From the NCBI GenBank assembly GCA_012519565.1, contig JAAYPX010000028.1, positions 1 through 33,304 on the forward strand: a stretch of 33,304 bases of DNA, read 5' to 3'. Positions within the stretch are counted from its first letter, which is position 1; every line of letters starts with the position of its first letter. Positions 1 to 33,304 of the stretch are shown in pieces. Below the pieces are notes generated by a model. It did not search any database, was not told where the DNA came from, and worked only from the letters and a program-made list of their open reading frames with translations. The DNA is from Clostridiales bacterium. GTDB lineage: Bacteria; Bacillota; Clostridia; Lachnospirales; Lachnospiraceae. Both the position numbers and the translations under genes were made by a program.

Positions 1-2
1 AA

Positions 3-392
3 TTCGTAGAACACCCCTTTGAACCAGTATATAATAATGCCTCTAGAATATTGATTTTAGGTTCATTTCCTTCAGTAAAGTCAAGGGAAGGGGAATTTTA
101 TTATCACCACCCACAAAATCGATTTTGGAAGGTTATCAGCACTATATGTAACACAAAGCTCCCTCTTACTATAGAGGAAAAGAAGCAGATCTTATATGAT
201 CACGGAATAGCCCTGTGGGATGTTGTTCAAAGCTGTGAAATAACTGGTTCATCAGATAGTAGTATAAAGAATGTTAAAGTCAATAATATATCAGAAATAC
301 TAAGTCGAACAAAGATAAGTAAAATAATTGCCAATGCTTCTTTTTCCCTGGAGAAATTGATTGAATACTGGTCTGATAGCATTATTATATAA
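3..392 (+). CDS. DNA-deoxyinosine glycosylase, 5' end outside window, internal segment missing
   Basis: The gene is cut by the left window edge; the frame is open from base 3. The visible N-terminal part has the hallmarks of the hypoxanthine (deoxyinosine) DNA glycosylase branch of the uracil-DNA glycosylase superfamily: HPFEPVY, then the first active-site motif LILGSFPSVKSR, then HPQNRFWKVI, ALWDVV and GSSDSSIKNV. Such enzymes excise deaminated adenine (hypoxanthine) from DNA. From memory, family members run to about 160 residues and carry a TNG-like motif, a stretch of about 30 residues and a second active-site motif LPSTSPAN before the final SLEKLxxxW helix. Here ISKI is followed at once by IANASFSLEKLIEYW, so that stretch and motif 2 are gone without loss of frame. 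The product is probably inactive. The family call is firm; the deletion is inferred from family memory, not from an alignment. Confidence 0.75.
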   Translation, partial: FVEHPFEPVYNNASRILILGSFPSVKSREGEFYYHHPQNRFWKVISTICNTKLPLTIEEKKQILYDHGIALWDVVQSCEITGSSDSSIKNVKVNNISEILSRTKISKIIANASFSLEKLIEYWSDSIII

Positions 393-460
393 TAAAATAT
401 GCTGTAAAATCAAATTATATTAAATAGTAAAAAATAAAAAAGAAAGGTTTGAATTTTAAA

Positions 461-913
461 ATGAGAGTTGTTATACAAAGAGTTAAAGAAGCAAAAGTTA
501 CAGTAGATAATAATTGCATTGGAGCTATAGGGAAGGGATATCTTATATTGTTAGGGGTAGGCAAGGAGGATACCAAGGAAGTAGTAGATAAGTATGTTGA
601 TAAGATCATGAAACTTAGGATTTTCTCCGACGAATACGGTAAAACTAATCTCTCCATTAAAGATGTAGAAGGTGAAGTCTTAGTAGTATCACAGTTTACC
701 CTATATGCAGATTGTAAGAAAGGTAACAGACCAAGTTTTACAGATGCTGCTGGTGTGGAAAAGGCTATAGAACTATATGAATATTTTTTAAGTAGTGTCA
801 AAAAGCAAATTGGCAAAGTAGAGGCTGGTCAGTTTGGAGCAGATATGGAGGTTAGTCTTACTAATGATGGACCTTTTACTATAGTCTTAGATGAAAGTAT
901 AATAATTAATTAA
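461..913 (+). CDS. dtd: D-aminoacyl-tRNA deacylase (Dtd)
   Basis: Trans-editing enzyme that hydrolyses D-aminoacyl-tRNA (and mischarged Gly-tRNA-Ala), recycling tRNA in the cytoplasm. The 150-aa product matches the family length and starts with the typical MRVVIQRV. The two signature segments are present: SQFTLYAD at about residues 77-84 and NDGPFT at 135-140 (family NxGPxT), which lines the active site across the dimer. ATG at 461 is chosen over an in-frame TTG at 449 because the family begins exactly here; an AGAAAGG ribosome binding site lies somewhat far upstream. It is followed by an AT-rich gap and the Csp pair, so it probably forms its own unit. Confidence 0.93.
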
Positions 914-945
914 AATACTCCTACATAATTTCATGTAATACAAAT

Positions 946-979
946 ATATTATATATATAAGATTATCTATATATAATAT
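946..979. other. AT-only inverted repeat before the Csp pair
   Basis: A perfect 12-bp inverted repeat made only of A and T (946-957 and 968-979) flanks a 10-nt loop in the short gap between dtd and the first subtilase. It lacks the GC core and T-run of an intrinsic terminator. It may be a weak hairpin or simply AT-rich promoter DNA. No convincing sigma-factor sites could be assigned for the subtilase operon. Confidence 0.3.
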
Positions 980-1026
980 TTATAAAAGAGATTGCCTAAG
1001 ATTTCATAGATTTTATGGAGGATAAT

Positions 1027-2721
1027 ATGACAATAGAGGAAAGGGAAGTTATAGTAAGTGAAGATTATGCGGATCTGCTTATTGAGTATAATGGTGACTT
1101 AACTGTTTTTGAACAATTTCCTGATGGAATTATACATTTCATCAGTGGAAGGTTTGCTGTATTACATATTCCAGAAGAGAGGATTACAGACAGTGCCATA
1201 TTTGAATTTGGATATTCCGCTATGCCTACCTGTTATGGCATTGTAAGTTCCCAAAGTCTAGAAGCCTCTGGTGTTGTTAGGCTTAGGAATCAACCAGTGC
1301 TGAATCTAAGGGGAAGCGGGGTTCTAATTGGAATTATTGATACAGGTATCGATTATACCAATCCAATTTTTCAATATGCGGATGGAACTACAAGGATAGC
1401 CTATATATGGGACCAAACTATCCAAGGTGATAACTATCCTGAAGGTACTTTTTATGGGACAGAGTATACTAGAGAAGATATTAACGCAGCCCTGCAATCT
1501 GAGAATCCGTTGGAAATTGTTCCTTCTACCGATGAAATAGGCCATGGCACTATGGTAGCTGGAATTGCAGCAGGTAATCCCGTTCCTGAAAGTGATTTCT
1601 ATGGAATTGCCAACAGTGCAGAATTTGTAGTGGTGAAATTAAAACCTGCCAAGGCATATCTGAAAAGATTTTTCTGCATACCAGAAGATGCTATTTGCTA
1701 TCAAGAAAATGATGTATTATTTGGAATACAGTATCTAACTCAAGTTGCTTTTAGAATTAATCGACCTATGGCCATATGCGTTGCTATAGGGTCTTCACAA
1801 GGTGCCCATGATGGGAGGGGGCTTTCTAGTACTTTTGTATCATCAGTTGCAGCCTTCTATGGTATAGCTGTAGTAGTTGCAGCTGGAAATGAGGGAAATG
1901 CCAGAAGGCATTTTTATAGTACAATCGATCCAGCAGTTGGTTATGTAGATGTTGAATTGCTGGTAGGTGAAAATGAAGGAGATTTTTTTATGGAGCTTTG
2001 GGGTAATGCTCCAGATCTTTATTATGTTGATGTACTATCTCCCAGTGGGGAGTATATTCCTAGAATTATTGGGGGATTAACTGATCATAGAGCAATCACA
2101 TTTTTATTTGAAAGTACTATATTACTGATTGACTATAATATGGTGGAATCTCAAAGCGGTGATCAATTAATTTTGTTTAGATTTAGAAGACCTGCCCCTG
2201 GTATTTGGAGGTTCCGCGTATATCAAAGGGGAGACTTGGAGGGAGCGATTAATATATGGCTACCAAAGGAAGGTTTCATTTCAAATAATACATATTTTGT
2301 TAACTCTAATCCTTATACTACACTTTTAAACCTGGCCAATACCATGGTACCCATTACCATAACAGCATATAATTCTGGGGATAATAGTCTTTACCTAGCC
2401 GCCAGTAGAGGATATGCCAGAACTAATTTTATTGTTCCGGATCTGGCTGCTCCCGGAATTAATATAGTTGCCCCAACCCTTAATCATGGCTTCACAGAAG
2501 TTACTGGAACCAGTGCGGCTGCGGCCCATACAACAGGTATAGCTGCCCTTATGTTGGAGTGGGGAGTTCTCAGAGAAAATCATCTAAGAATGAATTCCCT
2601 AGTAATAGGAAAACTTTTAATAAGAGGGGCCAGAAGAGATCCTGAGCTGGAATATCCCAATAGAGATTGGGGATATGGAATACTGGATATATTTAATGCA
2701 TTTGATAGATTAAGATCTTAA
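1027..2721 (+). CDS. Csp-type S8 subtilisin-like protease, intact triad
   Basis: Subtilase of the Csp (spore germination protease) architecture: a short N-terminal prodomain (about 1-85), then a catalytic domain interrupted between the oxyanion Asn and the Ser by about 130 residues resembling the Csp jelly-roll insert. The triad is D105 (IIDTGID), H173 (GHGTMVAG) and S496 (GTSAAAAH); the oxyanion Asn is N288 (AAGNEGN). No signal peptide is seen, as expected for a protein made inside the developing spore. In clostridia, CspB-type proteases process the cortex hydrolase precursor pro-SleC; assigning that role here is inference. ATG 1027 is preferred to ATG 1015 because GGAGG at 1017-1021 lies 5 nt upstream and the paralogue starts at the same point (MTxEERE). 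It forms an operon with the next gene, 12 nt downstream. Confidence 0.88.
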   Translation: MTIEEREVIVSEDYADLLIEYNGDLTVFEQFPDGIIHFISGRFAVLHIPEERITDSAIFEFGYSAMPTCYGIVSSQSLEASGVVRLRNQPVLNLRGSGVLIGIIDTGIDYTNPIFQYADGTTRIAYIWDQTIQGDNYPEGTFYGTEYTREDINAALQSENPLEIVPSTDEIGHGTMVAGIAAGNPVPESDFYGIANSAEFVVVKLKPAKAYLKRFFCIPEDAICYQENDVLFGIQYLTQVAFRINRPMAICVAIGSSQGAHDGRGLSSTFVSSVAAFYGIAVVVAAGNEGNARRHFYSTIDPAVGYVDVELLVGENEGDFFMELWGNAPDLYYVDVLSPSGEYIPRIIGGLTDHRAITFLFESTILLIDYNMVESQSGDQLILFRFRRPAPGIWRFRVYQRGDLEGAINIWLPKEGFISNNTYFVNSNPYTTLLNLANTMVPITITAYNSGDNSLYLAASRGYARTNFIVPDLAAPGINIVAPTLNHGFTEVTGTSAAAAHTTGIAALMLEWGVLRENHLRMNSLVIGKLLIRGARRDPELEYPNRDWGYGILDIFNAFDRLRS

Positions 2722-2733
2722 TGGAGGTGGAAT

Positions 2734-4440
2734 ATGACCTATGAGGAGAGAGAGAGAATTATCAGTGATGACTATGCTGATCTAATTATTGAATATAATG
2801 GTAATTTAGCAGTTTTAGATGTTTTTGCTGATGACACAATTAATATCTTAGATTTCCGATTTGCTATTGTTCATATTCCTGTAGCAAGAATTACTAGTTT
2901 TAGTACGGTTGAGTATCCATATTCGGCCATTCCAGCCTGTTTTGGAACAACCAGTGAGGTAAGTTTAGAAGCATCTGGAATAAATAGATTGAGAAATCAA
3001 CCTAATTTTAACCTTAGGGGGCAGGGAACTCTGATTGGTATAATAGATACTGGTATAGACTATACCAATCCAGTATTCAGATATCCCGATGGTACCACTC
3101 GGATTGCTGCTTTGTGGGACCAGACCATATTTAGTGAAACTCAATATCCAGCTAATTTTAATTATGGGACTGAGTACAGAAGAGAGATAATTAATGAAGC
3201 TTTGGCTTCCGATGATCCCTATAGTATTGTTCCTAGTGTAGATGAGGATGGGCATGGCACCATGATAGCCAGCATAGCTGGTGGTAGAGATAACCCGGGA
3301 GCAGGATTTTATGGTGTGGCTACAGACGCTGAATTTGTAATTGTAAAATTAAAGCAGGCTAAACCCCATCTTAGGCGTTTTTTTTCAATTCCCTCTGATG
3401 TTACCTGCTTTCAAGAGAATGATATTATGATGGGAGTTAGCTACTTAACTAGAATAGCAAGGGAGTTGGGAAGGCCTCTATCAGTGTGCATTGCTTTAGG
3501 AAGTTCCCATGGAGCCCATGATGGGACCAGTCCTATAAGTGATTATCTGGCCATGATAGCTGATATAGCTGGCAATTCCGTTGTGGTATCTGCCGGTAAT
3601 GAGGGCAATGCCCGTAGTCATTACTTTGGAGTAGTGGATGTTAATGAAGAATATGAAACTGTAGAGCTTAATGTAGCAGAAAACGAACAGGGCTTTCTAA
3701 TGGAGATCTGGGCAAACTCACCTAATACCTTTGCATTAGATATTTTAACACCTACTGGCGAATTTGTACCTAGAGTAAATGTCAGAATAATTGATAACAG
3801 AAAGGTTACATTTATATTTGAGCAGACAGTATTAAATATTGACTATATAATGGCCGAATCTCAAACAGGAGATCAGTTGGTAGCCCTAAGGTTTTTTAAT
3901 CCTACTTCAGGCATATGGAGATTTAGAATTTACCGTGATGATAATATCCCCTTAAGTTTTCATATATGGCTGCCTATGAAGAATTTTATATCACCAGATA
4001 CATACTTTACTCAGTCCAATATATATACTACACTTTTGATTCCTGGCACTTCTGATGTCCCGATCGTGGCAACGGCATATAATCCTGTTAATGATAGTTT
4101 GTATGCTGATGCCAGCAGGGGTTTTAATAGGCTGGGTCTTCCAATACCGACCATTGCGGCACCTGGGGTTGGGATTGTTGCAGCCAGCATAGATCAGACT
4201 TTTATAACAGTTAATGGGACTGGAGCAGCTGCAGCCCATACGGCTGGGGTGGCAGCCATGTTGTTAGAATGGGGAGTTGTAAGAGGCAATGTCACTTCAT
4301 TGGATACGGTAGGTATTAAAAATTTTATTGTTAGGGGGGCTAGGCGGGATGTCAGTAGTGTATATCCCAATAGAGACTGGGGTTATGGAATTTTAGACAT
4401 ATTTAATGTTTTTGATGTATTAAGAGTTGAAGTAATATAA
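2734..4440 (+). CDS. Csp-type subtilase paralogue, catalytic Ser replaced by Gly (pseudoprotease)
   Basis: Full-length paralogue (568 aa) of the preceding gene, collinear from MTYEERERIISDDYADL to the final NRDWGYGILDIFN. D105 (IIDTGID), H174 (GHGTMIAS) and the oxyanion N289 (SAGNEGN) are kept, but the nucleophile motif GTSAAAAH reads GTGAAAAH: codon 497 is GGA. No frameshift or stop is present, and the rest of the fold motifs look conserved, so this is a dead enzyme rather than a decayed gene. The nearest precedent is Clostridioides difficile, where pseudoproteases CspC and CspA work with active CspB in germinant sensing. GGAGGT lies just upstream of the ATG. Csp genes are usually forespore-expressed; spoVT follows directly downstream. 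Confidence 0.88.
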   Translation: MTYEERERIISDDYADLIIEYNGNLAVLDVFADDTINILDFRFAIVHIPVARITSFSTVEYPYSAIPACFGTTSEVSLEASGINRLRNQPNFNLRGQGTLIGIIDTGIDYTNPVFRYPDGTTRIAALWDQTIFSETQYPANFNYGTEYRREIINEALASDDPYSIVPSVDEDGHGTMIASIAGGRDNPGAGFYGVATDAEFVIVKLKQAKPHLRRFFSIPSDVTCFQENDIMMGVSYLTRIARELGRPLSVCIALGSSHGAHDGTSPISDYLAMIADIAGNSVVVSAGNEGNARSHYFGVVDVNEEYETVELNVAENEQGFLMEIWANSPNTFALDILTPTGEFVPRVNVRIIDNRKVTFIFEQTVLNIDYIMAESQTGDQLVALRFFNPTSGIWRFRIYRDDNIPLSFHIWLPMKNFISPDTYFTQSNIYTTLLIPGTSDVPIVATAYNPVNDSLYADASRGFNRLGLPIPTIAAPGVGIVAASIDQTFITVNGTGAAAAHTAGVAAMLLEWGVVRGNVTSLDTVGIKNFIVRGARRDVSSVYPNRDWGYGILDIFNVFDVLRVEVI

Positions 4441-4472
4441 ATAAGCAAAAGTAAAAATAATAAATAATTTAA

Positions 4473-4505
4473 TGTATAAACTTTCCCATTTTACAAACAA
4501 TATAA
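4473..4505 (+). promoter_or_regulatory. Possible sigma-G-like promoter of spoVT
   Basis: TGTATA (4473-4478) is followed 19-20 nt later by CAATATAA (4498-4505), loosely resembling a forespore sigma-G promoter (TGNATA, 17-18 nt, CATANTA). spoVT is a known sigma-G target. The spacing is about one base too long and the -10 is imperfect, so this is only a candidate. Confidence 0.22.
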
Positions 4506-4574
4506 TTAGAAAGTAGTAAAAGATTCATTTCCGCATCTCGTCAACTTATTAAGTAAAATGGAGGAAGATAATAT

Positions 4575-5123
4575 ATGAAGGCAACAGGTATAGTAAGAAG
4601 AATAGATGATCTGGGACGTGTTGTAGTTCCGAAAGAAATACGACGGACACTAAGAATTAGAGAAGGTGATCCTCTAGAGATATTTACTGATAGGGAAGGA
4701 GAAATAATATTAAAAAAATATTCGCCTATTGGCGAGTTGGGTCATTTTGCCAAACAATACGCTGATTCTCTGGCACAAACTACAGGATATATAGTTATGA
4801 TAACAGATAAAGATCAATTTATCGCAATAGCTGGCTCTGCTAAAAAGGATTTAATAGCCAGGAGTATTAGCCATGAGCTGGAAGAGATTATTAATGAAAG
4901 AGAGAATATCGTAGCGTCAAGTGAAGATAAAAGATTTATTAAAATCGGCAATGAAGATGATAGCGAATATACCAATCAGGCAATATATACTATTATTTCT
5001 GAAGGAGACGCCATAGGATCTGTTATCCTATTAACTAAGGATGCTAAGATAAAATTTGGGGATACGGAAGCCAAACTGGCAGCAACCGCCGCTTCCTTTT
5101 TGGGAAGACAGATGGAACAATAA
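4575..5123 (+). CDS. spoVT: Stage V sporulation protein T, AbrB-family regulator
   Basis: Forespore transcription factor that tunes sigma-G-dependent genes late in sporulation and influences spore dormancy and germination. Residues 1-50 are an AbrB-type swapped-hairpin DNA-binding domain (MKATGIVRRIDDLGRVVVPKEIRR, LRIREGDPLEIF); residues 55-180 form the GAF-like C-terminal domain typical of SpoVT and absent from AbrB itself. The length of 182 aa fits the family. GGAGG lies a few bases before the ATG. It sits directly after the Csp pair, consistent with a forespore regulon, and is followed by a strong stem-loop, so the transcript probably ends before hup. Confidence 0.95.
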   Translation: MKATGIVRRIDDLGRVVVPKEIRRTLRIREGDPLEIFTDREGEIILKKYSPIGELGHFAKQYADSLAQTTGYIVMITDKDQFIAIAGSAKKDLIARSISHELEEIINERENIVASSEDKRFIKIGNEDDSEYTNQAIYTIISEGDAIGSVILLTKDAKIKFGDTEAKLAATAASFLGRQMEQ

Positions 5124-5151
5124 AGTTAATGCTACTATCAATGTAGATTGT

Positions 5152-5215
5152 AGGCCTATTCAAATTGTTTTAGGGTGGTAGTCCCTCCAAAACATTTGAT
5201 GGGCCTTTATTATGG
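5152..5215 (+). terminator. Long stem-loop terminator after spoVT
   Basis: Arms starting AGGCC (5152-5156) and ending GGCCT (about 5202-5206) enclose an imperfect stem of more than 20 pairs that includes TCAAA/TTTGA, TGTTTT/AAAACA and AGGG/TCCCT around a short loop TGGTAG. A U-rich stretch (TTTATTATGGTTATTT) follows. It probably ends the spoVT transcript. Confidence 0.6.
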
Positions 5216-5274
5216 TTATTTATAATAGGACTAAAGATTTATTTGTGTATTTACATATAAATGCAGAAAATTCC

Positions 5275-5303
5275 TTGACAAATGCCTTTAATACGTTTAT
5301 AAA
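5275..5303 (+). promoter_or_regulatory. Sigma-A promoter of hup
   Basis: TTGACA (5275-5280), a 17-bp spacer and TATAAA (5298-5303) form a near-consensus vegetative promoter. Transcription would start near 5310, giving an unusually long leader of about 145 nt before the HU start codon. Confidence 0.8.
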
Positions 5304-5330
5304 TAGAGTTATAGGTATGTTGTTATCGGT

Positions 5331-5389
5331 GCTTAAACCTAGGTTCTAAGCCTATATCACATATCGTTCACAGAGCAAAATGTTTTGTG
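5331..5389 (+). promoter_or_regulatory. Two hairpins in the hup leader RNA
   Basis: Hairpin 1 is a 21-nt near-perfect palindrome (5331-5351) with arms GCTTA/TAAGC around AACCTAGGTT. Hairpin 2 (5369-5389) pairs CACAGAGCA with TGTTTTGTG across an AAA loop, with 9 pairs including 2 G-U. Both lie in the untranslated leader between the promoter and the ribosome binding site. A DNA-binding operator is an alternative for the first palindrome. No known riboswitch class was recognised. Confidence 0.45.
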
Positions 5390-5456
5390 GGCATAAAAGA
5401 TAATCTAATGATTATTGAAAAATAAAATTATATTACTTTAGAGGAGGAGCAAATCC

Positions 5457-5732
5457 ATGAACAAAGCAGAATTAGTTGCAGCGATTGCTGAGAAAACAGA
5501 GTTTTCTAAAAAGGATGCTGAGAAAGCTCTAAAAGCTTTTATCGATGTTGTTACAGAAGAATTAGCTAAAGGAGAAAAGGTACAGTTAGTTGGTTTTGGT
5601 ACTTTTGAGGTAGTTGATAGACCAGCTAGAACAGGAAGAAATCCTTTAACAAAGGAAACAATTCATATTGCTGCTTCTAAAGCACCTAAGTTCAAAGCTG
5701 GTAAAGCTTTAAAGGATATTGTGAATGCATAA
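5457..5732 (+). CDS. hup: HU family nucleoid protein
   Basis: Small dimeric histone-like protein that bends and compacts DNA non-specifically. The 91-aa product is full length and shows the family order: MNKAELVAAIAEKT helices, then VQLVGFGTFEVVDRPARTG leading into the DNA-grasping beta arm (about residues 46-75) with the intercalating proline region RNP, and the C-terminal FKAGKALKDIV helix. GAGGAGG lies upstream with good spacing. The gene has its own promoter and its own terminator, so it is monocistronic, as expected for a highly expressed protein. Confidence 0.96.
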   Translation: MNKAELVAAIAEKTEFSKKDAEKALKAFIDVVTEELAKGEKVQLVGFGTFEVVDRPARTGRNPLTKETIHIAASKAPKFKAGKALKDIVNA

Positions 5733-5756
5733 TTTGTTACAAAAATATTAAGGATG

Positions 5757-5813
5757 GGCTGTTTTAAATTCTGGATCTCAATGGGGTGTAGGGTTTTTAA
5801 AACAGCCTTCTTT
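5757..5813 (+). terminator. Intrinsic terminator of hup
   Basis: A perfect 12-bp stem (GGCTGTTTTAAA at 5757-5768 with TTTAAAACAGCC at 5796-5807) encloses a 27-nt loop and is followed by TTCTTT. It separates hup from rqcP. Confidence 0.8.
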
Positions 5814-5872
5814 GGTATAAGCTTTTTTAAACATAGAGTACATGGAGTAGATGGCTAGAAGGAAGGTTTTCT

Positions 5873-6112
5873 ATGAGGTTAGATAAGTTTTTAAAGGTAT
5901 CGAGGTTGATTAAGAGACGAACAGTAGCTAACGAAGCCTGTGATGCAGGAAGAGTTATGGTTAATGGTAAGCAGGCTAAGGCTTCCGTTAATGTTAAAGT
6001 TGGAGATATAATAGAGATAGGCTTTGGCAGTAGGTCAGTTAAAGTGGAGGTACTTGATATTCAAGAGACTACTAAGAAAGAGGAAGCCAGCCAACTCATT
6101 AAGTATCTTTAA
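5873..6112 (+). CDS. rqcP: RqcP, S4-domain ribosome quality control factor (YabO)
   Basis: Small S4 RNA-binding protein (79 aa) that in Bacillus subtilis binds stalled 50S-peptidyl-tRNA complexes and works with RqcH to add C-terminal alanine tails for degradation. The S4 fold is evident in MRLDKFLKVSRLIKRRTVA, CDAGRVMVNGKQAK and VGDIIEIGF. AGAAGGAAGG precedes the ATG. The position just before yabP and yabQ is the conserved yabO locus, which supports RqcP over other S4 proteins such as HslR. It probably heads the rqcP-yabP-yabQ-divIC run. Confidence 0.92.
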   Translation: MRLDKFLKVSRLIKRRTVANEACDAGRVMVNGKQAKASVNVKVGDIIEIGFGSRSVKVEVLDIQETTKKEEASQLIKYL

Positions 6113-6212
6113 AACCGTCATGAAGTAGCAAGTCTTCTCATATATTTAAAAAGAGTATACATGTTCTAATTTAGACAGGTATCTTTTGATAATTATTTGA
6201 GGAGGCTTTTTT

Positions 6213-6500
6213 ATGGATGAAAGACAATTGAATTTAAAAGGTCACAAATTAAATATTAACGGCAGAAAGGAAGCTAGTATTACAGGAGTAAATGATGTAT
6301 TATCTTTTGATGCAGGGGAAGTGCTATTACAAACGGAAGCAGGCATCTTAATGATCCGGGGCAGTGAATTGCATGTTAATCGCCTAACACTGGAAAAGGG
6401 AGAAGTAGATATTGATGGTCGTATAGACAGTATTACATATTCGGATAATACTGCTAGTGGAAGAGGCGGAGAAACCTTGTTTGGCAGGCTATTCAAGTAA
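6213..6500 (+). CDS. yabP: Sporulation protein YabP
   Basis: Small sporulation protein (95 aa) of the YabP/YqfC family, made in the mother cell under sigma-E in Bacillus and thought to act at the forespore coat or cortex interface; its molecular role is not settled. Family signs are LNLKGHKLNINGRKEASITGV, the VLSFD segment and LTLEKGEVDIDGRIDSITY followed by a small basic C-terminus. GGAGG lies upstream. Its partner yabQ follows 97 bp later, as in other spore formers. Confidence 0.92.
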   Translation: MDERQLNLKGHKLNINGRKEASITGVNDVLSFDAGEVLLQTEAGILMIRGSELHVNRLTLEKGEVDIDGRIDSITYSDNTASGRGGETLFGRLFK

Positions 6501-6597
6501 GTATTTGATCCCAATGCCAAGCTTGAATCTAGATTAATATGTGGTTTATAGTTAAAGGCATGAATATAGGCAGTATTTATCAGGAACGGAGATTAAG

Positions 6598-7293
6598 ATG
6601 AGTAAAGATATTACAGTGGAACTACAATTCTTTATGACCTCAATCCTATGGGGAGCACTTATATTACTGGCTTACGATATCCTGAGAATATTTCGCAGGG
6701 TTATAAAACATAATTATTTTACTATTGCCATTGAAGATCTATTGTTTTGGGTAATAGCCAGTGTATTTATATTTGCAATGATGTATAATGAGAATAATGG
6801 TATTATACGAGGCTTTTCTGTCATGGGTATGGCGTTAGGCATGGTTGTTTATAATTTCATGTTAAGCCCTTTTGTCGTTAAGCTAATATCTGAACTAATG
6901 ATATTGTTGTTACGACCTTTTAGATTTATAGATAATAGCTTAAAAAGGTTTTCTAAATTTTTATTATGTAAATTTCGAAAATTAATAAAATTACTTAGGA
7001 TGAGATTGATTAAAATAGCAAAGTCGGTTAAAATAAAGTTAAATGAAAAAAGAAATAAAAGATTAGCCAAACGTAGAGACATAAAGGCAAAAAAAGAGGA
7101 AAAGAAAGAACGTAAGAAAAAATTAAGCAAGAGGCGAGAGCTAAAAAAGAGGAGAAAAAAGAGTCCAGCTCTAAGAGGGAGACTAAAGCTAACAAAAAAG
7201 GTAGGAAAGGGCCTAGGGCAAAGAAAGAGCGTAAGAATAAGACTAGCTCCAAGAAAGAGGCCAAGGTTTTGCAAGAAGATAAGAAAGGGTTAA
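6598..7293 (+). CDS. yabQ: Spore cortex biosynthesis protein YabQ, tail probably frameshifted
   Basis: Membrane protein needed for spore cortex formation, in the mother cell. Residues 1-100 carry the YabQ core: about four hydrophobic segments (LQFFMTSILWGALILLAYDI, IEDLLFWVIASVFIFAMMY, GFSVMGMALGMVVYNFM and a shorter fourth). A long charged tail follows. After an A6 run at 7117-7122 this frame turns into an almost purely basic stretch (one Glu against some thirty Lys/Arg), ending at 7293. If read with one extra A, the frame gives a balanced K/E/S/A tail (IKQEARAKKEEKKESSSKRE...) ending at the TAA at 7317-7319, close to divIC. I read this as a one-base loss in the homopolymer, a sequencing error, or slippage. 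The core is intact in either case. Confidence 0.85.
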   Translation: MSKDITVELQFFMTSILWGALILLAYDILRIFRRVIKHNYFTIAIEDLLFWVIASVFIFAMMYNENNGIIRGFSVMGMALGMVVYNFMLSPFVVKLISELMILLLRPFRFIDNSLKRFSKFLLCKFRKLIKLLRMRLIKIAKSVKIKLNEKRNKRLAKRRDIKAKKEEKKERKKKLSKRRELKKRRKKSPALRGRLKLTKKVGKGLGQRKSVRIRLAPRKRPRFCKKIRKG

Positions 7294-7365
7294 AACCGAT
7301 AAGGGATAAAAGGTTATAAAATACCAGAAGAACAAAGAAAAAAGAAAAGATTAGAGGTTGGTCAG

Positions 7366-7653
7366 ATGGGAAGAAAATCTAAAAATAAGACAGGCCTAGG
7401 TATTATTGCATTTGTTGTTCTTATTTTATTTGGTATTATAGCATATAGTGGAATTGAGCTTAAAGCTAAGAATGAAACGGCAAGACTAAGAATTGAAAAA
7501 CTACAAAGTCAAATTGCTGAACAAGAGGAAAGAGCGGCTGAAATTAAAAGGCAAGAGGCTTATTTCCAGACGCGTAAATACATTGAAGAGACAGCTAGAG
7601 AGAGGCTGGGCCTTGTTTATGAAGATGAGATTTTACTTAAACCGGAAGAGTAG
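7366..7653 (+). CDS. divIC: Septum formation initiator, DivIC/FtsB family
   Basis: Bitopic membrane protein of the divisome (95 aa) that pairs with FtsL/DivIB. Order: short basic cytoplasmic tail, one membrane span (about residues 11-28, GLGIIAFVVLILFGIIAYSG), an extracellular coiled coil (about 33-65, LKAKNETARLRIEKLQSQIAEQEERAAEIK) and the conserved end TRKYIEETARERLGLVYEDEILLKP. AGAGG lies upstream of the ATG. Its place after yabQ is the conserved locus of B. subtilis divIC. Confidence 0.93.
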   Translation: MGRKSKNKTGLGIIAFVVLILFGIIAYSGIELKAKNETARLRIEKLQSQIAEQEERAAEIKRQEAYFQTRKYIEETARERLGLVYEDEILLKPEE

Positions 7654-7697
7654 CAAACCAGGTAATTTAAAAAAATAAAAATTTATATTAAAAAGGA

Positions 7698-7726
7698 TTG
7701 ACAAAATATTAAATAGAGGATATAAT
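7698..7726 (+). promoter_or_regulatory. Consensus sigma-A promoter of tRNA-Met
   Basis: TTGACA (7698-7703), 17 bp, TATAAT (7721-7726): a perfect consensus promoter, as expected for a stable RNA gene. The tRNA begins 16 nt after the -10 box. Confidence 0.93.
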
Positions 7727-7741
7727 AAGTTTCGTTGTTTA

Positions 7742-7815
7742 GGCGAAGTAGCTCAGTTGGCGAGAGCACACGGTTCATACCCGTGGTGTCGGCGGTTCAA
7801 ATCCGTCCTTCGCTA
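7742..7815 (+). tRNA. tRNA-Met (CAT), elongator
   Basis: A 74-nt cloverleaf: acceptor GGCGAAG/CTTCGCT with a G1-U72 wobble, D stem GCTC/GAGC, anticodon stem CACGG/CCGTG around TTCATAC (anticodon CAT), five-base variable loop GTGTC, T arm GGCGG-TTCAAAT-CCGTC, discriminator A. The anticodon stem lacks the three consecutive G-C pairs of initiator tRNA, and the first base pair is not the initiator C1-A72 mismatch, so this is the elongator form. A tRNA-Ile with modified C34 (also CAT) is less likely given the conserved locus, since B. subtilis carries an elongator tRNA-Met before spoIIE. CCA is not encoded; a T6 run follows. Confidence 0.95.
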
Positions 7816-7824
7816 TTTTTTATT

Positions 7825-7838
7825 GCTTAAATTTAAGC
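7825..7838. repeat. 14-bp perfect palindrome after tRNA-Met
   Basis: GCTTAAATTTAAGC is a perfect 14-bp palindrome lying between the tRNA 3' end and the large rod hairpin. It has no GC core and is not a convincing terminator. It could help end the tRNA transcript or serve as a protein site. Confidence 0.4.
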
Positions 7839-7843
7839 GCCAG

Positions 7844-7957
7844 GGCTGTCCCAATATAGTAAGAGGTGGCTGCCGCAGTAGTGTTTTAGGATACATAGGT
7901 GTACCCTTATATAGCTACTGCGGCAACTCCAATTCTATATGGTGACAGCCTATTTTT
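7844..7957 (+). ncRNA. Rod-like structured element between tRNA-Met and spoIIE
   Basis: Three nested stems form a long rod. Outer: GGCTGTC (7844-7850) pairs with GACAGCC (7944-7950), extended by CC/GG and ATATAG (7854-7859)/CTATAT (7935-7940), about 15 pairs. Middle: GCCGCAGTAG (7872-7881) pairs perfectly with CTACTGCGGC (7915-7924). Apical: GGATAC (7889-7894) with GTACCC (7901-7906), one mismatch, six-base loop. TATTTTTAT follows, so it could act as a large terminator for the tRNA transcript. Alternatives are a stable small RNA or a miniature inverted-repeat element. No known RNA family was recognised; it lacks T-box stem I although GGTGG...CCGC is superficially similar. Confidence 0.55.
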
Positions 7958-8015
7958 ATATTCTTAAAAATAATGAACTCCCTACATTCGATAATATAGC
8001 CTTTCTAAAGGAATT

Positions 8016-8083
8016 ATTGTCAAAAACTTTTTATGTATAGGGTAGTGATTTTGACAAAGATTTTATTTCCCTCTGACTATAAT
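8016..8083 (+). promoter_or_regulatory. Spo0A-dependent spoIIE promoter, 21-bp spacer, two 0A boxes
   Basis: TTGACA (8051-8056) and TATAAT (8078-8083) are both perfect but 21 bp apart, too far for ordinary sigma-A recognition. B. subtilis spoIIE and spoIIG promoters are known for the same over-long spacing and need phosphorylated Spo0A. TTTGACAAA at 8050-8058 is an exact reverse 0A box (TTTGTCRAA) overlapping the -35; ATTGTCAAA at 8016-8024 is an 8/9 forward box, 34 bp upstream centre to centre. Confidence 0.8.
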
Positions 8084-8126
8084 AACAAACACTATCTATA
8101 AAAAGACGTTCAGAGGGGAGAACAAA

Positions 8127-10412
8127 ATGAAAGGCACTAAGAAAAGAACATTTCTGATTCACTTAATAGGGATACTGGTGGCTAGAGCGCCATTCTTTGG
8201 AATGAATCCCTTAGCTATGGGCTATTTTACTGCTGTCTATATGGAGAATGTAGGACGGGGTTTTATATTATTTACGATTGCAATCGGTATTGCATCGGCA
8301 ATGCAGGCTGCCTATATTTTTAAATATCTGTTCGCAATGATTACAGCTCTTGTAATCTTGGAAGGTCCCTTGGGCAAGATGATAAATAAGTGGGAACCAA
8401 TTAGATTTATAATACCAGCGATTTCACTGCTAGTATTCTCCTTAATGGAAGTAGCTCCTGGTGGATTTAGTAGTGATAAAATATTGCTTGGGCTTTTAGA
8501 AGCGATTATAGTGTTCGTATCGGCATCTATCTTTAGAAGTGGAGTAAGTTTTATAAAGAATGCAGCTAAGGGCTATAAAATGAATAATGAACAGATGGTT
8601 TGCCTTGCTGTAATAATTGCCGTAATAATATATGCATTTCCAAGTGTTGATATCCAATATTTTGCACTGTTGGAGACTCTTATATATTTTATGGTACTCT
8701 TTCTATCTTATAAATATGGTGTAGGTCAGGGGGCTATAACTGGGGCAGTATGCGGTCTGGCCGCCAGTTTGAGAGGGGCTCAGACCATGGATATAGGGAT
8801 GTTAAGTATAATGGGTATTATACCGGCAGCTTTTCGAGAGATGGGCCGTATACCTATGGCTATTATATATATGACCACAGCAATTGTTATGGATTTATTA
8901 TATGGAAGCGGAAGAGTATCAATAACTGATGCTGGAGCTCTGGTGTCAGCGGTGATAATCTTTTTACTTCTTCCTAGTACTTTAATATATAGGGTGGACT
9001 CTACATCAAATTTGAAAAGTGATTTATTTACCGATCAATATTTAAAGAATATAGCTAGAAATAGAATGCGTATTTTTTCAGAGTCCTTTTTAAAGCTTTC
9101 CAAGGCTTTAGATAATCTATCTGTTAAACAGACAAAATTAAGACGTAAGGAAATAAATCGCATCTTTGAGGATATATCGGAAAAGCTATGTAAAGAATGT
9201 GTCAATTGTAGCATATGTTGGGAAAGCAATTTTGAAGAAACCTATGATGCCGCTTGTAGAATGTTTGACATAGCTGAAAAAAATGGGGAGATTAAGAAAG
9301 AAGATATCCCTTTGATTTTCAGTGATGGATGTATTTGCACTGATCAATTTATAGAGGAAACTAATAAAGGATTTCAAATAGCCAAGTTAAATCAGATATG
9401 GAATAACCGCCTGGTTGAAAGTAGAGAAATTATAGCTGAGCAGTTAAAGGAAGTTTCATTTGCAATTCAGGATATATCCAGTGACATATATGGAACAGTT
9501 GAACTAATTAAGCAAGAAGAAGAGAAGATATTAAAGAGATTAAGGCAAATTCGTATATCGGTTAAGAATATTACTGTCCTAGAGCGGGAAGGCAAAAGAA
9601 AGGAAGTTCTTATTAATGCTAAGGGCAAGAATGGGTATTGCATAACAGCAAAGGAAGTAGCTGCAGAGCTTAGTGATCTTTTGGGAATACGGATGCGGGC
9701 TTCAGAGGCTTCCAAATCAGTAATTTCAAAGGAATATGATAACTTTGTTTTTGTAGAAGATACAAAATTTAAGATACTGACCGGTGTGGCTAGAGCTAAG
9801 AAAGAAAATGTGTCTGGGGATAATTTCTCCATACTGAAGATGGATACAGGTGAAATTATGCTTGCCATTTCAGATGGCATGGGCACTGGTAAAATTGCTT
9901 CTGAAGAAAGTGAGATTGTTATGTCACTCTTGGAGCAATTAATAGAAGCGGGATTTAAACCAGAAACAGCTATTAAGCTTATTAACTCTAATTTGGTTCT
10001 TAATGCCAAAGAGCAAACCTTCTCCACCATAGACATGAGTGTGGTAGACTTGTACACAGGCATATGCCGCTTCATTAAAATTGGGGCTGCCGCCACCTTT
10101 ATAAAGAGGGATAAATGGGTTGAAACCATCTCTTCTACCACATTGCCCATAGGTATATTGGAGAATGTTGACTATGATGTAGTATCTAAGAAATTATATG
10201 AAGGTGATATTGCCATAATGGTAACCGATGGGGTTTTAGATAGTATTCAGGAAGAGGATAAGGAAGGATACTTAGAAAAATTAATTATGGAAATGGATAG
10301 TAATAACCCACAAGAGATTGCCAATCGGATTCTAGATCATACTTTATCTCAAGTAAATTATATACCAAAAGATGATATGACTGTAATTACTGCAGGAATT
10401 TGGTTAAAATAA
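8127..10412 (+). CDS. spoIIE: Stage II sporulation protein E, PP2C phosphatase
   Basis: Membrane phosphatase that dephosphorylates SpoIIAA to release sigma-F in the forespore and takes part in polar septum formation with FtsZ. At 761 aa it is somewhat shorter than B. subtilis SpoIIE. Residues 1-290 form about ten membrane segments. A cytoplasmic regulatory region follows with a cysteine cluster near residue 355 (CKECVNCSIC). The PP2C/SpoIIE phosphatase domain fills the C-terminal third, with ISDGMGTGKIASEES near residue 580, VTDGVLDS near 698 and KDDMTVITAG near 748 carrying the metal-binding aspartates. AGAGGGGAG lies before the ATG. Control is probably by Spo0A through the unusual promoter upstream. 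Confidence 0.96.
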   Translation: MKGTKKRTFLIHLIGILVARAPFFGMNPLAMGYFTAVYMENVGRGFILFTIAIGIASAMQAAYIFKYLFAMITALVILEGPLGKMINKWEPIRFIIPAISLLVFSLMEVAPGGFSSDKILLGLLEAIIVFVSASIFRSGVSFIKNAAKGYKMNNEQMVCLAVIIAVIIYAFPSVDIQYFALLETLIYFMVLFLSYKYGVGQGAITGAVCGLAASLRGAQTMDIGMLSIMGIIPAAFREMGRIPMAIIYMTTAIVMDLLYGSGRVSITDAGALVSAVIIFLLLPSTLIYRVDSTSNLKSDLFTDQYLKNIARNRMRIFSESFLKLSKALDNLSVKQTKLRRKEINRIFEDISEKLCKECVNCSICWESNFEETYDAACRMFDIAEKNGEIKKEDIPLIFSDGCICTDQFIEETNKGFQIAKLNQIWNNRLVESREIIAEQLKEVSFAIQDISSDIYGTVELIKQEEEKILKRLRQIRISVKNITVLEREGKRKEVLINAKGKNGYCITAKEVAAELSDLLGIRMRASEASKSVISKEYDNFVFVEDTKFKILTGVARAKKENVSGDNFSILKMDTGEIMLAISDGMGTGKIASEESEIVMSLLEQLIEAGFKPETAIKLINSNLVLNAKEQTFSTIDMSVVDLYTGICRFIKIGAAATFIKRDKWVETISSTTLPIGILENVDYDVVSKKLYEGDIAIMVTDGVLDSIQEEDKEGYLEKLIMEMDSNNPQEIANRILDHTLSQVNYIPKDDMTVITAGIWLK

Positions 10413-10478
10413 TAGAAAGGACATTGAAAATTATTAGGGAAGGGGTTAGAATACTATTATTATATAAATGTTGAATTA

Positions 10479-10507
10479 TTTGCAAGCTGCAGTGAAAGGC
10501 ATGGTTA
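10479..10507 (+). repeat. 29-nt dispersed repeat, copy 1 (before tilS)
   Basis: This stretch, starting TTTGCAAG and ending GAAAGGCATGGTTA, matches 29063-29091 at 26 of 29 positions. In both copies it ends exactly 5 nt before an ATG (10513 and 29097) and carries the only Shine-Dalgarno-like GAAAGG. The genes behind the two copies are unrelated. See the findings for interpretation. Confidence 0.7.
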
Positions 10508-10512
10508 ATATT

Positions 10513-11964
10513 ATGATGCTGGGCAAAATAATAGATTTCATGGAATTAAATCAAATGGTTGAAAAGGGAGATAGTATAGTCATCGGAGTCTCAGGAGGTG
10601 CTGATTCTATCTGCCTTTTATATGTATTGTCGGAGATTTCAAAGGAATATAGTCTAGGATTAAGGGTTGTACATGTCAATCATCAGCTTAGGGGCGAGGA
10701 AGCAAATGAGGACCAGGAATTTGTCCGCTTAACCTGTGAAAAGCTGGGAGTTGATTTCCATAGCTTTTCCTATGATGTCAAAAAAATATCACAAAGTAAT
10801 AAAATCTCTGAAGAAGAAGCAGGTAGGAAGGTCCGCTACCAGTCCTTTCTTGAGATATGCCTGAAATATAAGTGTAATAAAATTGCAACGGCCCATAATA
10901 AAAATGATAATGCAGAAACATTTTTATTTAATCTATTTAGAGGTAGCGGGATTAAAGGGCTGTCAGGAATAGATTCCTCCTTGAAATTAAAGAGGATCAA
11001 CAAAGAGGTAACTATTATCCGTCCCTTGCTATGTGTTACCCGCAGGGAAATAGAAGCCTTTCTTCATACTAGGGATATTCCTTATAGGATTGATTCCACA
11101 AACCTTACGGATAATTATAGCAGAAACAAGATACGTAATAATGTACTTACTTATGCAACAAAGGAGATAAATAATAATACAATAGAGCATATAAGCAGGG
11201 CGGCAAATCATTTGAAAGAGATCGCCTTATTTATAGAGGAGACTACCGAAAGAAGTTACAAGAAAGTAGTATCACAAAGGGAGGATGGTTTTCTTTTTAA
11301 TATCGAGGATATATTAAAGGAGAATATTGTTATCCAAAAGGCCATCGTTAGAAAAATATTTGAACAATTAGGCGGAAGATTAAAAGATGTGGAGGCTGTC
11401 CATATACAACAAGTGCTGGATCTATATGATAAACCAGTGGGTAAAAGAATAGACTTACCATATGGGATGGTTGCTCTTAAGGAATATGAGGCTATAAAAT
11501 TTTACTGCGAAAGCCAAATTCAGAAGCAGGTAGACTATGAGGCAACTTGTATCAAGATAGATGGACCTGGCGTATATTATTTACCTGGAGATAACAACTA
11601 TTTAGAGGTAAATATTTTTTCTGCAGTAAAAAATATAACAATTCCTAAAAATAGTTGTATAAAATGGTTTGATTATGATAAAATAGAGATTGCTGTTGAG
11701 GTAAGAACTAGAAGAACAGGAGATTATATTCAGATAAATAATTCTGGAGGGCGAAAAAAGCTTAAAGATTATTTTATTGATAGAAAGATACCCAGAGAAA
11801 AGCGATCTAAAACATTGCTAGTAGCCGATGGTAACCACATTATGTGGATATTAGGCAAGGGTGATCGCATAAGCGAAAAGTATAAAATTAGTGAATCAAC
11901 GGTTAGAATACTGTCGATGAGATTGATAAATGCGGAGGATAATGAAGATGCTAGAAAATATTAA
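10513..11964 (+). CDS. tilS: tRNA(Ile)-lysidine synthetase
   Basis: Uses ATP and lysine to convert C34 of tRNA-Ile(CAT) to lysidine, so that the tRNA reads AUA instead of AUG; essential in most bacteria. The PP-loop SGGADS lies at residues 27-32, followed by VHVNHQLRGEEANED and the NDNAETFLFNLFRGSG segment of the N-type ATP pyrophosphatase domain. The middle and C-terminal tRNA-binding domains (from about residue 240; TRRTGDYIQINNSGGRKKLKDYFID) are complete. Family members start with a short helix just before the PP domain, which fits ATG 10513 or 10516; the frame is open further up to ATG 10468. It lies 100 bp after spoIIE and overlaps the start of hprT. Confidence 0.93.
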   Translation: MMLGKIIDFMELNQMVEKGDSIVIGVSGGADSICLLYVLSEISKEYSLGLRVVHVNHQLRGEEANEDQEFVRLTCEKLGVDFHSFSYDVKKISQSNKISEEEAGRKVRYQSFLEICLKYKCNKIATAHNKNDNAETFLFNLFRGSGIKGLSGIDSSLKLKRINKEVTIIRPLLCVTRREIEAFLHTRDIPYRIDSTNLTDNYSRNKIRNNVLTYATKEINNNTIEHISRAANHLKEIALFIEETTERSYKKVVSQREDGFLFNIEDILKENIVIQKAIVRKIFEQLGGRLKDVEAVHIQQVLDLYDKPVGKRIDLPYGMVALKEYEAIKFYCESQIQKQVDYEATCIKIDGPGVYYLPGDNNYLEVNIFSAVKNITIPKNSCIKWFDYDKIEIAVEVRTRRTGDYIQINNSGGRKKLKDYFIDRKIPREKRSKTLLVADGNHIMWILGKGDRISEKYKISESTVRILSMRLINAEDNEDARKY

Positions 11965-12466
11965 TGTATTGATAACAGAAGAGGAGATAAGTAGAAGAAC
12001 AATAGAACTGGCAGAAGAGATAAGTAAGGATTTTGAAGGTAAAAGCGTTCATTTGATTTGTATTCTCAAGGGTAGTGTGTTTTTCTGCTGTGATTTGGCT
12101 AAAAGAATAACAGTTCCTGTGACCCTTGATTTTATGTCTGTTTCCAGTTATGGAGATGAAAAGGTAAGCTCAGGGCGAGTTAGAATATTAAAGGATTTAG
12201 ATGAATCTGTTCAAGGTAAAAATGTAATTATAGTGGAGGATATTATTGATTCTGGCAAGACTTTGTCCTACCTACAGGATATGTTGCTAAGTAGAGCACC
12301 AGAGAGTTTATCTATCTGCACATTACTTGATAAACCAGAACGTAGACAGACCGATGTTAATGTAAAATACGTAGGTTTTGTAATACCTGATAAGTTTGTT
12401 TTAGGCTATGGATTAGATTATGAGCAAAAATATAGAAATCTACCTTATGTAGGATATGTAGAATAA
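11948..12466 (+). CDS. hprT: Hypoxanthine-guanine phosphoribosyltransferase
   Basis: Purine salvage enzyme forming IMP or GMP from PRPP and hypoxanthine or guanine. The product of 172 aa is of normal length. The PRPP-binding signature VEDIIDSGKT is at about residues 96-105, the KGSVFF loop is near the N-terminus and VGFVIPDKFVLGYGLDY binds the purine. GGAGG at 11934-11938 sits 9 nt before ATG 11948; ATG 11942 and 11930 are in frame but worse spaced. The start overlaps the tilS end by 17 bp, indicating translational coupling; tilS-hprT-ftsH is a widely conserved order. Confidence 0.95.
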   Translation: MLENINVLITEEEISRRTIELAEEISKDFEGKSVHLICILKGSVFFCCDLAKRITVPVTLDFMSVSSYGDEKVSSGRVRILKDLDESVQGKNVIIVEDIIDSGKTLSYLQDMLLSRAPESLSICTLLDKPERRQTDVNVKYVGFVIPDKFVLGYGLDYEQKYRNLPYVGYVE

Positions 12467-12530
12467 TACAGCATGAAGGGTCTATTACGGAGGAGAAGAT
12501 AGATAAAAATTTAATTTAGGAGGTTGACTA

Positions 12531-14363
12531 GTGAGAAAACAAATCAAAGGATATGGCTTTTACTTAATCCTTTTGGCTATTGTCTTTTTGACTATTTTCA
12601 TTTCAGATAATATTCAATACAATAATCAAGATTATTCCAATGATCAATTCTTCAGCGACTTGAGAGCTGGAGTGATTCAAAGAGTAGAGATTTATCCCAA
12701 TGAGGATGGTAATACCGGTGAAGTAAAAGTAATGATGAATGACGAGACCACAAGGACTATTAATGTTGCTAATATTTCAGCTGTTGAAATGGCGGCTGAA
12801 GAAGCTGATATCCGTTATTATGTAGCGGAGGTTCCTAAACCCAATTGGTTTCTAAGTTCTGTTCTTCCATATGTACTTATCTTTATTGTTATCATAGTTT
12901 TATTTTCATTTCTATCTAATCAAGCTTCCGTTGGTGGTGGAAATAGTAAAGTCATGAACTTTGGTAAGAGTAGAGCTAAGATGATCACTGGCGAGAATAA
13001 GAATATTACCTTTAAAAATGTAGCTGGTTTAGATGAGGAGAAAGAGGAATTAAAGGAAATTGTAGATTTTCTTAAGTCTCCTAAAAAATATATACAGGTT
13101 GGGGCCAGAATACCTAAAGGTGTGTTATTAGTAGGTCCACCGGGAACTGGTAAGACATTGCTGGCAAAGGCGGTAGCAGGTGAAGCAGGAGTACCATTTT
13201 TCTCTATATCAGGTTCTGATTTTGTGGAAATGTTTGTTGGTGTTGGTGCATCTAGAGTTAGGGATCTATTTGAGGATGCGAAGAAGAATTCACCTTGTAT
13301 TGTATTTATTGACGAGATTGATGCTGTGGCTAGACGCCGTGGTACTGGTATGGGCGGTGGCCATGATGAAAGAGAGCAGACTTTAAATCAACTTTTAGTT
13401 GAGATGGATGGCTTTGGTGTAAATGAAGGAATTATCGTTATGGCAGCTACAAACCGAGTAGATATATTAGATCCTGCGATTCTAAGGCCAGGACGTTTTG
13501 ATAGAAAGGTTATGGTAGGACGCCCAGATGTAAAAGGCAGAGAAGAGATCTTACAGGTTCACGCTAAAGGAAAACCTTTAGGTGACGATGTGGATTTAAA
13601 ACAGATAGCCCAGACTACAGCAGGATTTACTGGAGCTGATTTAGAAAATCTATTGAACGAAGCTGCCATTGGTGCTGCTAGAGAAAGCAGAAATTATATA
13701 GTAAATGAAGATATAAAGAAGGCCTTTATCAAGGTTGGAATTGGAACAGAGAAGAAAAGTAAGGTTATCTCTGATAAAGAAAAGAAAATTACTGCCTACC
13801 ATGAAGCAGGGCATGCTATCTTATTCCATCTCCTGCCTGATGTGGGACCGGTATATACGGTGTCAATTATTCCAACAGGTCATGGAGCAGCAGGTTATAC
13901 CATGCCTTTACCAGAAAAGGATGAGATGTTCCTGACTAAGGGAAGAATGAAGCAGGAAATTATTGTGGGCTTAGGTGGAAGAGTAGCTGAGGAATTAGTT
14001 TTTGATGATATCACTACGGGAGCGTCCCAAGATATCAAGGAAGCTACTAAGACTGCAAGAGCAATGATAACCCGTTATGGTTTTTCTGATGTCATTGGAA
14101 TGGTTAATTATGATAATGATGATAATGAGGTATTCATAGGTAGAGATTTAGCTCACACTAGAAGCTATAGTGAAAGTATAGCTAATAAAATTGATGACGA
14201 GGTAAGAGCTATTATAGATGATTGTTATAAAGAAGCTAAGAGAATATTATCTGAGAATAGACATATCCTAGATTCTTGTGCTAATTTATTAATAGAAAAA
14301 GAGAGAATTGGTCGTGAAGAGTTTGAAGCCTTGTTTGATGCAGATACTATGAGCGAAGCATAA
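12531..14363 (+). CDS. ftsH: ATP-dependent zinc metalloprotease FtsH
   Basis: Hexameric membrane AAA+ protease that degrades misfolded membrane proteins and regulators; in B. subtilis it is also needed for sporulation. Two membrane spans (about residues 8-27 and 105-127) flank a small extracytoplasmic domain. The AAA module has Walker A GPPGTGKT (202-209), Walker B FIDEIDAV and the second region of homology [21 protein letters not shown]. The zinc site HEAGH is at residues 424-428. The GTG start at 12531 follows AGGAGGT with 6 nt spacing. It is the last gene of the spoIIE-tilS-hprT-ftsH run. Confidence 0.97.
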
Positions 14364-14431
14364 TCCTGTGCAACATGACGAAAAAACATAATTATTTTTG
14401 TAAAGTTTGTGCAGACTTCTTTTGAAAATGA

Positions 14432-14440
14432 TGGTATACT
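14432..14440 (+). promoter_or_regulatory. Extended -10 promoter of a candidate small RNA
   Basis: TGGTATACT is a TGn-extended -10 element lying 69 nt after the ftsH stop codon. No good -35 is present at 16-18 bp; TTGTGC is 22 bp away. Initiation is expected near 14446. Confidence 0.45.
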
Positions 14441-14445
14441 TACTA

Positions 14446-14543
14446 TTGTAAACCCCAATACATTATATAGTTTTTGCTACACCCCCATAAGTAACAAAAA
14501 TACCTTCTCCAAAAAAAGGACAGTTAGATGACTGTCCTTTTTT
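14446..14543 (+). ncRNA. Candidate small RNA with C-rich loop, downstream of ftsH
   Basis: A predicted transcript of about 98 nt with its own extended -10 promoter and a strong terminator. It begins with an unpaired AAACCCCAA-like stretch. Then GTTTTTGCTAC (14470-14480) pairs with GTAACAAAAAT (14491-14501), one mismatch and one G-U, displaying ACCCCCATAA as a ten-base loop. It ends in the terminator hairpin. Exposed C-rich loops that can pair with Shine-Dalgarno sequences are a hallmark of several Firmicutes regulatory RNAs. No ORF with a ribosome binding site lies inside. It could instead be a processed 3' end of the ftsH mRNA. Confidence 0.5.
14512..14543 (+). terminator. Strong intrinsic terminator
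   Basis: AAAAAAGGACAGT (14512-14524) pairs perfectly with ACTGTCCTTTTTT (14531-14543) around a six-base loop. With A-run and T-run on both sides it can work in either direction. It ends the ftsH operon or the candidate small RNA. Confidence 0.9.
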
Positions 14544-14704
14544 GCTTTAGTTTGTATTTTAAATAATATATTTCCCATGGAATTGTTATCATACTTGTGT
14601 AGTTTGTTCCACATGTTATTTTCATCAATAATCTTAGTTTAAAGTACATATACTGAAAATGCTACAAAGGTTATAAGAACAACACATCGAAAGGATTATT
14701 CAAT
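14544..14704. other. Leader region with no identified signal
   Basis: 161 bp between the terminator and the next start codon. It is AT-rich and holds no ORF with a ribosome binding site, no clear hairpin and no convincing promoter, apart from AAAGGA just before the ATG at 14705. Confidence 0.4.
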
Positions 14705-15133
14705 ATGTTGTTAAGGAGTAATAATTTTCTTAAATATACACTACTCTTCTTTGTTGGCGGCTTTACCTATTGTGCCATAGAGATATTATTTCGAGGCTAT
14801 TCTCATATATCTATGTTAATTGCCGGTGGTATATGTTTTATCTTAATAGGATTATTGAACGAAGGCTATACTTGGAATATGTCCTTACTTAGTCAAATGG
14901 TGATTTCATCTATTATAATTACGGCAATAGAGTTTATAGTAGGACTTATAGTAAATGTTTGGCTTAAGCTTAGTGTATGGGATTATTCTATGCTGCCATA
15001 CAATATAATGGGACAGGTATGCCTCTTATTCACAAATATATGGTTCCTGCTGTCCTTTTTTGGCATTATATTAGATGATTATCTTCGTTATTATATCCTA
15101 GGGGAGGAGAAACCCAGTTATAAAATATTTTAG
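14705..15133 (+). CDS. CmpB-type (putative ABC transporter type IV) membrane protein
   Basis: Small polytopic membrane protein of 142 aa with about four hydrophobic segments (near residues 8-28, 34-52, 60-85 and 103-123). The segment VWDYSMLPYNIMGQVCLLFTNIWFLLS is typical of the family called putative ABC-transporter type IV (ABC_trans_CmpB), common in Clostridia. The name is historical; transport has not been shown for most members and no ATPase or substrate-binding protein is encoded nearby. AAAGGA lies upstream of the ATG. The stop codon overlaps an orphan AGGAGGT and a long inverted repeat follows. Confidence 0.7.
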   Translation: MLLRSNNFLKYTLLFFVGGFTYCAIEILFRGYSHISMLIAGGICFILIGLLNEGYTWNMSLLSQMVISSIIITAIEFIVGLIVNVWLKLSVWDYSMLPYNIMGQVCLLFTNIWFLLSFFGIILDDYLRYYILGEEKPSYKIF

Positions 15134-15140
15134 AGGAGGT

Positions 15141-15208
15141 TACCCACTAAATTTGCTATGTCATGTATCTGCTATAATAATGGTATGACATGCAAATCAT
15201 TGTGGGTA
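15141..15208. repeat. 68-nt imperfect inverted repeat
   Basis: Three pairs of arms are nested: TACCCAC/GTGGGTA at the ends, ATTTGC/GCAAAT inside, ATGTCAT/ATGACAT innermost, with small bulges and a 20-nt loop (15165-15184). It starts directly after an AGGAGGT that follows the stop codon of the membrane protein. No T-run follows, so it is a poor intrinsic terminator. It may be a structured RNA, an attenuator or a miniature inverted-repeat element. Confidence 0.5.
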
Positions 15209-15272
15209 TACTTCTAACGGTACATAATCACGCTTCCTGTGCTGGCCCTAGCTGCATCCCCTTATATCTTTT

Positions 15273-15300
15273 GTGAAAGTTTCACTAATTTAGAGTGAAA
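15273..15300. promoter_or_regulatory. Cluster of GTGAAA/TTTCAC sites
   Basis: GTGAAA (15273-15278), TTTCAC (15280-15285) and GTGAAA (15295-15300) form two overlapping inverted pairs, an arrangement often seen in operators. It lies about 140 bp before the radical SAM gene. No regulator can be named. Confidence 0.35.
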
Positions 15301-15350
15301 TGTTACTAGATATTGTGATTTGGATGATTTTATATAACCATTTTCCTATA

Positions 15351-15412
15351 AAATATGATAGAATATAAATACAATATAAAAGCTTGAATAATTAAATATG
15401 ATAAAATATAAA
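15351..15412 (+). promoter_or_regulatory. 19-bp direct repeat and sigma-A promoter before the radical SAM gene
   Basis: AAATATGATAGAATATAAA (15351-15369) recurs at 15394-15412 with one difference. The second copy contains TATAAA (15407-15412), which lies 17 bp from TTGAAT (15384-15389), a reasonable vegetative promoter. The duplication may give two start sites or two binding sites. The rest of the gap 15209-15440 shows only the GTGAAA cluster. Confidence 0.45.
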
Positions 15413-15440
15413 GCATAATAATGGAAGGCGAAATTATCAA

Positions 15441-17147
15441 ATGAAAATACTATTGGTTGCAGTTAATGCAAAATATATACATACAAACTTGGCAGTGCAT
15501 AGTCTAAGAAGCTATGCAAAGCCTTATAAGGAGAATATTCATATTTCTGAATATACCATAAATCATAGTTTTAATGAGATATTAAAGGGAATATATAAAG
15601 AAAAAGCAGATATGATTGGATTTTCCTGTTATATATGGAATATTGAACTAATCATGAGAGTGATTAGGGAGTTAAAAAAGATTCAACCCGGAGTTAAGAT
15701 TTTCCTTGGAGGACCTGAGGTATCCTACAATCCATCAGAAATCTTGAATAAACATAATGAAGTGGATTATATTATTGTAGGAGAAGGGGAGGAGACATTT
15801 CTTGAATTAGTTGAATGTTTTAGTGGTGGAAAAAATCCAATTAATAAAATACCTGGTATGGCTTATAGGGAAGCAGGGAATATATTATTAAATCCTGTAA
15901 GAAAACCCCTTAATCTAGATAGTATACCCTTTCCCTATGAAGATATGGAGCAGTTTAAAAATAAGATAATCTATTATGAAAGTAGCAGGGGCTGTCCTTT
16001 CTCATGTAGTTACTGTCTCTCTTCAGTTGACAAAAGTGTCCGTCTTAGAAATATTGATTTGGTAAAGAAGGAACTAAAGATATTTTTAGATTATAAAGTG
16101 CCTCAGGTTAAATTAGTAGATAGAACTTTTAATTGTAATAGAGTACATGCCATGGAAATCTGGAAGTTTATAAAAGAAAATGACAATGGAATTACCAATT
16201 TCCATTGTGAAATAGCAGCAGATATTCTGACAGACGAGGAAATTGAACTTTTATCTACTTTAAGACCTGGGCAAATTCAGTTTGAAATTGGGGTTCAATC
16301 CACTAATCCTGATACTATAGCAGCTATCCATAGAAAAATGGATTTAGAAAAGTTAGCTGACAATGTTGCCAAAATTAAAAAAGGTGGGAATATACATCAA
16401 CACTTAGATCTTATAGCAGGACTGCCCTTGGAAGATTATCAGTCCTTTTGTAAGTCCTTTAATGATGTTTATGCCATGCAACCTGATCAACTGCAATTAG
16501 GGTTTCTTAAAGTGCTTAAAGGTTCCATAATGGAACAAGACGTAATTAAGTATGGCATTGTATATCAGGATAGGGCTCCCTATGAAGTGCTTTATACCAA
16601 TGATTTGTCTTACGATGAGGTATTACAGCTAAAGGGTATTTGTGAGATGGTTGAGGTGTATTATAATAGTGGACAGTTTGTTTATAGTATGGAGTATTTA
16701 AATCACTTTTTTGATACACCAGTCCACTTATATAGGGCTTTATGGGAATATTATGAACATAATAAACTGGATCTAATCTCCCATACAAGGATAAGGCGTT
16801 TTGAAATATTATTAGATTTCTATAGGGACATTATTTTAAATAAAAACAATCTTGAAAGTGAGCAGGATAGTCAATTGTTTAAAGAGATTTTATCCTTTGA
16901 TTTATGCTTAAGAGAAGCGATGAAGAATAGAATATCCTTTGCCCCATTACCATTGGAGAAAAAGCAGCTAAGTGAAATATATGAAAGCTTAAAGCTTAAT
17001 CGTAGAGATACCCATGTTGAACGCTTTACTTATGATATAATCCGTTCTGCTAGGACTGGTATTCCATATCAGAAGGAGCAAATAATCATATTTGACTACA
17101 GTAAGAGGGATCCTTTAAATAAGTCTGCCAGTATCATGTTCATATAG
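15441..17147 (+). CDS. B12-binding domain radical SAM protein (DUF4080 type)
   Basis: Two-domain enzyme of 568 aa. Residues 1-140 form a cobalamin-binding-like Rossmann domain (MKILLVAVNAKYIHTNLAVHSL, GFSCYIWN, IFLGGPEVSYNP, YIIVGEGEETF); the classic DxHxxG motif for base-off cobalamin is not evident. Residues 170-390 are a radical SAM core with the 4Fe-4S motif CPFSCSYC (C185, C189, C192), FEIGVQSTNPDT and HLDLIAGLP. The C-terminal part matches the DUF4080 type. Substrate unknown; the class includes methyltransferases and other radical enzymes. It is followed by nth after 27 bp, perhaps co-transcribed. Confidence 0.85.
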   Translation: MKILLVAVNAKYIHTNLAVHSLRSYAKPYKENIHISEYTINHSFNEILKGIYKEKADMIGFSCYIWNIELIMRVIRELKKIQPGVKIFLGGPEVSYNPSEILNKHNEVDYIIVGEGEETFLELVECFSGGKNPINKIPGMAYREAGNILLNPVRKPLNLDSIPFPYEDMEQFKNKIIYYESSRGCPFSCSYCLSSVDKSVRLRNIDLVKKELKIFLDYKVPQVKLVDRTFNCNRVHAMEIWKFIKENDNGITNFHCEIAADILTDEEIELLSTLRPGQIQFEIGVQSTNPDTIAAIHRKMDLEKLADNVAKIKKGGNIHQHLDLIAGLPLEDYQSFCKSFNDVYAMQPDQLQLGFLKVLKGSIMEQDVIKYGIVYQDRAPYEVLYTNDLSYDEVLQLKGICEMVEVYYNSGQFVYSMEYLNHFFDTPVHLYRALWEYYEHNKLDLISHTRIRRFEILLDFYRDIILNKNNLESEQDSQLFKEILSFDLCLREAMKNRISFAPLPLEKKQLSEIYESLKLNRRDTHVERFTYDIIRSARTGIPYQKEQIIIFDYSKRDPLNKSASIMFI

Positions 17148-17174
17148 TTATAGTCAATAGAAAGGTAAATGAAT

Positions 17175-17846
17175 ATGGCTAAAAGAATATCTAAAAAGGA
17201 ACGGGAAAGAATAGATAAGATAATAGAGTTATTAAATAAAGAATACAATAGGGAATATAAATGCTACCTAGATCATGAGACCCCGTGGCAACTGCTTATA
17301 GCCACTATCCTCAGTGCCCAGTGTACAGATGCTAGAGTTAATATGGTGACAAAAGATCTGTTTAAGAAATATCCTACCCTTGAAGCTTTTGCTAAAGCAG
17401 ATGTTAAGGAGCTGGAGAAGGATATACACTCTACCGGCTTTTATAAAAATAAGGCTAGGAACATTATTGCCTGTGCCAATCGTCTAATTGATGAATATGA
17501 TGGGCTAGTGCCTAAGGAGATTGAAGAACTTACTACCTTGGCTGGAGTTGGTAGAAAAACGGCCAATGTGATAAGGGGGCATATTTATAATGAACCTAGT
17601 ATTGTAGTGGATACCCATGTAAAAAGAATTTCTAGATTATTAGGATTTACAAAAGAAACAGATCCGGTCAAGATAGAATTTGATCTAATGGAGCTTCTAC
17701 CTAAGGAGCAATGGATATTATATAATTTTCAGATTATTACCTTGGGTAGAAGCATATGTGTTGCAAGAAATCCCAAATGTGAGCAATGCATTTTAAGAGA
17801 TTATTGCCCCTCAGCTAAGCCTAATAATATAAAAGAAAAATATTAA
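17175..17846 (+). CDS. nth: Endonuclease III
   Basis: Base excision repair glycosylase/AP lyase for oxidised pyrimidines. The helix-hairpin-helix is LAGVGRKTANVIRG with catalytic K128, and the catalytic Asp is D146 in VVDTHVKR, the same 18-residue spacing as in the E. coli enzyme. The C-terminal 4Fe-4S cluster motif CVARNPKCEQCILRDYC has the canonical C-x6-C-x2-C-x5-C spacing. ATG 17175 is preferred to ATG 17169 because AAAGG then stands 9 nt rather than 3 nt upstream. It ends just before a convergent gene and a shared hairpin. Confidence 0.95.
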   Translation: MAKRISKKERERIDKIIELLNKEYNREYKCYLDHETPWQLLIATILSAQCTDARVNMVTKDLFKKYPTLEAFAKADVKELEKDIHSTGFYKNKARNIIACANRLIDEYDGLVPKEIEELTTLAGVGRKTANVIRGHIYNEPSIVVDTHVKRISRLLGFTKETDPVKIEFDLMELLPKEQWILYNFQIITLGRSICVARNPKCEQCILRDYCPSAKPNNIKEKY

Positions 17847-17850
17847 AAAA

Positions 17851-17923
17851 CCCTTGAATGATTCTATAAAGTATCATAAAATAAATGATAATCTTAACGG
17901 TAGAATATCAGGCAAAACAAGGG
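17851..17923 (-). terminator. Terminator between convergent genes, best on minus strand
   Basis: Nested stems: CCCTTG (17851-17856)/CAAGGG (17918-17923), TGATTCTA (17859-17866)/TAGAATATCA (17901-17910) with a two-base bulge, and TATCAT (17872-17877)/ATGATA (17885-17890). The A-run before the left arm becomes a T6 run on the minus strand, giving a good terminator for the leftward gene. It may also stop nth transcripts. Confidence 0.6.
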
Positions 17924-17928
17924 ATAAA

Positions 17929-18546
17929 CTATAAATTGGAAGAGAGTATTTTATTTAACTCTGCTAGTATTAATTCTTTTCTATTAATAGTACTTCCCTG
18001 AATGGTGTGTATTAACTGGGTAATCTTATCAGGTTTGTTGGTTTCTTTATATATTTTGGATAGAAGCCTATATGTGCCTAATACATCTATCTGACAGGTA
18101 GTAGCATATTCCAAGACTGATGTGGCTTCGGCCATATAACCTAGGGAATATAACCGTTCTCCCCATTTTTGGAGAATACTTATTAACTGTATATAATTAT
18201 TGTCATATGCCGTTAATTTATTTAAATTGGCAGCACCGTATTTTAACTTCAAGTCTGTGTTGGTTAATCCGGTTAGATTAAGGATTTTCTTATCAGACAG
18301 ACTAAGAATAGTATCGCGGTAAGAATTTATAGTAGAATCTTCATGATCTTTCATGGGTAACTGCTCTAGTGGTATGGTAAGATAATCAAGATTGGATATA
18401 TCAACCTTTCTTGCTGAGTTGGCCTTTCGTTCCAGCTCCCAGAAATGTCTATTCTTTTTTACGTTTTCTTGATTAGATCTGCCGATTACAAAACGGAGCC
18501 ATACACTAAACATTATAACAGCAACCAAGGATATGGGAATAGGCAT
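17929..18546 (-). CDS. Membrane-anchored protein of unknown function, helical repeat-like C-terminus
   Basis: Not recognised. The 205-aa product has one N-terminal hydrophobic segment (about residues 3-20, PISLVAVIMFSVWLRFVIG) followed by a basic stretch, which suggests a membrane anchor with a cytoplasmic body. The C-terminal half (about residues 110-205: IQLISILQKWGERLYSLGYMAEATSVLEYA..., YRLLSKIYKETNKPDKITQLIHTI) is all-helical and reads like TPR repeats. No catalytic motif is visible. A GTG at 18555 is in frame, but AAAGG stands only 2 nt before it and 11 nt before the ATG at 18546, which I prefer. It is transcribed away from the small peptide gene at 18596, sharing a gap of about 50 bp. 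Confidence 0.65.
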   Translation of the reverse strand: MPIPISLVAVIMFSVWLRFVIGRSNQENVKKNRHFWELERKANSARKVDISNLDYLTIPLEQLPMKDHEDSTINSYRDTILSLSDKKILNLTGLTNTDLKLKYGAANLNKLTAYDNNYIQLISILQKWGERLYSLGYMAEATSVLEYATTCQIDVLGTYRLLSKIYKETNKPDKITQLIHTIQGSTINRKELILAELNKILSSNL

Positions 18547-18595
18547 GTGTATCACAACCTTTCTTATAAGTTATTTAAGGAAAGAGGTGAAATTA

Positions 18596-18700
18596 ATGAA
18601 TTTTCATAATAAAAAAACAAAAAAAATAATATCTACAGTAATTATTGTGCTACTAATCTTATCAATGATAATACCTTCTATTCTTAGTTTATTAAGTTAA
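18596..18700 (+). CDS. 34-aa single-span membrane peptide
   Basis: A short ORF with a good ribosome binding site (GAGGTG 7 nt upstream). The peptide has a basic, Lys-rich N-terminus (MNFHNKKTKKII) followed by one hydrophobic helix with a Pro kink (STVIIVLLILSMIIPSILSLL). This layout resembles the tiny membrane proteins widespread in Firmicutes (DUF4044-like, or the Listeria Prli42 type), but no family can be assigned from so short a sequence. It diverges from the membrane-anchored protein on the other strand, so the two may share a regulatory region. Confidence 0.55.
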   Translation: MNFHNKKTKKIISTVIIVLLILSMIIPSILSLLS

Positions 18701-18744
18701 TATACATAATTATAGTGATTATGTCAATGTTCCTAAACATTTTC

Positions 18745-18772
18745 TTGATTAATGGAAGCTTTATGTTACAAT
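18745..18772 (+). promoter_or_regulatory. Sigma-A-like promoter of the VanW gene
   Basis: TTGATT (18745-18750), 16 bp, TACAAT (18767-18772), giving a leader of about 70 nt before the ATG at 18850. Confidence 0.5.
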
Positions 18773-18849
18773 AGGAAGAAGTTACATAAAAAACAAGAGA
18801 CAAACAAAGCAAATAAGCTTATCTTAATCATAGAAAAGGAGGATGAACA

Positions 18850-20361
18850 ATGAAAGAAAAAGGAACTTTGATGGGCCTTACCATATTTTTATCCTTTGTT
18901 ATTTTGCTTTTTAGTAATGTTGGTATAGCATCTGCCAAGGAAGATGGGAAAATCATTCCTAAAGGAGTTTTTATAGACCAGGTCGATGTCAGTGGACTAA
19001 CAAAAGAGGAAGCAGAATCAGCAATAGATAGTTTTGTCCAAGAATTAAAAAATAAAAATCTTAAAATTATAGTAGGAAATGATGAAGTAAGTACAACTTT
19101 AGATGAACTGGGATATAAATATGAGGAAAATGACTTTGTTGATCAGGCTTTAAATCTTGGTAAGTCTGGCAATTTGATTGTTAGATATAAGAACTTGAAG
19201 GATATAGAACATGAAGGGGTAAGATATGATCTAACCTTTTCATTGGATGAGACAAAGCTTAATAGTTTCGTTAGTAATGATGTCAGTGAATATAATATAG
19301 CTCCGCAAAATGCAACTTTATCAAGGACAGGTGGAAAGTTTATCTATACCGACCATAAAGTTGGGAGAAAGGTGGAGATTGATTCCACTGTTCAGTTGAT
19401 CAAGGATACCATCCTTAATAATTGGAATAGGGAAGATATATCAATCAATGCTGTTGTTGTTGATGATATGCCTCTTTATACAATAGAAGATGTCAAGAAA
19501 GTAGATGATATCCTGGGAACATTTACTACAGATTATACCAGTTCAGCTGAGGGAAGGGCTGAGAACTTAGCCAATGGTGCCAGATTAATTAACAATACTG
19601 TGCTTTATCCTGGTGATACCTTCTCAGCTTATCAATATATGGCTCCTTTTACTGCCAGCAATGGATATTATACTGCTGGTGCCTATTTGAATGGTAAAGT
19701 TATTGATAGTGTTGGGGGAGGAGCGTGTCAGGTAACTACTACTTTATATAATGCTGTACTTTATTCAGAACTTGAGGTAGTGGAAAGGGCAGCCCATTCT
19801 ATGACCATTAGTTATACAGATTTGTCTAGAGATGCTGCAATTGCTGGAACTTACAAGGATTTAAAATTTAGAAATAATACAGATTCCCCTATACTGATTG
19901 AGGCTTTTACCAAGGGAAGAAAAATAACCTTTAACATATGGGGGAATGAAACAAGGAGTTCTAATAGAAGAATTGAATATGTAACAGTTGTGCTTTCAGA
20001 AACTCCACCACCAGCTGATGTAGTGACAGAAGATCCAACTAAGCCTGTCACCTACAGAAAGGTTACCCAATCTCCACATACAGGGTATAAGACCGAACTT
20101 TATAAGGTAGTCTATGAAAACGGTAAAGAAGAAAGCAGAACCTTAGTTAATAAAAGTGTATATAATCCTGCACCCCGTTATGTTACCATTGGTACTAAAC
20201 CAGTAGAAGACAAGGCAAATGATAGCTCAACTAAGAATGGAAAATCAAAAAAAGATGATAGCCAGGAAACTACCAATATTGATGAACCTTTAGATACAGC
20301 TCCTTCTATTGATCTTTATTGGGAAGATGCTTGGGATGACGAGGGATTTGAAGACGAATAA
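18850..20361 (+). CDS. Secreted or surface VanW/G5-domain protein (YoaR-like)
   Basis: Exported cell-envelope protein of 503 aa. A signal peptide (residues 1-29, cleavage after IASA) is followed by a peptidoglycan-binding-4-type region in the first half (GVFIDQVDVSGLTKEEAESAI... is the typical YoaR-like entry), a VanW domain (about 230-370) with the signature VGGGACQVTTTLYNAV at 288-303, and a G5-like domain (YVTVVLSETPPP to LYKVVYENGKE, about 375-425). It ends in a long Lys/Asp/Glu-rich tail. VanW was named from a vancomycin cluster, but its function is unknown and these proteins are not themselves resistance determinants; a wall-associated role is inferred. GGAGG lies just before the ATG. 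Confidence 0.88.
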   Translation: MKEKGTLMGLTIFLSFVILLFSNVGIASAKEDGKIIPKGVFIDQVDVSGLTKEEAESAIDSFVQELKNKNLKIIVGNDEVSTTLDELGYKYEENDFVDQALNLGKSGNLIVRYKNLKDIEHEGVRYDLTFSLDETKLNSFVSNDVSEYNIAPQNATLSRTGGKFIYTDHKVGRKVEIDSTVQLIKDTILNNWNREDISINAVVVDDMPLYTIEDVKKVDDILGTFTTDYTSSAEGRAENLANGARLINNTVLYPGDTFSAYQYMAPFTASNGYYTAGAYLNGKVIDSVGGGACQVTTTLYNAVLYSELEVVERAAHSMTISYTDLSRDAAIAGTYKDLKFRNNTDSPILIEAFTKGRKITFNIWGNETRSSNRRIEYVTVVLSETPPPADVVTEDPTKPVTYRKVTQSPHTGYKTELYKVVYENGKEESRTLVNKSVYNPAPRYVTIGTKPVEDKANDSSTKNGKSKKDDSQETTNIDEPLDTAPSIDLYWEDAWDDEGFEDE

Positions 20362-20389
20362 GAAGGAACATAAGATAGGGAGAAATAGC

Positions 20390-21376
20390 ATGAAGTTAGG
20401 GAAAGTACCGGAAAGTATCTTAAAAAGGTCGGTTCTTGATCAAATAAAGCATAGAAGAGACGAGGTTCTGGTAGGACCTGCCATTGGTGAAGATTGTAGT
20501 GTTCTAAGTCTGAAAGAAGATGAAGTTCTGGTTATCTCCACAGACCCCATTACAGGAACTGAACATGATATAGGTACATTGGCTGTTCATATAACAGCCA
20601 ATGATATTGCCTCCAATGGAGCGGAAGTTATAGGTATAATGCTATCCGTATTACTGCCAGAGCACACTTAAGAAAATAAACTTAAAACTATTATGAAGGA
20701 TATAGAGACTGTATGTTCTTTATTAAATATTGAGGTAATGGGTGGTCATACTGAGGTGACTAAGGCCGTTAATCAACCTATTATCACAGTCACTGGAATA
20801 GGTAAGATGAAACGTTCTGAGCTGATTAAGACAGCAGGGGCTAAGCCAGGACAGGAAATAGTTATGTCAAAATGGGCAGGTCTGGAAGGAACGGCAATTA
20901 TAGCTAAGGCTAAGGAAGAAGAACTGCTTAGCAGATATTCAGCTTCCTTTATAGATGGCGCAAAAAGAATGATTGATTTTATTTCTGTTTTACCAGATTC
21001 TCGAATAGCCCGTAAGGTAGGTGTAACCTCAATGCATGATGTTACTGAAGGTGGGATATTTGGGGCTCTTTGGGAGATTGGCTATGCAGCAGGAGTTGGA
21101 TTAGAAGTAGATCTAAAGAAGATTCTTATAAAGCAGGAAACCGTTGAGATATGTGAATTCTTTAATATCAATCCTTATAAGCTAATATCTAGTGGATGTA
21201 TGTTAATGGTTACAGATAAGGCCAATCTTCTGGTAGAAAGCTTATTAGCTGAAGGAATACCAGCTGCGGTTATAGGTAGGATTACAGAAGGGTCTGACCG
21301 TATTATTTGCAATGGCGATGAAATTCGTTATCTAGAGCCGCCAAAGAGTGACGAGCTATATAAAGTCTTGGCGTAA
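20390..21376 (+). pseudogene. AIR synthase / HypE-like protein split by an in-frame TAA
   Basis: Two open stretches, 20390-20668 and 20672-21376, lie in the same frame, separated only by a TAA at codon 94. Read through, they give one continuous 328-residue member of the PurM/AIR-synthase ATP-binding family: GPAIGEDCSVL, ISTDPITGTEHDIG, HITANDIASNGAEVIGIMLSVLLPEHT-stop-ENKLKTIMKDIETVCSLLNIEVMGGHTEVT, then SMHDVTEGGIFGALWE. The stop falls in the linker where relatives have an acidic residue. No ribosome binding site precedes ATG 20693, so restart would be inefficient. The C-terminus lacks the Cys that HypE needs, so this is not a true hydrogenase maturation HypE; function unknown. It may be a nonsense mutation, a sequence error or stop-codon readthrough. 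It is placed before an Lrp-type regulator and an aminotransferase. Confidence 0.85.
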
Positions 21377-21410
21377 ATATTATTAAAATATAAAGAGAGA
21401 GGGATAAGGG

Positions 21411-21893
21411 ATGAAAGAAAAACTCTTGGCTATGCTGGATAAAAACAGCAAGATATCTCCAGCTGATTTAGCTATTATGTTAGGTTCTACAGAGGAGGAA
21501 ATTGTGTCCTTGATTAAGGAGATGGAGGATAACAATATTATATGTGGATATCCTACCTTGATAAATTGGGATAAAGTTCAATGTGAAAGAGTTACTGCTT
21601 TAATTGAGGTTAAGGTTACTCCTCAAAGAGGAATGGGCTTTGATAAAATAGCTGAGAGAATATATAAATTTGATGAAGTACAATCAGTTTATCTTATGTC
21701 TGGTGGTTTTGATTTAACTGTTATAATATCTGGTAAAACCATGCGGGAAGTTGCAATGTTTGTTTCAGAAAAACTAGCTCCTATGGATGCAATATTAAGT
21801 ACTGCAACTCATTTTGTATTAAAGAAATATAAGGAACATGGTTTACCCCTACAACAGGATAAACGAGATGAAAGGATGTTGATTACCCCTTGA
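21411..21893 (+). CDS. Lrp/AsnC family transcriptional regulator
   Basis: 160-aa regulator. Residues 1-50 form the winged helix-turn-helix (KLLAMLDKNSKISPADLAIMLGSTEEEIVSLIKEMEDNNIICGY); residues 60-140 form the RAM ligand-binding domain (TALIEVKVTPQRGMGFDKIAERIYKFDEVQSVYLMSGGFDLTVIISGKT). Such proteins sense amino acids. The stop codon overlaps the TTG start of the aminotransferase (TTGA), so the two are translationally coupled, and the regulator probably responds to a substrate or product of that enzyme. Confidence 0.92.
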   Translation: MKEKLLAMLDKNSKISPADLAIMLGSTEEEIVSLIKEMEDNNIICGYPTLINWDKVQCERVTALIEVKVTPQRGMGFDKIAERIYKFDEVQSVYLMSGGFDLTVIISGKTMREVAMFVSEKLAPMDAILSTATHFVLKKYKEHGLPLQQDKRDERMLITP

Positions 21894-23056
21894 GAAATCC
21901 ATTATCGCAAAGAGTAGTAGAGATTCAACCTTCAGGTATACGAAAATTCTTTGATATAGTTAGTGAGATGAAGGACGCAATCTCATTAGGCGTTGGTGAG
22001 CCTGATTTTGACACACCATGGCATGTACGGGAAGAGGGAATATATTCCCTGGAAAAAGGAAAGACCTTCTATACTTCCAATGCTGGTTTAAAAGATTTAA
22101 AAATAGAAATATGCAAATACTTAAAAAGAAGATTCAACTTGGATTATGACGCTGATAATGAGACCATGGTAACCGTAGGAGGTAGTGAAGCAATTGATCT
22201 AGCCCTGCGGGCAATGTTAAATCCAGGAGATGAGGTTCTAATACCTCAGCCTTCCTATGTTTCATATCACCCTTGTACAGTTTTGGCTGGAGGTACTCCT
22301 GTCGTAATTGAGCTTAAGGGAGAGAATGAATTTAAATTAACTAAAGAAGAACTTTTATCAGCTATTACTGAGAAAACTAAAATTCTTATCCTGCCATACC
22401 CCAATAATCCGACTGGTTCGATAATGGATTATAATGATTTGAAGGACATAGTAGATGTTATTATAGACAAAGATTTATATGTAATCTCCGATGAGATATA
22501 TTCAGAACTTACCTATGGAAAAGATCATGTTTCTATTGCATCATTTCCTGGATTAAAGGAGAGAACAATTGTTATCAATGGTTTTTCTAAATCCTATGCC
22601 ATGACAGGTTGGCGTTTGGGCTTTGCGACAGGTCCAGCAAATATAATTGAGCAAATGCTTAAGATACATCAGTTTGCTATAATGTGTGCCCCAACTACAA
22701 GCCAATATGCTGGCATTGCAGCATTAAAAAATGGTGATGATGATGTGGCTATGATGCGGGAAGCATATGATCAGCGCCGGAGATTCCTAATCCATTCCCT
22801 AAGAAATATGGGACTAGAATGCTTTGAACCATATGGTGCATTCTATGTTTTTCCCTGTATTAAAAGTTTAAATATGACCTCTGAGGAATTTGCTACAAAA
22901 TTACTTCAAGAAGAAAAAGTAGCAGTAGTACCTGGGACTGCTTTTGGGGATTGTGGGGAAGGTTATCTTAGAATATCCTATGCTTATTCAATTGAAAACC
23001 TAAAGATGGCCATAGATAGAATAGACAATTTCGTTAAACGCCATAGACAAAGTTAA
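21890..23056 (+). CDS. PLP-dependent class I/II aminotransferase
   Basis: Fold-type I aminotransferase (388 aa) related to aspartate and aromatic aminotransferases. The Schiff-base lysine is K234 in NGFSKSYAMTGWRLGF; the PLP-contacting segments YPNNPTGS and ISDEIYSELTY and the carboxylate-binding Arg in YLRISYAYS are present. The usual start MRNPLSxRVxEIxPSGIRKF supports the TTG at 21890, which overlaps the Lrp stop codon; a GAAAGGAT site lies 13 nt upstream. The exact amino donor cannot be told from sequence. It forms an operon with the AIR-synthase-like gene and the Lrp regulator. Confidence 0.92.
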   Translation: MRNPLSQRVVEIQPSGIRKFFDIVSEMKDAISLGVGEPDFDTPWHVREEGIYSLEKGKTFYTSNAGLKDLKIEICKYLKRRFNLDYDADNETMVTVGGSEAIDLALRAMLNPGDEVLIPQPSYVSYHPCTVLAGGTPVVIELKGENEFKLTKEELLSAITEKTKILILPYPNNPTGSIMDYNDLKDIVDVIIDKDLYVISDEIYSELTYGKDHVSIASFPGLKERTIVINGFSKSYAMTGWRLGFATGPANIIEQMLKIHQFAIMCAPTTSQYAGIAALKNGDDDVAMMREAYDQRRRFLIHSLRNMGLECFEPYGAFYVFPCIKSLNMTSEEFATKLLQEEKVAVVPGTAFGDCGEGYLRISYAYSIENLKMAIDRIDNFVKRHRQS

Positions 23057-23127
23057 TATAAATCATTATAAGCATTTAATAGGGTGTGGCATATCAAAAT
23101 TTAAGAGTCTACCTAGGAGGAAATACA

Positions 23128-23595
23128 ATGACTACAATTAATGTCGATTATATTAACCCATTTCTTATAGCGGCTACTAAGATACTTAATGATATGTGTT
23201 CTGTGCAAGCTAAACTTGGAAAGCCTTATGTTCAAAGCCCTGTATTTATAAAAGATACCTTAGTAATTCTTATTGGGGTAACAGGAGCTATGAAGGGTCA
23301 GGTTATGATAGCATTTGATAATAATGTTGCCTGTGATATTGCGTCAAAAATGATGATGATGCCGGTAACTGAAATGGACGATATGTCACGAAGTGCTATA
23401 GCAGAGTTGGGTAATATGATTATGGGAAATACAGCAACAATTTTTTCGACAAAGGGGATAAATATAGACATTACTCCACCTACCATAGGCAATGGTACAA
23501 TGTCTTTTTCTAATACTTATGCCCAGAATATATGTGTTCCTTTAGAATACGAAGATAAAAAAATTGAAATTAATATAGCAATAAGAGGTGATTAA
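23128..23595 (+). CDS. CheX/CheC-like chemotaxis phosphatase family protein
   Basis: 155-aa protein of the CheC/CheX/FliY family, which dephosphorylates CheY-P. The single phosphatase-type motif IAELGNMIMGN (Glu and Asn, about residues 92-101) and the start VDYINPFLIAATKILNDM fit the stand-alone CheX type. No other chemotaxis gene is in the window, so its partner may be another receiver protein. ATG 23128 is chosen because GGAGG stands 8 nt upstream; the open frame extends to 23086 without a site. The stop codon lies within a terminator hairpin. Confidence 0.85.
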   Translation: MTTINVDYINPFLIAATKILNDMCSVQAKLGKPYVQSPVFIKDTLVILIGVTGAMKGQVMIAFDNNVACDIASKMMMMPVTEMDDMSRSAIAELGNMIMGNTATIFSTKGINIDITPPTIGNGTMSFSNTYAQNICVPLEYEDKKIEINIAIRGD

Positions 23596-23607
23596 TATCA
23601 CCTTTTT
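23586..23607 (+). terminator. Terminator overlapping the cheX-like stop codon
   Basis: AGGTGAT (23586-23592) and ATCACCT (23597-23603) pair perfectly over the loop TAAT, which contains the stop codon TAA; a T5 run follows. Compact, with the last codons of the gene forming the left arm. Confidence 0.75.
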
Positions 23608-23640
23608 ATTATTTGGACCCCATAAGGAAGGAGTAAAAGG

Positions 23641-24138
23641 ATGAATGTGGTATTATTAGAACCCGAGATTCCTGCTAACACAGGGAATATTGGTAGGACC
23701 TGCGTAGCAACGGGAACAAAACTTCATCTAATAGAACCATTAGGTTTTAAAATAAATGATAAGCAGTTAAAAAGAGCAGGATTAGACTATTGGAAAGATC
23801 TCGATATTACTATATACAGTAGTTATGAAGATTTCCTAAGTCGAAATCCTGGAGCTAAAATATATATGGCCACAACAAAAGCAGAGCATGCTTATACCCA
23901 TGTCTCGTATGAGCCGGATTGCTTTATCATGTTTGGAAAAGAAAGCGCAGGTATACCAGAAGAAATCTTACTTCAAAATCAAGAAAATACCATAAGAATT
24001 CCTATGGTAGGGGATATACGGTCTTTGAATCTGAGTAATTCAGTATGCATTATACTATATGAAGCATTAAGGCAGAATAATTTTGAAGGGATGAAGCTGG
24101 AGGGCAAGTTACATCACCATCATTGGAATAATATATAA
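23641..24138 (+). CDS. trmL: tRNA (cytidine/uridine-34-2'-O)-methyltransferase
   Basis: SPOUT-class methyltransferase (165 aa) that 2'-O-methylates the wobble base of tRNA-Leu isoacceptors. The family signatures are present in order: EPEIPANTGNIGRTC, FGKESAGIPEEIL and RIPMVGDIRSLNLSNSVCIILYEALRQ, which builds the trefoil-knot SAM site. The C-terminus reads LHHHHWNN; the His run is a natural feature of this protein. AAGGAAGGAG lies upstream. It converges on the sensor kinase gene with a 67-bp gap holding only a weak CATAAG/CTTATG hairpin. Confidence 0.93.
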   Translation: MNVVLLEPEIPANTGNIGRTCVATGTKLHLIEPLGFKINDKQLKRAGLDYWKDLDITIYSSYEDFLSRNPGAKIYMATTKAEHAYTHVSYEPDCFIMFGKESAGIPEEILLQNQENTIRIPMVGDIRSLNLSNSVCIILYEALRQNNFEGMKLEGKLHHHHWNNI

Positions 24139-24205
24139 ATTTAAATAATAAGTAATGATAAATAGATTTGAATTCATAAGTTAATATGCCGATAGTAAGC
24201 TTATG

Positions 24206-25612
24206 TTAAGATGATTTTGTTAGAGTGAAGGTGAATTCAGTGCCCACCCCTTCTGTACTAATAACATTAATATTCTCATTGTGGGCTTGGATTATTTCTT
24301 TAGCTATGGATAAGCCAAGCCCTGTTCCAATCTTATCCTTACCTCTGGAACTATCTGTCTTGTAAAATCGATCCCATATCTTTTTGATGGCTTCTCTGGG
24401 TATACCTATTCCGTTGTCTTTAACTGAAATGAATACTTTATCCCCCTTCTCTTCTGATGTAACCTTAATTTCAGAATTGGCCTGGCTAAATTTTATAGCA
24501 TTATCAATTAAATTATATAGAACTTGCTGAATTTTTCCCATATCAGCATCAACAAGGGTTTCTTTTTCTGAAAATAAAAGATTAAGGGTAATTTTCTTGT
24601 CCATACAGATACCATCAAAACTTTCAGCTGTCTTTTTAATAATATAGTTAATATCAAAGGTTACAATATCAAGAAATGCTCCGCTATTTTCAAAGCTGTT
24701 TAATTCCAGTAAACTGGAGGTAAGCTTATTTAGACGTTCGGTTTCAAAGCGGATAATATTTAGGTATTTATCCTGCATTTCATAGGGGATGGTGCCATCT
24801 AAAATAGCCTCCGCATATCCTTTAATAGAAGTAAGAGGAGAGCGAAAATCATGGGAAATATTAGCTATAAACCTTTTTTGGTAGTCATCTAGTTTATTGA
24901 TCTCGCTGGCCATATATGAGAGAGCGGCCCCTAAATCTTGATATTCTCTGGGGCCTTTGATTGATAAATTATATTTATAATTACCTAAACTATATTCAAT
25001 AGCCGCCTTCATTAGCTGTTTCATAGGCCTGGATGTTATAAAAAATATATACAAAAAAATTACTAGAAGCAAGGGGGAGAAGATTAGTAAGCAGATGTTA
25101 ATTATATCCATATAATATATAGCATCATTTTTAATGGTCTCCAGGGAGCGGTGCAGTACTATATATCCTCGAATCTGATAATCATAGGATATAGGCTGGA
25201 TAACACTAAGCACTGGTCCATTAAGAATTCCAGTAAATACCGTATATTCCGAATACTGTTTTTCAAGAAAAGCAGGGTTAAGTTCATTTAAATTCAATGA
25301 GATGGCATTACTGATATAAGCTGAATCAGATATTATGGTGCCATATGAATTAACTATCCATACACGAATATCTAGATATGTATCTATGGATCTTAATTGC
25401 TTGGTGAAATCTTCTAAGGTCAGCCTATTATCATAAAAATTTGTAATATATTCTGATCTTATAAGGTCTGCTTCCTTATATAGCTGATCAAAGGCATCAT
25501 CTTTTAAACGATTTTCCAGTATCCTCATTCCCAAAGTATTCATTAGTATAAATATGGCTAGGATTAAGGCAAGATAACAAAAGATAAATCTAGATAGTAA
25601 ACTTTTCTTCAT
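24206..25612 (-). CDS. Membrane sensor histidine kinase
   Basis: Two-component sensor of 468 aa. Two membrane spans (about residues 5-25 and 170-192) flank an extracytoplasmic sensing domain of about 145 residues. HAMP (about 193-245) is followed by HisKA with phospho-acceptor H254 (IANISHDFRSPLTSIKGYAEA) and the ATPase domain with N, G1, F and G2 boxes (NLIDNAIKFSQ, DNGIGIP, FYKTDSS, GTGLGLSIAKEI). The partner is the regulator encoded just upstream. ATG 25612 gives a typical kinase start (MKKSLLSRF); an in-frame ATG at 25636 overlaps the regulator gene and has no ribosome binding site. The signal sensed is unknown. Confidence 0.9.
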   Translation of the reverse strand: MKKSLLSRFIFCYLALILAIFILMNTLGMRILENRLKDDAFDQLYKEADLIRSEYITNFYDNRLTLEDFTKQLRSIDTYLDIRVWIVNSYGTIISDSAYISNAISLNLNELNPAFLEKQYSEYTVFTGILNGPVLSVIQPISYDYQIRGYIVLHRSLETIKNDAIYYMDIINICLLIFSPLLLVIFLYIFFITSRPMKQLMKAAIEYSLGNYKYNLSIKGPREYQDLGAALSYMASEINKLDDYQKRFIANISHDFRSPLTSIKGYAEAILDGTIPYEMQDKYLNIIRFETERLNKLTSSLLELNSFENSGAFLDIVTFDINYIIKKTAESFDGICMDKKITLNLLFSEKETLVDADMGKIQQVLYNLIDNAIKFSQANSEIKVTSEEKGDKVFISVKDNGIGIPREAIKKIWDRFYKTDSSRGKDKIGTGLGLSIAKEIIQAHNENINVISTEGVGTEFTFTLTKSS

Positions 25613-25622
25613 AATAACACCG

Positions 25623-26339
25623 TTACCTTCTGACATTTTTTACTTCAAACTTGTAACCAATACCCCAGACTGTACTTATGCTCCAATCTTTATGATCCTT
25701 GATTTTTTCTCTCAATCTCTTAATATGGACATCAACTGTTCTAGTATCCCCATAATATTCATATCCCCATATATGATCCAGTAGTTGTTCCCTAGTAAAT
25801 ACTTGATTAGGGTTAGAAGCTATAAAATATAGAAGTTCCAATTCTTTAGGGGGCATATCAATGATAGACCCCTTATATATAACAGAATAATTACTTATGT
25901 TAATTATTATATCAGGATAGGCAACATAATCTCCAGTAATCTCAGGAGTGGTCTCCTTGACTGTTTGGACATGGTTAAAGCGTCTTAGGACAGCTCTCAC
26001 CCTTGCAACCAGCTCCTTGGAATCAAAGGGTTTTATCATATAATCATCTGCGCCCAGTTCTAGTCCAAGAACCTTATCAAAAATCTCGCCTTTGGCGGAA
26101 AGCATAATTATAGGAACAGTAGAAGTCTTGCGTATTTCTCTACATACATCATATCCATCAATCCCAGGAAGCATAAGATCTAAAAGTATAAGGTTGGGGT
26201 TCTCTGATTTAAATTTATCTATGGCAGCTTCTCCATCGTGAACTATTATAGTATCGAAGCATTCTTTTGTTAGGTATAGAGATATTAACTCTGCAATATT
26301 TTCATCATCATCAACAATTAAGATTTTTTGTTTAGTCAT
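25623..26339 (-). CDS. OmpR/PhoB-type response regulator
   Basis: 238-aa DNA-binding response regulator. The receiver domain has acidic pocket DDD at 10-12, phospho-acceptor D54 (LLDLMLPG) and K103 (MIKPFD); the C-terminal winged helix (about 140-235) shows FTREQLLDHIWGYEYYGDTRTVDVHIKRLREKI. Its cognate kinase follows 10 bp downstream. The ATG has no Shine-Dalgarno sequence of its own; the good GGAGG upstream serves a ten-codon ORF in another frame that ends just after this start codon. It lies directly behind mutS2 and may be read from the same transcript. Confidence 0.93.
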   Translation of the reverse strand: MTKQKILIVDDDENIAELISLYLTKECFDTIIVHDGEAAIDKFKSENPNLILLDLMLPGIDGYDVCREIRKTSTVPIIMLSAKGEIFDKVLGLELGADDYMIKPFDSKELVARVRAVLRRFNHVQTVKETTPEITGDYVAYPDIIINISNYSVIYKGSIIDMPPKELELLYFIASNPNQVFTREQLLDHIWGYEYYGDTRTVDVHIKRLREKIKDHKDWSISTVWGIGYKFEVKNVRR

Positions 26340-26364
26340 GGCTAAAGATGGGATGGTGGAACAT
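26332..26364 (-). CDS. Ten-codon upstream ORF overlapping the regulator start
   Basis: On the minus strand, GGAGG (26370-26374) stands 5 nt before an ATG that opens a ten-codon frame, MFHHPIFSHD, ending in TAA at 26332-26334. Its last two codons span the ATG of the response regulator (26337-26339), which lacks its own ribosome binding site. The start codon of this ORF lies in a hairpin, GGGATG pairing with CATCCC. It fits translational coupling by termination and restart. The peptide itself need not have a function. Confidence 0.5.
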   Translation of the reverse strand: MFHHPIFSHD

Positions 26365-26394
26365 CCCTGCCTCCTTTCTTTTAATGATATTTGC

Positions 26395-28773
26395 CTACTT
26401 GAATTCAGCGATAGTTACACCCATTCCACCTTCACTGAATTCCCCGCTTCTATAGGATTTAACATGTTTACATCTCTTTAGATAATTATGAACAGCATTT
26501 TTTAAGGCACCAGTACCTCGGCCATGAATCACAGTAACCTTAGGTAGATGAGCTAGATACGCATCATCTAAATATTTATCCAATAATGATATGGCTTCAT
26601 CCACAGTTTTACCAATCAGATTTATCTCAGGATGAATGGTGGCAGTTTTAGACATCTTGATCTTACCACTTTGTGTTCTGATTAGATCAGGGGCTTTAAT
26701 AACCTCTTCATCTACCAATTCTATATCTTTAATATTTACCTGGGAACGAAGTATTCCCATCTGAACAAAGAAATCCCCTTTAGCATTGGGTAGGGTGCTG
26801 ACTGTACCCTTTAGCCCCATGGGAATAACAAAAACCATATCCCCCTGTCTAAGGCTCTTTACGTCAACCTTTGCTCTCTTCTTAGCTTGGTTTTTAGTAA
26901 AGGAAGTCTCCTTGTCTTTAAGATGTTCCCTTAGTAGGCCACGTTCCTTCTCCATTTCTTTAATGTCTCCACCCTCTTGGAGCCATTTGTTATATTTTTT
27001 AATACTATCATCGGCAACTTCTTTAGCTTTACGTAAGATATCTGCAGCCTCTTCTTTGGCCTCTTTCAATATTCTTTCACGGCTTTTGTCAATACTCTCG
27101 TTCTTTTTAGCGAGATTCTTTTTCAGTTTCTCAATCTCTGCCTTGTATTTAGCTATCTCATCTCGCTCTTTTTCAATGATAACTCGGCTTTCATCTAAAT
27201 CGCTAATTAGTTTCTCCAAGCTTCTGTCTTGCTTTCCTATAAGCTCTTGGGCATCCTTAATAATATAATCTGGAAGCCCTAACTTAGATGATATGGCGAA
27301 GGCATTACTTTTTCCTGGTATACCAATAAGTAGCCTGTAAGTGGGGCGAAGGGTTTCCACATCAAATTCGCATGAAGCATTGGATATCCCCTCATTAGAA
27401 AGGGCATATACCTTAAGTTCACTATAATGAGTAGTAGCTATTGTACGTATCTTTCTCTTATGAAGGTGGGATAAAATAGACATAGCTAAGGCCGCACCTT
27501 CAGTTGGATCTGTTCCCGCCCCTAATTCATCAAAGAGCACTAAGGAGTTAGAGCCAACATTCTCAAGAATATTTACAATATTGGTCATATGGGAGGAAAA
27601 AGTACTGAGACTTTGCTCTATACTCTGTTCATCACCAATATCGGCAAAAACTTCAGTAAATATAGTCAGTTCAGATCCATCAAAGGCAGGAATATGAAGA
27701 CCAGCTTGGCCCATTAGAGTTAAAAGTCCAACAGTTTTAAGGGTAACTGTTTTACCGCCAGTATTAGGTCCTGTGATTATCAGCATAGTAAAATCTTTGC
27801 CCAGTAGGATATCAATAGGAACTACCTTATCTGGAACTATAAGGGGGTGACGGGCTTTCTTAAGATTTATATATCCATCTTCATTAAATACAGGTTCAGA
27901 AGCCTTCATTAGCTTAGAAAGATTAGCTCTGGCAAATATAAAATCAAGTTTAGCCAGGGTAAGAAAATTATATTCCAGCTCTTCAATATATTCAGCGGCC
28001 ATGTTACTAAGACTAGCTAAAATCTTCTCAATCTCTTCTTGTTCTTTAATAGCTAATTCCATTAATTCGTTATTAAGTTTTACAATTGACATAGGTTCAA
28101 TAAAGAAAGTTGAACCAGTAGCAGATTGATCATGGACCATACCAGGAAATTGATTCTTATATTCGCTACGAACTGGAAGACAATAACGATTATTGCGCAT
28201 GGTTATAATGTTTTCTTGCAACATTGATCTGGATGAATTAAGGATAGATGACAGTTGGCTATGGATTTTATCATTGGCTACTCGAATAGAACGTCTTATG
28301 TTTTTTAATCCAGGACTGGCATCGTCAGCAATCTCATCTTCTGAAACTATGCAGCGCTTAATCTCATTGTTTAAAGGCGTTAAAGGTTCTAGATCTGCAA
28401 AAAACTCTGTTAGAGAATCCTCTGGTTGCTCATCATTATCCTTGCCACTGTAACCGCCATAGGCTTTAATGCGTAATGTTGCATCAAGATTAGAGCTTAT
28501 ACTTAGTAGTTCTATGGCATTTAAAGAGGAGCCGATTTTTAGTCTCTTCATTGATGGCCTGATATCATGGATACCACCAAAGGATACGCTTCCTTTTCTT
28601 ATAAGCCTTGACAGAGCATCTGATGTTTCCCTTTGCAATTTCTTAATAGTGCCTATATCGGTTTGGGGTGTCAAATTGTTACAGAGCTCTTTGCCATATC
28701 TGGTGGCAGCCAGTGTTTCTAATTTATTTATTATTTTATTATATTCTAAAGTACGTAAAGTTTTTTCGTTCAT
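26395..28773 (-). CDS. mutS2: MutS2 (RqcU), collided-ribosome rescue ATPase/endonuclease
   Basis: MutS2-family protein of 792 aa. It lacks the MutS mismatch-recognition domain. The core has lever and clamp helices, Walker A GPNTGGKT (335-342), FDELGAGTDPTEG and ATTHYSELK, then a long coiled coil (about 510-630, rich in E/K), a KOW-like region and a C-terminal Smr nuclease domain (LIGKTVDEAISLLDKYLDDA, VTVIHGRGTGALKNAVHNYL). In B. subtilis MutS2 recognises collided ribosomes and feeds the RQC pathway; an older view ties it to suppressing recombination. The start at 28773 gives the family's MNEKTLRTLEYNKI; ATG 28797 is in frame but has no ribosome binding site. The regulator and kinase follow in the same direction. 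Confidence 0.93.
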   Translation of the reverse strand: MNEKTLRTLEYNKIINKLETLAATRYGKELCNNLTPQTDIGTIKKLQRETSDALSRLIRKGSVSFGGIHDIRPSMKRLKIGSSLNAIELLSISSNLDATLRIKAYGGYSGKDNDEQPEDSLTEFFADLEPLTPLNNEIKRCIVSEDEIADDASPGLKNIRRSIRVANDKIHSQLSSILNSSRSMLQENIITMRNNRYCLPVRSEYKNQFPGMVHDQSATGSTFFIEPMSIVKLNNELMELAIKEQEEIEKILASLSNMAAEYIEELEYNFLTLAKLDFIFARANLSKLMKASEPVFNEDGYINLKKARHPLIVPDKVVPIDILLGKDFTMLIITGPNTGGKTVTLKTVGLLTLMGQAGLHIPAFDGSELTIFTEVFADIGDEQSIEQSLSTFSSHMTNIVNILENVGSNSLVLFDELGAGTDPTEGAALAMSILSHLHKRKIRTIATTHYSELKVYALSNEGISNASCEFDVETLRPTYRLLIGIPGKSNAFAISSKLGLPDYIIKDAQELIGKQDRSLEKLISDLDESRVIIEKERDEIAKYKAEIEKLKKNLAKKNESIDKSRERILKEAKEEAADILRKAKEVADDSIKKYNKWLQEGGDIKEMEKERGLLREHLKDKETSFTKNQAKKRAKVDVKSLRQGDMVFVIPMGLKGTVSTLPNAKGDFFVQMGILRSQVNIKDIELVDEEVIKAPDLIRTQSGKIKMSKTATIHPEINLIGKTVDEAISLLDKYLDDAYLAHLPKVTVIHGRGTGALKNAVHNYLKRCKHVKSYRSGEFSEGGMGVTIAEFK

Positions 28774-28824
28774 CTTGGTAACAAACCTTCTTTCCATTTT
28801 AATTGTTCATACCATTCTAATTCT

Positions 28825-28852
28825 ATTCTACCTTATGTTATAATAAAATCAA
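28825..28852 (-). promoter_or_regulatory. Sigma-A-like promoter of mutS2
   Basis: On the minus strand, TTGATT (28847-28852), 16 bp, TAGAAT (28825-28830), about 50 nt before the chosen start. Confidence 0.45.
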
Positions 28853-29042
28853 ACTATAAAAATAAGATTTATATAAAAACAAAGGTGATTATGTTTTGTT
28901 TACAGTTAATTCATAATATGTTCATAAGTAGATGATAATATAGGACTAATGTATGATGTTTTGAAATTTTTATTAGGTTGACTATACAATACTGCCAATT
29001 GATCTTGTGTTTTTTTGTGTATTCATAGTAAAATAGTTTAAG

Positions 29043-29056
29043 CCCTTAATTAAGGG
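29043..29056. promoter_or_regulatory. 14-bp perfect palindrome before the HtrA-like gene
   Basis: CCCTTAATTAAGGG is a perfect palindrome with GC ends, 41 bp before the ATG at 29097 and just before the 29-nt repeat. It may be an operator or a leader hairpin. The rest of the 299-bp divergent gap (28798-29096) holds the mutS2 promoter and AT-rich DNA; a forward -10 such as TAAAAT at 29029-29034 with TTGTGT 18 bp upstream is possible but weak. Confidence 0.45.
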
Positions 29057-29062
29057 AAGACT

Positions 29063-29091
29063 TTTGCAAGTTGCAAAGAAAGGCATGGTTA
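29063..29091 (+). repeat. 29-nt dispersed repeat, copy 2 (before the HtrA-like gene)
   Basis: Matches 10479-10507 at 26 of 29 positions and stands, like it, exactly 5 nt before an in-frame ATG (29097). It contains TTGCAAGTTGCAA, an internal inverted repeat, and the GAAAGG that serves as the only ribosome-binding-like signal. Confidence 0.7.
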
Positions 29092-29096
29092 TTAAT

Positions 29097-30515
29097 ATGT
29101 CTAAAAATGATCAAGATAATAAGATCAATGACCAAGATAAGAAATTTGAATTTATTAAAGAACAAGTAATAGTTAAAAAACATAAAAAAATTAAGAGATA
29201 TTTATTGCCCTTGCTTTTTAATATTTCCATGGCAATAATGTTTGGTTTAATTGCAGCTGTAACATTTTGCATAGCAGAACCAAGGCTTTATGCTATATTA
29301 CATAAGGAAAAAGATGACAGGCTGCCCATTACTTTCCCTACAAATTATCCTGATGATGCTGATAATGAAGATGATATTGATGATGAAGATGATAATACCA
29401 ACTTAGGAAACGACCATATGGGAGAGAATAATGGGGTGAATGTAAGTAATAATAGTGAAGATAAAGATATAGATGATATAGAACCTTATACGCCACCAGA
29501 ACAAGTTATTGTGGAGCAAAAGATAAGAGCGGACATGGAAGATTACACCAGTATGTATGATGAGATTAGGAGAGTGGCTAACTCTGCCAACCAATCTATA
29601 GTAAGAGTATCCAGTACAATCAATAGGAAAGATTGGTTTGGGAACCCAGTCAATAAGAAGGTAGAAACTACGGGGATTATAATAGCCAATAATGGCAAGG
29701 AACTACTGATACTTGTCAGCCTGGATAGGATAAAGGGGGCTAGCAGTATTCATGTGGTAATATCGGATACCCATTACTTAGAAGCTAAGATGCAGGATTA
29801 TGAGAATGATATTAATTTGGCAGTTATTGCTATTGATTTAGAGGACATCCCTTCTGTATATATGAATAATCTTAAAGTTGCAAGCTTAGGTGAATCCTAC
29901 ACACTGGCATTAGGATCTCCAATACTTGCCCTAGGAAATCCCAATGGATATCCTATTTCCATGGAAGTAGGTGTAATAACCAGTAAAGGTAGCTCTGCAA
30001 TTATTACAGATAATAAGCTGGATCTATTTAATACTAATATTATGGATAACGAATATAGCGATGGGGTCATTGTTAACATGAAAGGAGAAGTTATTGGTAT
30101 CATTACCAGAGCTTTTAAAGAGGGGGTAAATAATGATATCAATACCAATATTGGTATTAGCAAATTAAAAAATATTATAGAAAGAATGGTCAATGGCAAA
30201 CCGAGAATATATTTTGGAATCATAGCTCAGGAATTAACTGATGATGCCAAGGCGCAACATGACCTTGCCTTAGGTATCTATGTAAATGAAGTTGAAGCCA
30301 ATTCACCTGCGTATAAGGCTGGAATAAAAATTGGTGATATTATAACAAAGGTCAATGATAATATTGTATCAAGCTTAAATAGCTTTTACAATATGGTTTC
30401 TAACTGTGAACCAGGTGATGAGATAACAGTTAATGTTAAGAGAACATCCCAGTCCACGGATAAAGAACTGGATATTAAGGTAATACTAGAGGAAAAGGGC
30501 AATAATAAGAAATAG
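29097..30515 (+). CDS. HtrA-like S1C-fold membrane protein with PDZ domain, catalytic His missing
   Basis: 472-aa bitopic protein: charged cytoplasmic N-terminus (1-34), one membrane span (about 36-60, LLPLLFNISMAIMFGLIAAVTFCIA), an acidic linker (about 83-130), a trypsin-like S1C fold (about 155-365) and a PDZ domain (about 372-465). Aligned by eye with HtrA, the strand ending in TNxHVV reads ELLILVSLDRI, so the catalytic His is absent. The Asp region (YENDINLAVIAID) is recognisable. The GNSGG loop reads DNEYSDG with Ser kept but its oxyanion glycines changed. It is therefore probably a non-proteolytic scaffold or sensor outside the membrane. A TTG at 29064 extends the frame, but ATG 29097 is the likelier start. 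Confidence 0.8.
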   Translation: MSKNDQDNKINDQDKKFEFIKEQVIVKKHKKIKRYLLPLLFNISMAIMFGLIAAVTFCIAEPRLYAILHKEKDDRLPITFPTNYPDDADNEDDIDDEDDNTNLGNDHMGENNGVNVSNNSEDKDIDDIEPYTPPEQVIVEQKIRADMEDYTSMYDEIRRVANSANQSIVRVSSTINRKDWFGNPVNKKVETTGIIIANNGKELLILVSLDRIKGASSIHVVISDTHYLEAKMQDYENDINLAVIAIDLEDIPSVYMNNLKVASLGESYTLALGSPILALGNPNGYPISMEVGVITSKGSSAIITDNKLDLFNTNIMDNEYSDGVIVNMKGEVIGIITRAFKEGVNNDINTNIGISKLKNIIERMVNGKPRIYFGIIAQELTDDAKAQHDLALGIYVNEVEANSPAYKAGIKIGDIITKVNDNIVSSLNSFYNMVSNCEPGDEITVNVKRTSQSTDKELDIKVILEEKGNNKK

Positions 30516-30531
30516 GCAACAGCTTTACTGA

Positions 30532-30580
30532 TGAGGGTATAATCCAATAAAACCGTAAGGAGTATACCCTCATTAAATTT
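30532..30580 (+). terminator. Terminator of the HtrA-like gene
   Basis: TGAGGGTATA (30532-30541) pairs perfectly with TATACCCTCA (30563-30572) over a 21-nt loop, followed by TTAAATTT. Confidence 0.7.
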
Positions 30581-30676
30581 ATAAAAATCTCTACTTTAAT
30601 GGTTATTTTAATAAAAACCTACTTTAATAGCTTTATATATCTGAAAGGGTAGGGTATAATAAATGGTATAAAGTAG
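30581..30676 (+). promoter_or_regulatory. Direct repeats and promoter before the exonuclease gene
   Basis: ATAAAAAnnnCTACTTTAAT-like repeats occur at 30581-30600 and 30611-30628, differing by a two-base gap. An inverted copy of the core, TAAAGTAG, is at 30669-30676. Between them, TATAAT (30655-30660) preceded by GGG has only a weak -35 (TTTATA, 17 bp upstream). The copies flank the putative promoter, which suggests an operator. Confidence 0.4.
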
Positions 30677-30712
30677 ATGACATGCAATGATTTAATTAGA
30701 AAGGCTTTTAAA

Positions 30713-31657
30713 ATGAAGTATATTCAAGATTTGAGAGATGGAGACAAGGTAACTAATGAGATTTATTTATGTAAATTAAAGCAAACATTAACAGGCAAGA
30801 ATAATCGGAGTTATGATTCTTTAATTCTACAAGATAAGACAGGAACAATTGATGGAAAGATATGGGATTTAAATAGAGAGATAGGCCAGTATGATACAAT
30901 GGATTTTGTACATATTGATGGTGTTGTTAGAACCTATCAAGATGCGCCTCAACTCAATATAACAAGGATATATAAAGCTAGTGAGGGAGAATATTATCCT
31001 GAGGATTATTTCCCTATGACAACTAAGGATATTGACTCAATGTATCAGGAAATTAGAAATTTTGTACAATCAGTTAAGGATAATTATTTAAGGACATTAT
31101 TGGAGCGGTTTTTTATCGAGGATGCTGAATTTGTAAAGAGATTTTCAAATCACTCTGCAGCTAAAAGTGTTCATCATGGATTTGTTGGTGGTTTATTGGA
31201 ACACACCTTGGGCGTTACTAAGATGTGCGATTATTATGCCAGTAATTATCCTATCATTAATAGAGATTTATTGATTACAGCAGCCCTATTTCATGATATC
31301 GGTAAAATGGATGAGCTTTCTTCATTTCCACACAATGATTATACTGATGAAGGACAGCTGTTAGGACACATTTTCATAGGAGCTAGTAAAATACAAGAAT
31401 GTATTAAGAGTATTGATAAATTTCCAGTAAAGCTGGCCAATGAATTGTTACATTGTATCTTGGCCCATCACGGAGAACTGGAATATGGCTCTCCAAAGAA
31501 ACCGGCAACAATGGAAGCCTTAGCCCTTCATCTTGCGGATAATACAGATGCAAAGATACAGACAATGACAGAAATATTAAATAATGGAGATCCTAAAGCG
31601 GATTGGTTGGGCTATCAGAGATTATTTGAATCTAATATAAGACGTAGTTCTAAATAG
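30713..31657 (+). CDS. yhaM: YhaM-type 3'-5' exoribonuclease (OB fold + HD domain)
   Basis: 314-aa nuclease of the YhaM family, which trims RNA or DNA 3' ends with Mn2+. The N-terminal OB-type nucleic acid-binding domain (about 15-105, EIYLCKLKQTLTGKNNRSYDSLILQDKTGTIDGKIWD) precedes an HD metal-dependent hydrolase domain with HH at 154-155 (VHHGFVGGLLEHTL), HD at 194-195 (ALFHDIGKMDEL) and a later LLHCILAHHGELEYGSPKKP. ATG 30713 is chosen because AGAAAGG stands 8 nt upstream and the family starts MKYIxDLRxGD; an ATG at 30677 is in frame but has no site. Confidence 0.88.
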   Translation: MKYIQDLRDGDKVTNEIYLCKLKQTLTGKNNRSYDSLILQDKTGTIDGKIWDLNREIGQYDTMDFVHIDGVVRTYQDAPQLNITRIYKASEGEYYPEDYFPMTTKDIDSMYQEIRNFVQSVKDNYLRTLLERFFIEDAEFVKRFSNHSAAKSVHHGFVGGLLEHTLGVTKMCDYYASNYPIINRDLLITAALFHDIGKMDELSSFPHNDYTDEGQLLGHIFIGASKIQECIKSIDKFPVKLANELLHCILAHHGELEYGSPKKPATMEALALHLADNTDAKIQTMTEILNNGDPKADWLGYQRLFESNIRRSSK

Positions 31658-31685
31658 ATAAGAATTAGAATGGTTGGTGACATCA

Positions 31686-33059
31686 TTGCAGATAGCAGTT
31701 AGAAAAAATGATTTACTAGAGATTACGATAGAAGACATAGGAAATGATGGGCAAGGAATAGGTAAGTATAATGGTTACACCCTATTCGTCAAGGATACTG
31801 TGGTAGGTGACAGGGTACAGGTTAAGGTGATGAAGGCTGGTAAAACCTATGGATATGCGAAATTAGTTGAGATATTACAGCCTTCTGAGTATCGTGTTAC
31901 ACCTAGATGCCCCATTGCTGATAAATGCGGGGGTTGTCAGCTACAGCATATGGATTATCAAAAACAGCTGGAATATAAAGAAAATAAAGTTCTTAACTGT
32001 TTAACTAGAATTGGGGGCTTTAAGGATATACCTATGGAGCCTATTATAGGAATGGATCAGCCTTACTATTATCGTAATAAATCTCAGTTTCCCGTAGGTC
32101 TTAGAAAAGATGGAAAGGCTGCCATAGGCTTTTATGCGGGGAGAACCCATACAATTATAGATACAGAGCATTGCTATATTGGTGCCAAGGTCAACGATGA
32201 TATAATTAAGTTTATCCGTTCCTTTATTGAGGAATATAAGATCGAGCCTTATCAGGAGGAGGCCCATAAAGGCCTGCTAAGACATATACTGATTAGGGTT
32301 GGATTTCATACTGGTGATGTTATGGTATGTCTAGTCATCAATGGAAATAAATTGCCCCATAGCCAGGAGTTAATCCAAGGACTTAAAAAGATACCAGGCA
32401 TGAAATCTATTTGTATAAACATTAATAAGGAAAAGACCAATGTAATATTGGGTGAGAAGATTATCCCCCTATGGGGAGAACCATATATTACTGACTATAT
32501 AGGATCGATTAAATATAGGATATCACCATTATCCTTTTATCAGGTAAATCCTATCCAAACAAAGAAATTATATGATCTTGCCCTAGAGTATGCTGGCTTA
32601 AAGGGAGATGAAATCGTATGGGATCTTTACTGTGGTATAGGAACTATATCTTTATTCCTGGCGCAAAAGGCAAAGCAGGTATACGGTGTTGAAATTGTCC
32701 CTGCGGCAATTGAAGATGCTAGGGCCAATGCTGAGTTGAACAGCATTAAGAATACTGAATTCTTTGTGGGTGCAGCAGAAGAGGTACTGCCTAATAAACA
32801 TAGAGATGAAAATCTCCACTGTGATGTTATAGTAGTTGATCCCCCTAGGAAAGGCTGTGATCAAAGTTTATTGGAGACTATTACAGCAATGGCGCCAAAG
32901 AAAGTGGTATATGTATCCTGTGATCCGGCAACTTTAGCTAGGGATTTGAAGTATTTATGTGAAAATGGATATGAGCTTAAGAGAGTGAGAGCTGTAGATC
33001 AGTTTAGTCACAGTGTTCATGTGGAGTGCGTAGCATTGATGTCTAGGGTAGATGAATAA
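31686..33059 (+). CDS. rlmD: 23S rRNA (uracil-C5)-methyltransferase, RumA/RlmD family
   Basis: SAM-dependent m5U methyltransferase of the TrmA/RlmD family (457 aa). An N-terminal TRAM domain (about 1-65, EITIEDIGNDGQGIGKYNGYTLFV) is followed by an iron-sulphur motif C75-x5-C81-x2-C84 with the fourth ligand C163, then a Rossmann methyltransferase with DLYCGIGTISLFLA, VVDPPRKGC and catalytic C412 in YVSCDPATLARD. In Firmicutes, RlmCD methylates two 23S uridines; the exact target cannot be told here. No ATG fits: TTG 31686 with GGTGA 5 nt upstream is preferred to TTG 31674. It follows yhaM after 28 bp and is probably co-transcribed. Confidence 0.88.
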   Translation: MQIAVRKNDLLEITIEDIGNDGQGIGKYNGYTLFVKDTVVGDRVQVKVMKAGKTYGYAKLVEILQPSEYRVTPRCPIADKCGGCQLQHMDYQKQLEYKENKVLNCLTRIGGFKDIPMEPIIGMDQPYYYRNKSQFPVGLRKDGKAAIGFYAGRTHTIIDTEHCYIGAKVNDDIIKFIRSFIEEYKIEPYQEEAHKGLLRHILIRVGFHTGDVMVCLVINGNKLPHSQELIQGLKKIPGMKSICININKEKTNVILGEKIIPLWGEPYITDYIGSIKYRISPLSFYQVNPIQTKKLYDLALEYAGLKGDEIVWDLYCGIGTISLFLAQKAKQVYGVEIVPAAIEDARANAELNSIKNTEFFVGAAEEVLPNKHRDENLHCDVIVVDPPRKGCDQSLLETITAMAPKKVVYVSCDPATLARDLKYLCENGYELKRVRAVDQFSHSVHVECVALMSRVDE

Positions 33060-33080
33060 GTGTAATTGAAGTGTTGATAA

Positions 33081-33136
33081 AATAAGGTTTTCCAGTGTTT
33101 TGGGGAGTTACCAATCCTGGAAAATCTTATTTTTAT
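33081..33136 (+). terminator. Terminator after the rRNA methyltransferase gene
   Basis: AATAAGGTTTTCCAG (33081-33095) pairs with CTGGAAAATCTTATT (33117-33131), 15 pairs with one G-U, over a 21-nt loop, and runs into TTTTATTTG. Confidence 0.85.
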
Positions 33137-33304
33137 TTGAATGAAAGCGAAGTGGAATTTTAGTTAACAGTAGGGTTGAGTTGATAGGATGACTTTAGCG
33201 TAGGAGAGTTGACAGAATGAATATATACTAGAATCATAAATAGCGTAAAATTACTTTAAGTTAAAAGCAAAAAAATAAATGTAGAGAATATCACTTTGTG
33301 TTAT
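33137..33304. other. Unassigned sequence at the right edge
   Basis: 168 bp of AT-rich DNA with no ORF of note. TTGACA occurs at 33209-33214, but the nearest -10-like TAGAAT is only 14 bp away, so no promoter is called. A gene may begin beyond the window. Confidence 0.4.

Follow-up and report, generated by a model that had tools for sequence, protein, structure and literature searches.

A Csp-type tandem of Lachnospiraceae in which the second subtilase has repeatedly lost its catalytic serine

The window, i.e., the whole stretch of 33,304 nucleotides analysed here, stems from an assembly that is 90 % complete and comprises 269 contigs. It contains two collinear genes for Csp-type subtilases (Table 1). 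The start of the first is best placed at the ATG at 1027, since an in-frame ATG at 1015 overlaps a GGAGG site; its catalytic serine is embedded in the motif GTSAAAAH. The second gene encodes a protein that is 55 % identical to its neighbour and contains neither a stop codon nor a frameshift, the serine being the only catalytic residue that has disappeared. The short spacer with its GGAGG sequence suggests that both genes are co-transcribed. Direct reading of the open reading frames and codons bears out what the initial annotation had described, namely the 12-nt spacing and the catalytic residues of both proteins, including the GGA at codon 497.

Table 1. Features of the csp locus in the window
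Feature	Position	Strand	Remarks
dtd (D-aminoacyl-tRNA deacylase)	449..913	+	upstream neighbour; also present at some genus loci (L141, L173); context only
first csp gene, CspA/CspC-type subtilase, 564 aa	1027..2721	+	stop 2719-2721; ORF read directly
catalytic residues of first csp gene	D105 (1339-1341), H173 (1543-1545), S496 (2512-2514)	+	triad intact
spacer, 12 nt, with GGAGG ribosome-binding site	2722..2733	+	sequence read directly
second csp gene, pseudoprotease by sequence, 568 aa	2734..4440	+	full-length paralogue
residues kept in second csp gene	D105 (3046-3048), H174 (3253-3255), oxyanion Asn289 (3598-3600)	+	
codon 497 of second csp gene, GGA = Gly	4222..4224	+	Ser in active Csps; motif NGTGAAAAH
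spoVT	4575..5123	+	downstream of csp tandem; TIGR02851 272 bits, cutoff 236
HU-type DNA-binding protein	5457..5732	+	next gene downstream; follows spoVT at most loci of the genus as well; context only

The location beside spoVT, also pointed out at the outset, is secured by the TIGR02851 match and is shared by relatives. Among the 34 genomes of the genus (Herbinix/Mobilitalea, window genome included), spoVT lies directly downstream of a csp tandem in 28 by hand count, and in the other six no spoVT occurs on the stretch examined around the tandem. Genus members carry spore genes.

Both window proteins match Peptidase_S8 (PF00082; 82.9 and 74.9 bits, cutoff 21.8). For the second, the eight PDB sequences found with an E value no higher than 1e-10 all belong to Csps, the best stretch extends over residues 75-567, and the sequence alignment covers the Csp jellyroll insertion region. 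The chains 9pr9_A, 9sj9_B and 9t7m_E are taken here to be C. difficile CspA, published CspA residues matching the letters in 9pr9_A; 9sj6_C is presumably C. difficile CspB, given its intact triad and its rank as the best match to the CspB-type protein described below, and 4i0w presumably C. perfringens CspB. CspC is represented by 6mw4 (PMC12880746). Merging of duplicates between genome collections reduced 362 matching ORFs to 263 distinct Csp domains, of which 256 entered the tree, seven sequences shorter than 450 aa having been left out. In this tree, onto which the triad residues were mapped, both window proteins are placed among the solved Csps, as had been expected, and within the CspA/CspC half (support for the split 100, midpoint root). 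Descent of the pseudoprotease from CspB is rejected by this placement. Whether it would branch with CspC/CspA or with its neighbour had been left as a question, and the answer is mixed: it does belong to the CspA/CspC half, yet so does its neighbour, and both are separate from the C. difficile proteins. The latter form a clade of their own (support 99), joined to clostridial fusion domains (87) and apart from the Lachnospiraceae proteins, which corroborates the proposed independent origin. The CspB-type prodomain profile does not match the first protein and gives 20.9 bits with the second, under the cutoff of 25; prodomains are reported to be little conserved across Csps (PMC3567191). Scores against NCBIfam NF040808 (cutoff 675) and NF040809 (cutoff 1250) reach only 263-295 and 327-336 bits, respectively.

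A third csp gene (G000:C175), CspB-type and with an intact triad, is located away from the window pair in the source genome. Its best PDB matches are 9sj6_C (340 bits) and 4i0w_B, a CspB chain (331 bits), as against 260 bits for the best CspA chain; it matches the CspB_prodomain profile with 113 bits and lies within the CspB clade (support 100). C175 is thus grouped with C. difficile and C. perfringens CspB and shares the CspB prodomain; the window pair falls outside this group. CspB-type genes occur in at least 25 of the 34 genus genomes; they were separated from CspA/C-type genes by a profile score of 640 bits, a division that agrees with the tree. The codon table lists only D-H-N-S sequences as CspB-type, and no other full CspB-type sequence was thereby set aside. 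With the CspB counterpart encoded elsewhere, the neighbour of the pseudoprotease may not be the SleC-cutting enzyme. Moreover, GerA-family receptors are present in all 34 genus genomes and PF07486 hydrolases, presumably of the SleB/CwlJ family, in 33, which sets the genus apart from the C. difficile pathway with its lack of such receptors; a role as primary germinant sensor is therefore not indicated. Of the catalyst-plus-sensor pair envisaged in the initial annotation, the pseudoprotease (judged by its sequence) and the independent origin stand, while the neighbour may not be the catalyst that acts on SleC and primary sensing of germinants is not indicated. SleC-like proteins, a label that rests on context, size and PG_binding_1, are encoded in 32/34 genus genomes; in the source genome they and the Ger receptors are located away from the window pair. 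Genes for SleC-like proteins directly adjoin CspBA-like fusions in G129, G222 and G073 and lie near csp genes at L124, L194, L264 and L272; at L194 (genome G032) two csp genes, one with Ser and one with Gly, form a contiguous row with a CspB-type and a SleC-like gene.

Replacement of the nucleophile by glycine is widespread in the genus: it concerns 30 of 120 CspA/C-type proteins and is found in 19 of the 34 genomes. Gly occupies the site in 28 of 61 proteins of the main second-gene clade, whereas the main first-gene clade (59 proteins) has 58 Ser and a single Cys. Counted by two-gene tandems, the first gene has Ser in 47 and Cys in one, and the second is divided between Ser (25) and Gly (23). 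The single independent loss that had been implied gives way to about 15 independent losses of Ser in the main second-gene clade (13-18 across the first 500 of 1000 bootstrap trees), one ancestral Gly in that clade being rejected with a p-AU of 4e-37 (73 rows). Losses are biased towards the second position, with 15 there against one (to Cys) in first genes (p 0.0016 by branch length). Since the window genes sit outside both main clades, these counts describe their relatives. Conservation of the Gly in orthologues has a mixed outcome: of the nearest tree rows, those of G012 and G017 have Ser, those of G024 and G020 Gly; among the matches listed, the best genus match to the second window protein is at most 59 % identical, so a true close orthologue is lacking in the comparison. 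The 30 genus Gly codons are divided into GGA (10), GGT (9), GGG (7) and GGC (4), and this recurrence across genomes via four codons, together with the retention of Asp and His described below, takes the observation beyond chance.

The arrangement itself is flexible. Two-gene Ser/Ser tandems account for 29 of the 67 tandems counted (those with a profile score >640 or belonging to the genus), so loss of Ser is not required. Conversely, G024 has one Gly/Gly pair beside a Ser/Gly pair, and the tandems of G276, G587, G360 and G449 are entirely Gly, from which it follows that a catalyst is not obligatory within the tandem. An extra pair in G012 and G017 is swapped, with Gly first and Ser second, and the second gene of Anaerocolumna MB42-C2 (L045) has lost Asp instead of Ser.

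The Gly proteins have kept the remainder of the active site. Asp, His and the oxyanion Asn are present in all 51 readable Gly proteins, one further Gly fragment without the Asp/His region not being among them. In the 28 Gly second genes these three residues are invariant over about 7.6 substitutions per site in the Gly state, and the neighbouring Thr is invariant or nearly so both there and in a separate clade of 15 rows from five genomes that is uniformly Gly and has Asp and His in 15/15. Median dN/dS is 0.120 for Gly second genes (12 pairs), 0.100 for Ser second genes (50), 0.105 for first genes (169) and 0.061 for CspB-type genes (44), with dS near saturation and pairs confined to ≥60 % identity and dS <3, hence the small number of Gly pairs. 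CspA/C-type genes, Ser and Gly alike, are thus less constrained than CspB-type genes, and a dN/dS of about 0.12 rejects a decaying pseudogene. Repeated loss of the nucleophile under strong selection suggests a built-in regulator rather than an enzyme. The distances of first and second genes are correlated (Mantel r 0.86, a value reached by 0/500 permutations), and the nearest neighbour is concordant in 41 of 56 first/second gene pairs. Pairs descended from one duplicated cassette would correlate even without physical contact.

The closest known parallel is provided by C. difficile CspA and CspC, which fall into the same half of the Csp tree, are full-length subtilases without the catalytic Ser and coexist with an intact CspB. 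C. difficile CspC is described as also having Gly at the nucleophile site (G485), with Thr170 in place of His, and CspA has Gln at the position of the catalytic His (PDB chains 9pr8_A/9pr9_A). In contrast, the window pseudoprotease, of independent origin, keeps its His (H174), and the window pair consists of separate tandem genes with no CspBA fusion, in a genus with GerA receptors. C. perfringens CspA/CspB/CspC-SleC resembles the window system by its separate Csp proteins, by the SleC-like candidate substrate and by the intact triad of the first window gene. However, its Csps are described as predicted active, whereas here one partner is inactive by sequence. In C. difficile, a CspC:CspA heterodimer is reported to transduce germination signals (PMC12880746). 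Its interface residues are largely not conserved in the window proteins: the positions of CspC Y361, R456, Q516 and T520 and of CspA R896, R1036, Q1090, Q1094 and T1098 differ in both, and at the D429/D1008 position only the second protein has Asp. A dimer of the C. difficile type is therefore not supported by sequence.

The reading we favour, with a probability of roughly 0.55, is that the pair is a two-subunit CspA/CspC-type regulator of CspB/SleC activation, one subunit of which need not cut. The tandem would be an ancient cassette whose two genes are duplicated and diverge together, and its second subunit would repeatedly lose the nucleophile, Ser to Gly being one transition from AGY, because its job would be binding and not cutting. 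A Gly subunit should fail to cleave its own prodomain, which would then stay covalently attached in the cleft, and might hold or time the Ser-bearing partner and/or the separate CspB-type protease (C175). Ger receptors would relay the signal to CspB, which, possibly with the first subunit, would cut pro-SleC and allow cortex hydrolysis to begin. Loss of proteolysis, retention of the prodomain, complex formation, sensing, dimerisation and the place in the pathway are what we infer for the pair. A bolder version, held only tentatively, sees in these proteins a second, repeatedly and convergently evolved kind of Csp pseudoprotease in Lachnospiraceae, in which only the nucleophile is deleted, while a working Asp-His pair and oxyanion hole would be retained under selection for a task other than proteolysis, for example the sensing of a ligand or the locking of a prodomain. 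Such proteins would operate in parallel with Ger receptors and with CspB as a distinct protein.

A less probable but serious competitor is relaxed redundancy: CspB and the first copy would do the cutting, and the second copy, once duplicated, could lose catalysis harmlessly and would persist only because it contributes to spore structure or packing, without regulating anything. The ease of the AGY transition would fit, as would the seeming rarity of the loss elsewhere, the best match being D-H-N-S in 46/50 further Lachnospiraceae genomes. Nevertheless, Gly genes are about as constrained as their Ser paralogues (0.120 against 0.100-0.105), their Asp, His and Asn are unchanged, and the losses are biased to the second position. 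The same invariance, extended to the Thr and set against the lost His of C. difficile CspC and CspA, would also be expected if the Gly proteins were altered and not dead, the Asp-His pair serving ligand or metal binding or a weak water-mediated or Thr-assisted catalysis. We regard this as rather unlikely, since no alternative nucleophile is evident and fold or prodomain binding could hold the same columns.

The persistence of Asp and His could further mean that the pseudoprotease state is short-lived, Ser being restored by Ser/Gly toggling or by gene conversion between paralogues. With unordered parsimony 13 changes suffice, as compared with 15 losses if these are irreversible, and the root state of the second-gene clade is undecided. 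However, of the 30 codons for Gly in the genus, the 17 that read GGA or GGG have no one-step return to Ser, and the all-Gly clade is uniform throughout. Nor is there support for second genes having obtained their Ser through gene conversion, as first/second identity near the site is above the overall value by 0.055 in Ser/Ser neighbours (37) and by 0.039 in Ser/Gly neighbours (28), which is no clear difference. We regard restoration of Ser as very improbable. An error in the assembly of the window genome, or a mutation confined to its strain, could be suspected from the incomplete assembly and from the presence of both Ser and Gly in the nearest relatives of the second gene. The probability of this explanation is close to nil and it was rejected, because Gly recurs in 19/34 genus genomes, that of the window among them, and in an isolate, Mobilitalea sibirica DSM 26468 (L008, L038).

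These observations bear on general statements about the family. Csps of Clostridiaceae and Lachnospiraceae are said to have exclusively intact triads (PMC6636752) and to be all predicted active (PMC12880746); judged by sequence, this is contradicted for part of the Lachnospiraceae. Loss of Ser as a family-wide rule is likewise rejected: 50 further Lachnospiraceae genomes, the best 50 by ranking (not a random draw) of 228 with a match and represented by one match each, yielded 46 D-H-N-S, one Gly, one Cys, one Asp at the Asn column and one with both Asp and His changed. The genus offers about fifteen natural replicates of the conversion of an enzyme into a pseudoenzyme that affect the same position of the two-gene cassette. 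PMC12880746 names the mechanism by which CspB is activated by the C. difficile pseudoproteases as still open. This question can now be approached in a relative, M. sibirica DSM 26468, a single isolate that carries both kinds of pair: L008 and L038 are Ser/Gly and L014 is Ser/Ser.

Direct reading of open reading frames and codons bears out what the initial annotation had seen, namely two collinear Csp-type subtilase genes of which the second carries a Ser-to-Gly change without frameshift or stop codon. The 12-nt spacer between them contains a GGAGG site, and spoVT lies downstream of the second gene. Both proteins, which are 55 % identical to each other, match Peptidase_S8, and the NCBIfam models CspBA and CspC are by far the best for both, with scores well under the cut-offs of those models.

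Coordinates and catalytic features of genes discussed in the window
Gene	Window position	Features
First csp gene	1027-2721	Catalytic Asp105, His173, Ser496
Second csp gene	2734-4440	Asp105, His174, oxyanion Asn289, Gly497 (GGA)
AIR-synthase-like gene	20390-21376	In-frame stop at 20669-20671
HtrA/DegP-like PDZ protein	29064-30515	Other residue at the catalytic His position

The window corresponds to contig 96 in a 2.77 Mb assembly (269 contigs, 90 % complete), which encodes one more Csp on contig C175 (37 % and 36 % identical to the first and second window proteins) and holds a fourth, weak match on contig C21. The best solved relatives of the C175 protein are 9sj6_C (340 bits), taken here to be C. 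difficile CspB, and 4i0w_B (331 bits), also a CspB, as against 260 bits for the best CspA chain; it also has a full CspB_prodomain (113 bits). The second window protein scores higher with CspA chains (289 bits) than with 4i0w_B (232) or CspC (182). Likewise, a 93-row tree rooted at its midpoint separates a CspB half, with the C175 protein and its genus orthologues, from a CspA/CspC half containing the window pair (support 100 on both sides). In this tree CspA and CspC of C. difficile form a sister pair (99) that groups with clostridial fusion domains (87) rather than with the Lachnospiraceae proteins. The catalyst proposed in the initial annotation is thus an active-looking protein of CspA/C type, with the CspB counterpart elsewhere in the genome.

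Csp matches occur in all 34 genus genomes searched, and the catalytic columns were read across 263 distinct Csp domains. Ser is present in 27/27 full CspB-type sequences of the genus; the 120 CspA/C-type sequences, tandem and single, comprise 89 with Ser, 30 with Gly and one with Cys. At least one Gly protein is found in 19 of the 34 genomes, and every genome keeps at least one CspA/C-type Ser protein. In two-gene tandems of the genus the first gene has Ser in 47 cases and Cys in one; of the second genes, 25 have Ser and 23 have Gly. A 140-row maximum-likelihood tree made without the Ser/Gly column contains a main first-gene clade (59 rows: 58 Ser, 1 Cys) and a main second-gene clade (61 rows, of which 28 have Gly and 33 have Ser; in one of the Ser rows the Asp is lost instead). 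Counting losses as irreversible gives 15 events in the second-gene clade (13-18 across the first 500 of 1000 bootstrap trees) and one, the Cys, in the first-gene clade, while unordered parsimony gives 13 changes in the former. A single grouping of all 28 Gly rows is rejected (p-AU 4e-37). The window's own two genes fall outside both main clades; the rows nearest to its second gene have Gly in genomes G024 and G020 and Ser in G012 and G017. No genus sequence matches the second protein at more than 59 % identity, and the argument rests on genus-level counts.

Beyond the genus, a separate clade from five genomes of other genera (G276, G449, G587, G360, G466) has Gly in 15/15 rows; judged by score only, these genomes also hold weaker, CspB-type-like matches. 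Elsewhere in the family, loss looks rarer, the D-H-N-S set being intact in 46 of 50 further genomes with one match read per genome. Other oddities include His-to-Glu plus Ser-to-Cys in Csps of Clostridium sp. KNHs205 and an Anaerocolumna MAG (loci L067 and L070, both 5977-7659), and Asp-to-Ala plus His-to-Glu with Ser kept at locus L372. At locus L294 (G101:C129:219500-233500), a 1780-residue open frame with three CspA/C-type domains adjoins a CspBA-like frame with two domains and 1199 residues.

Median dN/dS, a rough measure here because dS is high, stands at 0.120 in the Gly second genes (12 pairs) and 0.114 in the all-Gly clade (7), compared with 0.100 for Ser second genes (50), 0.105 for Ser first genes (169) and 0.061 for CspB-type genes (44). 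Wherever both columns could be read in a Gly protein (51 proteins), Asp and His are kept, and about 7.6 substitutions per site accumulated in the Gly state of the second-gene clade with no change at Asp, His or Asn. Decay of the Gly genes is ruled out by the low dN/dS together with these retained residues. Besides column 497, Ser and Gly second genes differ strongly in residue frequency at columns 234 and 460, for which phylogeny alone may be cause enough. C. difficile CspC has Thr at the His position and Gly at the Ser position (PMC6636752), and CspA, aligned with the second window protein, has Gln and Ala. In contrast, the Lachnospiraceae Gly proteins keep the catalytic His, which sets them apart as a kind. 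Ser codons are AGY, one transition from Gly, in 76 of 89 CspA/C-type genes of the genus, and TCN in 27/27 CspB-type genes; we infer that AGY usage may account for Gly rather than Ala. Of the 30 Gly codons in the genus, 17 are GGA or GGG, from which Ser cannot be reached in a single step.

The position next to spoVT was confirmed, a csp tandem lying just upstream of it in 28/34 genus genomes, window included (hand count; two of these genomes have a truncated first gene). Four csp genes precede spoVT in G012 and G017 (Gly, Ser, Ser, Gly) and in G024 (Gly, Gly, Ser, Gly), so that the first pair is reversed in polarity in the former and has lost Ser in both members in the latter, with a Ser-bearing pair adjoining. 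Where both members of an adjacent pair belong to the main clades (56 pairs), first- and second-gene distances correlate (r 0.86, reached in 0/500 permutations) and the nearest neighbours match in 41 of them, but shared descent as a cassette is enough to explain the correlation.

We favour the window pair as a putative two-subunit regulator, in which the Gly subunit would leave its own prodomain unprocessed, bind without cutting, and control its partner and/or CspB. Against this stand the many Ser/Ser pairs, the all-Gly tandems and the C. difficile interface residues, which, where checked in the window pair, are mostly not conserved. Alternatively, Ser loss in a redundant second copy could be harmless and without consequence, an explanation weakened by the purifying selection on Gly genes and by the bias of losses to the second position (p 0.0016, assuming losses proportional to branch length).

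SleC-like proteins occur in 32/34 genus genomes, the window's included, frequently as tandem copies. In three genomes (G073, G129, G222) the distance between SleC-like matches and CspBA-like fusions is about 90-260 nt, and in G032 (locus L194) four genes adjoin one another: a csp with Ser, a csp with Gly, one gene of CspB type and one that is SleC-like. GerA is found in 34/34 genomes, with a GerA-GerC-permease set in the window genome, and PF07486 hydrolases, which we take to be the SleB/CwlJ family, in 33/34; receptors are therefore present and SleC is not the sole candidate cortex hydrolase. C. difficile, by contrast, is described as devoid of such receptors (PMC6636752). As a separate observation, the SleC-like gene on contig C250 of the window genome (locus L329) is duplicated in tandem, an arrangement shared by many genomes of the genus, and this duplication of the candidate substrate parallels that of csp. 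PF07486 hydrolase genes near csp pairs on G005:C6 and G032:C4 are a possible further link between the pairs and cortex hydrolases.

Csp pseudoproteases as a kind are already known. One source (PMC6636752) states that the Csps made by Clostridiaceae and Lachnospiraceae 'exclusively' have intact triads, and another (PMC12880746) that all of them are predicted to be active. No report of Lachnospiraceae Csp pseudoproteases was found in the literature searched, whose coverage takes in few subscription papers, and the repeated, position-biased, His-keeping loss beside Ger receptors appears to be new.

Elsewhere in the window, the AIR-synthase-like gene continues in the same frame after its stop, and parts of it hit the HypE, ThiL and SelD models, though with scores under the cut-offs; it is a pseudogene, an error or a two-part gene. 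The HtrA/DegP-like PDZ protein may be another pseudoprotease, because its alignment to a solved DegP-like chain places another residue at the catalytic His position.
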